Assembly (NCBI GenBank): GCA_913057985.1
Contig: CAJXPL010000001.1
Span: 62,001 to 126,000, forward strand
From: an uncultured Synechococcus sp.
GTDB taxonomy: Bacteria > Cyanobacteriota > Cyanobacteriia > PCC-6307 > Cyanobiaceae
Direction of reading: 5' to 3'
DNA: 64,000 nucleotides
Positions within the stretch are counted from its first letter, which is position 1; each line of letters begins with the position of its first letter. A model generated the notes under the pieces. It was not told the origin of the DNA. It searched no databases and saw only the letters and a list, made by a program, of their open reading frames with translations. Of the stretch, positions 1 through 64,000 are shown one piece after another. A program made the translations under genes and the position numbers.

Positions 1-1118
1 CCGCCGGAAGCAACGGCGAACACGCCAGGCATGGAACCCCAGTCCTGATCGAAGAAGTTGCCGCGGCTGCGGTCTTCGGGCACGAAGGATTCGCGCAGCT
101 GGTCGATGTAGCCGAGGGTGGTCTGACGATCACCTTCCAGCTTGCCGACCACGGTGCCGGTGTGGAGCTGGTCACCACCGGACAGACGCAGACACTTGGC
201 GAGAACGCGGAAGTGGATGCCGTGCTTGGGGTGACGGTCGATCACCGCGTGCATGGCGCGGTGGATGTGCAGCAACATGCCGTTCTTGCGGCACCACTTC
301 GACAGACCGGTGTTGGCCGTGAAGCCACCGGTGATGAAGTCGTGCATGATGATCGGCATGCCGAGTTCTTTGGCGAACTCAGCGCGCTCGTACATCTCCT
401 CGGGAGTGTTGGCGGTCACGTTGAGGTAGTGACCCTTGCGCTCGCCGGTCTCCTGCTCGGACAGCTTGATGGCTTCCGCAACGAATTCGAAGCGGTTCTG
501 CCAACGCTGGAAGGGCTGGGAGTTGATGTTCTCGTCGTCCTTGGTGAAGTCCAGACCGCCGCGCAGGCACTCATAAACAACACGGCCGTAGTTCTTACCG
601 CTCAGGCCGAGCTTCGGCTTGATGGTGCAACCCAGCAGAGGACGGCCGTACTTGTTCATCCGGTCGCGCTCGACCTGGATGCCATTCGGCGGGCCGTAGC
701 AGCTCTTGATGAACGCCATCGGGAAGCGGATGTCTTCCAGACGGAGGTGGCGCAGAGCCTTGAAACCGAACACGTTGCCGACCAGGGAGGTCAGAACGTT
801 GGTGATGGAACCCTCTTCGAACAGGTCGAGGGGGTAGGCGATGAAGGCATAGAAAGACTCCTTGTCACCAGGGACGTCTTCGATGCGGTAGCAACGGCCC
901 TTGTAGAAGTCGAGATCGGTGAGGAGCTCGGACCACACAGTGGACCAGGTGCCGGTGGAGGATTCAGCAGCCACAGCAGCGGCAACTTCTTCCTTGGGCA
1001 CACCTTCTTGGCCGGTGCACTTGAAGCAGGCCAGCAGGTCGGTGTCGAGGGGGACGTAATCAGGAGTCCAGTAGGTATCCCTGTACTCCTTGACCCCAGC
1101 GTCGTACTTCTTGCTCAT
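1..1118 (-). CDS. rbcL: RuBisCO large subunit, form IA (C-terminus outside window)
   Basis: Fixes CO2 onto ribulose-1,5-bisphosphate inside the alpha-carboxysome. The reverse strand from the ATG at 1118 encodes 372 full codons beginning [17 protein letters not shown], typical of form IA enzymes of alpha-cyanobacteria and chemoautotrophs. The segment [16 protein letters not shown] carries the lysine that is carbamylated and the Asp/Glu that bind Mg2+. Form IA chains are about 470 residues, so roughly 100 C-terminal residues lie beyond base 1. It follows csoS1 on the same strand after a 71 bp gap, the usual cso operon order, so rbcS and csoS2 would be expected next, outside the window. Confidence 0.98.
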
Positions 1119-1189
1119 GGGAAAACTCCGTTAGGTCGGTGAAGAGGTTGAGACGTTCGCGTGCCTCGTCAGAGGCTCAGCGGAAGATC

Positions 1190-1501
1190 TCAGTCCTTCT
1201 GACCAAGGAAGTTGCCGTTGCCCAGAGCAGGCTCCACTTCGCGGTGGGGGCGGGCAATGATGTGAGCGGCGACCAGGCCGTCACCGACGCGCTCGCAAGC
1301 GTCAGCGCCAGCGCGCACAGCAGCGTTGACAGCGCCAGTTTCGCCGCGAACCAGAACGGTGACGTAGCCGCCGCCGACGAACTCACGACCGATCAGGCGC
1401 ACTTCGGCAGCCTTGGTCATGGCATCAGCTGCCTCGATGGCGGGGACCAGACCGCGGGTCTCGATCATGCCGAGGGCGATGCCCATGGTTTCGTTAGCCA
1501 T
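1190..1501 (-). CDS. csoS1: Alpha-carboxysome shell hexamer protein (single BMC domain)
   Basis: Builds the flat facets of the carboxysome shell. The 103-residue product begins MANETMGIALGMIETRG and consists of one bacterial microcompartment domain, including the RLIGREFVGGGYVTVLVRG stretch, followed by a short C-terminal tail. Length and sequence fit CsoS1/CcmK of marine Synechococcus. It is the first gene of the leftward carboxysome operon seen here and sits directly before rbcL. The upstream region (1502-1858) holds repeats and palindromes described separately. In this lineage the gene is also annotated ccmK1. Confidence 0.97.
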   Translation of the reverse strand: MANETMGIALGMIETRGLVPAIEAADAMTKAAEVRLIGREFVGGGYVTVLVRGETGAVNAAVRAGADACERVGDGLVAAHIIARPHREVEPALGNGNFLGQKD

Positions 1502-1516
1502 TGCCTACCGGGAGAA

Positions 1517-1530
1517 GGGGTGGAATGTTC
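1517..1530. repeat. 14-bp direct repeat, copy 1 (csoS1 leader)
   Basis: GGGGTGGAATGTTC occurs here, about 16 bases upstream of the csoS1 start, and again identically at 1750-1763. Its function is unknown; it could be a protein-binding site or an accidental duplication. Confidence 0.7.
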
Positions 1531-1610
1531 GGTGGGGACATTGCTCCGCCAGAACCCTTCCCGTCAAGCGATTTGGACAACTTTCTCGATCACTGTCCAT
1601 AGTGAACTAA

Positions 1611-1676
1611 ATAAGCCGGGCTTATCACCCTGTGCCTCACTGTTCCGGTCTGCTGTGGCGGTTCATGTGATCACAT
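1611..1676. promoter_or_regulatory. Two perfect palindromes in the csoS1/rdgB divergent region
   Basis: ATAAGCC-G-GGCTTAT at 1611-1625 (7-bp arms) and ATGTGATCACAT at 1665-1676 (12 bp, no spacer) lie between divergent csoS1 and rdgB. A looser dyad CACT-N6-AGTG is at 1591-1604. Such symmetry suits dimeric regulators. LysR-type CbbR proteins control RuBisCO genes in many autotrophs, but their consensus is degenerate and I cannot assign these sites to it. The rest of the 357-bp gap (1502-1858) shows no gene. Confidence 0.45.
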
Positions 1677-1749
1677 CCCCACAAGTCGTTGTCGGCAGTG
1701 GTGAAGCTCCATAGGTTCATGTAGCGCCACCTTCCCAAAGCCTTGCTGC

Positions 1750-1763
1750 GGGGTGGAATGTTC
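1750..1763. repeat. 14-bp direct repeat, copy 2 (upstream of rdgB)
   Basis: Second exact copy of GGGGTGGAATGTTC, 233 bp from the copy in the csoS1 leader and about 95 bp upstream of the likely rdgB start. Confidence 0.7.
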
Positions 1764-1858
1764 AACCCAAATGGGTGTCGCTGGGTCGAATCCAGAGATT
1801 GTTAGTCCCTAGCCCCAACCAGCCCGCACAATGGGAGGCCCTCTTTTGTTGGCCTTCC

Positions 1859-2440
1859 TTGGCGCTTCAGCTCACCATTGCCACGGGCAACCCGATCAAG
1901 GTTGCCGAAATCGAGGCCATGCTGGGACCTCTTCCTCTGGACGTGCAGCGTCAACCTGCCGATCTGGACGTTGAAGAGACGGGGAGCACCTACCGCGAAA
2001 ACGCTGAGCTGAAAGCCAGCGCTGCCGCCCTTCGCACCGGCTGCTGGGCCCTGGCTGACGATTCAGGGCTTGAGGTGGATGCTCTTCAAGGGGCACCGGG
2101 TCTGTATTCGGCCCGCTACGCCGAGGGAAACGACGCCAAGGTGCAGCGAATCCTGAGGGAACTGGTTGGATCGCCTTATCGGAGTGCCTGTTTTCGCAGC
2201 ACGATGGTGTTGTGTGATCCCTCCGGCAACTGTCGTGCCGCGGCGGAGGGAATCTGCTGGGGCGAACTCCTGAGTGCCCCGGCCTACGCCGGCGGCGGAT
2301 TCGAATCCTTGCTTTGGGTGCGGGAAGCCCGTTGCAGCTACGGCGAACTGAATGCAGCTCAGCTCAGCCGCCTGGGCAGCCGCGGAAAGGCCGCGCGGGC
2401 TCTGGCTCCACAGCTGCGTGAGCTGCTGGACCTGAGCTGA
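1859..2440 (+). CDS. rdgB: Non-canonical purine NTP pyrophosphatase (HAM1/RdgB)
   Basis: Hydrolyses ITP, dITP and XTP to monophosphates, keeping deaminated purines out of DNA and RNA. The 193-residue product has the family marks IATGNPIKVAEIEAML near the N-terminus (the substrate-binding T/S-x-N-x-x-K), then YRENAELKA and ADDSGLEVDAL, and later GRAAAEG/GGGFES-type segments. I chose the TTG at 1859, which begins just before the conserved LTIATGN. A GTG at 1775 would add 28 residues with no family character. It lies divergent from the carboxysome operon and converges with csoS1D. Confidence 0.93.
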   Translation: MALQLTIATGNPIKVAEIEAMLGPLPLDVQRQPADLDVEETGSTYRENAELKASAAALRTGCWALADDSGLEVDALQGAPGLYSARYAEGNDAKVQRILRELVGSPYRSACFRSTMVLCDPSGNCRAAAEGICWGELLSAPAYAGGGFESLLWVREARCSYGELNAAQLSRLGSRGKAARALAPQLRELLDLS

Positions 2441-2459
2441 TCCGAGCTGGTCTGAGCGC

Positions 2460-3245
2460 TCAGCGCAGCCTTGCGTTGCTGTTGATGTGGTCGATGGCGC
2501 GCATCGCAGCCGCGGCCGCTTCCTCCACATCACCTTCCCGTCCCGCCAGGGTGAGACGTCCGAAGGCACCCACCGCTTTCACGTCCACCAAGGTGATGTT
2601 GGAGGCTTTTTCCGCTTCGTTGGCAGCGATCAAGACGTATCCGGCCGGCTCCGTCTCCAGGATGAACATGCTCATCCCGGCTTCAATCATTGAGCCGCGT
2701 CGGTTCTGCCGGTTGATCAGCACGGCATGGTCGGGGGTAATCGCCCGGATCACTTCCGTCCAGCTCACATCGGCTGGAGAACGCTGATCGATGGTGCTCC
2801 CGATCGCTTCCAGCACCACATCTCCGGAATGGAGCACCGTGCTCTGGTCGCGGTGATAGAGGGCCATCGAGCCGAACGCCCGCTCCACCACCATCTGGCC
2901 GAGACGGACGTTGCTGGCCTTCAGGGCGATGTCCGTCACCCGGTGCACCGCCATGCCCGGTGACACCTCCATCCAGAGGCAGGCATCTCCGGGGATGGGC
3001 AGAAATCCCTGGCTCACAGAACCCATGTAGGCCGCCAGTTGCGGCTGGAGCGAGTCGATGAAGACGTGGGTGCGCAGTTCGATCGACTGCACATGGCTGT
3101 TCTGCCGCAACAGCCGAGGCGACTCCGAATCCGTTGTCACAACACAGCTCGCCCCCCCCTGCTGGGGGGTCACCTCAGTGCCGGTGACGAGAGCACTACC
3201 GCCGCGTCGCCGCTCCCGAGCATCGAAGCTGCCAAAACGGGTCAT
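2460..3245 (-). CDS. csoS1D: Tandem-BMC carboxysome shell protein
   Basis: Forms pseudohexameric trimers with a large gated pore in the alpha-carboxysome shell, thought to pass RuBP and 3-PGA. The 261-residue product has a variable N-terminal extension of about 50 residues, then two permuted BMC domains (about 55-155 and 160-255). The [15 protein letters not shown] segment contains the Glu-Arg pair known from CsoS1D pore gating, and [16 protein letters not shown] is in the second domain. As in other marine picocyanobacteria it is close to, but not inside, the cso operon: 958 bp from csoS1, with rdgB between on the other strand. It may be expressed separately from the operon. Confidence 0.93.
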
Positions 3246-3363
3246 GGCGGGGAGTGTACCGGATGAATTCAGCTGAAACGGGCCAATAAAGAGTTAGAGC
3301 CTGCGGTCTTGCGCCTTGAAAAACAGCCGATACCGTCCGGAGAACCCCTCTAGAGATCTTGCA

Positions 3364-3741
3364 ATGACTGAGCAGTCTTCTTTGAAGCCAGTGGATCTCA
3401 ACGCTGATCAAGCCCTCGGGATGGTGAGCTTCGGCCTGATGCAACGGCTTGCTCAGGACGGCCAGGTGGATCTGCCCTGGCTGGAGGCATCAGGAAATGC
3501 AGACAGTGAGCGTCTGCGCCAGCTGCGTCAACGGCTGGAACTGACGTCATTGGCCATCGAAACCGGTGCTCCACTCACCACCGCGGAGGTGAGCATGCTG
3601 TTGGGGGCCCGCCCCGGAACGGAACGGGTGGAACGCGGTGGCCTCGTTGCCCGCCGGGTCAGCCGCAACGTCTGGCGCTTGAGCAAAGCAGAGGAGAGCG
3701 ATCGCTCCGATCGTTACGACGGATTCCGTCGCCGCCTTTGA
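3364..3741 (+). CDS. Conserved hypothetical protein, possible winged-helix/excisionase-like fold
   Basis: 125 residues from the ATG at 3364 (MTEQSSLKPVDLN); an earlier ATG at 3316 would add 16 residues resembling leader sequence. No membrane segment or signal is visible. The N-terminal half is helical. The C-terminal half, LTTAEVSMLLGARPG followed by GGLVARRVSRNVWRLSK, resembles a small helix-turn-helix or wing and could bind nucleic acid; this is inference. It is divergent from csoS1D and 112 bp before chlN on the same strand, so it may be transcribed with the chlorophyll genes. Confidence 0.75.
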   Translation: MTEQSSLKPVDLNADQALGMVSFGLMQRLAQDGQVDLPWLEASGNADSERLRQLRQRLELTSLAIETGAPLTTAEVSMLLGARPGTERVERGGLVARRVSRNVWRLSKAEESDRSDRYDGFRRRL

Positions 3742-3835
3742 GCTGCGGCAGGGCCTGCCTGGCTTGGGCGATCCCAAAGAGTTTGAGCGACCTTTCCACT
3801 CCTCAGCGGATTTATTCGCAACTTGGAGAGGTTGA

Positions 3836-5131
<1,296 letters not shown>

Positions 5132-5135
5132 TCCC

Positions 5136-6710
5136 ATGCAACTCACGCTCTGGACCTACGAAGGGCCACCCCATGTGGGGGCCATGCGCATTGCCGCCTC
5201 CATGCGCGGCGTTCATTACGTGCTCCATGCCCCCCAGGGGGACACCTATGCCGATCTGCTGTTCACGATGATTGAGCGGCGCGGACAACGTCCGCCCGTC
5301 ACCTACACCACCTTTCAGGCCCGGGATCTCGGGGGGGACACCGCCGAACTGGTGAAACGGCATGTGCGTGAAGCGGTGGATCGCTTCCAACCCGATGCCC
5401 TGCTGGTGGGGGAAAGCTGCACCGCGGAGTTGATTCAGGATCAGCCCGGTGCCCTGGCCCAGGGCATGGAGCTCACCATGCCGGTGGTGAGTCTGGAGCT
5501 GCCGGCCTACAGCAAAAAAGAGAACTGGGGAGCCGCAGAAACCTTCTACCAACTGGTGCGCAACCTGCTGAAGGAGCAGGCGCCAGCCAACAGCCAGCAC
5601 GACCCCAGGGCCTGGCAACACCAGGGGCGCCGGCCCCGGGTGAACCTGTTGGGCCCCTCCCTGCTGGGCTTCCGCTGCCGGGACGACGTACTGGAGGTGC
5701 AGAAACTGCTCACCCTGCACGGCATCGATGTGGGCGTGGTGGCGCCCCTCGGGGCAGGCGTGGAGGATCTGCAGCGGATCCCGGATGCCGATCTCAACGT
5801 CTGCCTTTATCCGGAGGTGGCGGAATCCAGCTGCAGCTGGCTGGAGCGCAATTTCGGCATGCCCTTCAGCCGAACGGTGCCGATTGGCGTCGGCGCCACC
5901 CACGATTTCCTCGTCGAAGTGCACGAAATGCTGGGGATGGAGCCCCCCGCCCCCGACGAGGGCTACCGGCACTCACGCCTGCCCTGGTATTCGGAATCCG
6001 TGGACTCCACGTACCTCACGGGCAAGCGGGTGTTCATCTTTGGCGACGGCAGTCACGCCCTCGCCGCAGCCCGGATCTGCAGCGAGGAACTGGGCTTCAC
6101 AGTGGTGGGGCTGGGCACCTACAGCCGGGAGATGGCCCGGCCCGTGCGGGCCGCCGCCAAAGCCCTGGGACTGGAGGCCCTGATCAGTGACGACTACCTG
6201 GCGGTGGAAGCGGCCATGGCCGAAGCGGCACCGGAACTGGTGCTGGGATCCCAGATGGAGCGCCACAGCGCCAAGCGGCTGGGGATTCCCTGCGCGGTGA
6301 TCAGCACACCCATGCATGTGCAGGACGTTCCTGCCCGAATGAGCCCCCAGATGGGCTGGGAAGGAGCAAACGTGATCTTCGACGACTGGGTGCACCCGCT
6401 GATGATGGGCCTGGAGGAACACCTGATCGGGATGTTCCGCCACGACTTCGAATTCGTGGACGGCCACCAGAGCCACCTGGGCCATGCCGGTGGTGCCGGC
6501 GCCGCCGACAGTTCCGGCTTGAGTGACATCCCAGGGGAGGGCGATGGCGCTCTGCAGTGGACGGCCGATGGGGAAGCCGAGCTGAAGAAGATCCCCTTCT
6601 TCGTACGGGGAAAGGTGCGACGCAACACGGAGGCTTACGCGCGCGATGTGGGCTGCAGAGAGATCAGCAGCGAAACGCTGTATGACGCAAAAGCCCACTT
6701 CAAGGCATGA
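5136..6710 (+). CDS. chlB: Light-independent protochlorophyllide reductase subunit B
   Basis: Second half of the DPOR NB component. The 524-residue product begins [18 protein letters not shown] and has Asp36 in the APQGDTYAD segment, the unusual aspartate ligand of the NB cluster. [15 protein letters not shown] and the C-terminal helical domain involved in substrate binding are also present. A Gly/Ala-rich linker ([12 protein letters not shown]) precedes the last 70 residues. Downstream, a 150-bp AT-richer gap with dyads separates it from chlL, so chlL probably has its own promoter. Confidence 0.98.
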
Positions 6711-6722
6711 GCATTTGCACTC

Positions 6723-6795
6723 ATTTCTTTTTATTTAGTTGAAAGAAATTCTGCTCTTGCAACTCAACCAAGAACCAGATCTTTCATTTCTTGGT
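6723..6795. promoter_or_regulatory. Two 8-bp inverted repeats upstream of chlL
   Basis: ATTTCTTT (6723-6730) pairs with AAAGAAAT (6742-6749), and ACCAAGAA (6767-6774) pairs with TTCTTGGT (6788-6795). Both are perfect 8-bp arms with spacers of 11 and 13 bases and a related AAGAA/TTCTT core. The stems are AT-rich and have no U-tract, so they look more like operator half-sites for chlL than terminators. They lie 66-138 bp upstream of the chlL ATG in DNA visibly richer in A+T than its surroundings. Confidence 0.45.
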
Positions 6796-6797
6796 GA

Positions 6798-7751
<954 letters not shown>

Positions 7752-7766
7752 CACCCTCGACTTGAT

Positions 7767-7803
7767 CAACCAAGCCTCGGCCGCTGCGACCGGGGCTTGG
7801 TTG
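7767..7803. terminator. Bidirectional hairpin between chlL and por
   Basis: CAACCAAGCC at 7767-7776 pairs perfectly with GGCTTGGTTG at 7794-7803. The stem can extend inward by CGG/CCG after a G-T wobble, giving about 14 pairs and a short loop. It is 15 bp past the chlL stop and 13 bp past the por stop, as expected for a shared terminator of two convergent genes. There is no long T-run on either side. Confidence 0.75.
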
Positions 7804-7816
7804 AGAAAAGCTCAGC

Positions 7817-8827
<1,011 letters not shown>

Positions 8828-8836
8828 TCACGAATC

Positions 8837-9190
8837 TCAGCGCCAGATCACGCGCAGACGATTGGGGGCGATCCACTGATCCTGCTCGCTGATCAGACGC
8901 TTCTCTCCACCGATGCTGAACAGACGATCGAAGCGTTGTTGCAGCGTTTCCAATTTCGCCGACTCAATCGACACGACCGCCGCGATTTCACTGTGGCGAT
9001 CCATGCGTTCCTGATAGGCCACCGACAGGCGGACCAAGCTCACACAGCCCAACAAAACAAGACTCGCCTTGGCGGCCAAGGCGAGAAGGCTGCACTGCAG
9101 TTCCTGTTGGTCGGTCTGCCGCTGAATCGCTGCAGCCAGCATGGCTGCATCCGTGCGGGGAGCTGGTCTTTGAACCTGACTGGCGGTCAC
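8837..9190 (-). CDS. Conserved hypothetical membrane protein with coiled coil
   Basis: 117 residues. One hydrophobic segment (about 35-58, containing LLALAAKASLVLLGCVSLV) is followed by a predicted coiled coil (about 60-95, with SIESAKLETLQQRFDRLFS). The C-terminus ends WIAPNRLRVIWR. No signal-peptide cleavage site is obvious, so it is probably anchored by one membrane helix. It sits 69 bp upstream of por and downstream of psaM on the same strand. Function is unknown; the context suggests a thylakoid or cell-envelope role only by association. Confidence 0.72.
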   Translation of the reverse strand: MTASQVQRPAPRTDAAMLAAAIQRQTDQQELQCSLLALAAKASLVLLGCVSLVRLSVAYQERMDRHSEIAAVVSIESAKLETLQQRFDRLFSIGGEKRLISEQDQWIAPNRLRVIWR

Positions 9191-9278
9191 CGCATCAGCA
9201 CGAACATCCGCTTGTAACGCAATCCGTTCGCAGTGCCAAGACCAGCTCTACGCCCGGTGATCTGGGCTGCCTTTGAAA

Positions 9279-9383
9279 TCAGGCCTCGTAAAGGCTGATG
9301 GAGAGACGCAGAGCCAGAACAGCGGCATGGGCAGCCACCACGAGGGCAATGAACACCTCAGGTGCAGACAGAACGGTTTCCAT
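9279..9383 (-). CDS. psaM: Photosystem I reaction centre subunit PsaM (XII)
   Basis: A 34-residue single-helix protein of photosystem I that helps form trimers. Translating the reverse strand from the ATG at 9383 gives METVLSAPEV, then a hydrophobic helix rich in Val, Ala and Leu, and the C-terminus RLSISLYEA; the R-L-S-x-x-L-Y ending is typical of PsaM. An in-frame ATG at 9392 would add Met-Ala-Pro. The gene is divergent from the CRR6-like gene and upstream of the small membrane-protein gene and por. It is easy to miss because of its size. Confidence 0.88.
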   Translation of the reverse strand: METVLSAPEVFIALVVAAHAAVLALRLSISLYEA

Positions 9384-9466
9384 GGGAGCCATGCATCAAA
9401 CGGTCCCATTCTTCTCTGAGGGAAGGGCTGCAGGCCATCATTCGCAAAGGCCTGTCACACCAGCCC

Positions 9467-9937
9467 ATGGATCCGGTTCTGATCGATGCCCCTGCTATCC
9501 GCGCCTTGGATCTACGGCCGCTGGAGATCTGGAGCACTCAGCCGCTGGATGCACTGCTGAGCCAGGGGCCAGTGCTCGAGCTTCGTTTCGATTGGCCCCG
9601 GGCGCAGGATGACCCACGCGAACTGCCGGAATGCCCCGAGCCTCGGCTCTGGGCCCTGCGGGCCGATGCGCGCTACCCCTGGCTGCCGCTCTTGCTTGAA
9701 CGCGACCAGGGCAGCCTGATTCGCCATGTGGCCCTGGTGGTGCCCCACAGTTTCAGCCGCAGCGAAGGGCTGCGTTTTGACCCGGAAGCCTTGGAACTCT
9801 GGGTAACGCATCGATTGATGCTGTTGGACGACCTCTGCCAGCGAGAGCTCGGACGCCCGATGCGGGGCAACCTCTCCCAGATGGCCGCAGCCCTGGGCTA
9901 CGAGCTGGATGCGGGATTTTGGAACCTGTTGGGCTGA
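9467..9937 (+). CDS. CRR6-like protein (DUF1817), NDH-1 assembly factor family
   Basis: In plants CRR6 is needed to assemble the NAD(P)H dehydrogenase complex; cyanobacterial members are poorly studied. From the ATG at 9467 the product is 156 residues, beginning MDPVLIDAPAIRALDL. It contains segments I associate with DUF1817: LELRFDWPR, DARYPWLPLLLERD, ALVVPHSFS, and a C-terminal AAALGYELDAGFWNLLG. It is soluble with no signal peptide. Upstream in-frame codons back to 9362 exist but overlap the psaM start, so the shorter form is preferred. The stop is 5 bp from the convergent TauE gene. Confidence 0.78.
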   Translation: MDPVLIDAPAIRALDLRPLEIWSTQPLDALLSQGPVLELRFDWPRAQDDPRELPECPEPRLWALRADARYPWLPLLLERDQGSLIRHVALVVPHSFSRSEGLRFDPEALELWVTHRLMLLDDLCQRELGRPMRGNLSQMAAALGYELDAGFWNLLG

Positions 9938-9941
9938 CCAG

Positions 9942-10709
9942 TCAGCTCAGCCAAAGCTGCAGGGCCCGCCTGGAGCTGTCGATCGCCAGGATGATGGCGA
10001 GTCCCCGCAGACAGCGCACCAGCAGGGCCGCATCAAACTGATCGAGCCGGCTGGCCGTCCACTGCGCAGCGATCGCCGCCACTGCCCCCAGCAGCAGGCC
10101 CATCAGAGGAACGCCGCGTCCTTCATGCAGGAACTGGAGGGATGCTGCGCTGGCCGAGCAGAGCACCGCCACCGTGCTCAGCCGCACGGCCTGATGAATC
10201 GGCACAGACATCGGACCGCTCATCAGGGGCACCATCACCAGCCCCCCGCCCAGGCCCAACATCCCAGCGGTCCAACCGGCGATGCAGCCCACACCCGCCA
10301 ACTGCGGAGCGCTGCCGTCATCCACGTCATCATTGGCATCCGCCTCGGGCCGTTCGCGAACGCAGAACGCCAGCACGATGTACATCAGCGTCTGCATCGC
10401 CAGCAGAATCCAGCCCGCTGCCAAACCGGCCAAACCACCGAACAGCAGTGCCGAGCCAAAGGCCGCCAAGCCGATGGCGAGTCCCGGCCGGGTCGGCAGC
10501 CGGCCCTGGCGCAGATGGGTGATGGTGCCCGCCAAAGCCGTGGGCACAATGGCGAAACTGCTGGTGGCCAGGGCCTGATGGGGCGGGAGATCAAGCCAGA
10601 GCAGGAGCGGGGCAAAGATCAAGCCGCCGCCAATCCCCAACAACCCGGCCAAGCCCCCCGCCAGCAGGCCCAGGGCGATCAGGATCGGCACATCCCACCA
10701 GGGCACCAT
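9942..10709 (-). CDS. TauE/SafE family anion permease
   Basis: A probable exporter of sulfite or organosulfonates, or a related small-anion carrier; substrate cannot be told from sequence. The 255-residue product from the ATG at 10709 (MVPWWDVPILIALGLL) has about eight hydrophobic segments. It also has the paired family motif GLAGLLGIGGGLIFAPLLL near residue 20 and GWTAGMLGLGGGLVMVPL in the second half, the internal duplication of this family. A longer in-frame extension to 10976 overlaps the divergent ligase gene and is rejected. Confidence 0.9.
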   Translation of the reverse strand: MVPWWDVPILIALGLLAGGLAGLLGIGGGLIFAPLLLWLDLPPHQALATSSFAIVPTALAGTITHLRQGRLPTRPGLAIGLAAFGSALLFGGLAGLAAGWILLAMQTLMYIVLAFCVRERPEADANDDVDDGSAPQLAGVGCIAGWTAGMLGLGGGLVMVPLMSGPMSVPIHQAVRLSTVAVLCSASAASLQFLHEGRGVPLMGLLLGAVAAIAAQWTASRLDQFDAALLVRCLRGLAIILAIDSSRRALQLWLS

Positions 10710-10736
10710 GGCGTGCGATCGATGCTTCCCTCCAGC

Positions 10737-11453
10737 ATGCCCGCAACCGGGCGTTTGCTCCCCACCCAGCAAGCGGATGGACACACCCAGATGGCTTTGG
10801 ATGCCTGGCTTCTGAAGCGCAGCAACGGACCGGTTCTGCGTTTTTACCGCTGGGATGGGCCCTGGCTCTCGCTGGGACGCCATCAACGCCACTGGCCTGA
10901 ACACTGGAATGAGCTGGCCCGCCACGGCCGCATCAACCTGGTGCGACGCCCGAGCGGAGGTCGGGCCGTGCTTCATGCCGGCGGTCTCACCTATGCCTTG
11001 ATCTGGCCCGATGCACCACGGCGACGCCAGGAGGCCTACCGCCAGGCCTGCCAGTGGTTGATCGATGGCTTCCAGGATCTCGGGCTACCGCTGCACTTCG
11101 GTTCCGATCCGGCGGGTGCTGAAGCAAACAACTGTTTCGCCTCGGCAACGGTGGCCGACCTGGTGGATCCATGCGGCGTCAAACGGGTTGGTAGTGCCCA
11201 GCGCTGGCAGAACGGTCGCCTGCTTCAACACGGTGAAATCCTGCTGGATCCCCCTGCTGAGCTCTGGGAGGAGGTGTTTGAGGAAGCGGCTCCAGCGGCG
11301 GCTCCAGCCCGGATCAACCGGCTGGAGCTGGATCAGCGACTGCGCCAGAGCCTGGTTCAATCCTGGAGCCATTGCCCGTGGCAGATGCAGCCTCTGAAGG
11401 CTGAGGAAGTTCAGGAGTTCGAGGTCGAGCTGGCGTCCGGCTCTGCGCTCTGA
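10737..11453 (+). CDS. Lipoate/biotin protein ligase family (LplA/LipM-like)
   Basis: Likely transfers lipoyl or octanoyl groups to E2/GcvH lysines. The product is 238 residues from the ATG at 10737 (an ATG at 10722 is also possible). It has the family fold marks RRPSGGRAVLHAGGLTYALI (the RR-x-SGG-x-AV-x-H motif), EANNCFAS and the lysine-containing KRVGSAQRWQ, then LLQHGEIL. Only the first two thirds of LplA is present, as in octanoyltransferases and short lipoate-protein ligases. It is divergent from the TauE permease and overlaps the convergent protease gene by 43 bp. Confidence 0.85.
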   Translation: MPATGRLLPTQQADGHTQMALDAWLLKRSNGPVLRFYRWDGPWLSLGRHQRHWPEHWNELARHGRINLVRRPSGGRAVLHAGGLTYALIWPDAPRRRQEAYRQACQWLIDGFQDLGLPLHFGSDPAGAEANNCFASATVADLVDPCGVKRVGSAQRWQNGRLLQHGEILLDPPAELWEEVFEEAAPAAAPARINRLELDQRLRQSLVQSWSHCPWQMQPLKAEEVQEFEVELASGSAL

Positions 11454-12703
11454 GCCTGCATCGACTGCACCATCTGGGGAAGCATCGCCAAACCCAGGGG
11501 GTATCCATTGCGCTTGCGCGCCTCATCGAGGATCGCGGGGGGCAGGGTCACCCCGAGCCGCTTCAGCACCGCATCGCCCACATCCATGCGGTCGAGGGTG
11601 CCGGAGGGAAGGCCCGCAGCACTCATCACCAACAGGCGTCCCTGGGAGGCCGCCTCCAAGGCCGGCACCGCCTCCACCAGGGGAGCCGAACTGGCGATGG
11701 ACGGCAGTTCAGTGAGGGGGCGCAGATGATCCTCGAGGCGCTGTTGGTCCCATTGCTGCACCGGCAGCAGTTTCAAGGGTTGATCGTCAATCCAACCCAC
11801 CCAACGGCCGCTCTTGCAGACGAGCACCCAATCGGCAGGTCCCTCCGCCTCGCTGGCGATCAGCCGCAGCTGACTGAGGCGCCGCAAGGTCTGATCTGCC
11901 TCCAGCACGCGGAGACGTTTGCCTGCCGCAGCCTCCACCTTCAACTCCCGAAGCACCGTCTGCAACTGCAGCATCTGGGTCTGACTGCGGTTGGCACTCA
12001 GGCCGAACCAACCGATCAACATCAGCAGGACGCCGTTGAGCCCCCAGCCCTGCCAGAGCAGAACACCACCCAACAGGATCATCAGCATCGACAAAGCCCG
12101 TCCGGACGCCGAGGCCACCTGAACGCCTTTCTGCTGACTACCGCTCAGCTTCCAAACCAAGGCCTTGAGGATCAGCCCGCCATCGAGGGGCAGCCCGGGC
12201 AAGAGATTGAACAAGCCGAGCATCAAGTTGAGCAAACCCACCTGGCTCAACAACTGTGTGGCCAAGGGCTGGGTGTCCGAAAGGGCTGCAGCCCCCGCCA
12301 GCATCCCAAAGGCCAACACCAAACTCACGATCGGGCCAGCCGCCGCAATGCGCAGATTGCCCATGGCGGTGGGGCATTCCTTCTCCACCCGCGCGATGCC
12401 GCCCAGATGAAACAGGGTGATGCTCAACACCTTCACCCCTTCCCGCAGGGCCATCAGGGCATGGCCCAATTCATGCAGCAGCACGGAGCTGAACAGCAAC
12501 AAGGTGGTCAGCAATCCCAGCCCCCAACTCGCCGTTGCCGAGGCCGTTGTCGCGTAGCGGGACTGAAACAACGTGGTGAAGATCGCCACGGCAAACAACC
12601 AGCTGGGCTGGAGCCGCAGGGGAATTCCGCCAATCTTGAGCACCTGCCAGCCCTCTCCCACCGCCAATCCCGTCGTGTGCCGCTGCCGCGGACTGTCATC
12701 CAC
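11411..12703 (-). CDS. Site-2 protease family zinc metalloprotease (M50)
   Basis: An intramembrane protease of the type that cleaves anti-sigma factors or membrane-bound regulators. The 430-residue product begins at a GTG at 12703. HELGH at residues 77-81 supplies two zinc-binding His and the catalytic Glu. NLLPGLPLDGG contains Asp174, the third ligand. Six or so hydrophobic segments fill the first 230 residues. The C-terminal 190 residues are soluble and may hold a degenerate CBS-like pair. Only 20 bp separate it from divergent trpF. Confidence 0.92.
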   Translation of the reverse strand: MDDSPRQRHTTGLAVGEGWQVLKIGGIPLRLQPSWLFAVAIFTTLFQSRYATTASATASWGLGLLTTLLLFSSVLLHELGHALMALREGVKVLSITLFHLGGIARVEKECPTAMGNLRIAAAGPIVSLVLAFGMLAGAAALSDTQPLATQLLSQVGLLNLMLGLFNLLPGLPLDGGLILKALVWKLSGSQQKGVQVASASGRALSMLMILLGGVLLWQGWGLNGVLLMLIGWFGLSANRSQTQMLQLQTVLRELKVEAAAGKRLRVLEADQTLRRLSQLRLIASEAEGPADWVLVCKSGRWVGWIDDQPLKLLPVQQWDQQRLEDHLRPLTELPSIASSAPLVEAVPALEAASQGRLLVMSAAGLPSGTLDRMDVGDAVLKRLGVTLPPAILDEARKRNGYPLGLAMLPQMVQSMQAQSAEPDASSTSNS

Positions 12704-12723
12704 GATCCTAGGGAGAGCAACCT

Positions 12724-13398
12724 ATGCAGCCCTTGCGTGATCCCCGCCCCACTCCAAACCTCAAGATCTGTGGGATCACCGACCCCGAGCAGGCTCAAGC
12801 CATCGCACAGATGGGGGTGCAGGCGATTGGCGTGATCGGCGTTCCCGCCACCCCACGCTTTGTGGAACCAGCCCAGCGCAGGGGCTTGTTCCAGCTTCTG
12901 GAACAACAGCACCCCCAGCTGCATCGCGTTTGGGTCGTGGCCGATCCCGACGATGCCGCTCTCGAGGAAGCGCTCAACGGTGCTGGTCAGCCCTCCGTGG
13001 TGCAGCTGCACGGCAGCGAGTCAGACCAACGCTGCCAACACCTGAAACAGCGCTACCCCCGGCTGCAGTGGTGGAAAGCGTTGCGGGTGCGTGAACCCGA
13101 CGATCTCAAGCAGCTCGAGCAGTACGCGCCCCATGTGGACGCTCTGCTGCTCGATGCCTGGAGCGCCGATCAACTGGGCGGCACCGGGCACCGGATCCCC
13201 CTTGATTGGCTGGCCGAAACCGAGCTTTCGGTGCCGTGGTGGCTGGCAGGGGGATTGAGTGCGGAGTGGGTTCCAGAACTGCTGAGCCGCGTCAATCCCC
13301 AGGGGCTCGATGCCTCCAGTCGACTGGAGGAACGACCGGGATGGAAAAACCTCGACAAGGTTCAAGCCCTTGTCGAGGCTGTGAAGTCGAGGCCGTAA
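12724..13398 (+). CDS. trpF: Phosphoribosylanthranilate isomerase
   Basis: Third step of tryptophan synthesis: isomerises phosphoribosylanthranilate to CdRP. The 224-residue TIM barrel has the catalytic cysteine in LKICGITDPEQA (near residue 17) and the catalytic aspartate in ALLLDAWSADQLGGTG. The phosphate-binding GGLSAEWV and NPQGLDASSRLEE sequences come after. The family's usual FYPKSPR loop is replaced by GVPATPRFV, a variant common in cyanobacteria. It stands alone rather than in a trp operon. Confidence 0.95.
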   Translation: MQPLRDPRPTPNLKICGITDPEQAQAIAQMGVQAIGVIGVPATPRFVEPAQRRGLFQLLEQQHPQLHRVWVVADPDDAALEEALNGAGQPSVVQLHGSESDQRCQHLKQRYPRLQWWKALRVREPDDLKQLEQYAPHVDALLLDAWSADQLGGTGHRIPLDWLAETELSVPWWLAGGLSAEWVPELLSRVNPQGLDASSRLEERPGWKNLDKVQALVEAVKSRP

Positions 13399-13420
13399 AA
13401 CAGCCTTGAATCGCGGCTGA

Positions 13421-14170
13421 TCAGGTGCTGAGCAGCGCTTCCTGCTGACGCACCAGCTCAAAGAACTCCTGCTTGAGGCTGGGATCGTGGCGAAAATCGC
13501 CGCGCACCACGGAGTTCACCATGCTGGTTTGGGGCTCTTTCACCCCACGCCACTTCATGCAGTAGTGCTGCGCCTTGATGATGATGCCAAGACCCTGGGG
13601 CTCACAGAGCTTCTCGATTTCATCGGCAAGGATCATCACAGCCTCTTCCTGGATGTGAGGGCGGGAGAAGACCCAGTCAGCCACGCGGGTGAATTTGGAG
13701 AGACCGATCACCCGGGCACCAGGTTTGATCCCGATCCAGCAATTGCCCATGATCGGCACCAGGTGGTGTGAACAGGCGGAACGAACCGTGATCGGTCCAA
13801 CGGTGTAGATCTCATCCAGCTGTTTCACATTGGGGAAGCTGGCCACCTTGGGCTGCTGGTGGTAGCGCCCCTTGAACACCTCCTGGAGGTACATCTTGGC
13901 GACGCGCTCCGCCGTCTCATGGGTGTTGTGGTCGTTGTCGATATCGATCACCAGGCTGCGCAGCAGGTCGCGAACCTTGTCTGCAACTTCAACCTGAAGC
14001 TGATCCAACTCACCCGGCTGGAGGTGATCAGCGATGTTGTCGTTCGCCAGGAAGGAAGCACCCGCTTCCCTCAGGCGCTCACGGATGCGCGCTGAAACCT
14101 GGGGATTCAAGCTGCCATTGCCGTTGCCGTTGGCGACGCCGCTGGAAACGAAAGGGACTGTGGAGGTCAT
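13421..14170 (-). CDS. folE: GTP cyclohydrolase I
   Basis: Converts GTP to dihydroneopterin triphosphate, the entry to folate and pterin synthesis. The 249-residue product has a Gly/Asn-rich N-terminal tail of about 20 residues, then the catalytic domain. Zinc ligands are in RSACSHHLVP (Cys and His) and AQHYCMKWRGV (Cys). GNCWIGIKPGARVIGLSK follows the first ligand pair. It is the last gene of the leftward run aar-accA-SDR-folE, 9 bp after the SDR gene. Pterins are also pigments and cofactors in marine Synechococcus. Confidence 0.97.
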   Translation of the reverse strand: MTSTVPFVSSGVANGNGNGSLNPQVSARIRERLREAGASFLANDNIADHLQPGELDQLQVEVADKVRDLLRSLVIDIDNDHNTHETAERVAKMYLQEVFKGRYHQQPKVASFPNVKQLDEIYTVGPITVRSACSHHLVPIMGNCWIGIKPGARVIGLSKFTRVADWVFSRPHIQEEAVMILADEIEKLCEPQGLGIIIKAQHYCMKWRGVKEPQTSMVNSVVRGDFRHDPSLKQEFFELVRQQEALLST

Positions 14171-14179
14171 GGTGTTCGT

Positions 14180-14887
14180 TCAGAAGGCGCCGGCAGCCGG
14201 CATAAGGGTGAGATCTTCGATCAACTGGTTGCTGGGTTGCATCGCCAGATTCGCCAGTGTTTCTGCCGCCTGATCGACAGAGAGCATGGCACGACGATCG
14301 AAATCGCTTTGTACGGTTTCCGCGTCCCACAGTGGTGTGTTCACGGCCCCAAGAGTGAGGGTGCAGGCACGAATGCCATTGCACCGTTCCTCCTCCGCCA
14401 GGCAGCGGGTGAAGCTGGCCAAGGCAGCCTTACTGACGCAATACGCACCCCATTGAGGAAAGGCATTGCGGGCGGCGTGGCTACTGATGTTGATCACCAA
14501 TCCGCCGTTCTCACGCATGGCGGGAACAACAGCAGAACAAACTTGCATCACGCTGGTGACGTTCAGCTGTAGCAGCCATTGCCAACGCTCGATCGGCATG
14601 GCCAATAGATCGCCGGTGTAGGCCGCACCCGCGTTGTTGATCAGCACGGAAGGGGTCTCACCCTGCTGCAACAAGCCAGCCATCGCAGCTGCGATGCCAT
14701 CGGATTGCGTCAGGTCGATGGCGGCAGAGGCCACAGAAACACCTTTGGAGCTGAGCTGAGCACTCAGCTGCTCCAGTTGATCAGCGCTACGGGCGGTGAG
14801 CAGCAAATCCCAACCTTGTTGAGCCAAAAGCTCAGCAGTTCGGCGACCTATGCCTCGGCTCGCACCTGTGATTAGAGCCGTTGGCAA
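14180..14887 (-). CDS. Short-chain dehydrogenase/reductase
   Basis: An NAD(P)-dependent oxidoreductase of the classical SDR type, 235 residues. TGASRGIG at residues 7-14 binds the cofactor, NNAG is near residue 87, and the catalytic Tyr-x-x-x-Lys is in WGAYCVSKAAL. The exact substrate is not evident. It lies 24 bp downstream of accA and 9 bp upstream of folE. A role in fatty acid or pterin reduction (a FabG- or sepiapterin/pteridine-reductase-like activity) is possible from context, but not shown. Confidence 0.92.
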   Translation of the reverse strand: MPTALITGASRGIGRRTAELLAQQGWDLLLTARSADQLEQLSAQLSSKGVSVASAAIDLTQSDGIAAAMAGLLQQGETPSVLINNAGAAYTGDLLAMPIERWQWLLQLNVTSVMQVCSAVVPAMRENGGLVINISSHAARNAFPQWGAYCVSKAALASFTRCLAEEERCNGIRACTLTLGAVNTPLWDAETVQSDFDRRAMLSVDQAAETLANLAMQPSNQLIEDLTLMPAAGAF

Positions 14888-14911
14888 AAACCGTTAGCAA
14901 ACCGCGACACT

Positions 14912-15901
14912 TTAAGCAGCTTTGTCGACATCCTGTGACGTTTTTTCGAGGAACCGTCCCATCGCCCTGAATTTGGAGTATCTAGCCTCGCGCAATTCCT
15001 GCTCCGAAAGGCTCAGCAGTTGGTCGAGCTGACGCTCGATCGCCGCCCGCAGGTTTTCTCCGGCCTCCAATGGCGCCCAGTTGTTGCCACCGGAGGGCTC
15101 CTCGAGCACCTCATCCACCACCCCAAGCTCCAGCAAGTCGCGGCCGGTGATCCTCAAGGCTGCCGCCGCATCAGGTGCTTTAGCCGCATCACGCCAGAGG
15201 ATGGAGGCGCAGGCCTCAGGGCTGGCCACCGTGTAGACGCTGTGCTCGAACATCAGCAAGCGATCGGCCACCCCGATGCCCAAGGCACCGCCGGATCCAC
15301 CTTCACCGATCACGGTGGCGATCACCGGAACACGCAAGCGGAACATCTCCCGCAGGTTGACGGCGATCGCTTCACCCTGGCCCTGCTCTTCGGCCTCAAG
15401 GCCGGCATAGGCCCCGGGGGTATCGATGAACGTGAGAATCGGCAGGCGGAAGCGATCGGCATGATCCATCAACCGCATCGCTTTGCGGTATCCACCCGGA
15501 GCCGCCATCCCGAAATTGCGGGCGACGTTCTCTTTGGTGTCGCGGCCTTTCTGATGGCCGATCAACATCACAGGGCGATCGCCCACCCGGCCGACACCGC
15601 CGATCAAGGCCTGATCGTCATTACCGCGACGGTCTCCATGCAGTTCCACCCAGTCGTCGCAGAACATCTGGATGAAATCCAGCGTGCTCGGACGTTGCGG
15701 GTGGCGGGCGACCTGAATCTTCTGAGCGGGCGTCAGCCCCTGAAAGATCTCCTGACGACGACGGGCAGCGAGGCTCTCCAGCTGCTGCAGTTGCTGCGAG
15801 ACGTCGACTTCCGAATCTCTAGCCAGCTGACGGATCTGCTCAATCTGCTGCTCCAGCTCGACGAGCGGTTTTTCGAACTCAAGCAGGGGACGACGGGGCA
15901 T
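14912..15901 (-). CDS. accA: Acetyl-CoA carboxylase carboxyltransferase subunit alpha
   Basis: With AccD it forms the carboxyltransferase that makes malonyl-CoA, the first committed step of fatty acid synthesis. The 329-residue product begins [17 protein letters not shown] and has the family segments DGHRGNDD-like [55 protein letters not shown] and [19 protein letters not shown]. It follows aar by 19 bp on the same strand, so malonyl-CoA supply and acyl-ACP reduction are probably transcribed together. Confidence 0.97.
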
Positions 15902-15920
15902 GGCTCTGGCTCTCCGGAGG

Positions 15921-16961
15921 TCAGGCGGCAGTGGCCTGCAGGTTGGGTTGAAGGTTCAAGGTGCTGAACCCATGGCGCACCGATGCCGCGCCGATGAAAT
16001 CCATCTTCTCGAGGGTGATGTTGTTGCGCCCCCAGCTGAAGTTGGTGTGGCAGCGCTCAAACTCGAGCAGCATGGCTTCGGCAAAGCAGGCAAACATCTG
16101 GCGCTGCGGCCGCTCCATCTCGGCGATGGCCATCATCGACCAGCCGATGTCACGGCAGAACTCCACGATTCCACCCTTGAGAACGTGGATGCCACCACCG
16201 GCAACCTTCGTATCGAGATTCTTGGGATAGCCCCCGTCAATCATCAAACAGGGCTTCTTGAGGCTGTCTTGATCGATCTCAAGGGTGCGGGGCATGCTTG
16301 CCACCCAGACGACCACATCGGCCTCAGGCAGAGCCTCATCGAGGGACAGAATTCGTCCACCGCCCAGTTCCTGCTGAAGATCGAGCAGCGGTTGCTGCTG
16401 ACGCGCCACCAGCAGCAGTTCACCAACTCCGGTGCGCGCCTGCAGCCAACGGCAGACGGCGGAGCCGATATCACCCGTGGCACCAACGACGGCCACCTTG
16501 GCTTTGCTGAGATCGATCCCGAGACTTGGAGCGTTGTTCTCCACCTGACGGCAGATCACCCAGGCCGTGTGGGTGTTTCCGGTGGTGAACCGCTGCCAAT
16601 CCAGGGTGGTGCTTCGCACCGTCTGGTGCTGGAGCAGGTTGAAATTCTCGAAAATGATCGAGGTGAAGCCACCCAAGGCCGTGATGTTGATGCCCTTCTT
16701 CTGGGCGAGTTCCATGGCGTTGAGCACCTTGCGCCGGGCCGTCTTGAAGCGGCTCAGCATCTCGGGCACGAAGCAGGAGTCGATGTAGGCACCCTCGATG
16801 GTCGTGCCCACGGGACTGGTGACTTCCACGTGCTCAACGAGCTGCGGAGGTGCACTGCACCAAACATCCAGATCACCGTCGGCGATGTGATCGAACCCGA
16901 GTTCCATCGCCTTGCGGCGAGCAGCCTCAAAACTCGTTGAATGTCCGATCAGACCAAACAT
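15921..16961 (-). CDS. aar: Long-chain acyl-[acyl-carrier-protein] reductase
   Basis: Reduces acyl-ACP to fatty aldehyde with NADPH, the first step of cyanobacterial alkane synthesis. The 346-residue product begins [18 protein letters not shown]. The Rossmann motif GATGDIG is at residues 160-166 and the catalytic cysteine is Cys292 in [12 protein letters not shown], equivalent to Cys294 of other AARs. The partner ado is upstream on the same strand, 114 bp away with a hairpin in between. accA follows closely. Confidence 0.97.
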
Positions 16962-17015
16962 GTCTTACTGCTGACGTCTCAAAGAACACCTCGAAGTACC
17001 ATGTTCCCATGGCAA

Positions 17016-17051
17016 CCGGTATCGACGGCAACGTGCCTGTCGATAAACCGG
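17016..17051. terminator. Hairpin between ado and aar
   Basis: CCGG (17016-17019) pairs with CCGG (17048-17051), and TATCGAC plus GGCA pair with TGCC plus GTCGATA around a 3-base loop, with small bulges. There is no U-tract in the ado direction. It could be a partial terminator or attenuator setting the aar:ado ratio, or an RNA-processing stem. Confidence 0.5.
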
Positions 17052-17075
17052 CGTTGGATCAAGACCTGAAACGGG

Positions 17076-17795
17076 TCAAACAGCAAGCGCTGCTGCGGCC
17101 ATGCGGGCGATGTCGCGGGAGGTGAAACCGATTTCACCCAAAGCTTCCTGGTAAGCAATCAGGAAATCTTCGATCAGGTCTTCCTTCTCCATGTGGAGGA
17201 CGGCAGCGTCAGCAGCCACGTCTTCCAGCATCGAGCGGATCAGAGGAAGATTGGCTTTGTTCGCTTCAAACAGCTCGTCCTTGCTGGCTTCGAAGTTGGC
17301 CTTCAGCCATTCCTGGCCATAGTTGAGGTGAGTGTATTCGTCCTTCACCACACCCTCAGTGATTTTGCGGGCGAAGGGATCGGCCACAGGGATGTAGATG
17401 TGATAAGCCGAAATGGCAAATGCTTCGATCAGCAGGGCCTGAATCAGCAGGCAGGTGACCACCTTGCCCTCTTTGAGAGCGGCCTGAAAATTGCCGTGAA
17501 GCGGTTCAAAGAACTTCTTGGCGAAGGGCAGATCGGCTTCAACCCCAAGGTTGCGACCGCATTGGGTGAAGCCCTTCATGTGCTTCATCTCCATCCGTGC
17601 CAGACGCTTGAGCTCCTCGGCCTGCTCGGGAATCAATGTGCCGAGCGAGATGTAGTTGTCATGCGCTTCCTGCTCGCCCTCGATCACGATGGCGTTGATC
17701 CGGCTGTAGGCGTCCTTGTAAGCAGCAGTCGTGAAATCCGGCAGTGCGTCCTGGCCCTCCAGCACGGGTGCTTCAGGTGCATTGAGGGTCGTCAT
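17076..17795 (-). CDS. ado: Aldehyde-deformylating oxygenase
   Basis: Converts fatty aldehydes to alkanes and formate using O2 and reduced ferredoxin. The 239-residue product from the ATG at 17795 ([16 protein letters not shown]) has all six di-iron ligands of this ferritin-like family: Glu41, Glu69, His72, Glu124, Glu153 and His156. They fall in [26 protein letters not shown] and [11 protein letters not shown] longer in-frame extension overlaps the neighbouring gene and is rejected. It is the first gene of a leftward lipid/alkane run. Confidence 0.97.
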
Positions 17796-17871
17796 AGGAC
17801 GCTGTCCACCACGTTCAGTGGGAACGACAATAACCAGTGCCCCAAGAGTTGGGGACACATGCGTCCAAGGT

Positions 17872-18714
17872 TCAGGACGTGGACTTGATCTTGGACGGTT
17901 TGGAGAGAAGACTTTGGGTGGGAGGCCATTGACTGGCCAAAAGGGCCTGAAAACGTTCCTGCCAGTGACTGACCAGCCGTTCTTCCAAGCGATTGCCCAG
18001 ATCGATCGATGCCTGGCGCGCATCACCGATCACTCCCGTCGCGCTGAGGTCGTCGGTGAGCCATGCGCAGGGCGCCGCCCCTTCAAGGCTCCAACCCTCC
18101 GGCGGCTCCGGGGCGGAACCCACTGCTGCACGTCCATCCACCGGGCGGGCCGATCCAACCAGTTCTGGCGCCATCTGCAACATCAAGCTGGTTTCGGCCT
18201 GGCCGGCATGAAGGCCATGGAGCAACTCCTGATCGGGCAGCAGATCAGCCAATCCGTCCACGCCACTCCAGAGGAAACAGGGCAGAACGGCCATGGACGG
18301 GCACCGGCCCCGCAGCTGTCGGGCCGCCACCTGCAGCAAACCGATCTGGCCGCCATGGGCATTGAAGAGAACAAGGCGCTGCACCCCAATCGCCGCCAAC
18401 TGTGTTCCCACCTGTTCGACCAGTTCCAGGAGCAGAGGGGCCGAAATGCTGAGGGTGCCAGGGAAGTTCTGGTGCTCAGGCGAAAAGCCGATGGCCTGAC
18501 AAGGCAATCGCCATACCGGCAGAGCTGTCTCAAGCCCGGCAAGCACGGAATCGAGGATACCTTCAGCAAATACCGCATCCGTTGACAACGGCAGTTGGGG
18601 GCCGTGTTGCTCACAGGCTCCAAACGGCCAAATCACCGTCGCACCAGGTCGGGAGGCAGCTTGGCTGGCCTCGGGCCACGTCAACTGATCAAATCGCTTG
18701 CGGAGCTGGTCCAT
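17872..18714 (-). CDS. Creatininase family protein
   Basis: A metal-dependent amidohydrolase of the creatinine amidohydrolase/mycofactocin MftE superfamily; the substrate is unknown. The 280-residue product has the metal-binding segments [17 protein letters not shown] near residue 32, NAHGGQ near 131 and HAGQAETS near 178, which carry the Glu, His and Asp ligands. It is not beside other amide-hydrolysis genes. It lies 76 bp upstream of ado on the same strand and is divergent from the S1-domain gene. Confidence 0.9.
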
Positions 18715-18788
18715 GGAGTTGCCCGGGCACGAGGCTGCTGATCCCAGCCCAGCCTGTCAAAATGGGCGATCGACAAGCCCCTTGGTCC

Positions 18789-20036
18789 ATGCCCGCAGCC
18801 GGCAGTCCGCAGCCCAACCGCCCCAAGGCACCGAAGCCGGCAGCGACAAAACCGCTGCAGGTGATGCAGATCAACCGCCGCGAGGAGCAGGAAAAGCTGG
18901 CTCGGGAAGCGGCTGAAGCACGGGCCGCAGCAGAGGCTGCGGCGGAAAAGGCACGCATCCTTGAGGAACGGGCGGGTCTCGCCACCCCTCCGCGACCGGT
19001 CCAGCAGGAACCCGCCTCGTCACCAGGAAGGGATGACGACGCTCTGTTCGACATGGGGGCCATGGAAGGCATGACCATGGCCGACCTGATGGGTGCGCCG
19101 GATCAGCAACCCAGGAAGGAGCAGCGCAATCAGCCGCGCAGCGTGGACGACTTCGATTTCGATGAAGAAGCCTTCCTCGCCGCCTTGGACGAAAACGCCC
19201 CGGTTGGCACCACCGGAGAGGTGATCAAGGGCACGGTGATCGGCATCGAAAGCGATGGCGTGTATGTGGATATCGGCGGCAAGGCCCCGGGTTACATGCC
19301 CAAGAGCGAAGCGGGCCTGGGTGTTGTGACCAACTTCCGAGAGCGCTTCCCCAAGGGATTGGAGGTTGAAGTTCTCGTGACCCGTGAGCAGAACGCTGAT
19401 GGAATGGTCACGATCAGCTGTCGTGCCCTGGAGCTGCGCAAGAGCTGGGACCGGGTCAAGGAGCTGGAGAAGCAAGGGAAGGTGGTGCAGGTCATCGTCA
19501 ATGGCTTCAACCGCGGTGGTGTCACCTGCGATCTCGAAGGGCTGCGGGGCTTCATCCCCCGCTCACAGCTGCAAAACGGTGAAAACCACCAGGAGCTGGT
19601 GGGCAAGACCCTGGGGGTGGCCTTCATCGAGGTGAATTCAGAGACGCGCAAGCTGGTGCTCTCCGAAAAACGGGCTGCTGTTGCGGAACGCTTCCAGGAT
19701 CTGGAAGTGGGCCAATTGGTGGAAGGCCAGGTTGCTGCGGTGAAGCCCTACGGCCTCTTCATCGACCTCGGTGGCATCAGCGGACTGCTGCACCAATCAG
19801 CCATCACCAATGGCAGCCTGCGCTCCATCCGTGAGGTATTCGACCAGGGCGACCGCGTGTCGGCCCTGATCACGGAACTGGACCCTGGCCGCGGACGGAT
19901 CGGCCTCAACACTGCCCTGCTGGAGGGTCCTCCTGGAGAGCTTCTGATCGAAAGAGACAAAGTGATGGCTGAAGCCGCCGATCGCGCCAGCCGCGCCCAG
20001 AACACCCTGAAACAGCAGGAGCAGTCCGCCGGATGA
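18789..20036 (+). CDS. S1-domain RNA-binding protein (ribosomal protein S1 homologue)
   Basis: 415 residues from the ATG at 18789. The first 110 residues are low-complexity: an Ala/Glu/Arg helix (EEQEKLAREAAEARAAAEAA) and an acidic linker. Three S1 OB-folds follow. The first starts near GEVIKGTVIGIESDGVYVDIGG; the second covers GKVVQVIVNGFNRGGVTCD; the third covers GQLVEGQVAAVKPYGLFIDLGG. Cyanobacteria carry more than one S1-type protein; this is probably the second (Rps1b-like). The stop overlaps the next start by 4 bases (ATGA), so translation of the Tab2-like protein is coupled to it. Confidence 0.9.
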   Translation: MPAAGSPQPNRPKAPKPAATKPLQVMQINRREEQEKLAREAAEARAAAEAAAEKARILEERAGLATPPRPVQQEPASSPGRDDDALFDMGAMEGMTMADLMGAPDQQPRKEQRNQPRSVDDFDFDEEAFLAALDENAPVGTTGEVIKGTVIGIESDGVYVDIGGKAPGYMPKSEAGLGVVTNFRERFPKGLEVEVLVTREQNADGMVTISCRALELRKSWDRVKELEKQGKVVQVIVNGFNRGGVTCDLEGLRGFIPRSQLQNGENHQELVGKTLGVAFIEVNSETRKLVLSEKRAAVAERFQDLEVGQLVEGQVAAVKPYGLFIDLGGISGLLHQSAITNGSLRSIREVFDQGDRVSALITELDPGRGRIGLNTALLEGPPGELLIERDKVMAEAADRASRAQNTLKQQEQSAG

Positions 20037-20917
20037 GCACTGCTGCCCTGACAGCCGCCGAAGACTGGGAACTCGACTTCTACTCCCGACCCATCCTTGA
20101 GGCCGATGGCCGCAAGCGTTGGGAACTGCTGATCACCTCCACCCCTGCCGCAACGGGCGATGCAGTGCCCTTTCGCTTCGCCAAGGTGTGCCCCTCTGGT
20201 GAGGTGAACTCGCTTTGGTTGAGCCAAGCCCTGGCAGAAGCCAAGGAGGCATCCGCCAGCGGGGGCTGGGGTTCTCCCGTGCGCCTGCGCTGCTGGCGCA
20301 GTTCGATGCGCACCATGGTGCAGCGCGCCGCAGCCGAACAAGAGCTCGAGGTGATTCCCAGTCGCCGAACGTTTGCCCTGCTCGACTGGCTTCAACAACG
20401 CGAGAGGGAGGTTTATCCCGAGGAGGAGGGCTTCATGGCGGGCCCATTGGCACCGCCGCCGGCGCCCGTTCCAACCCCTCCGGTGCCCCTGCCGGAGGAA
20501 GTTCAAGGCGACGCCTGGAGCTGGGCCGCCCTGCCGGCGAGCCTGCTGCTGGAGGCATCGGAATGGCCGATGAGTTTCAGCGGGCTGCTGCACGTGCCTG
20601 ATGGCATCGACCCCGAAGCCTCTGTGCCGGGTCTGCGCCTGTTCAGCCAAAGCCGCTCCCTCGCCATGGCGGGCTGGTTGGGGGGTCTTGAGCCCGTGCG
20701 GATGATCGTTGAAGACCGCCAGCTGGTGCTGGAGGCTGGTCAGGACGACCGCTGGCTGGTGAGCGACCTGGAGCCAGGCATCGCCGCTGAAATCGCCGAA
20801 GCCCTGGCCACTTCGCAGCAGCAGGTGCGCGGCCTCCAATTCATCGCCATCCAGTCCAGCCCCGAAGAACAGACCTTCGGTGGTTTCTGGATGCTGCGGG
20901 ACATCCCAATGGCCTGA
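20033..20917 (+). CDS. Tab2/Atab2 family RNA-binding protein (DUF1092)
   Basis: Chloroplast relatives bind the psaB mRNA leader and are needed for photosystem I translation. The 294-residue product shows the family start WELDFYSRPILEADGRKRWELLI, then SGEVNSLWLSQAL and RCWRSSMRTMVQRAAAE. A Pro-rich linker (about 142-160) and the conserved C-terminal half with GGLEPVRMIVEDRQLVLE and GFWMLRDIPMA come next. It is translationally coupled to the S1-domain gene, a combination that fits mRNA binding at the ribosome. Confidence 0.9.
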   Translation: MSTAALTAAEDWELDFYSRPILEADGRKRWELLITSTPAATGDAVPFRFAKVCPSGEVNSLWLSQALAEAKEASASGGWGSPVRLRCWRSSMRTMVQRAAAEQELEVIPSRRTFALLDWLQQREREVYPEEEGFMAGPLAPPPAPVPTPPVPLPEEVQGDAWSWAALPASLLLEASEWPMSFSGLLHVPDGIDPEASVPGLRLFSQSRSLAMAGWLGGLEPVRMIVEDRQLVLEAGQDDRWLVSDLEPGIAAEIAEALATSQQQVRGLQFIAIQSSPEEQTFGGFWMLRDIPMA

Positions 20918-20928
20918 CGGCAGGGCTG

Positions 20929-21723
20929 ATGAAAGACGGGCCGTTTGATCGACCAGACAGCCGCTTCAACACGTTGAAAGGCTGGACCTGGATCGGTTGT
21001 TACGGGGGCTATTACCTCCAGAGCGATCTGCTTCACGAGCAAGGGTTCGAGCACGGCTTTTTCACCCGGCTCTGGCACGGCCGTGGACCTGATGAACTGG
21101 CGGGGTACGTCAGCGCCGGCATCAGCGTCCACCGGCCGCAGCAGATTCACAGTGGGATCGTCCTCAACGCCAGCGACGCCCTTCAGGATCCCTGGCCTGA
21201 AGCCGATGGCCTGGTGAGTGATCGCGGAGGCCAGAGCCTCTGGGTGTGCGGCGCTGACTGCACCCCGGTTCTGATCGCGGATCCCGGCACCGGGCATGCC
21301 GCGGCCTGTCATGCCGGTTGGCGTGGGGTGGCGGCTGGAATCCTGATCACGGCCCTGGATCAATTGGTGGAGCGGGGTGCGCGGCGGGAGGATCTGGTCG
21401 TTGCCCTGGGTCCGGCTGTCAGCGGCCCCTGTTACCAGGTGGGCGACGAGGTGGTGGAGGCCGTCAGCGCCGCGGTCCCCAACGAGGCTTCCTTATCCGA
21501 TGCAGGGGCCCTGCTACCGGATGAGCAGCCGGGGCGGCATCGCCTGGACATTCGAACGGCCGCCAGAGTGCAGCTCCAGGGCGCAGGAATCCTCAGCGAA
21601 CGGATCGCCCACTGCCCGCTGTGCACCGTCAGTGAACCCGAGCTGTTCCATTCCTGGCGACGGGATCAGGTGAAAGCCGTTCAGTGGAGCGGAATCGTGG
21701 CGCAAGCCCCCGTCTGCAGCTGA
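20929..21723 (+). CDS. pgeF: Peptidoglycan editing factor PgeF (multicopper laccase-like fold)
   Basis: Family members remove L-serine misincorporated in peptidoglycan stems, and have also been called polyphenol oxidases or purine nucleoside phosphorylases. The 264-residue product has the zinc-binding CGADCTPVLIAD, AACHAGWRGVAAGIL and the Cys of GPAVSGPCYQVGDEV. The C-terminus has IAHCPLCTVSEPELFHSWRRD. Length and motifs are normal. It is 11 bp after the Tab2-like gene, in the same rightward operon, and nearly touches the convergent oxidoreductase. Confidence 0.93.
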   Translation: MKDGPFDRPDSRFNTLKGWTWIGCYGGYYLQSDLLHEQGFEHGFFTRLWHGRGPDELAGYVSAGISVHRPQQIHSGIVLNASDALQDPWPEADGLVSDRGGQSLWVCGADCTPVLIADPGTGHAAACHAGWRGVAAGILITALDQLVERGARREDLVVALGPAVSGPCYQVGDEVVEAVSAAVPNEASLSDAGALLPDEQPGRHRLDIRTAARVQLQGAGILSERIAHCPLCTVSEPELFHSWRRDQVKAVQWSGIVAQAPVCS

Positions 21724-21726
21724 AAC

Positions 21727-23388
21727 TTAAACAGGCTTGGTCCTCAGGATCTGAATGGCCAAGGCTTCAGCAGCTCGAATGCCATCGATTCCGGCCGAGA
21801 GGATGCCGCCGGCATAGCCCGCCCCTTCACCCGCGGGCACCAGCCCCTTCACATTGAGCGATTCCAACGTTTCATCCCTGGGAATCCGCACGGGCGATGA
21901 CGTGCGGGTTTCCACGCCGGTGAGCACCGCATCGGGGTGGTCATACCCCTTCAGCTTGCGGGCAAAGGCCGGCAACGCCTCCCGCAAGGCCTCAACGATG
22001 GCAGCAGGGAGCAGGTCATCCAGATCGGCGGGCTGCACACCCGGCTGATACGACGCGGCGATGCCACCCAGACGTGTGGAGGGACAGGCAGCCAGGAAAT
22101 CCTCCAACCGCTGCGCCGGTGCGGCGTAACTGCTCCCTCCAAGCCTGAAGGCGCGCTCCTCCAGCTCCCGTTGCAGAGCAATCCCCGCCAGCGGATCTCC
22201 GGGGAAGCGTTCAAACGGTGCCAGGTCATCGGCGTCCAGAGCCACAACCAAACCGCTGTTGGCGTTGCGCTCGTTGCGGGAGTGCTGGCTCATGCCATTG
22301 GTCACCACCCGGCCTTCCTCCGAGGTGGCACCCACCACAAATCCTCCGGGACACATGCAGAAGCTGTAGACGCAGCGGCCGTTTTCAGCATGGTGAACCA
22401 GCTTGTACTCGGCGGCCCCGAGACGCGGATGGCCCGCCGCCTCCCCCCAGCGGGCTGCATCGATCAGGTGCTGCGGATGCTCAATCCGCACGCCCACGGA
22501 AAACGGTTTGCGCTGCAGCTGCACCCCGATCTCATCCAGCATTTCAAAGCAGTCCCTCGCCGAATGACCGGGGGCCAGCACCAGATGGCGACAGGACATC
22601 TCCGTCCCATCAGCCAGCACCAATCCATCGAGCTGGTGTGGTTTCTCTCCGGTGCTGGGGCTGAGCCGTAGACGTGTCACTCGGCTGTTGAAGCGCACCT
22701 CACCACCAAGGGCTTCGATCCGAGCCCGCAAGCCGCGCACGACCGTGGCGAGTTTGAAGGTGCCGATATGGGGACGGTGCAGCGTGAGGATCTCCTCGCT
22801 GGCACCACAGGCCACCAGCTCCTCCAGCACCTTGCGGCCGTAGTGCTCGGGATCGCTCACCTGGCTGTAGAGCTTGCCGTCGGAGAAGGTGCCGGCTCCG
22901 CCCTCACCGAATTGGGCATTGGATTCCGGGTTGAAGGGGCTGGTGCCCCGCCAGAAGCCAAAGGTGTCAGCGGTGCGTTGCTTCACGGCCTGACCCCGTT
23001 CCAGCAACAGCGGTCGGAACCCCATCTGTGCCAACAGCAGAGCAGCGAAATAACCGCAGGGGCCTGCCCCCACCACCACAGGCCGATCGGCCGCATCCAA
23101 GGGGAAGCCATCGGGGGCATGACCCACAGACCGGTAGCGGGTGTCTGGAGCCAGACGCACCCGGCCTTTGTTGCCGATGCGCCGTAACAGGGCGGCTTCA
23201 CCCTTCACCTGCACATCCACGCTGTAAATCAGCTGAATCCGGTCGCGACGCCGCGCATCAACACTGCGCTTCACCAGGGTCTGACCCAGAAGACGATCCG
23301 GCGGAATCCTCAAACGCTTGAGCACCGCCTCCTGCAGCGCTTCCTCCCCATGGTCCAGGGGCAGCTTCAGTTCACTCAGGCGCAGCAT
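21727..23388 (-). CDS. FAD-dependent dehydrogenase (COG2509-like)
   Basis: 553 residues. An N-terminal region of about 80 residues resembles the small RNA-binding-like domain common in this family. Next come the dinucleotide-binding VVVGAGPCGYFAALLLAQMG near residue 106, a second FAD contact region, and GLVPAGEGAGYAGGILSAGIDGIRAAEAL at the C-terminus. The CMCPGGFVVGATSEEG segment is characteristic. The substrate is unknown. It lies 23 bp downstream of the interrupted lipoprotein gene, at the 3' end of the leftward ilvB cluster. Confidence 0.88.
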   Translation of the reverse strand: MLRLSELKLPLDHGEEALQEAVLKRLRIPPDRLLGQTLVKRSVDARRRDRIQLIYSVDVQVKGEAALLRRIGNKGRVRLAPDTRYRSVGHAPDGFPLDAADRPVVVGAGPCGYFAALLLAQMGFRPLLLERGQAVKQRTADTFGFWRGTSPFNPESNAQFGEGGAGTFSDGKLYSQVSDPEHYGRKVLEELVACGASEEILTLHRPHIGTFKLATVVRGLRARIEALGGEVRFNSRVTRLRLSPSTGEKPHQLDGLVLADGTEMSCRHLVLAPGHSARDCFEMLDEIGVQLQRKPFSVGVRIEHPQHLIDAARWGEAAGHPRLGAAEYKLVHHAENGRCVYSFCMCPGGFVVGATSEEGRVVTNGMSQHSRNERNANSGLVVALDADDLAPFERFPGDPLAGIALQRELEERAFRLGGSSYAAPAQRLEDFLAACPSTRLGGIAASYQPGVQPADLDDLLPAAIVEALREALPAFARKLKGYDHPDAVLTGVETRTSSPVRIPRDETLESLNVKGLVPAGEGAGYAGGILSAGIDGIRAAEALAIQILRTKPV

Positions 23389-23410
23389 CTCGAGGTCGTG
23401 TCCCCAGACC

Positions 23411-24601
23411 TCATTCGATCAGACCGGCCATGTCCTGGCCCGATGGTGCCAGGCCAGCACGAAAGCGAGAATCACTTGCCACCGCCTTCAGTCGAAGACG
23501 CTCCCCGCGGCGACGCTGATCAAAGGCCTGGCAAATCGGAACAACCTCCTTCTGATCAGGGTCCAACCAACCCATCGCATCGATGCCCCCGTCAGCGGAC
23601 AACGGCAAGGGTGCTGCATCGGCCAAGGCCAACAGCCGAGCTGCATCAAAGCCCGCCCCCGCGAGCAACGATGGAGCCTTGCCGGTGGACTGCTGGAAGT
23701 CCTGTTGAAACTCAGCCTAGGCCGCCCCACGGGCTGGGTGCTGCAACCCAAGCTGTTGCCAGGGCAGCGCGGGCGCGTCCTGCAGGTCTTCCGCCTCGGT
23801 GAGCCAAATCCAGTTCGGCGCCTGCGGTGCACCACCGCCGAAGCGCCCCTGCTGCTGCTCAGCCCGCAGCTCTCGGGAGAGGGGACCGTTCGGAGCATCA
23901 GCCACCACAACGGTGGGCACCCAAGACCAGGCCATGTCGTCCTTGAACCGTTGCAGACGCCCGTTGTTCCTGGGATCCACCCGCTGGATGGGCTGTGCTT
24001 CGTAGCTCTCAACAATGCCGCCAGCGGCCTTGAACAGCTCCACAAAGGCCTTGGAGCTGGTGGACTCAAGGGCAGAAGGGTCTTCGACCACCATCGCCCG
24101 TCCCCAGCCAGCCTCCATCGCCGCCTCCACCATCGCCTTGAGATCCTCCTGGCGGGAAGCAACCAGCGGCCAGAGCCGTTCACGGCCTTCCAGCCCGCGC
24201 AGGGTGTCCAACGACTGTCCACGCTGATAGGGAAGCAGAACGGTGAGATCCCGCTCGTCAGCGAAGGCGGCAAAGGCCCGCAGATCCGCAGACGGGGGAG
24301 CCACCAGCAGCTTGAGCTCCGTCGATGGCATCAGCTGCGGATCGGGAGCATCGCCGGAGTTGGTCCCATGCCAGGCAACTTGCGGGAAGGGCTCTCCACA
24401 GGCCTCCACCGACGCCTGCCCCAGACGAAAGCCCTGGAGGAAGTTGTGCCGCAATTCAGCATCGCGGTGCCCCATCGGCAGCAGCACCGCCAGCCTTGGG
24501 CGGCTGACGCCACTGGCCACGATCGACTGGCAGCCGATGAGCGTGGCTGCAACAACACACCACGACAGCCAAGGCAAACGTCGCCACTCAGGCTTCGACA
24601 T
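23411..24601 (-). pseudogene. Periplasmic substrate-binding-like lipoprotein interrupted by an in-frame TAG
   Basis: From the ATG at 24601 the product starts MSKPEWRRLPWLSW with a signal peptide ending at the lipobox-like TLIGC. A type I periplasmic-binding-protein-like domain follows, with RLAVLLPMG, LKLLVAPPS and RAMVVEDPS. An in-frame TAG at 23717-23719 (codon 295) stops it after QHPARGAA. The same frame then continues for 101 codons to a TGA at 23411, with the expected C-terminal sequence FQQDFQQSTGKAPSLLAGAGFDAARLLALA. This matches the Y-x-x-x-G-x-x-P...GYDA-x-LL region of LivJ-like folds. A C-to-T change of CAG would create this stop. Nonsense mutation, readthrough or sequencing error are all possible. 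Confidence 0.75.
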
Positions 24602-24634
24602 GGGATCGGAGGGAAGCAACCCGATCCCCGCAAA

Positions 24635-24871
24635 TTAGGGAGAGGAGTCGGACTCATCCGGTTTTGTCACAGAGGATTCAGGCCCACCGTCTGAGCCGCC
24701 ACCCAACTGGGACAACCAACCTGCCAAAAGCAAGCCAGCACCGATGCCGATGGCCAGGGTGCGGTTTTCAGCTGCGGCGCCCTGCCCCCAGGCCGCTGTG
24801 GCCAGAAAGGCACCCCCCAGCAGCAGACAGGGCACCAAGACAATGCCCCGGGCAATGCGGTTATCAGCCAT
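24635..24871 (-). CDS. Small two-helix membrane protein, conserved hypothetical
   Basis: 78 residues from the ATG at 24871 ([17 protein letters not shown]). Two hydrophobic segments span about 9-28 and 38-55; the C-terminal 20 residues are Gly/Ser/Asp-rich and hydrophilic. The start overlaps the stop of the preceding gene by 8 bases, so it is translationally coupled. No family is recognised. Confidence 0.68.
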   Translation of the reverse strand: MADNRIARGIVLVPCLLLGGAFLATAAWGQGAAAENRTLAIGIGAGLLLAGWLSQLGGGSDGGPESSVTKPDESDSSP

Positions 24872-25211
24872 CGCCCCCACAGCTGTTGCTAGCCAAACCA
24901 GCGGCAATCAACCCGGTGCTCAGGTCACGCTCAGCACCGATCGGTGTCACCCGGGCCATCAGCTGCCCCTCGCTGGAGCCAACCGGCCGCAGATTGACCT
25001 TGCGACGGCGCGGCAGTTCCTGACGCAGCCATGCGGTGGCCTCGGCCTCCTGGCTTGCATCAACGGCTGAACAGGCCAGGGCAACGGTGTAGGTGCGGTT
25101 GTGGTCTCCCACCTGCAGCAGGGAACTGCTGCGCACCTGAAGCACCTCTGCAGCCTGCACCGGTACGGCCCAAAGCAGCAGCAGAACGCCGATTAAGACA
25201 AGACGAATCAA
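24864..25211 (-). CDS. Small secreted protein, possibly thermonuclease-fold
   Basis: 115 residues with a clear signal peptide ([20 protein letters not shown], cleavage after AQA-like site near residue 20). The mature part, with [27 protein letters not shown] and [17 protein letters not shown], follows the general pattern of small SNase/TNase-like domains. The catalytic Arg/Asp/Glu set is not convincing, so nuclease activity is doubtful. Its start overlaps the ilvB stop by 4 bases, making it part of the leftward ilvB cluster. Confidence 0.7.
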
Positions 25212-26995
25212 GAGGTCGGGGCGTTGAGAACCGGCATGGGAGCCGGAAGGCCCACCATTTCAGCATTGCTTTTGCCCGGGGGAACCATCGGATAGCAGTT
25301 CTCACCACGACGCACGTGGATGTCGATCAACATCGGGCCAGGGGCCTTGAGCGCCGCCTCGAGATCACGCTTCAACGAGTCCCGCTCGCGGATGTGCACG
25401 CCGTCCACACCGAAGGAGCGGGCGAGAGCCACGAAGTCCGGCATGCCATTGAGCATGTCGGAGGCGGAATAACGCTCCTCGTAGAAGCTCTCCTGCCACT
25501 GACGCACCATGCCCTGCCAGTGGTTGTTGACGATCACCACCTTCACCGGAAGGCCATAGGCCGCCAGGGTTCCCAACTCCTGAATGTTCATCAGGATGCT
25601 GGCGTCACCCGCGATGCACACCACCTGACGATCGGGGCACGCCACCTGGGCGCCCATGGCGGCCGGCATGCCGAAGCCCATGGTGCCAAGACCGGCACTG
25701 CTGATCCAGCTCCGGGGCCCATTGCGCAGGTACTGGGCCGCCCACATCTGGTGCTGACCCACGTCCGTGGTGACGATGGCATTCGGTGCCAGCTCGCGAA
25801 CGGCGAGCAGCACCTCCTGGGGGAAGAGGGGGCCTTCGGTGGGAGGCACGGTGAGGGGATAGATCTCTTTCCACTCGGCTATGCGCGCCAACCAAGGAGA
25901 AGTGCGGGGTTGCACCTGCTGCTGCAGGCTCAGCTCCACCAAGCGCGCCACGCTCAGGCCCAGATCACCCAGCACCGCCACATCGGGGCGACGGGTCTTG
26001 CCGATTTCGGCCGGGTCAATCTCAAAGTGGATCACCCGGGCCCGGGGGGCGAAGGTGTCGAGCTTTCCGGTCACCCGATCGTCAAAACGGGCGCCAACAG
26101 CGATCAGCAGATCGCATTCGGTGACGGCGAAGTTGGCATAGGCCGTGCCGTGCATGCCGAGCATGCCCACCGAGAGAGGGTCGTTTTCATCGAAGGCACC
26201 CTTCCCCATCAAGGTGGTGGTGACAGGAATCTGATAGCGCTCAGCGATCACCCGCAGGCTGTCGTGAGCACCGGCTGAGATCGCACCACCGCCCACATAG
26301 AGCAGCGGACGCTCCGCCTCGGCGATCAGCTGAAGCGCCGACAGGATCGGTTCATCCCGGGGGGGCTGAGGCTTGCGGAAGCCTTTGGGAACAATCGAGC
26401 CGGGCTCAACCGGCACGTAATCGAACATCTCCTGGCCAACATCCTTCGGGATGTCGATCAGCACGGGGCCCGGACGACCACTGGCTGCAATCAGGAAGGC
26501 CTGAGCAACGATGGAGGCGAGGTCAGCCGGATCGCGCACCACCCAGGAATGTTTCACGATCGGCAGGGTGATGCCGAAGATGTCGGTCTCCTGGAAGGCA
26601 TCGGTGCCAATCGCCGGACGCGGCACCTGACCGGTGATCACCACCATGGGCACCGAATCCATCTGGGCGGTCGCGATGCCGGTCACCAGGTTGGTGGCAC
26701 CCGGCCCCGACGTGCCGAAACAAACGCCCACCTTGCCGGTGGCACGCGCATAGGCATCGGCCGCGTGGGCGCCGGCCTGCTCATGCCGCACCAGGATGTG
26801 CTTCACCCAGCCCTCGCTCTCGGCGATGTGGAGTGCGTCGTAGATCGGGAGAATCGCGCCGCCGGGGTAGCCGAAAATCGTGTCGACGCCATGGCGCCGC
26901 AACGCATCCATCAGTGCTGTCGCCCCAGACATTCTCTGGCCACCGTGACCGGCCTGCTGCCCAGTGACGGCCGAAGACGCTGAGGTGAGAGTCAC
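25208..26995 (-). CDS. ilvB: Acetolactate synthase large (catalytic) subunit
   Basis: Condenses pyruvate units in valine, leucine and isoleucine synthesis using ThDP, Mg2+ and FAD. The 595-residue product has [20 protein letters not shown] at the N-terminus, with the catalytic-Glu neighbourhood in [19 protein letters not shown]. The ThDP motif [15 protein letters not shown]...VNNHWQGMV is in the C-terminal domain. A start at the internal Met ([15 protein letters not shown]) would be 21 residues shorter. The regulatory subunit gene ilvH is not adjacent. Confidence 0.97.
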
Positions 26996-27004
26996 AGAAG
27001 CGAC

Positions 27005-27017
27005 GGGTCAATGACCC
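27005..27017. repeat. 13-bp perfect dyad upstream of ilvB
   Basis: GGGTCA-A-TGACCC lies 9 bp upstream of the ilvB start in the 56-bp hemH-ilvB gap. It could be an operator or a very short RNA stem; nothing else supports either. Confidence 0.35.
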
Positions 27018-27051
27018 TCAAGGTTAAGGGCCCGCAGCTCCCCTGGCTTGG

Positions 27052-28227
27052 TCAGAGCAGGCCGAGGGCATGCAGCGGCCCTTGACCACTGATCAGCTCG
27101 AGCAAAAAGGCTGAAAAACCAACCATGGCCAGACGGCCGTTCCAGACCTCGGAACTGTTGTTCCAGCCCCATTCCCACTTCTCCTGGGGATAGAGCTTCA
27201 CCTTGTTGGGCAGCTCCGCCGCCGCATCAAGGCTCACCTCAGGGCCCTGCAAGCTGGTGGCCACGAGATCCGCCAATCCCTCGATGAAGGGGGCATAGGT
27301 GTCGAGAGCGCGCACCCGACGGAAATTCACCACACCGGCTTCGGTGGCCAACTCCCGGTATTCGATGTCGATTTCCTCAAGCGTCTCGATGTGTTCGCTG
27401 ACGAAGCTGATCGGCACCACCACCAGATCGTTGGTCTTGGCTTGCCCCAATTCCTCAAGGGCCTCCTCGGTGTAAGGCTTGAGCCACTCCACCGGACCTA
27501 CACGGCTTTGGTAAGCCAGGGTGAAGGGGTTCTCGTGGCCCATCTGAACGGCCAACTCCTTCATGATCAAACCGGTGCAGGTTTCGATCTCTTTTTGATA
27601 GGGGTCGCCCGCCTCTTCGACGTAGCTCTTCGGCACACCGTGGGCACTGAAGAAGACATGGGCCTTCGTGGGGTCGTCGCTGTTGCGGACCTCTGCCGCG
27701 ATCAGCTCGGCCATGGCCTTCACATAGCCAGGGTGATCAAACCAGCTGCGGATGCAGCGAATCGGCAACTTCTCAAAGGCCGGATCTGCCTGACGCAGGC
27801 GCTGCAGCTCACGGAAACTGGATCCACTGGTGCTGATCGAGAAATGGGGGTAGAGGGGGAGCACCACCACCTCATCCATGCCATCGGCCTTGATGTCCGC
27901 CACAGCGGATTCGGTGAACGGATGCCAGTAGCGCATGGCCACGTAGCTGGTGGCATCGACGCCGCGCTGACGCAGCAAGCTCTGGAGTTCACGGGCCTGC
28001 TGCTCGGTGATGCGCCGCAGCGGTGATCCGCCACCGATGGAGCGATAGGCCTCCTGCGACTTGCCACTGCGCAGGGTGCTGATCAACCAAGCCAGCGGCT
28101 TCTGCAGCGCCGGACTGGGAAGCCGAATGATCTCCGGATCGGCGAACAGGTTGTAAAGAAACGGGCCAACGTCCTGGATCCGCTCCGGGCCACCCAGGTT
28201 CAGCAGGACGACACCGACGCGAGACAT
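27052..28227 (-). CDS. hemH: Ferrochelatase with C-terminal chlorophyll-binding-like helix
   Basis: Inserts Fe2+ into protoporphyrin IX, the last step of haem synthesis. The 391-residue product has [16 protein letters not shown] at the N-terminus, the metal-site [20 protein letters not shown] with the conserved His, and [17 protein letters not shown]. After a linker, the last 43 residues ([23 protein letters not shown] and on) form a light-harvesting-like CAB/Hlip helix with the E-x-x-N-G-R motif that binds chlorophyll. This extension is normal in cyanobacteria and plastid type II enzymes. Confidence 0.97.
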
Positions 28228-28299
28228 ACCGATCAGAACGGTTTTCGGGGGTTGAGCGTAGCCGCCACGGACGCGATCCTTGGTTCCAACGACACATTT

Positions 28300-29454
28300 A
28301 TGGAGCTCAAAAGTGCGCTGGAGTCCGCCAATGCGCAGCTGGCGGCACAGGGGTCAGGCCTGCGCATCGAACAGCGAGGTCGGCGGCTGAACCTGCGCGG
28401 GTCTCTGCCGTTGCGCGGGGATCCGAGCCGGAAGGGCCTGCAACGGATCAGCCTGGGGCTGATGGCCGATGCAGCAGGACTGAATCAGGCCCTCAGCACC
28501 GCTGCCTTGGTGCAGTTGCAACTGGAGCAGCGCAGTTTTGATTGGATGCTCTGGTCGGCCTCCTCCTCTGCCGCCACGGCCAGAGGGCGTTCGATCGGGA
28601 TCCAGGCCGCCATCGAGGGCTTCGAAGCAGCCTTTTTTGCCGACCCGCGCCGACGCCGGTCTCCGGCGAGCAGTCGCACCACCTGGACCAGTGCCTATTT
28701 GCCCTACCTCCGGCGACTGGCGCGTCAGTGCGGTGATCAGCCGCTGGAGCCAGCGCTGCTGATGCAGACGCTGACCAGTTACGACGACGGCAGCCGCAGC
28801 CGGCAGCAATGCGCCACAGCCCTGGCCGCCCTGGCCCGGCACCTGGAGCTGCCCTTACCGGAGGACTGGCGCCAGGAGGCCGGCGGCTATGGCCTGCACC
28901 GGGCCCGGTTCCGCCAGCTGCCCACCGATCCGCAGATCCTCGAGGCCGCAGGCCGCATCCCCAACCCACAGTGGCGCTTGGCCTTTGCCCTGATGGCCAC
29001 CTACGGCCTGCGCAACCACGAGGTGTTCTTCTGCGATTGCTCCTCCCTGGCAGCGGGCGGAGATCAGGTGTTGCGAGTGCTGCCCACCACCAAAACCGGT
29101 GAGCACCAAAGCTGGCCGTTCCACCCCGACTGGGTCGAGCACTTCGGGTTGCAGGAGCTGGCGGAGAATCCGGCCGCTCTGCCAGCCATCCAGACCGATC
29201 TGCGGCGGACCACCCTGCAGCAGGTGGGACGACGCGTAAGTGAGCAGTTCCGCCGCTACGACCTGCCGATCACCCCCTACGACCTGCGCCACGCCTGGGC
29301 GGTGCGCACCATTCATGTCGGCCTGCCGGACACCGTCGCCGCCAGGATGATGGGCCACTCGGTGACGATCCACACCCGCACCTATCACCACTGGATCACC
29401 CGGCGTGATCAGCAGCAGGCGGTGGATGCAGCCCTGGCCCGGCAACCGGCCTGA
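28300..29454 (+). CDS. Tyrosine recombinase/phage-integrase family protein
   Basis: A site-specific recombinase of 384 residues from the ATG at 28300; an earlier GTG-type start at 28252 is possible. The catalytic set is present: Arg238 in TYGLRNHE, Lys265 in TTKTGEH, box [10 protein letters not shown] with Arg330, His353 in MMGHS and the nucleophile Tyr362 in HTRTYHHW. Box II has Tyr327 where many relatives have His, a common variant. An N-terminal core-binding domain covers about 100-200. There is no phage gene, tRNA or att-like repeat nearby, and neighbours are core genes, so it appears to be a resident rather than mobile gene. Confidence 0.88.
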
Positions 29455-29486
29455 CAACACCCTGTCTGCTTTTTTTCACATCAACG

Positions 29487-30119
29487 ATGACCTCATTTCT
29501 GAGGCCGCTGGCCTACCGCTACCGCTGGATTTACGACACAGTCACAGCGGTGTCGTCGCTGAGTGTTGGCGGGGTAAAGCGCCTGCGGGGCCTCGGGCTC
29601 GAGGCGGTGCAGCCCCATCTCAAGCCCGGCGCATCGGTGCTGGATCTCTGCTGCGGCAGTGGCGAAGCAGCGGCCCCTTGGTTGGCGGCGGGCTATGCCG
29701 TGACGGGGCTCGATGTCTCCCCCCGCGCCTTGGATTTGGCCGCCCAACGCCACCCAAACCTGAAGCGGGTGGAAGGGCTGGCCGAAGATCCGCCCCTGGC
29801 CGATGCCAGCTTCAGCGCCATCCAGCTGAGCGTGGCCCTGCACGAATTCCCCCGCAGCGATCGGAAACGGGTGCTGCGCAGTGCCCTGCGGCTGCTAGAA
29901 CCGGGCGGCTGGTTGGTGCTTGTGGATCTGCATCCAGCCGGGCCTTTGCTGAGGCTCCCCCAGCAACTGTTTTGTGCCCTGTTTGAAACCGACACCGCCA
30001 CCGCCATGCTGGAGGACGACCTCCCCACCGAGCTGGAGCAACTCGGGTTCAGCAGCGTGAGCCAGGAGCTGCTGGCGGGTCGGGCCCTGCAACGCATCAC
30101 CGCCACTCGGCCTCGATAG
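29487..30119 (+). CDS. Class I SAM-dependent methyltransferase
   Basis: 210 residues. SAM-binding motif I is VLDLCCGSGEAAAPWLAAG, followed by VTGLDVSPRALDLAAQR and the motif IV-V region FSAIQLSVALHEFPRSDRKRVLR. The best general match is a UbiE/COQ5-like or other small-molecule methyltransferase; the substrate cannot be told. It stands between the recombinase and cobO on the same strand, 20 bp before cobO, so involvement in tetrapyrrole or quinone metabolism is only a guess. Confidence 0.88.
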   Translation: MTSFLRPLAYRYRWIYDTVTAVSSLSVGGVKRLRGLGLEAVQPHLKPGASVLDLCCGSGEAAAPWLAAGYAVTGLDVSPRALDLAAQRHPNLKRVEGLAEDPPLADASFSAIQLSVALHEFPRSDRKRVLRSALRLLEPGGWLVLVDLHPAGPLLRLPQQLFCALFETDTATAMLEDDLPTELEQLGFSSVSQELLAGRALQRITATRPR

Positions 30120-30139
30120 AACCATCACCCCCTCACCCC

Positions 30140-30805
30140 ATGAGCACGAACGACCTCGATCAATCCGCCGCGGAACTGGGCATGGGGGGCAAGCTCGCTC
30201 CAGAAACCGACGATGCCGGTTACCGCAAACGGATGGAGCGGCGCCAGCAGGTGCAGAAGCAAAGGGTGGAGGAACGAAGTAAGGAGAAGGGGCTGGTGCT
30301 GGTGTTCACCGGCCAGGGCAAGGGAAAAACCACCGCCGGGCTTGGGCTGGTGCTGCGCACCCTTGGCCATGGCGAGCGGGTGGCGACTGTTCAGTTCATC
30401 AAGGGGGGCTGGGAGCCCGGCGAAGCACGGGCACTGCAAGCCTTCGGTGATCAGGTGAGTTGGCATGCCCTGGGGGAAGGCTTCACATGGGAAACCCAGA
30501 ACCGAGAGCGGGATCAGCAACTGGTGGAGGCGGCCTGGCAGACGGCCCTGGGCTATCTGCGCGATGCCAGCGTGAAATTGGTGCTGCTGGACGAACTGAA
30601 CGTGGCCTTGAAACTGGGCTACATCGAGGCCCATACGGTGATCGCCGGATTGAACGAGCGACCGGAGCTCACCCACGTTGCGGTCACCGGCAGGGGGGCA
30701 CCAGCCGAGCTTGTGGAGCGAGCCGATCTGGTGACGGAGATGACCCTGGTGCACCACCCCTTCCGCGAACAGGGGGTGAAGGCCCAGGCGGGCATCGAGT
30801 TTTAA
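30140..30805 (+). CDS. cobO: Cob(I)yrinic acid a,c-diamide adenosyltransferase
   Basis: Adds the upper adenosyl ligand in cobalamin synthesis and salvage. The 221-residue BtuR/CobO-type protein has the P-loop GQGKGKTT (residues 58-65), QFIKGGWEPGEARAL, VLLDELNVALKLGYI and VAVTGRGAPAELVERADLVTEM near the end. The 50-residue charged N-terminus is variable. Marine Synechococcus make pseudocobalamin, so this enzyme probably serves that product. Confidence 0.96.
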   Translation: MSTNDLDQSAAELGMGGKLAPETDDAGYRKRMERRQQVQKQRVEERSKEKGLVLVFTGQGKGKTTAGLGLVLRTLGHGERVATVQFIKGGWEPGEARALQAFGDQVSWHALGEGFTWETQNRERDQQLVEAAWQTALGYLRDASVKLVLLDELNVALKLGYIEAHTVIAGLNERPELTHVAVTGRGAPAELVERADLVTEMTLVHHPFREQGVKAQAGIEF

Positions 30806-30823
30806 GGGTTGAACCAGTCGGTC

Positions 30824-31018
30824 TCAGGCCGCTTCAGCCGCCTCGAGATCATCCTGAAGATGACGGGTGGCCGCGGTGAGCACCGAAAGCCCACTCACCA
30901 ACAGAGCGCGATGCACCACCGGTTCACGCCAGCAGTCGGGATCCTGACTGGCCCGTTCCAAGGCTGAAAGCGTGAGACGGGCCATCACACCGCTTTGGGT
31001 GGCATCGGTCTCTGGCAT
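30824..31018 (-). CDS. Small conserved hypothetical protein
   Basis: 64 residues (MPETDATQSGVMARLTLSA...), all helical, with no cysteine cluster or membrane helix. It converges on cobO with an 18-bp gap and is divergent from pyrH. Nothing in sequence or context shows its job. Confidence 0.6.
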   Translation of the reverse strand: MPETDATQSGVMARLTLSALERASQDPDCWREPVVHRALLVSGLSVLTAATRHLQDDLEAAEAA

Positions 31019-31101
31019 CAAACAGCCGCGGTTTCCCCATCCAAGCGGCGATCAGAGGCTTGTGCCAGTGCTTGCTACTGTCGAAAGGATCTGGACCGTA
31101 G

Positions 31102-31815
31102 ATGACCTACACACGCGTCCTGCTGAAACTCAGCGGCGAAGCTCTGATGGGATCTCAGGGCTATGGCATCGACCCCGCCATTGTTCAGTCGATTGCTTCC
31201 GATGTGGCCAAGGTGGTGGCCAATGGCACCCAGCTGGCGATCGTCGTGGGCGGCGGCAACATCTTCCGCGGACTGAAGGGGTCTGCAGCGGGCATGGAGA
31301 GAGCCACAGCTGACTACGTCGGCATGTTGGCCACGGTGATGAACGCCATCACCCTCCAGGACGGGCTCGAGAGGGCTGGTGTTCCCACCCGGGTGCAAAC
31401 CGCCATCGCCATGCAGGAAGTGGCGGAGCCGTATATCCGTCGCAAGGCGATCCGGCATCTGGAGAAAAACCGGGTGGTGGTGTTCGGCGCCGGTTGCGGC
31501 AACCCTTTCTTCACCACCGACACCACCGCTGCCCTGCGGGCCGCCGAAATCAATGCCGATGTGGTGTTCAAAGCCACCAAGGTGGATGGGGTCTACGACA
31601 AAGACCCGGCCAAGCACGCCGACGCGGTGAAGCACGCGCAGCTCAGCTATCAAGACGTGCTCAGCGGCGAGCTGGGCGTAATGGACAGCACCGCCATCGC
31701 CCTTTGCAAAGACAACAACATCCCGATTGTTGTCTTCAACCTGTTTGAACCTGGCAACATCGGCAGAGCCGTGGCCGGGGAACCGATCGGGTCCCGCATC
31801 GGCGACCCCTCCTAA
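31102..31815 (+). CDS. pyrH: UMP kinase
   Basis: Phosphorylates UMP to UDP in pyrimidine synthesis; the bacterial hexameric amino-acid-kinase type. The 237-residue product has [51 protein letters not shown] and [21 protein letters not shown]. The uridine-binding [22 protein letters not shown] comes after. It is followed 41 bp later by frr, the common pyrH-frr pair. Confidence 0.97.
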
Positions 31816-31856
31816 ACAACGCCAACCCAGTTCGCACGCCTCTTCCCTCAGCAACC

Positions 31857-32405
31857 ATGTCGACCCAGGACCTCGAAGCCAGCATGCGCAAGTCGGTGGA
31901 GGCCACCCAGCGCAACTTCAACACGATCCGTACCGGCCGGGCCAATTCCTCCCTGCTGGATCGCATCAGTGTGGAGTACTACGGCGCTGACACACCGCTG
32001 AAGTCGCTGGCGACCCTGTCGACCCCAGACTCCCAGACCATCCAGATCCAACCGTTCGACATCAGCGCCCTGGCCTCGATCGAGAAGGCCATCGCCATGA
32101 GTGAGCTGGGCTTCACACCCAACAACGACGGCAAGATCATCCGCATCAACGTGCCGCCCCTCACCGAGGAGCGCCGCAAGGAGTTCTGCAAGCTGGCTTC
32201 GAAGTACGCCGAAGAAGGCAAGGTGGCCCTGCGCAACCTGCGCCGCGATGCGATCGACAAGATCAAGAAGCAGGAAAAAGAAGGGGAGTTCTCCGAAGAC
32301 CAGAGCCGCGACGAACAAGACAGCATTCAGAAAACGCTCGACAAATTCATCGCCGAACTGGAACAACACCTGGCCACCAAGGAAGCCGACATCCTCAAGG
32401 TGTGA
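31857..32405 (+). CDS. frr: Ribosome recycling factor
   Basis: Splits post-termination ribosomes together with EF-G. The 182-residue product has the family segments [17 protein letters not shown] near the N-terminus, [32 protein letters not shown] and [15 protein letters not shown]. Length is standard. Its last codons overlap the GTG start of the next gene (GTGA), so that gene is translationally coupled. Confidence 0.97.
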
Positions 32406-33547
32406 GCAACGAATCAGATCGGACCCGCGACGTTCTGATCATCGGGTCCGGGGCCGCTGGCGGTGCAGCGGCCGTGCATCTTGCATCGGCGGGCCATGAC
32501 GTTCTGATGCTTGAGCGCGACGCCGAGCCGCGAATCAAGCCCTGCGGTGGTGGCATGGCGGCCTCAGTTCAGCAGTGGTTCCCCTTTTCTTTGGAGCCCG
32601 CTGTGGAACAGGTGATCCGCCGCGTGGATTTCAGTTGGTGCCTGGAGGATCCGGTGGTGGCCGAATTGCCAGGGGATGCACCGTTCTGGATCGTGCGCCG
32701 CGAAACGCTCGATCAACTGCTCTCAGATCAGGCCATTCAGGCGGGGGCGGAACGCCTTACAGGCGTTGAAGCCAATGACATCCGGCGCCATAGAGACGTA
32801 TGGCACGTCACGGCAACCGATGGACGCCATTGGCAGGGGCGGGCCGTGGTGATCGCCGACGGTTCGGGGTCCCCTTGGCCCCAACGGCTCGGCCTGGGAG
32901 CCAAACAACCCCAGATGGCCACCACCATGTCGGTGCGACTCGAGGGTCAAGGCAAGCTCAGCGATGGCACCACCCGTTTTGAATTCGGCCTGGTGAAACA
33001 GGGCTTCGCCTGGGCCTTTCCCCTCGCAGGTGGTGTGAATATCGGTGTGGGCAGCTTCATCGGCAAGCAGGATGCCGACCCAGAGCAGGTGCTGGCTCAA
33101 CTGTTGCCGGATCTGGGCTTCGCCGCCGATGCCGGCATCCGTCAGCGTGGGCAACTGCGGGTGTGGAACGGCCATCACCGTCTGGATGGCAACGGCATCG
33201 TGGTGGTGGGCGATGCGGCATCACTTTGCGACCCATTTCTGGCGGAAGGTCTACGGCCCGCCCTGATGAGTGGCTGCGAAGCAGCTGGACATCTGAGCCA
33301 ATGGCTTCGAGGCGACAGCCGGGATCTGCGGGGCTACAGCCGCACGATGCGGGAGCGCTGGGGGGAGTCGATGGCCTGGGGTCGGCGCATTGCCCAGGTG
33401 TTCTATCGCTTCCCCGGTGTGGGGTATCAGCTGGGGATCAAGCGGCCCACCGCACCACGGCGGATAGCACAGATTCTCTCCGGGGAGATGGGCTATGGCG
33501 ACATCGCCCAACGGGTGATCAAACGGCTGCTGCTCCAGCGCAACTAA
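32402..33547 (+). CDS. Geranylgeranyl reductase-like FAD flavoprotein
   Basis: 381 residues. The N-terminal FAD-binding [29 protein letters not shown] and the middle motif [20 protein letters not shown] are typical of the geranylgeranyl reductase/p-hydroxybenzoate-hydroxylase-type fold, with PCGGGM early on. ChlP reduces the prenyl tail of chlorophyll, but this protein is a divergent relative and probably not the main ChlP. It is coupled to frr by the GTGA overlap and its stop overlaps the convergent photolyase stop by 4 bp. Confidence 0.85.
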
Positions 33548-35022
33548 AGACCGAGGCTGAGCTGCTGGCTGCCGTTGTCGGATTGCTGAGGTTTGCGCCG
33601 GCGGCGAGTGGTTGTTGGCTTTAAGCCCGCCTTGCGAGAGCCATGCTTGCGCTGAATCGCATCGGCATGGCGATCAAAACCGGCTGATCGACGAATCTCC
33701 CAGATGCGATCTTTGGCCTCCTGCATCGATGCGGTGACATCAACGATCGGTGCCGGCATGCCACCACCCAGCATCCAGGGCTCATGGATGTGAATCGAGG
33801 GCACATCCATGAGTTCAGGGCACCACTGACGGATGAACAACCCCTGGGGATCGTGGTCCATGCCCTGCTTGATCGGGTTGTAAATCCGAATTGTGTTGAT
33901 CGAGGTGCTGCCCGACTGCATCTGGCACTGGCTCCAGTGGATCCCCGGTTCGTAATCAACAAACTGACGGGCCAGATGCAGACCACTGTCCCTCCAGGGA
34001 AGCCAGAGGTTGTAGCTGGCGAAGGACATCAACATCGCCCGCATGCGGAAGTTGATCCAGCCATGGGCCTGCAAAGCGCGCATGCAGGCATCCACAAAGG
34101 GAACACCGGTGCGGCCTTCGCTCCAGGCCGTCAAACGCTCGGCATCCGCTGAGCGAATGCCCCGCATGAAGGGATGGAAATCGCTGAATTCAATCGCCGG
34201 CTGATCCTCCAGCTTCTGGATGAAGTGGCAATGCCAGTGCAGGCGTGATTCAAAGCTGCTGACACCACGGCCGCTGTGGTTGCGACTGGTCTGCAGCACC
34301 TCCCGCATCGAGAGGCAACCCCAGGTGAGGTATGCCGAAAGCCGAGAACAACCGGTGAAGGCGGTGTTGGGACTCGACATCGCCCGTGGATAGCGCGGGG
34401 CCCGGTGCCGCAGAAAATCGCGCAATTCCCCCAGACCGATCGAGCGACCACCGGTCTGACGCTGCGGACACGCATCCGACGGCAGATCTGAACAAGGCCG
34501 CGCCGGGATCACGCCGGGAGCAATACCCTCCAGCGGTTGCAACGCGGCCGGCGCTGGCGTGATGGTCTCCGCCATCTGAGCCTCCCAGCGCTTGGCCCAG
34601 CCATTGCGGCTGCGCATCCGGCGCGTGACCCCAAACTGCGGGATTTCCGTCCAGGCGATGCCGTGCTGACGGGCCCAGCCCCCCACGCGTTTGTCGCGCT
34701 GGTAGGACCAGCCGTTGCCGGTTTCCTCATGGCTCCACAGCCCATCGATGCCGAACTGGCGCCGGGCCCGCTCCAGCACCTGCACCACAACACCACTGCG
34801 AACAACCAACGGCTGGCCCAGATCCGTCAGGGCCTGGCGTAACTCCACAAGCGACTCCCGGCAGAAGAGCCACTGCCGCTCCGAGGCATCGGGCTGCTGC
34901 CACAATTCCGGCTCCACCACATACAACGGCAACACAGGGCCACGTTCCGCAGCAGCCAGCAAGGGCCGGTGATCAACAATCCGCAGATCACGCTTGAACC
35001 AGACGATCTGCAGCGCTGTCAT
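33544..35022 (-). CDS. Cryptochrome/photolyase family protein
   Basis: 492 residues: an N-terminal antenna-like Rossmann domain (VWFKRDLRIVDHRPLLAAAE) and a C-terminal FAD domain. The FAD region has TGVPFVDACMRALQAHGWINFRMRAM near 305-330. The segment at 356-383 reads DYEPGIHWSQCQMQSG, then STSINTIRIYNP, unlike the NNGGWQW stretch of class I CPD photolyases, so the flavin-facing Asn of that class is absent. It may be a CPD or (6-4) photolyase of a less studied clade, or a photoreceptor. The C-terminal tail is basic (TTTRRRRKPQ). Confidence 0.88.
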   Translation of the reverse strand: MTALQIVWFKRDLRIVDHRPLLAAAERGPVLPLYVVEPELWQQPDASERQWLFCRESLVELRQALTDLGQPLVVRSGVVVQVLERARRQFGIDGLWSHEETGNGWSYQRDKRVGGWARQHGIAWTEIPQFGVTRRMRSRNGWAKRWEAQMAETITPAPAALQPLEGIAPGVIPARPCSDLPSDACPQRQTGGRSIGLGELRDFLRHRAPRYPRAMSSPNTAFTGCSRLSAYLTWGCLSMREVLQTSRNHSGRGVSSFESRLHWHCHFIQKLEDQPAIEFSDFHPFMRGIRSADAERLTAWSEGRTGVPFVDACMRALQAHGWINFRMRAMLMSFASYNLWLPWRDSGLHLARQFVDYEPGIHWSQCQMQSGSTSINTIRIYNPIKQGMDHDPQGLFIRQWCPELMDVPSIHIHEPWMLGGGMPAPIVDVTASMQEAKDRIWEIRRSAGFDRHADAIQRKHGSRKAGLKPTTTRRRRKPQQSDNGSQQLSLGL

Positions 35023-35075
35023 TCACAGCCCAACAAGAGATCTGTTTCTAGTGGATCCGATGCTCCAACCAAGGT

Positions 35076-36467
35076 TCAATCAACAGCCATCTCGATCACA
35101 TCGCTGAAGCGGGTTTTCACCGTTTCACGAAAACCCACCACATCCAGACGCCGCATCATCAACACGGCTCCCAGGAAACAGATCATCTGCAGGGCAAACA
35201 CCCCGCCGTAGGCACCAAAAAGATCCCCGCCATTCCAGGCCCGGAACAAGGTGAGCAGCCCGCCGCCACTGATGGTGGCCAGGCCGCAGGAATAGGCATA
35301 GCCGGCACCCCAGATGCCCAGGAGAAAGCCCGTGCGGCCGGGCTGCACAAAGCTGAACATCAAGGAGAGGCAGGCATTCATGCACACCCCAAGCGACAAA
35401 CCAAACAAACCAACGGCAGCCCGCAACAGGGGGATCGACTGCTCCGCCCCAGCCCACAGCATCAACAGCAAAGCCAACGCAGCCAGCACCGCACCCACCC
35501 GGGCGGTGCGGATGTTGCCGACACGCTCAATCAACCAGAACCCACTGAGCCCCAAGCCGCCAAAGAAACCCAGGGCAATCAACACATTCAGCGAGGTGGT
35601 GGCACAAACACTCATGCCAAAGACGGCGGCGCCATAGGGCTCCAACACCGCATCGTTGAGAAACATGCTGAAGGTGAACAGGCAGAGCACCCCGAGAAAA
35701 CGCCCCGCCTGGGGGATGGTGCGCAGTTTCAAGAGCAATTGGGGCAAGTCCAACCGCTGGGGAACATCGGGGGGTTCCGCCCCCACCGGCGCCATCAAGC
35801 CTGTGATGCGGCGTTCCACACCGAACACCGACACCACCCCCAGCCCCAGCAACACCACCGGCGTCACCACCGACAACCGCTGAAGTCCGGCCAGAACAGC
35901 GCTGCGGCTGGCATCGGCCGCACAGGCACTGCCGAAGACCTGATTCACCAGAACACTGCCCAGCAACACCCCCAGCAGACGCATCCCCCACACCACCGAC
36001 AGCACCCGCGGCCGTTCGGCTTCCGTGGTGCGATCGGCGATCAAAGCCGAAAAGGCTGTTCCACCAGCGGCAATCGCCGTGCCGATCGCCACAAACACAA
36101 GGATCAGCAGGCCAATCAGCAACCCATTGAGCTCACCGCCGGAGGCCTCCATGCTGGTGGCCAAGCGCAGCACCAGCTTGCAGGCCACGCCGAACAACAG
36201 GGCGATCGCCAGGGAGCTGATCACGATGAAGGGGGTGCGCCGCAGCCGGCTGGGGGGGATGCGATCGGAACGATGGCCGAACCAGGCGCGGGTGAACCCC
36301 ATCAGCTGCTGACCACCAACAGCAACAGCTGCCAGCACGGCCGGCACCTGGATGTCTTGAATCAACAGGCGGTTCAGCAGTCCCAGGATCAGGACGCCGA
36401 GGATTCCCAGGCTGAGCTGGAACAAGCCCAGTTGAAGTGCCAGACGCAGGGGACGGCTGTGCACCAA
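35076..36467 (-). CDS. PucC/LhaA family major-facilitator-like membrane protein
   Basis: 463 residues with about twelve membrane segments. The start LRLALQLGLFQLSLGILGVLILGLLNRLLI and the loop GFTRAWFGHRSDR match the BCD family of MFS proteins, which act in (bacterio)chlorophyll delivery and antenna assembly in purple bacteria. In cyanobacteria the role is not settled; chlorophyll or pigment handling is likely. It lies 56 bp downstream of a cNMP-binding protein gene on the same strand. Confidence 0.9.
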   Translation of the reverse strand: MVHSRPLRLALQLGLFQLSLGILGVLILGLLNRLLIQDIQVPAVLAAVAVGGQQLMGFTRAWFGHRSDRIPPSRLRRTPFIVISSLAIALLFGVACKLVLRLATSMEASGGELNGLLIGLLILVFVAIGTAIAAGGTAFSALIADRTTEAERPRVLSVVWGMRLLGVLLGSVLVNQVFGSACAADASRSAVLAGLQRLSVVTPVVLLGLGVVSVFGVERRITGLMAPVGAEPPDVPQRLDLPQLLLKLRTIPQAGRFLGVLCLFTFSMFLNDAVLEPYGAAVFGMSVCATTSLNVLIALGFFGGLGLSGFWLIERVGNIRTARVGAVLAALALLLMLWAGAEQSIPLLRAAVGLFGLSLGVCMNACLSLMFSFVQPGRTGFLLGIWGAGYAYSCGLATISGGGLLTLFRAWNGGDLFGAYGGVFALQMICFLGAVLMMRRLDVVGFRETVKTRFSDVIEMAVD

Positions 36468-36523
36468 GGCAGACCTGAACTTGCGGAATTATGCCGTTTT
36501 CGCTTTAAAAATCGGCTCGCCGC

Positions 36524-36907
36524 TCATCCCTCAGCCAACTTGATGTCCCGCAAACGCGCATCGATGGATGCGAGCAGTTGCACCGCAAACATCGGCGTCT
36601 CTTGAACCGCGAACAGGAACTTCTCGCGATTCATGGCAATCAAACGGCAATCACTGATGGCCGTGGCTCTGCTCAAGCGCTGATGGTCTTCCATCACCAA
36701 GGCCCCCGCACCGAACACATGGCCCACGGGGATGTCTTCATGCCCCTCATGGCCTGCCGAATCGATCCAGGTGAGCTGCACCGATCCTTCCAGCAGGCCA
36801 TACATGCAGGTGCCGGTTTCTCCCGTACGAAACAGGACCTCCCCCTGCTTTAAACGGATTACTTCGGCCTTGCTGGCCAAAGCACGCATGGTGTCGAGCG
36901 CATGCAT
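36524..36907 (-). CDS. Stand-alone cyclic-nucleotide-binding domain protein
   Basis: 127 residues comprising one cNMP-binding beta-roll: EVIRLKQGEVLFRTGETG, MYGLLEGSVQLTW, and VGHVFGAGALV. The canonical phosphate-binding cassette (F/YGE-x-A...R-A-A/S) is altered to FGAGALVMEDHQRLSRAT, so binding of cAMP or cGMP is uncertain. There is no helix-turn-helix, so it is not a Crp/NtcA regulator itself. Neighbours are the PucC-like gene and the transaldolase gene. Confidence 0.85.
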   Translation of the reverse strand: MHALDTMRALASKAEVIRLKQGEVLFRTGETGTCMYGLLEGSVQLTWIDSAGHEGHEDIPVGHVFGAGALVMEDHQRLSRATAISDCRLIAMNREKFLFAVQETPMFAVQLLASIDARLRDIKLAEG

Positions 36908-36928
36908 AGACAGGGGGTGACGCGCGAA

Positions 36929-38101
36929 TCAGACGGAGGTCAGAGCCAGAGCAGCCCCGAAGCCTTGGCGCACATCCTCCTGGGAGATCAGACCATCATG
37001 GTCCTGATCCAGAGCGTCAAAGATGGCATCACTGCCGAGCCATTCATCTCGGGTGATCGAACCATCGCCGTTCATGTCGTTGAGCATGAAGATCTCAGAA
37101 ACGGCATGGCGAAAGGCAGAGCCACCCTCCAGTTCCGCAAGACGATGGGCGAGTTGATGCTCCAGGGTTTCAATCGCCTTGCTGAAGCCTTTGATGCCTT
37201 CCGTGAGTTTGTCGGTGGCCATCCGGTCGTCCTGCATCAGGGCATCGAACTTGGCGCGATCGACATGGATCTTGGCTTCGCCATCGGTGGGGTTGGCTGC
37301 ATCCAATTTCTGGGTCAGCACAGCATCACTCTCCCGCAGCTGATCCAACAACTTGGGTGAGATCGTGAGCAGATCACAGCCGGCCAGCTCGGTGATCTCA
37401 TCAATGTTGCGGAAGCTCGCCCCCATCACCTCCGTGCTGTAGCCGTGGGTCTTGTAATAGTTGAAGATCCTGGTCACCGAAATCACCCCGGGGTCCTCCG
37501 GTCCGGGGTACGAGTCGCGACCGGTCTCTGCCTTGTACCAATCAAGAATGCGCCCAACGAAGGGGGAGATCAGGGTGACGCCCGCTTCGGCGCAGGCCAC
37601 CGCCTGACCGAAACCAAACAGCAAGGTGAGATTGCAGTGAATCCCCTCTTTCTCCAGCACCTCAGCGGCCTTGATGCCTTCCCAGGTGGAGGCGATTTTG
37701 ATCAGAACGCGATCGTTACTGATGCCAGCATCGTTGTACAGACGAATCAGCTTTCGCCCTTTTTCAATCGTGGCGTCGGTGTCAAAACTCAACCGAGCAT
37801 CCACCTCCGTCGACACACGACGGGGAACGATCTTGAGAATCTCCTTCCCGAAGATCACACTGATTTCATCAAGGGCTTCCCGCACCACGTCTTCCACCGG
37901 CGCATCGCTGCCGATCAACTTTCGCGATGAGCGCAGAGCCTCATCAATCAGGCTCTGGTAGGCCGGGATCTGAGCGGCCGCAAGAATTAACGAGGGGTTG
38001 GTGGTGGCATCCCGAGGGGTGAACTTGCGGATCGCCTCCAGATCACCCGTGTCGGCAACGACCACGGTCATTTGTGAAAGCTGATCGAGCAGGCTAGCCA
38101 T
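36929..38101 (-). CDS. tal: Transaldolase with C-terminal EF-hand pair
   Basis: Transfers dihydroxyacetone units in the pentose-phosphate pathway. The 390-residue product has a TalB-type barrel: [28 protein letters not shown], the Schiff-base lysine in [12 protein letters not shown], and [13 protein letters not shown]. After about residue 330 two EF-hand loops, [13 protein letters not shown] and [13 protein letters not shown], supply aspartate-rich calcium sites. The extension is about 60 residues beyond normal TalB. It suggests control by Ca2+ or Mg2+, which is inference. Confidence 0.96.
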
Positions 38102-38149
38102 GATGTACGTCGGCTCAATACCCGTAACGTAGCGGCGCTTTTTGGTGCG

Positions 38150-39955
38150 TCAGCTGTTCAAAAGCTTGTTCAATTCAGCAGGTTTTGACGGTGCAATGCG
38201 CTCGACAACCAGCAAGGCATCAATGATCTGCTTGGCGACGGGAACGGCCACGGTGGATCCATAGGCGTTGTCCCCCTGGGGCTCATCCACCACGACAAAC
38301 ACCACGTAACGGGGATTCTCGATGGGCAAGGTGGCCACGAAACTGCAAATTTTTGCGCCGGGCAGATAAATCCCATTCAGGGCCTTCTGTGCCGTTCCTG
38401 TTTTGCCGCCGATCCGATAACCGGGAGTTTTCACACCTTTGCCACTGCCCTTGTCCACAACAGATTCCATCCACTGGAGCACCGTGCGGGTGACGTCCGG
38501 CTTCAGCAACTGCTGACCACTGGGTGCCGCCGCCGGTGCCAAAGCATCACCCGAGCGGAAACCACGGGTGATGTGGGGACTGATCAACTTGCCCCCGTTG
38601 GCCAGCATCCCGTGAAGCTGCACCAGCTTGATTGGTGTGAGTGAAAAACCCTGACCAAATGCCGTGGTCGCCGGCTCAATCGGCTGAGTGGTGAACTGCT
38701 CCTTGCTTTTGAGCTGTCCTGCAACCGCGCCAGGAAGGTCGGTGTCGGGACGCTGATTGATGCCGAGACGCTCCATCCAGTTCCAGTAAGCGTCGTCGTC
38801 GAGACGACGCATGGCCTGGACCATGCCGACGTTGCTCGACACCTGCAGGACGGTGGCGAAATCCACCAGACCATTGGCCCGCTTGTCGTGGTTGTAAATC
38901 GGCCAACCTCCGATGGTGAGTTGCCCGATGTCGTTCACCCGATCGGTTGGCTGAATGGCACCGTCCTGAAGTGCCAACGCCAAATTGATTGGCTTGAACG
39001 TCGAGCCCGGCTCGTAGAGATCCTGAACAGACCATTCCCGAAACCGCCCGGGGGGGAAATCCCAGTAGCGGTTGGGGTCGTAGGTGGGTGTCGATGCGAG
39101 CACCAACAGCTCACCATTGGTGGCATCCATCACGATCGCGGCACCTTTCTGGGCCTTCCACTTGGCGACCTGCTCAGCCAAAGCGGTTAAGGCCACCTGC
39201 TGAAGCCTGGAATCCAGCGTCAACTGAAGCCGTAAATCATCGCCATAGAAGGCTCCAGGAGCGAGATTGGCTGGCAACGGTGTGCCATCGGCTCCACGGC
39301 GGAGGTATCGGGTCTGCTCATGGCGGGCAAGATCACCATCACGGCTCTGCTCAAGTCCCGCTTGAGGTTCCCGCTCCGCATTGAGGAAGCCCACCACGTT
39401 GGCGAACAACGACGCTTGGGGATACACCCGCTGGGGATAAGCCTCGAGATCCAGGCCGCTGATTCCAAGCGCACGGATGCGATCGGCCGCTTCAGGATCA
39501 AGCTCTTCGGCCAATTTGATCCCCGAGGCGCGGGTTCCCATGGCTGCCAGAAGCTCAGAAGCCGGGCGGGCCAACGGATCCGCCAACACCACCGCAACAT
39601 CCTCAGCAGGGCGAACAGCATTGGGATCATCCCCAGGCATGTTGAAGTAGCGGGGATGGGCCCAAAGCCGAAACCGCTTTTCATCCATCGCGACCAAACG
39701 GCCGGTGCGATCAACAATCGGACGCCGCTGCCCCAGGGGCTGGATGCGCTGCGTTTGCAGCTGACGGGCCCGCTGTTCCAGGTCGGGGGCCTGCACCAAC
39801 TGCAGCCAGGCCATGCGACCCACCAGCCCCAGCAAACCTGCCGCCAGGATCCAGAAGATGATCCACAACCGCTTGGGGGGAACCTGGGTCAGGGAAACAA
39901 CCCGCGCGCGGGAGCGGCGCGAACGAATGGGTCGACGCCCCGACGCCCGCGTCAT
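38150..39955 (-). CDS. ftsI: Class B penicillin-binding protein (FtsI/PBP3-like)
   Basis: Septal peptidoglycan transpeptidase. The 601-residue product has a basic cytoplasmic tail, one membrane helix at about 30-52, the PBP dimerisation region, and the transpeptidase domain. Active-site motifs are S318-T-F-K321, S373-S-N375 and K518-T-G-T521. The start overlaps the preceding stop by one base (TGATG), coupling it to the FtsL-like gene. Confidence 0.93.
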   Translation of the reverse strand: MTRASGRRPIRSRRSRARVVSLTQVPPKRLWIIFWILAAGLLGLVGRMAWLQLVQAPDLEQRARQLQTQRIQPLGQRRPIVDRTGRLVAMDEKRFRLWAHPRYFNMPGDDPNAVRPAEDVAVVLADPLARPASELLAAMGTRASGIKLAEELDPEAADRIRALGISGLDLEAYPQRVYPQASLFANVVGFLNAEREPQAGLEQSRDGDLARHEQTRYLRRGADGTPLPANLAPGAFYGDDLRLQLTLDSRLQQVALTALAEQVAKWKAQKGAAIVMDATNGELLVLASTPTYDPNRYWDFPPGRFREWSVQDLYEPGSTFKPINLALALQDGAIQPTDRVNDIGQLTIGGWPIYNHDKRANGLVDFATVLQVSSNVGMVQAMRRLDDDAYWNWMERLGINQRPDTDLPGAVAGQLKSKEQFTTQPIEPATTAFGQGFSLTPIKLVQLHGMLANGGKLISPHITRGFRSGDALAPAAAPSGQQLLKPDVTRTVLQWMESVVDKGSGKGVKTPGYRIGGKTGTAQKALNGIYLPGAKICSFVATLPIENPRYVVFVVVDEPQGDNAYGSTVAVPVAKQIIDALLVVERIAPSKPAELNKLLNS

Positions 39956-40443
39956 CAGTAGCCGGCCCGAATGGGCTGATTCCCCAGGGCGCGGAGCGAT
40001 GTCATGGGCGAGGAGGCGGAGGTTTGCAACGCGCCCGGATCGGGGCGATCAAGATGCACCAGATTGGCCACCTGTGTTGGCACCAGGCGGTTGGGCTGCT
40101 GCGAACGCAGCAACAGATGCTGTTCCATCACAGCGGTTGATTCCGTCAATCGATGCGCCTGGGTGCGTGTTGCCTCCAGCAAACGGAAGGACAGGGTCCA
40201 GCGATGCTGCCAGTGCAGCGTGAGACCAGCCAGAACGGCAACCGCAGCAATCAATCCCAGCAGCGTGCCGTCCATCAGGCGATGGAGCCCTCCAAGGAGA
40301 GGGGAGCGTCGTGCAATGCGTCCGGAGGACAGTGACCCTTGAATCAGCTCGAAAGCCGTGGTCGATGCACGCTGTTCCGGAGCGGCAACCACCGGGATCA
40401 CAGGCGAATAAGCCAGTGAACCACCTGCAGCAAGGCCGGGCAA
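39955..40443 (-). CDS. FtsL-like bitopic membrane protein
   Basis: About 162 residues if the TTG at 40443 is the start; GTG codons a few positions later are also possible. There is a hydrophilic N-terminal part, a membrane segment around 58-76 (GTLLGLIAAVAVLAGLTL), then a helical stretch likely to form a coiled coil (SFRLLEATRTQAHRLTESTAVMEQHLLL). This topology, together with the TGATG overlap into ftsI, resembles FtsL, the divisome partner of FtsI; sequence alone is too diverged to be sure. Confidence 0.62.
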   Translation of the reverse strand: MPGLAAGGSLAYSPVIPVVAAPEQRASTTAFELIQGSLSSGRIARRSPLLGGLHRLMDGTLLGLIAAVAVLAGLTLHWQHRWTLSFRLLEATRTQAHRLTESTAVMEQHLLLRSQQPNRLVPTQVANLVHLDRPDPGALQTSASSPMTSLRALGNQPIRAGY

Positions 40444-40446
40444 GGC

Positions 40447-41709
40447 TCAGAGCAGCAGCAGGTTCAGGAACGTCACGGCGTTCCACAGCCCATGCATCAG
40501 CACCGAGGGCCACAGGCGTCCGCTGCGCAGCCGCACCAAACCAAGCCCAACCCCCAAAACCGTGAGCGGCGCCAACTCGCCAACACTGATGTGGGCCATG
40601 GCAAACAACAGGCCACTGAGCAGGACCCCCGGGAGGGGACCGAGCCGGGTCGCCAACACCGGCAGCAAGGCACCGCGGAAGATCGTCTCCTCAAACAGCG
40701 GAGCCAGCACAACCGCAGTGAGCGCAAGCAAGGCCAGGGCAAGCGGATCACGGCTGCCGAGCACCAACTCCAACAGCGGATTGCTGCCCCCGGGATCACC
40801 GACCAGGCGCATGAGCAACCACCCCGTGAGCATCACCACCGGCGTCACCATCAACCAGCTCGCCAGGGCATCCCGCAGAGCTGAAAGCAGCGGACGCACA
40901 CGCCACTGCATCCATCCCCCCAGCGGTGCCCTCTCCCTGGGCAGCGACCGCAGTTGCCGCCAGAGGATCAGCAGGCTCGGCAGAGCCATCACGCCGTAGT
41001 TGATCACCACACTCACGGCTTCACGACGAGGGCTGCCCAGCCCCGCCGTCAGTGCACCCACCAACGGAAACGCCACCAGCGGAACGCCAACAGCACTGAT
41101 CACCACAAAGCCACCGGCCACCAGCAGGGCCATGTCAACCAGGGTCAGCTCCGGCCCCTGAACATCGGGCCAGGCCATCAGCCGACCTCGCAGCAGACGC
41201 CAGGCCTGACCAAGCAGCAACAGTCCACCGAGCAGGGCCGTCACCAGGGGCAGCACCGTGCTGACGGCCAAACGGAACGCCGCTTGCCCCGCGGCTGCAG
41301 CATCGATGCAGAGCGTCGGGTCAGAGGCGCCCGCTTCGCAATGCAACTGCTGGAGCAACGGGTCGTCGCCTTGGCGATCGAGCTCCGCTGATGCGGAACC
41401 TTGGCCCTGCAACAGCAGAAGCATCTGTTGCTGCCGCTCATTGCGCTCCTCTGGGCTGATGCCCTCCAGGGCCTTGAGCAGCGCATCCCGCGGCGACTCC
41501 CCCAGGAGAGCGCCCCGCAACGGGGGCGGCACCGCTGGTTCAGCAAGAAGCGTCAGCTCCTGCTGCTGAAGGCTCAGGGCCGGTGCCACCGAAGGTCGCG
41601 AGAGGCTGTCCATCAAGCCCGACAACCAGATGAAACCGGCCAAAGCAAGGGACAAGGCCGCCAGAAGTCCCTTCCAGCGCGGGGAAACCGGTTGTGGGGA
41701 ACTGGGCAC
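40447..41709 (-). CDS. CPBP family intramembrane metalloprotease
   Basis: 420 residues from a GTG at 41709. A signal-anchor-like helix lies near 15-32, a soluble segment covers 35-140, then about eight membrane segments. The Abi/CPBP catalytic motif is EETIFRG (Glu340, Glu341, Arg345), followed by the second motif in FAMAHISVG and the third in MHGLWNAVTF. Members mature prenylated or other peptides or act in self-defence; the target here is unknown. The FtsL-like gene begins 3 bp after its stop. Confidence 0.92.
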   Translation of the reverse strand: MPSSPQPVSPRWKGLLAALSLALAGFIWLSGLMDSLSRPSVAPALSLQQQELTLLAEPAVPPPLRGALLGESPRDALLKALEGISPEERNERQQQMLLLLQGQGSASAELDRQGDDPLLQQLHCEAGASDPTLCIDAAAAGQAAFRLAVSTVLPLVTALLGGLLLLGQAWRLLRGRLMAWPDVQGPELTLVDMALLVAGGFVVISAVGVPLVAFPLVGALTAGLGSPRREAVSVVINYGVMALPSLLILWRQLRSLPRERAPLGGWMQWRVRPLLSALRDALASWLMVTPVVMLTGWLLMRLVGDPGGSNPLLELVLGSRDPLALALLALTAVVLAPLFEETIFRGALLPVLATRLGPLPGVLLSGLLFAMAHISVGELAPLTVLGVGLGLVRLRSGRLWPSVLMHGLWNAVTFLNLLLL

Positions 41710-41785
41710 CAGCGGGCGTCAACTGCCCACGATTGTCCCCCCGAAAGGCCGCTTCCATACGATGGCCGCGCCCTGACGCTGAACC

Positions 41786-43114
41786 GTGCCCCTTCGTCTT
41801 CTTCTGGTCCGCCACGGTCTCAGCAGTTTCAACAAGGAACGGCGGATCCAGGGCCGCGATGATCTCTCGAACCTCAGCGAGGAGGGGCATGAGCAGGCCC
41901 GGGCCCTGGGCCGCTCGCTTCAGGACGTGAGCATCCAGGCCGTCTACAGCTCTCCTTTGCAGCGGGCGGCTGCGACGACGGCGAGCCTGCTGGAGACCCA
42001 AGGCGGCCAGGCCCCAGATCCAGTCTTTGATGACGGACTGCTGGAAGTGGATCTGGAGCCCTGGTCGGGTCAGACCATCACCGACCTCATGGAGGGATCA
42101 GCAGAGACCTTCAGCACCTGGAAGCACCGCCCCATGGAGCTGGAGCTCCAACGGCGGGATGGCTCGACATACAAGCCCCTTCCTGAGCTGACGGAACAAG
42201 CGCGGGGCTTCATCTCCAACCTGCTGAAGCGCCATCCCATCGATGGCAACGACACGGTGCTGGTGGTGGCCCACAACGCCATCCTGCGCTGCCTGATGCT
42301 GGTGCTGCTGGGGGAACCCGACCACGGCTTCCGGCGTCTCCGCGTCGACAACACCTCCCTTTCGGTCTTCAACATCCGGCCGGGAGACAACGGCCCCCAG
42401 GTGCAGATCGAATGCCTGAACAGCACCACACACCTGCAACCGCTGCCGGAGAAAGGCAAAAACGCCAGGCTGATTTTGGTGCGCCACGGCGAAACCGACT
42501 GGAACAAAGCCGGCCGCTTCCAAGGGCAGATCGATATTCCGCTGAATGAGAACGGTCGCCGTCAAGCCGCGGCCGCCCGCGATTTCCTCAAAGACATCCC
42601 CATCGATCGGGCCTGGAGCAGCACCCTGTCACGCCCAACCGAAACGGCGCAGATCATTCTCGAGGCACACCCCGACGTGTCCCTGAACCAGATCGACGGC
42701 CTGGTGGAGATCGGTCACGGGCTGTGGGAAGGCAAACTCGAATCCGAGATCAAAGACGGCTGGTCGGAGCTGCTGGACACCTGGAAGCGGGCTCCTGAAA
42801 CCGTGCAGATGCCCGAGGGCGAGACCATCCAGGACGTCTGGGCCCGTTCCGTCCGGAGCTGGGGAGAGATCGCTGGTCAGCTGAAGGCCGATGAAACGGT
42901 GCTGGTGGTGGCCCACGACGCCGTGAACAAGACGATTCTGTGCGACCTGCTGGGACTGACTCCGGCCGACATCTGGGCGGTCAAACAGGGCAATGGTGGC
43001 GTCACGGTGGTCGACATTGCTGCCGATCCAGGCCAGCCTGCAGTGGTGACCTGTCTCAACCTCACCTCCCACTTCGGAAGCGTGATTGACCGCACGGCAG
43101 CAGGCGCTCTCTGA
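41786..43114 (+). CDS. Tandem histidine phosphatase (phosphoglycerate-mutase superfamily)
   Basis: 442 residues from a GTG at 41786. Two histidine phosphatase domains are present. The first starts with LLLVRHGLSSFN and has VVAHNAILRCLM; the second starts near residue 230 with LILVRHGETDWNKAGRFQGQ and has VVAHDAVNKTIL. Both RHG motifs and the second catalytic His of each are intact. Cyanobacterial relatives are annotated as phosphoglycerate mutase or phosphoserine phosphatase; substrate is not decided by sequence. The next gene starts 5 bp later. Confidence 0.93.
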   Translation: MPLRLLLVRHGLSSFNKERRIQGRDDLSNLSEEGHEQARALGRSLQDVSIQAVYSSPLQRAAATTASLLETQGGQAPDPVFDDGLLEVDLEPWSGQTITDLMEGSAETFSTWKHRPMELELQRRDGSTYKPLPELTEQARGFISNLLKRHPIDGNDTVLVVAHNAILRCLMLVLLGEPDHGFRRLRVDNTSLSVFNIRPGDNGPQVQIECLNSTTHLQPLPEKGKNARLILVRHGETDWNKAGRFQGQIDIPLNENGRRQAAAARDFLKDIPIDRAWSSTLSRPTETAQIILEAHPDVSLNQIDGLVEIGHGLWEGKLESEIKDGWSELLDTWKRAPETVQMPEGETIQDVWARSVRSWGEIAGQLKADETVLVVAHDAVNKTILCDLLGLTPADIWAVKQGNGGVTVVDIAADPGQPAVVTCLNLTSHFGSVIDRTAAGAL

Positions 43115-43118
43115 CGTC

Positions 43119-44384
43119 ATGAACGACACCTTGCTGCTGGATCCGGTGCGCGTCCTGCGTGGCCCCGGACACGCAGTGCAGCAGGGCGCAGTTCTGATCG
43201 ATCGGGGTGTGCTGGTCGGCTTTGACGACGAGGCCCGACAGCTGGCCCTCGGCCTTGGCCTCAACGCCACTCCCGCACCGGAGCAACTGGTGGCCCCCTG
43301 CCTGGTCGATCCCCATTCCGTCCTTGAAACCCCCTTCAGTGGGGATCACGAGACAGCTGTGAGCTTGCGGCACTGCGCCGCAGCAGCAGGCTACGGACAG
43401 ATTGCTCTGCTCCCCCGCAGCAGCAGTTGGCGTGATGGCCCGGAACGGCTTCAGGGTTTCAGCATCGATCAGGATCAAGCGGTAACGGTTCGCCTCCACC
43501 TTTGGGGAAGCTTCAGCCGCGGCGGCAAGGCCGAGGAACTGGCCCCCCATGGTGATCTGCTCGAACACGGTGCCATCGGCCTTGCCGATGACGATGCCAT
43601 GGTTCCAACCCCGTTGCTGGAACGGGGACTGCTGCTCGGAGAGATGGGGGGATGCCCGGTGCTGGTGGCACCCCGGGATCCCGCGCTGCAGGGGGAAGGC
43701 CTGGTGAGGGAAGGGGTGGAGACGCTGCGAGCCGGGTGGCCAGCTGATCCGACCACCAGCGAGACCCTTCCTCTCAGCCAGTTGCTGCTGCTGCATCAAC
43801 GCCATCCGGAACGACAACTGCGGCTGATGAACCTCTCCACGGCAGCGGCGGTGAACCAGCTTTCAGCCTGCGAGCCCCCTCCCTTGAGCAGCGTGAGCTG
43901 GTGGCATCTGCTGACCGACCGCAGCATGCTGGCCAGCAGCGATCCGGGCTGGCGCGTCTGCCCCTCCCTCGGTGGCCCGGACGATCGCGAGCAGTTGATC
44001 CAGGCCGTTCAGCAGCGAACGATCACTGCCGTGGCTGTGCATGCTGTTCCTCTGGATGCGGAAGACATGCTGTTGCCGGGCGACCAGCGCCCCGCAGGCC
44101 TCAGCGGCCACCAAGTGGTGCTTGCTGCGCTGTGGAATGCCCTGGTGCGGCCGGGCCGCTGGACCACGGAAGATCTTTGGCAGGCCCTCAGCTTTGGGCC
44201 TTCGGCTCTGATCGACCAGCCGCCTGAACAGCTTGAGCAGGGCAGCCGGCGCTGGCTGCTGTTCGATCCCGATCAAGGCTGGACCATCAGCAGCAACACC
44301 CCCGGCGCACCGCGTGCCGCCAACATTCCCTGGCTGGGCCGCGAGCTTCAGGGACGCGTTGTGGCCTGTGGCCTCAATTGCTGA
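43119..44384 (+). CDS. Dihydroorotase-like protein lacking the HxH metal motif
   Basis: 421 residues from the ATG at 43119, aligned in overall plan with dihydroorotases/amidohydrolases: VLLDPVRVLRGPG with an early strand domain, then QLVAPCLVDPHSVLETP. Active enzymes have G-x-x-D-x-H-x-H there; here the second His is Val or Leu (DPHSVLE, residues 64-70). The expected lysine and later His ligands are not apparent. It is probably a catalytically dead relative, perhaps an assembly partner of aspartate carbamoyltransferase, as known for PyrC' proteins. It is probably co-transcribed with the tandem phosphatase. Confidence 0.82.
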   Translation: MNDTLLLDPVRVLRGPGHAVQQGAVLIDRGVLVGFDDEARQLALGLGLNATPAPEQLVAPCLVDPHSVLETPFSGDHETAVSLRHCAAAAGYGQIALLPRSSSWRDGPERLQGFSIDQDQAVTVRLHLWGSFSRGGKAEELAPHGDLLEHGAIGLADDDAMVPTPLLERGLLLGEMGGCPVLVAPRDPALQGEGLVREGVETLRAGWPADPTTSETLPLSQLLLLHQRHPERQLRLMNLSTAAAVNQLSACEPPPLSSVSWWHLLTDRSMLASSDPGWRVCPSLGGPDDREQLIQAVQQRTITAVAVHAVPLDAEDMLLPGDQRPAGLSGHQVVLAALWNALVRPGRWTTEDLWQALSFGPSALIDQPPEQLEQGSRRWLLFDPDQGWTISSNTPGAPRAANIPWLGRELQGRVVACGLNC

Positions 44385-45039
44385 GCGAACCGATGCGCGA
44401 AGGGGGCCAGAAGCGGAAGACGGCACGGCCAATGATCTGATCGTCTGGCAAAAACGGGCCGCCTGGCCAACGACGGGCGTCCTGGCTGTTGCGGCGGTTG
44501 TCGCCCAGAACAACAACGTTGCCTTCGGGGACCACTGCATAGAGGCCCTTGCAGCCAATCATTCCGTCGCGATCGGAGCAGAAATTGGTGACGTAAGGCT
44601 CGTTGAAGGCCGTGCCGTTGATGCTTACGGCACCGCGGCTGTTCACCTCCACGACATCACCAGGAACACCCACCACCCGTTTGATCCAGGCCTCACATTC
44701 GGGATAGCGCTGCAACAGCACACGATCCACAACCCAGCTGATGCCCGGGAAGGTAACGAAGCCGCACTTCAGTGGATTGGGCTGCCCCCCCTCCAATTTC
44801 CAAACGGGATCAAAGGCACTGGGGGAATTGAACACAACGATCTCCCCCCGCTGAGGAGGTCGGGAGCGGTAGGACAGCTTCTCGACGATCAACTTGTCGC
44901 CCACCTGAAGCCCCGGCAGCATTGATCCCGAAGGGATGTAGCGGGCTTCAAAGGCGAACTGCCGGAGCAGGAGATACAGCGAAACCGTGAACAGAAAAGG
45001 GGCCCAGAACTCCCAGATCGCGCTCACTCTGCCCTTCAC
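44374..45039 (-). CDS. lepB: Signal peptidase I
   Basis: Cleaves signal peptides of exported proteins. A membrane anchor (about residues 8-25) is followed by the S26 serine protease domain. The nucleophile serine is in FEARYIPSGSMLPGLQVGD, the general-base lysine in WIKRVVGVPGDVVEV, and the last box is VVVLGDNRRNSQDARRW. I place the start at the GTG at 45039, giving 221 residues; TTG codons slightly upstream are alternatives and there is no strong ribosome-binding site. The stop overlaps the end of the dihydroorotase-like gene by 11 bp. Confidence 0.93.
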   Translation of the reverse strand: MKGRVSAIWEFWAPFLFTVSLYLLLRQFAFEARYIPSGSMLPGLQVGDKLIVEKLSYRSRPPQRGEIVVFNSPSAFDPVWKLEGGQPNPLKCGFVTFPGISWVVDRVLLQRYPECEAWIKRVVGVPGDVVEVNSRGAVSINGTAFNEPYVTNFCSDRDGMIGCKGLYAVVPEGNVVVLGDNRRNSQDARRWPGGPFLPDDQIIGRAVFRFWPPSRIGSLSN

Positions 45040-45117
45040 ATCGGAAGGTTCTCTCTCCGTGTTCAATGTGGGCAGGCTCAATCTTTCGACCCACGATAGG
45101 GGGAGCCTGCAGGCCCC

Positions 45118-46623
45118 ATGATCCGTCCACGCTGGCAAGCCCTCAAGCCCCAACACGGCCTGTTCAGCTGGCGCCGGTGGGACCAGGCCATTGCTGTCAT
45201 TGCCGCAGTCAATCTCACCTGGGTCGCCATCGACCTCACTTACATCCCCCTGCGCAACTTCTGGCTGCAACGCAATCTTTATCCGGTGCCATCGCTTCCC
45301 CTGGTGGTTCCCCTGCCCTGGCTGCCGGACATCACTCCGTGGCTGGATCCCCTCAAGGGCGTCGAACCCCATCGCGACACCGAGGCTTACCTCAAGGCCT
45401 TCACCGCCCTGGATCGGGCCCTGCAGCAAAACGGCCCGCGTACGGCGGAAAGCAACGATCTGCTGCAGCACCAGGTGGTGCTCACCACAGCGCTGATGGA
45501 CAGCAATCCGTTCATCAGTTCAGGCCAAGCCGGCGCCCTTGAAAAATTCAAGAACCGACTGCGCGCTCGCACCGGCCTGGAATCAGCCCGTGACTCCGCC
45601 AACCTTCTCCTGAGCCCCGAGCATCTGGAACGCTCCCCCTGGAGCCAGGAGCGTCAGTTCTGGAGCCAGCAGATCCTGCCGCTGGTGGAGAGCAACTACT
45701 GGCGAAGCATCGATGAAAACAGGCGCCCCAGCGATTTGAGCTGGCGCATCGACACGCCATTTCAACTGCTGTTTCTGCTCGACATTCTTCTGCGTGCCTG
45801 GCGCCTGAAACAGTGCTATCCAGCGATCCGCTGGCGCGATGCCCTGTTACGCCGCTGGATCGACCTGCCCCTGCTGCTGCCGTTTGCGCGCTGGCTCCGG
45901 GTGGTTCCAGTCACAGAACGCCTTTGCGGAGCGGGCCTCCTGCAACTCGAACCGCTGCGTGCCGTGATCAGCCGCGGCGTGGTGGCCCTGTTGGCTGTGG
46001 AGCTGTTTGAAGTGATCGCCGTCAGGGTGGTCGATGCTCTGCAGCAACTGATCCGATCACCACAGCTACCGGAGAGGGTTCGCGGACTCTGCAGCTACCA
46101 GAGCAGTGATCTGAACAATGAGCGGGAGGTGATCGAGCTGCTGCGGTTGTGGCTTCCCCTTTTGCTCACCCGCATTGGCCCGGCCATGCGACCGCAACTG
46201 CAAGCCGTAATCAGCCATCTGGTGCAGCAGAGCTTGGACCGGAACGTGGTACCGGATGCCCTGCGACGACTGCCTGGAATGCAAAACGCCGAATCGGAAT
46301 TCAGCCGCCAGCTGGCAGAAAGCATGGTGACCTCCGTGCTCGACCTGTCCAAGGGAGCCGGAAACCGCATCGGTCAGCGGGACCCTGTTCTGGAATCGCT
46401 TGGATCTGAGGCCTTGGATCGGCTCTGGGAGGAGCTGGCCCACACCCTGGAACAGGGGCCTGTCTTGAGCCGCAGCCAGGATCTGCTGGTCGCCCTCCTG
46501 GAAGAGATCAAACGCTCAAGCTTCCGTCAGATCCGCGACCAAGGCGATGTGGACGCCCTGATCAGCGAATTGGATGGCTTGAACTTTAACCCTGGAAGGC
46601 CGACTCCCAAAGATCAGGCTTGA
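45118..46623 (+). CDS. Conserved cyanobacterial membrane protein, channel-like segment
   Basis: 501 residues, function unknown. A hydrophobic helix lies near 20-45 (AIAVIAAVNLTWVAIDLTYIP), another group of helices around 220-315, and the rest is helical and soluble. The stretch RWIDLPLLLPFARWLRVVPVTERL resembles the S3-S4 region of voltage-sensor-like membrane proteins (an RW-x-R repeat after an aspartate-leucine-proline turn), but no pore loop is seen. It is divergent from lepB and overlaps the convergent Spx-like gene by 38 bp. Confidence 0.78.
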   Translation: MIRPRWQALKPQHGLFSWRRWDQAIAVIAAVNLTWVAIDLTYIPLRNFWLQRNLYPVPSLPLVVPLPWLPDITPWLDPLKGVEPHRDTEAYLKAFTALDRALQQNGPRTAESNDLLQHQVVLTTALMDSNPFISSGQAGALEKFKNRLRARTGLESARDSANLLLSPEHLERSPWSQERQFWSQQILPLVESNYWRSIDENRRPSDLSWRIDTPFQLLFLLDILLRAWRLKQCYPAIRWRDALLRRWIDLPLLLPFARWLRVVPVTERLCGAGLLQLEPLRAVISRGVVALLAVELFEVIAVRVVDALQQLIRSPQLPERVRGLCSYQSSDLNNEREVIELLRLWLPLLLTRIGPAMRPQLQAVISHLVQQSLDRNVVPDALRRLPGMQNAESEFSRQLAESMVTSVLDLSKGAGNRIGQRDPVLESLGSEALDRLWEELAHTLEQGPVLSRSQDLLVALLEEIKRSSFRQIRDQGDVDALISELDGLNFNPGRPTPKDQA

Positions 46624-46948
46624 AGCCGGTGAGGTAAGTGGAGGAATTTACCTCCACGAACGGTCGTTTGATCAACTTTCCATCAGCAGCCAAAGCCTCG
46701 AGAGCCTCGTCATCCGACAGAGCCTTCAGTGCTGCCGCGCCCATGGCGCGATAGCTCTGGCCGCTGGTGTTGAACAGCAGTTTCCTGTCACCGAGGGATT
46801 GGTGAGCGGCCACCAACATCTCCTTCGACGGTGGAGTCAGGGTGATGTCGTGCACCTCATGGGCAATGCCTCGCTCAGTGAGCCAGGCCAATGCCTTTCG
46901 ACAGGTGCTGCAGCGGTTGTAGCTGTAAACCTGAAGGGTTCCGGCCAA
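46586..46948 (-). CDS. ArsC/Spx family thioredoxin-fold protein
   Basis: 120 residues. YSYNRCSTCRKALAWL has the paired cysteines C-x-x-C of the Spx/MgsR and ArsC-like family. KRPFVEV near the end is the conserved arginine-proline segment of this fold. True arsenate reductases need further Cys/Arg residues not clear here. The start is probably the TTG at 46948. It is 3 bp downstream of the ferredoxin gene, so a redox role is likely. Confidence 0.85.
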   Translation of the reverse strand: MAGTLQVYSYNRCSTCRKALAWLTERGIAHEVHDITLTPPSKEMLVAAHQSLGDRKLLFNTSGQSYRAMGAAALKALSDDEALEALAADGKLIKRPFVEVNSSTYLTGFKPDLWESAFQG

Positions 46949-46951
46949 GGC

Positions 46952-47311
46952 TCAGCGGCCGAACAGGGATTTGATCGCACCAACGAGGCTGTTGGAGCCG
47001 CGGCCCACACCTTCAGCGGGGCGGGTGCGAACGGTGACATCACCAAAAACTGTGGTGCGGCAGCTCAGGCGGAAGTTGGCAGGACGATCGGCCAGATAGA
47101 CCTCTTCAACATCGCTGCGGGGGGACAGGTTGGCTTGCCCTTCAACCACCTCCATCACGCAGGTGCCGCACTGACCAACGCCACTGCAGTTGTTGAGGTT
47201 ATTGAGGCTCTTGTAGGGATTGACGCCCGCATCAAGTGCAGCCTTACGCAGATTTGCGCCCTCGATGCAGCCAACCTGCTGGCCTTCCTGCTCGAATCGG
47301 ATGGTGGGCAC
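46952..47311 (-). CDS. [2Fe-2S] ferredoxin
   Basis: 119 residues from the GTG at 47311 (MPTIRFEQEGQQVGC); a longer reading to 47350 is less likely. The plant-type cluster ligands are C-x5-C-x2-C in NCSGVGQCGTCVME and a fourth Cys in RLSCRTTVFGD. The C-terminal tail RPAEGVGRGSNSLVGAIKSLFGR is longer than in photosynthetic PetF and basic. It probably delivers electrons to a specialised partner; the Spx-like gene follows immediately. Confidence 0.92.
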   Translation of the reverse strand: MPTIRFEQEGQQVGCIEGANLRKAALDAGVNPYKSLNNLNNCSGVGQCGTCVMEVVEGQANLSPRSDVEEVYLADRPANFRLSCRTTVFGDVTVRTRPAEGVGRGSNSLVGAIKSLFGR

Positions 47312-47380
47312 GGGTTCCGCAAATCTCAGTGCGCACCAACTTACAAGCATCCGGCCTGATCAAGGGGCTCTTGCCTGAAA

Positions 47381-47890
47381 TCAATCGGCTGCATTGATGC
47401 AGGAATCAAGCAATGGCTGAACCGCATCGAGGTCGCGCCATCCATCAATCGATACGACGCTGCCCTGCAACGTGCGGTAAGTCCTGAAGAATTCCGCGAC
47501 ATCCTCCAGCTGGGAGGCAGCGATCTGACGAATGCTGCGGATCTCGTCCTGACGGGGGTCTGCGTCCGGGACACAGAGAATCTTCCCGTCGTAAACATCC
47601 TTGTCGTGGAGGTCCAACACGCCGATGGGGCGAGCCTTAATCAGGCAACCAGCGAACGTGGGTTCAGCCATGATCACCATGGCGTCGAGGGGAGATCCAT
47701 CCTCCGCCAGCGTGTTGGGGATGAAGCCGTAATCAAAGGGGTAACGCACCGAGGAGTGCATCACCCGATCCAGAACCATCACGCCGGCTTCGGCGGAGTA
47801 CTCGTATTTGTTTCTGCTTCCTGCCGGAATCTCAACGATGAGATTCACCAAGCCTGGCGAAGGTGACGGGGGAAGCTGATGGAGATCCAT
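47381..47890 (-). CDS. ppa: Inorganic pyrophosphatase (family I)
   Basis: Hydrolyses pyrophosphate released by biosynthesis. The 169-residue product has VEIPAGSRNKYEYS, DYGFIPNTLAEDGSPLDAMVI with the D-G-D-P-L-D-type metal motif as EDGSPLD, and GVLDLHDKDVYDGKILCVP. All match soluble family I enzymes. A second frame on the same strand (47832-48092) overlaps its 5' end. Confidence 0.97.
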   Translation of the reverse strand: MDLHQLPPSPSPGLVNLIVEIPAGSRNKYEYSAEAGVMVLDRVMHSSVRYPFDYGFIPNTLAEDGSPLDAMVIMAEPTFAGCLIKARPIGVLDLHDKDVYDGKILCVPDADPRQDEIRSIRQIAASQLEDVAEFFRTYRTLQGSVVSIDGWRDLDAVQPLLDSCINAAD

Positions 47891-48092
47891 GCCGATCCGA
47901 GGCGGTGGGGATCAGTCGCGGAGAAGGGAAGGTTCGGTCCGTGATCACAGCCACAAGGGGAGCACTGAAACTGACAACAGCAATCAGCAGTCCTTTGATG
48001 GCGGTCAACGAAGCGCGACGACTGAACGGCTCATCCGCCTCCGAAGACGTGATGGCGTCGTCGTGAGACGGGTGGGGAACATCTGAGGCCAT
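47832..48092 (-). CDS. Possible small membrane protein upstream of ppa
   Basis: 86 residues, MASDVPHPSHDDAITSSEA and on. One hydrophobic segment (LTAIKGLLIAVVSFSAPLVAVI) follows a polar N-terminus. The last 19 codons overlap the ppa coding start in another frame, which is unusual. It could be a real small membrane protein or a chance frame; the tail after the helix is low complexity. Listed because otherwise 47891-48179 is an unexplained 289-bp gap. Confidence 0.38.
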   Translation of the reverse strand: MASDVPHPSHDDAITSSEADEPFSRRASLTAIKGLLIAVVSFSAPLVAVITDRTFPSPRLIPTASDRHGSPSASPVTFARLGESHR

Positions 48093-48179
48093 AAAACGGG
48101 GGGCTTGAAAAGCTCCCTCTTCCGATCACAACATTGTTGAACTCATTCTGTCACTGCAAAAAGCAGGACGCACCGATCA

Positions 48180-48644
48180 TTAAGCAGCGGGCCGGTCCTG
48201 CTGGTCGAGTCGTGCGCTCAGATCAGAAGTGGATGCCCCACTCGCCTCGAGATGGGTACGGATCAGCCGAAGCTCCTCAAAGATCGATCCCAGGATTTGC
48301 TGCGTCGCCGTTGATGGAGAGTTCAGCACCTCAACAGTGACTTCTTTGATGCGGAGAACATCTTTGGCGAAGCGCGCCACCTCATTGGGGTGGAACATCA
48401 GCGGATCTTTCTGATCGCTGCGGTACTCCGGGTTCAGCTTGCGGGGGTTGAACGGAGGGTTGAGGTTGCGTGGGTCTGTGTTGGTGTAGCGATACACCGA
48501 AGCACGAGAGCGGTTCAGGGATTTCTGAACGTCGTCGATCCCCACCAGGGCCTCGGCTTGAGCTGACGCATGGGCCGGATCCATGGAAAGTTCGGTCGCT
48601 TGTTGAACGCTTGTCGCCACAGATTCAACGGACCGAGGAAACAT
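48180..48644 (-). CDS. Conserved hypothetical, probable nucleic-acid-binding protein
   Basis: 154 residues from the ATG at 48644 (MFPRSVESVATSVQQATE). The middle part, GIDDVQKSLNRSRASVYRYTNTD, looks like a helix-turn-helix of the MerR/resolvase sort. It is followed by a Pro/Asn-rich loop (NPPFNPRKLNPEYR) and MFHPNEVARFAKDVL. The C-terminus is helical (coiled coil about 110-140). It is divergent from proS with 147 bp between. Function is unknown; a DNA-binding regulator or nucleoid-like role is inference. Confidence 0.78.
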   Translation of the reverse strand: MFPRSVESVATSVQQATELSMDPAHASAQAEALVGIDDVQKSLNRSRASVYRYTNTDPRNLNPPFNPRKLNPEYRSDQKDPLMFHPNEVARFAKDVLRIKEVTVEVLNSPSTATQQILGSIFEELRLIRTHLEASGASTSDLSARLDQQDRPAA

Positions 48645-48791
48645 GAGACGGGCCTTGGACAGGCTGGATTGAGCTGGACGGTAGCAGTCGAGACTCAGGG
48701 CGCCCAGGGGAATTCCAGCAAAACAGACACTTCTGCGATCGGCATGCCTCCGAAGCGGTGATAACTTCCAAATCCCATTTTGTTGCGATTG

Positions 48792-50573
48792 ATGCGCGTC
48801 TCCCGCCTGCTGCTGGTGACGCTTCGGGATGTTCCCGCCGAAGCGGAGATCACCTCGCATCAGTTGCTTCTCAGGGCCGGGTATATCCGTCGCGTGGGAT
48901 CAGGGATCTACGCGTACCTCCCCTTGATGTGGAGGGTGCTGCAAAAGATCACCGCCGTGGTGCGCGAGGAGATGAACCGCGCCGGCGCCCAGGAAACCCT
49001 GCTGCCGCAGCTGCACCCTGCTGAGCTCTGGCAGAAGAGCGGGCGTTGGCAGGGCTACACCGCTGGCGAGGGGATCATGTTCCACCTCGAAGACCGCCAG
49101 GGCAGAGAACTGGGGCTTGGTCCGACCCATGAAGAAGTGATCACCAGCCTGGCAGGGGAGCTGCTGAGGTCATACCGGCAGCTCCCGGTGAACCTCTATC
49201 AAATCCAGACCAAATTTCGCGACGAGATCCGTCCCCGCTTCGGACTGATGCGAGGCCGCGAATTCATCATGAAGGACGCGTACTCCTTCCATGCCAGCGA
49301 AGCGGATCTTCGCGAGACCTATGGCGTGATGGATCAGGCCTACCGCCGCATCTTTGAACGTTGTGGCCTGGATGCCGTCCCTGTCGATGCCGATAGCGGC
49401 GCGATCGGCGGCGCCGCCTCCCAGGAGTTCATGGTGACGGCGGATGCCGGGGAAGACCTGATCCTGATCAGCGATGACGGCCAATACGCCGCCAACCAAG
49501 AAAAGGCTGTTTCGATCCCATCCGCCGCATCTCCTCTTCCCGACGGCCCGGAGGAATCGATTCCAACCCCTGGCTTGGGCAGCATCGAAAGCCTCTGCGA
49601 CGCCAAAGGCTGGGATCCGAGCCAGGTGGTGAAGGTGCTGCTGTTCGTGGCGACCCTGGACGATGAGACCCTCCAACCGCTGTTGGTGAGCCTCCGTGGT
49701 GACCAGGAGCTCAATCCCACCAAGGTCGCGAACGCGGTCAGCCGAACCCTCAACAAGGGTGTTCTCGATTGCCGCCCGATCACACCAGAGGACAGCAACC
49801 GTCAGCAGATTGATCCGCTCCCCTTTGGATCGATCGGGCCTGACCTCTCCGATGACGTCTTGCAGGGAGCCAAGACCTGGGAGCCAACATTCCTGCGTCT
49901 GGCTGATGAAACCGCCAGCGAACTCGGCAGCTTCATCTGTGGTGCCAACACACCCGATCTGCACCGTTTCAACACCAGCTGGACGGCCATCGGGCAAAAG
50001 CCGACCAGCCTGGATCTGCGTAATGCACGAGCCGGCGACGTCTGCCAACACACCCCTGAATCACGACTGACGGAAAAAAGAGGCATCGAAGTCGGCCACA
50101 TTTTTCAGTTGGGCCGGAAATATTCCGAGGCCATGGAGAGCCGCTTCACCAACGAGAACGGCAAGACCGAACCGTTCTGGATGGGTTGCTACGGCATCGG
50201 CGTTTCGCGATTGGCGCAGGCTGCCGTCGAGCAGCATCACGATGACAGCGGCATCTGCTGGCCGACGGCCATCGCACCCTTCGAGGCGATCGTGGTCGTG
50301 GCCAACATCCAGGACGACACCCAGGCGCAGCTGGGGGAAGCGCTCTACTCGGAGCTTCAGAACGCTGGGGTGGATGTGCTGATCGACGACCGCAAGGAAC
50401 GCGCCGGCGTCAAGTTCAAAGACGCCGATTTGATCGGCATCCCTTGGCGGATCGTGGTAGGACGCGACGCCAGCGAGGGCACCGTTGAACTGGTGTGCCG
50501 CAGCAGCCGCGAGGTGCAAAAGCTTCCCCACGCTGAGGCTGTGACCTGCCTGATCAAGGGACTCCACCCCTAA
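48792..50573 (+). CDS. proS: Prolyl-tRNA synthetase (bacterial type with editing domain)
   Basis: Charges tRNA-Pro. The 593-residue product from the ATG at 48792 has class II motif 1 in RAGYIRRVGSGIYAYLPLM and motif 2 in FRDEIRPRFGLMRGREFIMKDAYSFH. An editing insertion (INS) lies between motifs 2 and 3, motif 3 is in CYGIGVSRLAQAAVEQ, and the anticodon-binding domain is at the C-terminus. psb27 begins 24 bp after its stop. Confidence 0.97.
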   Translation: MRVSRLLLVTLRDVPAEAEITSHQLLLRAGYIRRVGSGIYAYLPLMWRVLQKITAVVREEMNRAGAQETLLPQLHPAELWQKSGRWQGYTAGEGIMFHLEDRQGRELGLGPTHEEVITSLAGELLRSYRQLPVNLYQIQTKFRDEIRPRFGLMRGREFIMKDAYSFHASEADLRETYGVMDQAYRRIFERCGLDAVPVDADSGAIGGAASQEFMVTADAGEDLILISDDGQYAANQEKAVSIPSAASPLPDGPEESIPTPGLGSIESLCDAKGWDPSQVVKVLLFVATLDDETLQPLLVSLRGDQELNPTKVANAVSRTLNKGVLDCRPITPEDSNRQQIDPLPFGSIGPDLSDDVLQGAKTWEPTFLRLADETASELGSFICGANTPDLHRFNTSWTAIGQKPTSLDLRNARAGDVCQHTPESRLTEKRGIEVGHIFQLGRKYSEAMESRFTNENGKTEPFWMGCYGIGVSRLAQAAVEQHHDDSGICWPTAIAPFEAIVVVANIQDDTQAQLGEALYSELQNAGVDVLIDDRKERAGVKFKDADLIGIPWRIVVGRDASEGTVELVCRSSREVQKLPHAEAVTCLIKGLHP

Positions 50574-50597
50574 AGTCGAATGACACTGAAGGGTTTC

Positions 50598-51023
50598 ATG
50601 CTCTCCGCACTGACACGCCTGCTTCGCTCCCTCAGCAGGGCCGCCGTAGCCCTCGGCCTCGGGTTATGCCTCCTTCTGACGGCCTGCAGTGGGGACGCTG
50701 AAGCTCGTCTGAGCGGCGACTACGTGGAAGACACCGTGGCGGTCTCCCGCACTCTGCTGACGGTGATCGACCTGCCTCAGGACGATCCCACCCACGCTGA
50801 AGCTGAAGCCGACGCCCGGGCCCTGATCAACGACTACATGTCCCGTTATCGGCCCCAGCCCCGTGTGAACGGACTCAGCTCCTTCACCACGATGCAGACC
50901 GCGCTGAATTCGCTGGCTGGTCATTACGCCTCCTACGCCAATCGCCCCCTGCCGGAAGCGCTGCATGACCGCATCGCCAAGGAACTCAACAAGGCTGAGA
51001 AATCAGTAGTCCGGGGCAGCTGA
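50598..51023 (+). CDS. psb27: Photosystem II assembly lipoprotein Psb27
   Basis: A lumenal lipoprotein bound to CP43 during photosystem II assembly and repair. The 141-residue product from the ATG at 50598 has an N-terminal signal with the lipobox LLTAC (Cys near residue 30), then the four-helix domain with GDYVEDTVAVSRTLLTVI and MSRYRP. A GAAGGG ribosome-binding site precedes this ATG, favouring it over the ATG 18 bases upstream. It probably lies in one operon with proS. Confidence 0.94.
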   Translation: MLSALTRLLRSLSRAAVALGLGLCLLLTACSGDAEARLSGDYVEDTVAVSRTLLTVIDLPQDDPTHAEAEADARALINDYMSRYRPQPRVNGLSSFTTMQTALNSLAGHYASYANRPLPEALHDRIAKELNKAEKSVVRGS

Positions 51024-51045
51024 GCCCCCCGAAACCAGCTCGGTT

Positions 51046-51075
51046 TTGACGAGTCCACCCGAGATCTGAGATACT
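51046..51075 (+). promoter_or_regulatory. Sigma-70-like promoter of purA
   Basis: TTGACG (51046-51051) and GATACT (51070-51075) with an 18-bp spacer lie 35-60 bp upstream of purA. A weak AAACC/GGTTT hairpin (51032-51046) overlaps the -35 region and could end the psb27 transcript. Confidence 0.55.
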
Positions 51076-51109
51076 CGCGGATTGTGCAGATCTGCGGCTT
51101 CGGGCCGCC

Positions 51110-52429
51110 GTGTTCTTGGCCAACGTTGTCGTCATCGGAGCGCAGTGGGGTGACGAGGGAAAAGGAAAGATCACCGATCTCCTGAGCCGCTCCGCCGATG
51201 TGGTGGTCCGCTATCAGGGTGGTGTGAATGCAGGCCACACGATCGTTGTTGACGATCGTGTGCTCAAGCTGCACCTGATTCCCTCTGGAATCCTCTATCC
51301 CGACACGATCTGTCTGATCGGATCCGGCACGGTGGTGGATCCCAAGGTGATGCTCGGTGAGCTGGACATGCTCATCGCCAACGACATTGATATTTCCGGG
51401 CTTCGTCTGGCATCCACAGCCCACGTGACGATGCCCTACCACCGCCTGCTCGACCAGGCCATGGAGAAGCAGAGGGGAGCACGACGGATCGGAACCACAG
51501 GCCGTGGAATCGGCCCCACCTACGCCGACAAGTCGCAGCGCAGCGGCATCCGTGTGATCGACCTGCTGGACGAACAGCGGCTGCGGGATCGCCTTGAAGG
51601 CCCACTGCAGGAGAAGAACGAACTTCTTCAAACCATTTACGGCGTTGAGCCCCTGAACGCCGAAGACGTCATCCAGGAATATCTGGGATACGGCAAGCGC
51701 CTCGCTCCCCACGTGGTGGAGTGCACCCAGACGATTCATCAGGCAGCGCGAGATCGCAAGAACATCCTGTTCGAAGGTGCCCAGGGCACGCTGCTGGACC
51801 TGGACCACGGCACCTACCCCTACGTCACGTCCTCCAACCCCGTTTCCGGCGGGGCCTGCATCGGTGCAGGCGTGGGCCCAACCCTGATTGACCGCGTCAT
51901 CGGCGTTGCCAAGGCCTACACCACCCGCGTGGGTGAAGGCCCCTTCCCCACTGAGCTGAGCGGAAGCCTGAATGACCAGCTCACGGAACGGGGTGGCGAA
52001 TTCGGTACCACCACGGGCCGCCAGAGGCGCTGTGGCTGGTTTGACGGCGTGATCGGTCGCTACGCCGTGCAGGTCAACGGCTTGGACTGTCTGGCCGTGA
52101 CCAAGCTGGATGTGCTGGACGAACTGGACGAAATTCAGGTCTGCGTGGCCTATGAACTCAATGGCGAGCGAATCGAGCACTTCCCCAGCAGTGCCGATGA
52201 CTTCGCCCAGTGCAAACCCATCTTCGAAACACTGCCTGGCTGGCAGTGCTCCACCGAGGAATGCCGCAGCCTTGAGGATCTCCCCAAGCCAGCCATGGAT
52301 TACCTGCGCTTCCTCGCCGATCTGATGGAAGTGCCGATCGCCATTGTCTCCCTTGGGGCCAGCCGTGATCAGACCATCGTTGTCGAAGATCCGATCCATG
52401 GTCCCAAGCGAGCCCTGTTGAGCGCCTGA
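51110..52429 (+). CDS. purA: Adenylosuccinate synthetase
   Basis: Joins IMP and aspartate with GTP in AMP synthesis. The product is 437-439 residues with [22 protein letters not shown] at the N-terminus (the P-loop-like GDEGKGK), [23 protein letters not shown] and GEGPFPTEL. The start is either the GTG at 51110 or the TTG at 51116, which would give the more usual MANVVVIG. Confidence 0.97.
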
Positions 52430-52470
52430 GCCGCTGACGTTCATACTTCGGGGCTGCTTTCCACGCCCCG

Positions 52471-53484
52471 ATGTCATCAGAGACCCGTTTCCCCAGCGAT
52501 TGCAGTCTCGATGTCGTTGGCATCGGCAACGCCATCGTTGATGTTCTGGTGCAGACGGACGACGCTTTCATCGCTGAACACGGCCTCCAGAAAGGGGGCA
52601 TGGCGCTGATCGATGAACAACAGGCCGAAGCTCTCTACAAAGCCAGTGGAACGGGCCTCGAGACCTCCGGTGGATCGGTCGCCAACACGATGGTGGGCAT
52701 CGCGCAGCTCGGCGGACGCGCCGGTTTCATCGGCCGCGTCCGGGATGACCAGCTCGGCAGCATTTTCAGCCACGACATCCGGGCCGTTGGGGCACGCTTT
52801 GAGACCCCAGCAGCCACCAGTGGAGCCACAACAGCGCGCTGCCTGATTTACGTCACGCCCGATGCCGAGCGCACCATGTGCACCTTCCTGGGGGCGTCCA
52901 CCCAACTAGAACCCGAGGATCTCGACCTCTCCATGGTCAAGCAGGCCAAGGTGCTTTACCTGGAGGGCTACCTCTGGGACAGTCCAGCCGCCAAACGGGC
53001 CTTCATCGCCGCCGCCGAAGCCTGCCGTGAAGCAGGTGGCAAGGTGGCTCTGTCCCTGTCCGATGGCTTCTGTGTGGATCGGCACAGAGCCAGTTTTCTC
53101 GAGCTGGTGAATGGTCACGTCGACGTGCTGTTCGCCAATGACGTTGAAATTCAGTCGCTCTACGAGACCGACGATTTCGACCAGGCCCTCGAGCGGGTGC
53201 GCGGCTGCTGCTCAGTGATTGCGATCACCCGTGGTGCCCAGGGGTCCGTCGTGCTGAGTGGAGACCAGTGCTGGGATATCGGCATCTTCGGCCTGGGAGA
53301 TCTGGTGGACACCACGGGAGCAGGCGACCTCTATGCCGGGGGATTTCTGCATGGCTTCACCCAGGGCGAGTCACTGGAGCGCTGTGGTGAGCTCGGAGCC
53401 CTCTGCGCCGGCCAGATTGTGACCCAATTGGGGGCCCGCTCCCAGGCCTCCCTCAAGCAGCTGGCGGAGACGCATCTGAACTGA
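52471..53484 (+). CDS. PfkB family carbohydrate/nucleoside kinase
   Basis: 337 residues. GTGLETSGGSVANTMVGIAQLGGRAGFIGRV is the first PfkB signature, and LVDTTGAGDLYAGGFLHGFTQG is the second, with the catalytic Asp in TTGAGD. Relatives include adenosine kinase and ribokinase; the adjacency to purA is suggestive of adenosine but does not prove it. The stop overlaps the convergent cutA end by 32 bp. Confidence 0.92.
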   Translation: MSSETRFPSDCSLDVVGIGNAIVDVLVQTDDAFIAEHGLQKGGMALIDEQQAEALYKASGTGLETSGGSVANTMVGIAQLGGRAGFIGRVRDDQLGSIFSHDIRAVGARFETPAATSGATTARCLIYVTPDAERTMCTFLGASTQLEPEDLDLSMVKQAKVLYLEGYLWDSPAAKRAFIAAAEACREAGGKVALSLSDGFCVDRHRASFLELVNGHVDVLFANDVEIQSLYETDDFDQALERVRGCCSVIAITRGAQGSVVLSGDQCWDIGIFGLGDLVDTTGAGDLYAGGFLHGFTQGESLERCGELGALCAGQIVTQLGARSQASLKQLAETHLN

Positions 53485-53797
53485 GCTCAGCGATGGCCCA
53501 GGCCCCATAGGCCGATGATGCCGTCACCGGCCAGCACAACCACTCGGGGGTGTCGTAGCTGTGGAGCTCGGAGACGGCCGAGCTCAGCGCGTCCACACGC
53601 TGAGCTGAGGTCTTCATCAGCAGCTGAACCTCATGGGACGCCTGCAGCGACCCCTCCCAGCGATAGAACGACTGAACGGGGTGGATGGACACACAGGCCA
53701 CGAGATGGCGCTCCAGCAAGGCCTCTGCCAACTGTTGGGCGCGCTCAGCGTTCGCTTCCGTGGTGAGGGCCAGCACGAGCCCACTCGCTTCAATCAC
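53453..53797 (-). CDS. cutA: CutA-like trimeric protein
   Basis: Trimeric CutA1 proteins are linked to divalent cation tolerance; their exact job is unsettled. The 114-residue product from a GTG at 53797 (a TTG at 53803 is possible) has ERHLVACVSIHPVQSFYRWEG and VQLLMKTS, the family signature. The start overlaps the cobK stop by 8 bases, so it is translationally coupled to cobK. Confidence 0.92.
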   Translation of the reverse strand: MIEASGLVLALTTEANAERAQQLAEALLERHLVACVSIHPVQSFYRWEGSLQASHEVQLLMKTSAQRVDALSSAVSELHSYDTPEWLCWPVTASSAYGAWAIAELSSDASPPAA

Positions 53798-54581
53798 GCT
53801 CAAGCCGATCCATCAGGCTGCTGACATCCTCGACGCATTCCATTCCGTCGGGGGGGGAGGGACGCCGCAACAGCAGCAAGCTCAGCCCCAGATCTGTGGT
53901 GAGTTGATGCCAGAGCTGTTCCGTTACACCACCGGACTGGCGGCAGAGCACCACGCCAATGCCCCAGCGACGGCAAAGAGACCGCTCGATCACCCCCGGC
54001 ACCTCCCCTTGCAGAGGGCGCACCACGGCCAGGTGATCCGGGGGCAGACCTGCCCGCAAGGCGGCGCGCAATCCATCGGGGGACGGAAGCGCACGGCCAT
54101 AGGGGATGGCTCCGGCGCGGCGCACAGCAGCAGTCAAGGCCGGAAGATGACGACCTCCAATGGCCAGCAGCAGGCGTTGGCCCTGGAGCGGTTGGGCCGC
54201 CAACGCATCGGCATCAGCCAGGAGAGAGGCCGCCCCCAGCGGTTCAAGGCGACGCTCATAACGCAGCAACGGTTGGCCGAGATCCGCACAGGCCGTGACC
54301 AGGTCATGGCTGATTCGAGCCGCAAAGGGATGCGTGGCATCCACCACCCAACGGAAAGGGCCGGCCTGATGCAGAGCTGCCTTGATTCCGCCAACGCCCT
54401 GCAGGGCACCAATTGAGATGCGCTCCACCGGCAATCCCGCGTAGGCCTTCGCTGCAGTTGCCGTCACCACACTCACGCTCACACGCCAATGGCGGCGGGA
54501 GAGCTCCTTCACCAAGCGCGGCCCATCACCGGTTCCAGCCAGCAGCAGGACACGACGCTGGTCATTCGCGGGGCCTTGCAT
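53790..54581 (-). CDS. cobK: Precorrin-6A reductase
   Basis: Reduces the precorrin-6 (or cobalt-precorrin-6A) macrocycle with NADPH in cobalamin synthesis. The 263-residue product from the ATG at 54581 has RVLLLAGTGDGPRLVKEL at the N-terminus, DATHPFAARISHDLVTACADLGQPLLRYER, and LLAIGGRHL in the second domain. It is divergent from ssb, with 29 bp between. Confidence 0.93.
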   Translation of the reverse strand: MQGPANDQRRVLLLAGTGDGPRLVKELSRRHWRVSVSVVTATAAKAYAGLPVERISIGALQGVGGIKAALHQAGPFRWVVDATHPFAARISHDLVTACADLGQPLLRYERRLEPLGAASLLADADALAAQPLQGQRLLLAIGGRHLPALTAAVRRAGAIPYGRALPSPDGLRAALRAGLPPDHLAVVRPLQGEVPGVIERSLCRRWGIGVVLCRQSGGVTEQLWHQLTTDLGLSLLLLRRPSPPDGMECVEDVSSLMDRLERD

Positions 54582-54610
54582 CAGGATGTGCGCCGACACC
54601 AGCTCAAGCC

Positions 54611-55069
54611 ATGAACCATTGCGTGCTCGAAGTGGAGGTGATCGACGCACCGACGGTTCGATACACCCAGGACAACCAGACTCCCATTGCGGAGATGGCC
54701 GTGCGCTTTGACCCCCTTCGGGAGGGTGATCCGCCAGGTGAATTGAAAGTGGTGGGCTGGGGCAACCTGGCCCAGGAACTGCAGAACCGTGTGCAGACCG
54801 GGCAGCGGCTGCTGATCGAAGGCCGGCTGCGGATGAACACCATGCCCCGGGGCGATGGCATGAAGGAAAAACGGGCTGAATTCACCCTGGCTCGGCTTCA
54901 TCCCATCGGCGCGGCAGCCACGGGTGCAGCTCCTTCCGGCAACCCCTCAGCCCCGGCCCCCAGCCGCCAGGCCCCCGCTGCTGCACCGACCAAGGTAGCA
55001 AAAGAGCCCGAACCGGCCAGCTGGAATGCGGCGCCCCTGGTGCCCGACACCGACGACATCCCCTTCTGA
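54611..55069 (+). CDS. ssb: Single-stranded DNA-binding protein
   Basis: 152 residues from the ATG at 54611 (MNHCVLEVEVIDAPTVRYTQ). An OB-fold covers about 1-100, followed by an Ala/Pro-rich linker and the acidic tail DTDDIPF, which recruits repair and replication partners. The OB core is diverged from E. coli SSB but fits cyanobacterial forms. priA, a known SSB-tail partner, is only 2.8 kb downstream. Confidence 0.9.
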   Translation: MNHCVLEVEVIDAPTVRYTQDNQTPIAEMAVRFDPLREGDPPGELKVVGWGNLAQELQNRVQTGQRLLIEGRLRMNTMPRGDGMKEKRAEFTLARLHPIGAAATGAAPSGNPSAPAPSRQAPAAAPTKVAKEPEPASWNAAPLVPDTDDIPF

Positions 55070-55098
55070 ATCAGAGGACAATCATGGGTCGTCGGCGA

Positions 55099-55287
55099 TT
55101 AACGGCCCGCTTCGTCCTGCAGCTCTGAAGCTCGGGTGATCAGTTGCCCGAGCTCCCGTTCAAGGGCGGCAAGATCCAGCCGCAGCTCGGGCCAGCGGCC
55201 CCCATCGATCTGCTGCAGCAACCAGCTGCGATCACGGTCGAGCTGCTGGAGCAGATCATCGATCCCGGTCGACGATGGATCTGGCAT
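55099..55287 (-). CDS. Small conserved hypothetical protein (helical)
   Basis: 62 residues from the ATG at 55287 (MPDPSSTGIDDLLQQLDRDRSWLLQ). Almost all helix with charged heptads, no Cys or membrane segment. It is convergent with ssb and divergent from the DUF2854 gene. The compact composition suggests a real small protein of unknown function. Confidence 0.6.
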   Translation of the reverse strand: MPDPSSTGIDDLLQQLDRDRSWLLQQIDGGRWPELRLDLAALERELGQLITRASELQDEAGR

Positions 55288-55356
55288 CTGGCTCGGGGTA
55301 GTGGATCTCCATCCTGATGGACTAGAGGTCAAAATGACGATCAAGCCAAGGCCTTC

Positions 55357-55899
55357 ATGAAGGATTTCTTCTCCCCCGGCAGCCTCGTCACCATCGCCGG
55401 AGGCGTGCTGACCGTGGTCGGTGCCACCGCTTACGCCACCGGAAGCGCCAACCTCAGCCTGCCCACGATTTTCTACGGAATCCCGATCTTGTTGGGGGGG
55501 CTGGCCCTGAAATCGTCGGAGCTGCCACCCGCCATCCGGGTGACACCGGTGAAGACGTTTCAAAAGGAACGCGAAGCTGCAGCCCCAGAACTGGGCAAAT
55601 TGCTCGGCGATGTGACGCGCTGGCGCTACGGCCAGAAGGCCCACCTGGAGTCGTCGCTGGAAGCGCTCAAACTCTGGGATGAAGACACCCCACCGCAGTT
55701 GGAAGAGATCGAAGAGCTGCATTCCGACAGCGGCTATGGCCTACGGATGCGTTTCCTGCTGGGAGCCGTTCCCCTCGAACGCTGGCAAGAGCGGCAGGAG
55801 CGGCTGGGGCGTTTCTTCGCCAAGGGGATGCGAGCGGAACTCAAGAAACTGGATGAACAACGGCTGGACGTTGTTCTGCTTCCGGCAGGTGAGGCCTAA
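55357..55899 (+). CDS. DUF2854 family protein
   Basis: 180 residues. Two hydrophobic segments near the N-terminus (SLVTIAGGVLTVVGATAYATG and IFYGIPILLGGLALKS) are followed by a soluble region with APELGKLLGDVTRWRYGQKAHLE. The family is found in cyanobacteria and plastids and has no proven function. argB begins 3 bp after its stop. Confidence 0.88.
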   Translation: MKDFFSPGSLVTIAGGVLTVVGATAYATGSANLSLPTIFYGIPILLGGLALKSSELPPAIRVTPVKTFQKEREAAAPELGKLLGDVTRWRYGQKAHLESSLEALKLWDEDTPPQLEEIEELHSDSGYGLRMRFLLGAVPLERWQERQERLGRFFAKGMRAELKKLDEQRLDVVLLPAGEA

Positions 55900-55902
55900 G
55901 CC

Positions 55903-56784
55903 ATGGCCCAATCCACCCAGAACAACGATGACGCCCTCAGGGTGTCGGTGCTCAGCGAAGCCCTCCCCTACATCCAGCGCTTCGCCGGTCGGCGCATCGT
56001 GATCAAGTACGGCGGGGCCGCCATGGCCCATGCCGAGCTGCGGGCGGCTGTCTTTCGCGACCTGGCTCTGCTGGCCTGCGTCGGCGTCCAACCCGTGGTG
56101 GTGCATGGCGGCGGGCCCGAAATCAACCAGTGGCTTCAGCGTCTGGAAATTCCCGCCGAATTCCGCGACGGACTGCGCGTCACCGACGCCGACACCATGG
56201 ACGTGGTGGAGATGGTGCTGGTGGGCCGCGTCAACAAGCAGATCGTGAATGGCCTCAATCAGCTCGGCACCCGTGCTGTTGGTCTGAGCGGAAGTGACGG
56301 AAGTCTTGTGGAGGCACGCCCCTGGGGGAATGGCAGCCATGGGCTGGTGGGGGATGTTGCCCGCGTCAATCCCGATGTGCTCGAACCGCTGCTGGAGAAG
56401 GGGTATGTGCCCGTCATTTCCAGCGTTGCCGCAACCCCCGATGACGGGCGAGCCCACAACATCAATGCCGACACGGTGGCGGGAGAGCTGGCGGCGGCCC
56501 TGGAAGCCGAAAAACTGATCCTGCTAACCGACACCCCCGGCATCCTTGAAGATCGCGATGACCCCGACTCGCTGATCCGCATACTGCGCCTCTCAGAGGC
56601 GCGACAGCTGATCGAGGACGGCGTGGTCGCAGGGGGCATGACGCCCAAAACGGAATGTTGCATCCGCGCCCTGGCCCAGGGCGTGTCAGCCGCCCACATC
56701 ATTGATGGCCGGGTTCCCCATGCCCTCCTGCTCGAAGTCTTCACCGACGCCGGCATCGGCACCATGGTGGTGGGACGCGGCTAG
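55903..56784 (+). CDS. argB: Acetylglutamate kinase
   Basis: Second and controlled step of arginine synthesis, activated in cyanobacteria by PII (GlnB). The 293-residue product has [47 protein letters not shown], and [29 protein letters not shown]. The C-terminus has EGGMTPK-like [15 protein letters not shown]. The N-terminal helix used for hexamer formation and arginine inhibition is present. Confidence 0.97.
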
Positions 56785-56787
56785 AGG

Positions 56788-57846
56788 GTGAGCGAGCAGG
56801 ACGCAGCACTGGACCTCTCTGAAGCGGAGGCAGCCCTGGAGCGCGGGGACTACGGCCAGGGCCTGGAGCTGCTTCTTCCCCTGGCGGAGCAACACCCGCT
56901 CAACAGCCCGGAGGGGCCGGGCCTTCGGCTCCTGATGATCACCGCCTGGATGGGCCAGGGGCAGGACGCGAAAGCCATCGCCACCTGCAGGCTGCTGAGT
57001 CGCTGCCGCGATCCCAAGTTGCGCCAGCAGGCCAAACAACTGCTCGGGGTTCTTGAAGCCCCAAGCCTGGATCGTCCGGAACGCTGGTCGATGCGCATGC
57101 CGCAACTGGAGCTGAATGGCTCCGGCAGCGGGCAGACCTCCACCATGCGGCGGCGGCGGTCGCAGCGTCCCGAACCCCCGCCACCACCACCCACGGGGCC
57201 GACGCGTTCACCTGCGGCGGGTTTCGCCGTGCTGGTGATGGCGGTTCTGCTGGGGATCACGCTGTTGCTGAGTGGTTGCGTCCGCATCGAGGCTGATCTC
57301 GACCTTCGCGGCCCGGATCGACTGGCCCTCACCTGGGACGTGAGGAGCACCCAGCAACGCCCGCTGCCCTGGCAGGAGCAATTCGAGCGAGACCTGCAAC
57401 GGGAGGTGCCCGGGCTGAAGATCGAACAAACAGGCCCAGGACGCCAACAGATCAGCAGCCGTGTTGCCTCATCGCACGAGCTGGCGCAACAGATAGCGGC
57501 CGTGGTTGCCGTGGCTGGTCGCGCGGCTGGAGTCTCACTCCCGCCACCGACGCTCAAGCTCGAAGAACGCAACTGGCTGCTGGGGGTGCAGCAGCACGTG
57601 CAGCTGATGGTGGACCTCAGCGATCTGCCCGAGATCCCAGGGCTCGACGTTCATCTGAGCCTGAACCACGGGCAGGTGGAGCGCACGGCTCTTTCCGGCA
57701 CCACCACCGAAGTCAGCTGGCAGGGCTGGCGCTGGAATCCGCTTGGCCTGGGGGGCGTGGTGATCCTGATGCTGCTGATCAGCAGCATGGTGCTGCAGGT
57801 GGTGCGTCGGAAGCTGGGCTTTGGCTTCCCGGAACTGCCTTCCTGA
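56788..57846 (+). CDS. DUF3153 protein with N-terminal TPR-like extension
   Basis: 352 residues from a GTG at 56788. Residues 1-95 are helical and TPR-like (EAEAALERGDYGQGLELLLPLAEQHP). A basic/proline-rich linker (RRRRSQRPEPPPPPP, about 121-137) follows. A hydrophobic helix at about 144-162 ends in a lipobox-like LLSGC (Cys164). The soluble DUF3153 domain follows, and a second hydrophobic helix lies at about 318-339. Its stop abuts the convergent priA stop. Confidence 0.82.
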   Translation: MSEQDAALDLSEAEAALERGDYGQGLELLLPLAEQHPLNSPEGPGLRLLMITAWMGQGQDAKAIATCRLLSRCRDPKLRQQAKQLLGVLEAPSLDRPERWSMRMPQLELNGSGSGQTSTMRRRRSQRPEPPPPPPTGPTRSPAAGFAVLVMAVLLGITLLLSGCVRIEADLDLRGPDRLALTWDVRSTQQRPLPWQEQFERDLQREVPGLKIEQTGPGRQQISSRVASSHELAQQIAAVVAVAGRAAGVSLPPPTLKLEERNWLLGVQQHVQLMVDLSDLPEIPGLDVHLSLNHGQVERTALSGTTTEVSWQGWRWNPLGLGGVVILMLLISSMVLQVVRRKLGFGFPELPS

Positions 57847-60108
57847 TCAAAGCTGCTGCGGATCGGGATCCACAGTGAGCGCCACACCCTTGGGCAAGCC
57901 ATCCCAGAGGGCCTGTCCCGGAGGCAGCGGAAGCGGGGAGCCCGCCGGACCGTGAAGCAACAGCTGCCATCGGCTTCGGCCAGCAACCCGGGCCACAGGT
58001 GCCGGAGCGGGACCCAACAACCACCAGTTCTGGAGCTGACAAATCGGCCGGATCCGCTCCGCCAGCACCGCTGCCGCCGTTGCTGTTTTGCTGGGGGAAT
58101 CTCCAGACAGTCGCAGCAGACAAGCGCGACTGAAGGGCACCAGACCAGCTTCCTTACGGAGCGCCACCTCCTGGGAGAGGAACGCTTCATAGCGACCATC
58201 CACCAGGTGTTGAATCACCGGGTGCTCTGGGGTGTAGGTCTGCACCAACACCTGCCCCGGTCGCTCACCTCTCCCGGCACGGCCCGCCAACTGCAACAGC
58301 AACTGCAGGGCCTGCTCTCCTGCGCGGAGATCGGGGCGGTGCAGAAGCCCATCCGCCGCGAGCACTGCCGCCAGGGTGACCCGCGGCAGATCCATGCCCT
58401 TGGCCAGCATCTGCGTGCCGATCAAGACGTCGGCTTCTCCGGCCGCAAAACGGTCCAACAGGCGTCGATGGCCATCCCGCCCCCCGGTGGAATCACGGTC
58501 AAAGCGGAGCAAACGAAGGCCTTCGAGCTCCTGAGAAAGCAGTTCCAACACCTTCTGCGTCCCGGCCCCAAACGGCTTGAAGGCCGTGGAACCACAGTGA
58601 CTGCAACGGTTCTCCAGGTCCTCACGATGGTCACACCAGTGGCAACGCAGCCACTGACGTCCGGCCTTGCTGCGGTGAACGGTGAGCGCCACATCGCAGT
58701 GGGGGCACATCACCACCTCGCCGCAGCTGCGGCAGCTCAAAAAGGGGCTGTATCCCCGGCGCGGCACCAAAACCACAGCCTGTTCGCCCTGCTCCGGCAG
58801 CGCCGCAAGACGATCCATCAAGGCGCGACTGACCAGACGCTTGTGTCCTTCGGCCAGCTCATGGCGCATGTCGACCACATGCACAGGCGGTAGGGACTGC
58901 CGGGAAATCCGCTGGGTCAGGCGCACAAGGGTCAAGGCACCTTCGGGCCCTGTTTGAATCCAGCTCTCGAGCGACGGCGTGGCGCTGCCCAGCACAAGCC
59001 GTGCCTGTTGCATCACAACCCTGTCCAAAGCCAGGTCCCTGGCGTGATAGCAGGGCATGGGTGCGTCTTGCTTGTAAGAGCTGTCGTGCTCCTCATCCAG
59101 AACGACCAGCCCCAGCGGCTTCAACGGCACGAACACCGCGGAGCGGGTTCCCACCACCACCAACGGCTGTTCGGCAGCAAGACAGCGACGCCAGGTTCGA
59201 ACCCGTTCGGCATCACCACAACCGCTGTGGTACTCCACGACGCGCGAGCCGAAGCGTTTGCGGCAACGGTCAACGAGTTGGGGGATCAATCCGATCTCGG
59301 GGGTGAGCAGCAGCACATGCCGACCCCGCTCCAGCTCTTGGGCAGCCAGTTGGAGGTACACCTCGGTCTTGCCGGAGCCGGTGATTCCCCAGAGCAGCAG
59401 TCCTCTCCCCGGAGAAAGCTTTTGATAAGCCTTCACCACGTCCTTCTGCTCAGCGGTCAAGGCCTGGGGAAGCTCCTGGGGGCCAGAACCAGCTGATGAG
59501 CCCATGTCCTCACAACGACGCTGCTCACGCACCAGGAAGCCCTGCTGGATCAGCGGCGGCAGCAATTGCGCCCCAAACCCACTGGCCACCAGGTCCCGTT
59601 GCCAAGCGCCATCGCCCTGGCCCTCCAACCAAGCCAGAAGCTCCCGCTGGCGAGGGGTGGGTGGGTTTGCTGCATCAGGGGGGACCTGGGCCTGGATCCA
59701 CCACATCTGACGCCCGCCGGCCAGGGAACGCTGGCCGGCCTGACCAATCCAGCCCGATGGCAAAGCCGCCTTCAAGGTGCGGAAGACACTGAGATGGCAA
59801 CGGTCCGCCACCCGCTCCAGCCAGCTGTACCAATCCGAATCGACAGCAGCTCGCTGCAGGAGCGATTCCACCGGTTGCAGCTCCTGAGGATCCTGCTCAG
59901 CCCACTCCCGCTCCGCCACCACCAGTCCATGCATGGCCCGACCCCGGAGGCGCACCCGCACCAGATCTCCCGGCATCAATCCCATGCTGGGATCTGCGGC
60001 GTAACTGAAGGAGCGTCCTTCCCGCCCAGCCTCCAGCCAGACCTCAACGCATCGCCGCGAATGCGACAGGACCTTGCAAACTTCGGAAGACTTCATTAAC
60101 GTGGACAT
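57847..60108 (-). CDS. priA: Primosomal protein N' (replication restart helicase)
   Basis: Reloads replisomes at stalled forks. The 753-residue product from the ATG at 60108 (MSTLMKSSEV) has the N-terminal DNA-binding domain, Walker A in WGITGSGKTEVYLQ near residue 243, and Walker B DEEHDSSYK. The zinc-binding cysteine cluster (CRSCGEVVMCPHCDVAL, CHWCDHRED, CSHCGS) lies about 460-511, and helicase motifs V-VI include LLQLAGRAGRGERPG. The longer frame to 60228 is not needed. Confidence 0.96.
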   Translation of the reverse strand: MSTLMKSSEVCKVLSHSRRCVEVWLEAGREGRSFSYAADPSMGLMPGDLVRVRLRGRAMHGLVVAEREWAEQDPQELQPVESLLQRAAVDSDWYSWLERVADRCHLSVFRTLKAALPSGWIGQAGQRSLAGGRQMWWIQAQVPPDAANPPTPRQRELLAWLEGQGDGAWQRDLVASGFGAQLLPPLIQQGFLVREQRRCEDMGSSAGSGPQELPQALTAEQKDVVKAYQKLSPGRGLLLWGITGSGKTEVYLQLAAQELERGRHVLLLTPEIGLIPQLVDRCRKRFGSRVVEYHSGCGDAERVRTWRRCLAAEQPLVVVGTRSAVFVPLKPLGLVVLDEEHDSSYKQDAPMPCYHARDLALDRVVMQQARLVLGSATPSLESWIQTGPEGALTLVRLTQRISRQSLPPVHVVDMRHELAEGHKRLVSRALMDRLAALPEQGEQAVVLVPRRGYSPFLSCRSCGEVVMCPHCDVALTVHRSKAGRQWLRCHWCDHREDLENRCSHCGSTAFKPFGAGTQKVLELLSQELEGLRLLRFDRDSTGGRDGHRRLLDRFAAGEADVLIGTQMLAKGMDLPRVTLAAVLAADGLLHRPDLRAGEQALQLLLQLAGRAGRGERPGQVLVQTYTPEHPVIQHLVDGRYEAFLSQEVALRKEAGLVPFSRACLLRLSGDSPSKTATAAAVLAERIRPICQLQNWWLLGPAPAPVARVAGRSRWQLLLHGPAGSPLPLPPGQALWDGLPKGVALTVDPDPQQL

Positions 60109-60401
60109 GTTGGACAGTTTCTGCCAACCCTGCGCTCGATCCAGAGGGAAGACACAGAGTCTGAAGTCAAGGCCTTGTTCCTTGCCACTTTGACCGGTCT
60201 GAGACCACCCCGGACAGCACAGACACAATCAGTCCAAGCGTTTCGTCGACTCGCGGACACCACCATCAGCCCATGAACTCCGTCTCAGCGTCAGCTGTGT
60301 CGTTCTTTTTCGCTTGAACGGAAGTTCCAGGTTCCGGCCATAGCCGTTGGTGCGTTGTTGCTGCTGTTGCATCTCCCCTTTATCCGACTTCGACTAACAC
60401 C
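60109..60401. other. Divergent priA-rpoD intergenic region
   Basis: 293 bp with no gene I can support. It holds GGTCT-G-AGACC (60196-60206), a short dyad, and a weak -35/-10 pair (TTGAAC at 60314, CATAGC at 60339) facing rpoD. Light-controlled rpoD expression would be read from here, but no known operator is recognised. Confidence 0.6.
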
Positions 60402-61778
60402 ATGACTCCTGCTGCCACCAAAGCTGCCAAGCCGGACATCGTTCTTCTGGCCAATGCTGACGGCAAGGTGAAGGAAGTCGCCAAGAGTTCCGACAAAGAG
60501 GCCAAGAAAACTCCTGCACGCCGACGAACCAGCAAGGCAAGCGCCAAGGACCTGAGCGCCGCAGCCGACGAACTGCTCGCCGCTGCAGATCAAGCCAAGG
60601 CCTCGGGAACCACCAAAAAGGCTGCAGCGAAAACCACCAAGGCCAAAACCACAACGAAAAAGGCCACCACAACCAAGAAGGCAGCCACCGCCAAGAAGAC
60701 CGCCACCAAGGCATCAACAGCCAAAGCAGCAGCAGCGAAGCCAACCGCCGAGGAGAAAGCCAAAACAGCAGCTGCTGAGAAGGAAGCCAAGGCAAAAGCC
60801 CTGGCCAGCATCAAGATCGGCCCCAAAGGCATTTACACCGAAGACTCCATCCGGGTTTATCTCCAGGAAATTGGTCGGATCCGCCTGCTGCGTCCCGACG
60901 AAGAGATCGAACTGGCCCGCAAAATTGCCGATCTTCTCTATCTGGAGGAACTGGCCGCTCAATTTGAAAGCGACAACGGCCGGGAACCCGACAACAAAGA
61001 GTGGGCTGCCTTGGTGGAAATGCCGCTCATCCGCTTCCGCCGGCGCTTGATGCTGGGCCGACGGGCCAAGGAAAAGATGGTGCAATCCAACTTGCGCCTG
61101 GTGGTCTCGATTGCCAAGAAGTACATGAATCGGGGCCTGAGCTTCCAAGACCTGATTCAGGAAGGAAGCCTTGGCCTGATTCGTGCAGCCGAGAAGTTCG
61201 ACCACGAAAAGGGCTACAAGTTCTCCACCTACGCCACCTGGTGGATTCGCCAGGCCATCACACGCGCCATCGCCGACCAAAGCCGCACCATCCGCCTGCC
61301 GGTGCACCTCTACGAAACGATCTCCAGGATCAAGAAGACCACCAAGGTTCTCTCCCAGGAATTCGGCCGCAAGCCAACGGAAGAGGAAATCGCGGAATCG
61401 ATGGAAATGACCATCGAAAAACTGCGCTTCATCGCCAAGAGCGCACAGCTGCCGATCTCCCTGGAGACCCCCATTGGCAAGGAAGAGGATTCCCGCCTGG
61501 GCGATTTCATAGAAGCCGACATCGAAAATCCCGAGCAGGACGTTGCTAAGAACCTGCTTCGTGAAGACCTGGAAGGTGTGTTGGCCACCCTCAGCCCCCG
61601 CGAACGCGATGTGCTGCGCCTGCGCTATGGCTTGGACGACGGGCGGATGAAGACCCTCGAGGAAATTGGCCAGATTTTTGACGTGACCCGTGAACGGATC
61701 CGTCAGATCGAAGCCAAGGCCCTGCGCAAATTGCGCCACCCCAACCGCAATGGGGTGCTCAAGGAATACATCAAGTAG
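60402..61778 (+). CDS. rpoD: Principal sigma factor SigA/RpoD (group 1)
   Basis: Directs RNA polymerase to most promoters. The 458-residue product has an N-terminal Lys/Ala/Thr-rich stretch (about 67-133). Region 1.2 ([17 protein letters not shown]), region 2 ([30 protein letters not shown] and [22 protein letters not shown]), region 3, and region 4 follow. Region 4 has [27 protein letters not shown]. The core matches cyanobacterial SigA; the tail is unusual and is described as a finding. Confidence 0.96.
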
Positions 61779-61787
61779 GGATCTAGA

Positions 61788-61814
61788 CCCGAGGCTGCTC
61801 ACAACAGTCTCGGG
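61788..61814 (+). terminator. Hairpin after rpoD
   Basis: CCCGAGGCTG pairs with CAGTCTCGGG (one mismatch) around a 7-base loop, 10 bp past the rpoD stop. There is no strong U-tract, so termination may be factor-assisted. Confidence 0.6.
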
Positions 61815-61863
61815 AGTAATACATAAGTACATTCGCCCTAGCTCAATCCCCCGCTGGGCTCCT

Positions 61864-61869
61864 ATAACG
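61864..61869 (+). promoter_or_regulatory. -10 element of the Yfr1-like RNA
   Basis: TATAAC, 7 bases before the inferred 5' end at 61876. A convincing -35 element is not visible. Confidence 0.5.
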
Positions 61870-61875
61870 AGCGTG

Positions 61876-61940
61876 AGGGAATTGAGACGCCCTCCTCACA
61901 CGGAAGAGATCAAACCCCGGTCTGAGACTGGGGTTTTCCT
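61876..61940 (+). ncRNA. yfr1: Yfr1-like small regulatory RNA
   Basis: Yfr1 is a short trans-acting RNA conserved in cyanobacteria, with an unpaired CUCCUCACAC motif between two stem-loops. Here CTCCTCACAC is at 61893-61902. A 5' stem GAGGG/CCCTC (61876-61880 with 61891-61895) comes just before and partly overlaps it. A terminator hairpin AAACCCC...GGGGTTT with a U-tract follows (61913-61938). The resulting length, about 65 nt, fits Yfr1. The motif's usual first A is a C here. It lies between rpoD and a convergent hypothetical gene. Confidence 0.72.
61913..61940 (+). terminator. Rho-independent terminator of the Yfr1-like RNA
   Basis: AAACCCCGGTC pairs with GACTGGGGTTT (one G-T pair) around TGA, followed by TTTTCCTTT. 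This is the clearest intrinsic terminator in the window. It is too far from rpoD (about 135 bp) to be that gene's primary terminator. Confidence 0.85.
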
Positions 61941-61950
61941 TTGGTCAAAA

Positions 61951-62442
61951 TCAAAGATCAGTGTGACGACTGTCCTGTGCAGCCTCAAAAGTCTCCGTAA
62001 ATTCCTGAAAAGCACGTTTCAGGCGCTCCACCGGCGTTTCTTCAAGGGGGCACTCCTGGCGTGTTTCCAGCGCATAAGCCTGCAGCAAGCGGGCATCTGG
62101 CTCAAGAACGGAAGCCACTGCTCCCTTGAACAGCACCAGATTGTGCTGCGACGTCAGCCCCACCAGATAAGGCTGAAGCTGCCAACTGTTCACCAGGCCA
62201 CCCTGCCCCGATTCCACGACGGAACGCACCAGACGAGGCCGCAGCAGTTGGTAAGCATGGTCTCCATCGCGATCTGTCGTGTGGCGAAGCCGCGCCATCA
62301 AGACATCGCCACTGCACAACAGGATCAGACGAATGTTCCCTTCGGCCACCAAGGGGAGCATGATCACCTGCTCTTGAGGCTCAGGGGCTGCCGAGCCAAT
62401 CGCTCCCGCCTGACGAACGCCATTGACGACGGGTCCGGGCAT
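61951..62442 (-). CDS. Conserved hypothetical protein
   Basis: 163 residues from the ATG at 62442 (MPGPVVNGVRQAGAIGSAAPE). It appears soluble, mixed alpha/beta, with no signal or membrane segment: EGNIRLILLCSGDVLMARLRHT, YQLLRPRLVRSVVES, and a C-terminal helix ERLKRAFQEFTETFE. It converges on the Yfr1-like RNA and is divergent from hemC. No function is assigned. Confidence 0.72.
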   Translation of the reverse strand: MPGPVVNGVRQAGAIGSAAPEPQEQVIMLPLVAEGNIRLILLCSGDVLMARLRHTTDRDGDHAYQLLRPRLVRSVVESGQGGLVNSWQLQPYLVGLTSQHNLVLFKGAVASVLEPDARLLQAYALETRQECPLEETPVERLKRAFQEFTETFEAAQDSRHTDL

Positions 62443-62579
62443 GGTTGTCCTGCGTTGCCTGTGAATGTTAAGCGTTCTTCATAAAGACATCTTCCCTTTC
62501 GAAGCTTCACAACCTCCTGGAATCCCACCAGGGAATTCAAACCCAAAAGCGTAGGCTGGGCGGCTGATTCGCCCTTTCC

Positions 62580-63533
62580 ATGGCCCTCACCGAACTGCGC
62601 ATCGCCTCACGACGCAGCCAGCTGGCCATGGTGCAGACCAACTGGGTCAAAGCTGAACTGGAAAAGGCCCATCCCGGCCTGAAAATCACTGTGGAAGCCA
62701 TGGCCACCCAGGGCGACAAGATCCTGGACGTTGCCTTGGCCAAGATCGGCGACAAAGGCCTGTTCACCAAGGAACTGGAAGCCCAGATGCTGGTGGATCG
62801 GGCGGACATCGCCGTCCACTCCCTGAAAGACCTGCCCACCAATCTTCCTGAGGGGCTGATGCTCGGTTGCATCACCGAGCGGGAAGACCCGGCCGATGCG
62901 CTGGTGGTGAATGCCAAAAACAAGCCCTACAAACTCGACACCCTTCCCGAAGGATCGGTGGTCGGAACGAGCTCCCTGCGCCGTCTGGCTCAGCTGCGTC
63001 ACCACTACCCCCACCTGATCTTCAAGGACGTTCGGGGGAACGTGATCACCCGGCTGGAGAAATTGGACAGCGGCGATTACGACTGCCTGATCCTGGCTGC
63101 GGCAGGCCTTGGCCGGCTTGGCTTCGGAGATCGGATCCACCAGCTGATCCCCGGTGACATCTCTCTGCACGCCGTTGGTCAGGGCGCCCTGGGGATTGAA
63201 TGCGTGGAAGGCAAGCACGAAGTGCTTGAGGCGATCAAAGTTCTGGAGCACACCCCCACCTCCCAGCGCTGCCTGGCCGAACGCGCTTTCCTGCGGGAAC
63301 TGGAAGGTGGCTGCCAGGTACCCATCGGCGTGAACACCCGCTTCGAAGGTGATCAACTGGTCCTCACCGGGATGGTGGCCAGCCTTGACGGCAAACGCCT
63401 GATCCGGGACCAGGCCAGTGGCGCAGCAAGCGACGCCGAAGCCATCGGCATCTCTCTCGCCAACACCCTCAAAAGTCAGGGTGCTGGCGAGATCCTCAAA
63501 GAGATCTTCGACACCGTCCGCCCGGAAGCCTGA
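62580..63533 (+). CDS. hemC: Hydroxymethylbilane synthase (porphobilinogen deaminase)
   Basis: Joins four porphobilinogens into the linear tetrapyrrole for haem, chlorophyll and bilins. The 317-residue product has [50 protein letters not shown] and [11 protein letters not shown]. The dipyrromethane-cofactor cysteine is in [11 protein letters not shown]. Its stop codon directly abuts that of the convergent L,D-transpeptidase gene. Confidence 0.97.
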
Positions 63534-64000
63534 TCAACTGCGAATTTCCAGACGCGTTCCCACATCCACAGCATCAAACAGCTGCCGGATGTGGCTGTTG
63601 AGCATGCGCACGCAGCCCAGGCTGACGGCCGCACGAATCTGAACCCAGTGCGGCCAAGCCGTTCCATGGATCCCAAACTCGCCGCGGCCATTGCGGTGAA
63701 AAGCCATGTAGCGATCACCAATCGGGCTGCTCGGTCCGCGCAGCTCCCGCCGCTGACCCGACTTGTGGGTCACATAGATCGGATTGACCTTCTTGTTGAG
63801 GATGGCGAATTCCCCTTTTGGGGTGGGGGTTTTGGGATCTCCGATCGCCACAGGCCAGGCCCCAAGCTGATGCTCGCCCCTCATGAGGGTGATCTGTCGC
63901 TTGCTGAGGTCAAGCACGATGCGCGACGCATGAGCGGGTTGCCGCAAGGCCAGCTCAACAGGCTCAGCAGCAAGGCATGGAGCAACAGACCCCGCCAACA
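63534..64000 (-). CDS. L,D-transpeptidase (YkuD domain), N-terminus outside window
   Basis: Cross-links peptidoglycan or attaches proteins to it. The visible 155 or so residues begin inside what looks like the end of a signal peptide (SVAPCLAAEPVEL), so the true start lies beyond base 64000. The YkuD domain has ASRIVLDLSKRQITLMRG, TPKGEFAIL, and the catalytic motif HGTAWP...SLGCVRM with the nucleophile cysteine. The domain is complete at its C-terminal end. Confidence 0.93.
   Translation of the reverse strand, partial: LAGSVAPCLAAEPVELALRQPAHASRIVLDLSKRQITLMRGEHQLGAWPVAIGDPKTPTPKGEFAILNKKVNPIYVTHKSGQRRELRGPSSPIGDRYMAFHRNGRGEFGIHGTAWPHWVQIRAAVSLGCVRMLNSHIRQLFDAVDVGTRLEIRS

Follow-up and report, generated by a model that had tools for sequence, protein, structure and literature searches.

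The locus between rpoD and its convergent neighbour

We analysed a stretch of 64,000 nucleotides (hereafter the window) from an uncultured Synechococcus sp., in which the region between rpoD and a convergent gene contains the following features, numbered from the first letter of the window:

60402–61778, plus strand: rpoD, principal sigma factor, upstream gene (NCBIfam NF005643, 736 bits)
61821–61831, plus strand: upstream site ACATAAGTACA, with AAGTAC at 61825–61830 (position −50); probable transcription-factor site
61863–61868, plus strand: putative −10 element TATAAC; TATAA kept at the same spacing in the aligned intact copies except that of genome G031
61875–61942, plus strand: small RNA gene, predicted transcript of ~63–68 nt (supported by its conservation and by 97.1 bits with the covariance model R1)
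61875–61911, plus strand: near-invariant 37-nt core GAGGGAAUUGAGACGCCCUCCUCACACGGAAGAGAUC (35–37/37 identity in 24 genomes)
61875–61894, plus strand: predicted 5' hairpin GAGGG-AAUUGAGACG-CCCUC, 5/5 pairs invariant in 26 distinct sequences
61891–61901, plus strand: Yfr1-type motif CCUCCUCACAC, whose first position is C instead of A and whose 5' part is inside the hairpin
61912–61942, plus strand: intrinsic terminator, an 11-bp hairpin (61912–61936) plus a U-rich tail, with two-sided changes in relatives at 5/11 pairs
61951–62442, minus strand: convergent gene with weak similarity to DUF6561 (Pfam PF20198, E = 1.6e-5, just under the cut-off)

The order at 61863–61942 is TATAAC-GAGCGT-GAGGGAATTGAGACGCCCTCCTCACACGGAAGAGATC-AAACCCCGGTCTGAGACTGGGGTTT-TCCTTT, and every part named in a preliminary description of this site (5' stem-loop, motif, terminator and upstream TATAAC) is present there. 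The predicted start is G61875, the first G of GAGGGAAUUGAG, instead of the 61876 given earlier. The 10-mer CTCCTCACAC occupies 61892–61901, between the 5-bp 5' hairpin and the 11-bp terminator. The tail of the small RNA (sRNA) lies ~9 nt from the stop codon of the convergent gene, and the linkage of the two is kept across the genus.

Conservation, promoter and distribution

The 10-mer CTCCTCACAC occurs once in the window. This word alone proves nothing, since shuffled sequences are expected to contain 0.25 copies per window (at least one copy in 21 of 100 shuffles); it is conservation that settles the reality of the gene. The strand 61871–61943 folds better than its shuffles (z = −2.5). A query of 531 bases spanning the site matched relatives; alignments of the element covered 17 genomes at first and 27 later. 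Its core is identical at 35–37 of 37 positions in 24 genomes, against 80–98% identity, in the other 23, for the adjacent 3'-end DNA of rpoD, a protein gene that is highly conserved in its own right. Core variation is limited to one position of the hairpin loop and a few positions 3' of the motif; neither CUCCUCACAC nor the stem GAGGG/CCCUC varies in intact copies. As the 5' stem does not vary, covariation is silent about it, neither for nor against. Of the 11 terminator pairs, 5 have changed at both positions, a signal destroyed by sliding the pairing partners. An almost letter-for-letter conserved sRNA gene of marine Synechococcus is thus well supported by the alignments, and its terminator hairpin is, judging from the same comparison, maintained by compensatory changes.

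A generic promoter and terminator scan of the site found nothing, and no −35 box is present. The terminator was probably missed because its stem takes up part of the U-run, failing the tail rule; we interpret the hairpin as a terminator because it is conserved and is accompanied by longer U-runs in relatives. An open GTG frame running through the element was rejected as coding, since its start codon is not conserved and the varying length of the terminator disrupts the frame. Sub-threshold Rfam matches (rnk_pseudo, anti-hemB and Betaproteobacteria_toxic_sRNA) were also discarded; they scored far below the cut-off and involved mainly the terminator hairpin.

TATAA is found 6–7 nt upstream of the core in all intact copies except that of G031 (CATAA), with variable intervening bases. 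AAGTAC is located at −50/−51 in 22 of 24 genomes (AAGTTC and AGGTAC in the remaining two), a position that it keeps even when foreign DNA lies immediately upstream. TACATAAGTACA has no second copy in the genome with up to one mismatch, and none of the LexA, NtcA and RpaB boxes is a good fit to ACATAAGTACA. The distance from rpoD to the element is 57–105 nt in eleven genomes, 200–245 nt in two, and 0.6–10 kb in the other eleven, in which the element is separated from the rpoD stop codon by other DNA. These distant copies retain the −10 box, the upstream site, the terminator and the convergent gene as neighbour, which excludes a 3' UTR of rpoD; the −10 box and AAGTAC keep their place despite insertions of 0.6–10 kb, so that the element is a separate transcription unit and not the tail of rpoD. 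Comparison of the genomes shows a putative −10 box, a terminator, a fixed upstream site and extreme constraint.

The rpoD 3' end is itself an insertion site, the insertion point being equivalent to positions 61776–61791 of the window. One relative (G020, C3:134500-143500, locus L099) carries directly behind rpoD an 8-kb island that encodes an integrase (PHROG 1), a VapE-like primase/helicase and a resolvase; it resembles a phage satellite and has imperfect ACATCAAG repeats at both ends. Its left junction is common to a second genome (G032, C1:1565900-1574900, L100), and other relatives have 0.6–10 kb of different genes at the rpoD 3' end.

Within the genus, the covariance model R1, built from the element (97.1 bits for the window copy), matched 21 of 24 genomes sampled, in one of them through a decayed copy. 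Elsewhere in the family, 58 genera were sampled and no match was convincing: one of 28.9 bits corresponded to an ordinary terminator, and the weak matches L058 and L059 were unrelated terminators. The decayed copy (L057, G006, C1:1626047-1626115) is the weakest match of the genus, with 51.9 bits; neither the motif nor the TATAA box is left in it. This decay suggests that the RNA is dispensable in at least one lineage. The remnant is still in place behind rpoD. A 19-mer core pattern searched in 84,980 species was found essentially only in marine Synechococcus, one of the sources being labelled merely cyanobacterium; matches in one Spirochaetaceae genome and one viral contig lacked the rest of the core and were therefore attributed to chance. 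As far as sampled, the element is apparently restricted to one genus of marine Synechococcus.

A Yfr1-type motif and its candidate partners

We think that the element probably encodes a trans-acting sRNA with a Yfr1-type motif, specific to this genus; a promoter of its own, downstream of rpoD, would drive its synthesis as a terminated transcript of ~65 nt. By analogy with Yfr1, this RNA would base-pair via CCUCCUCACAC, a pyrimidine-rich mimic of the anti-Shine-Dalgarno sequence, with purine-rich ribosome-binding regions of mRNAs. The preliminary description had pointed out that the first A of the motif is replaced by C, a change that is real and fixed: ACUCCUCACAC is replaced by CCUCCUCACAC in all aligned copies, and the altered letter pairs in the 5' stem. 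Its further suggestion that the motif is partly paired in this stem agrees with the predicted folding. In the modelled structure, the invariant 5' hairpin would lock the first half of the motif, pairing would begin at the exposed UCACAC, and the hairpin would have to open. With its first half locked, the motif would be entered from UCACAC, and pairing would be weaker or more selective than that of Yfr1.

Yfr1 represses a porin mRNA reporter; Yfr2 binds Yfr1/Yfr10, and it relieves this repression (PMC6778093). The genome contains three Cyano-1/Yfr2 (RF01701) loci, on contigs C10, C3 and C39 and none of them in the window; the third scores below the family cut-off. Their 5' regions (GUGUGAGGAG, UUUGUGAGGA and GUUGUGAGGA) are complementary to most of the motif, and all three have, near the 5' end, UUGUGAGGA or GUGUGAGGA, the complement of UCCUCAC. 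Opening the seed UCCUCACA is predicted to cost 4.6 kcal/mol in the element versus 0.0 in Yfr1, ACAC and mostly UC of the motif being accessible. Full-length duplex energies between the element and Yfr2 were no better than those of shuffles; as they ignore internal folding, we used accessibility-corrected windows. Pairing with the first (best) Yfr2 copy then reached −7.9 kcal/mol, with 7 of 300 shuffles as good, and with the second −5.4 kcal/mol, which is not significant (37 of 300 shuffles); the third gave no accessibility-corrected pairing at the motif. Yfr1 is predicted to pair with Yfr2 more strongly, reaching −12.1 kcal/mol. The weakest step of the proposed mechanism is that Yfr2 5' ends of the UGUGAGGA type would bind the element, which would thus join the Yfr1/Yfr10/Yfr2 network as another node of the Yfr1 type; as deduced from Yfr1, Yfr2 could compete for the seed.

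The genome contains no excess of complements of CCCUCCUCACAC (9 sites versus 5 for the control, three of the nine being antisense of the element or of Yfr1, or a Yfr2) and, for this reason, we propose no target. Two porin genes, one of which begins near a contig end, have no complement near their start. An inverted repeat resembling GACA-GCC ... GGCTGTCC is common to the promoters of two Yfr2 copies (upstream regions L081 and L082) and may be the GntR site (CGRE1) described in the literature; the region upstream of the window element showed no GACA-GCC-type repeat.

More tentatively, it is possible that the element is a hairpin-gated Yfr1-type regulator whose seed, half-hidden in the invariant stem, would respond only to partners able to invade from UCACAC (for example Yfr2 5' ends or selected mRNAs), and which would thereby act as a conditional node of the network. 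Few regulatory RNAs occur in nearly all cyanobacteria, Yfr1 and Yfr2 being two of them, and a further motif-bearing RNA, confined to one abundant ocean genus, would extend their network. The DNA of the element is more conserved than the neighbouring protein genes and is missed by searches with the full 11-mer; its alignment offers a model for metatranscriptome searches. As a natural experiment, it could also show what burying part of a seed in a stem does to target choice.

Alternative readings of the element

We regard it as unlikely that the element represents, in Synechococcus, the Yfr10 family, whose definition is loose. Additional RNAs with the Yfr1 motif are known (Yfr10, Yfr12, Yfr18, Yfr104 and Syr5; PMC6778093, PMC2518516), and those of the Yfr10 type are defined mainly by the motif, with varying sequence, structure and place. 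Since Yfr10 has been verified by Northern blot in Synechococcus WH8102 (PMC6778093), the element might even be the RNA of that blot and, hence, already known. However, Yfr10 is described with the same motif as Yfr1, whereas the element, at a locus separate from Yfr1, has only 10 of the 11 motif letters and is predicted to hold them outside a hairpin loop. Moreover, the complete 11-mer, ACTCCTCACAC, occurs at a different terminated locus of the same genome (L006:1470-1535, minus strand; G000:C35, motif at 12147–12157), which combines the 5' stem GUCG/CGAC with a strong terminator and is conserved in six relatives. This locus on contig C35 is probably the Yfr10 homologue and a better Yfr10 candidate than the window element. 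The core letters, searched in the texts of papers, retrieved nothing relevant, and the Yfr1-motif sRNA gene behind rpoD is apparently undescribed so far; it may have been detected earlier in Synechococcus transcriptomes.

It seems improbable that the element is a protein-binding RNA or decoy, in which a protein would recognise the invariant hairpin with its loop AAUUGAGACG and the Yfr1-like motif would be incidental. The invariance does extend beyond what a seed needs, covering the hairpin loop and GGAAGAGAUC 3' of the motif, but no known protein site was recognised in it, and a coincidental motif is unlikely because this genome has it at two further sRNA-like loci with terminators.

Very doubtful, in our opinion, is a cis-acting role, either as the 3' end of rpoD or as an antisense RNA directed at the mRNA 3' end of the convergent gene. 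Its proximity to the convergent stop codon, and the fact that it stays beside that gene when islands enter, would fit an antisense function. Against a cis role stand its own putative promoter, the location of rpoD 57 nt to 10 kb away, the 37 invariant nucleotides, which include the trans-pairing motif and lie furthest from the convergent gene, and a minus strand without a U-run at the hairpin in this genome.

Finally, the identity proposed in the preliminary description, Yfr1 itself, is already refuted as orthology, and a paralogue of the Yfr1 gene is hardly credible: the general layout (5' stem, CUCCUCACAC, terminator) and the length are similar, but the Rfam Yfr1 covariance model (RF01116), the check suggested there, does not match the element at its gathering score (38 bits) or even at E = 10, the shared letters are 10 of 11 only in a motif that is no longer intact and is partly paired, nothing is alike outside the 10-mer, and the canonical Yfr1 of the genome (67.5 bits with RF01116) lies elsewhere, between guaB and trxA. 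That description was right in suspecting that the place behind rpoD is not the known one, as guaB-yfr1-trxA is the published location of yfr1 for all marine Synechococcus (PMC2190773, Table 2).

Comparison with Yfr1, Yfr10 and Yfr2

The probable trans-acting sRNA behind rpoD resembles Yfr1 in having a 5' hairpin, CUCCUCACAC and a G+C-rich 3' terminator with a U-tail, in its size of ~60 nt and its intergenic location, and in the pairing with purine-rich sites that would be expected of it. In Yfr1, the motif lies in an unpaired stretch of 16–20 nt between two stem-loops, the 5' stem having 6–10 bp, whereas the 5-bp 5' stem of the element is predicted to take in CCCUC of the motif and thus departs from this arrangement. 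The ultraconserved 11-mer ACUCCUCACAC stands unchanged in 31 of 31 Yfr1 RNAs (PMC2190773). Yfr1 is an abundant RNA of 54–69 nt, whereas the 63–68 nt of the element are a prediction. Yfr1 occurs in nearly all cyanobacteria (above the cut-off in 247 of 300 genomes of the family), in contrast with the single genus of the element, which is present in addition to Yfr1.

With the Yfr10 family the element shares the character of an additional sRNA bearing nearly the whole Yfr1 motif and complementary to Yfr2 5' ends. Unlike in that family, the first letter of its motif is altered in all copies, and the motif is predicted to form the 3' arm of a hairpin and a linker instead of a hairpin loop. The Yfr10 gene is located upstream of a Yfr2 gene, an arrangement described for high-light Prochlorococcus only, whereas the element is not beside Yfr2; its sequence and position are unusually conserved, in contrast with Yfr10 homologues, which are described as poorly conserved. 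Yfr2/Cyano-1 (RF01701), with its motif of opposite sense and a different fold, is a probable partner of the element and not a relative.
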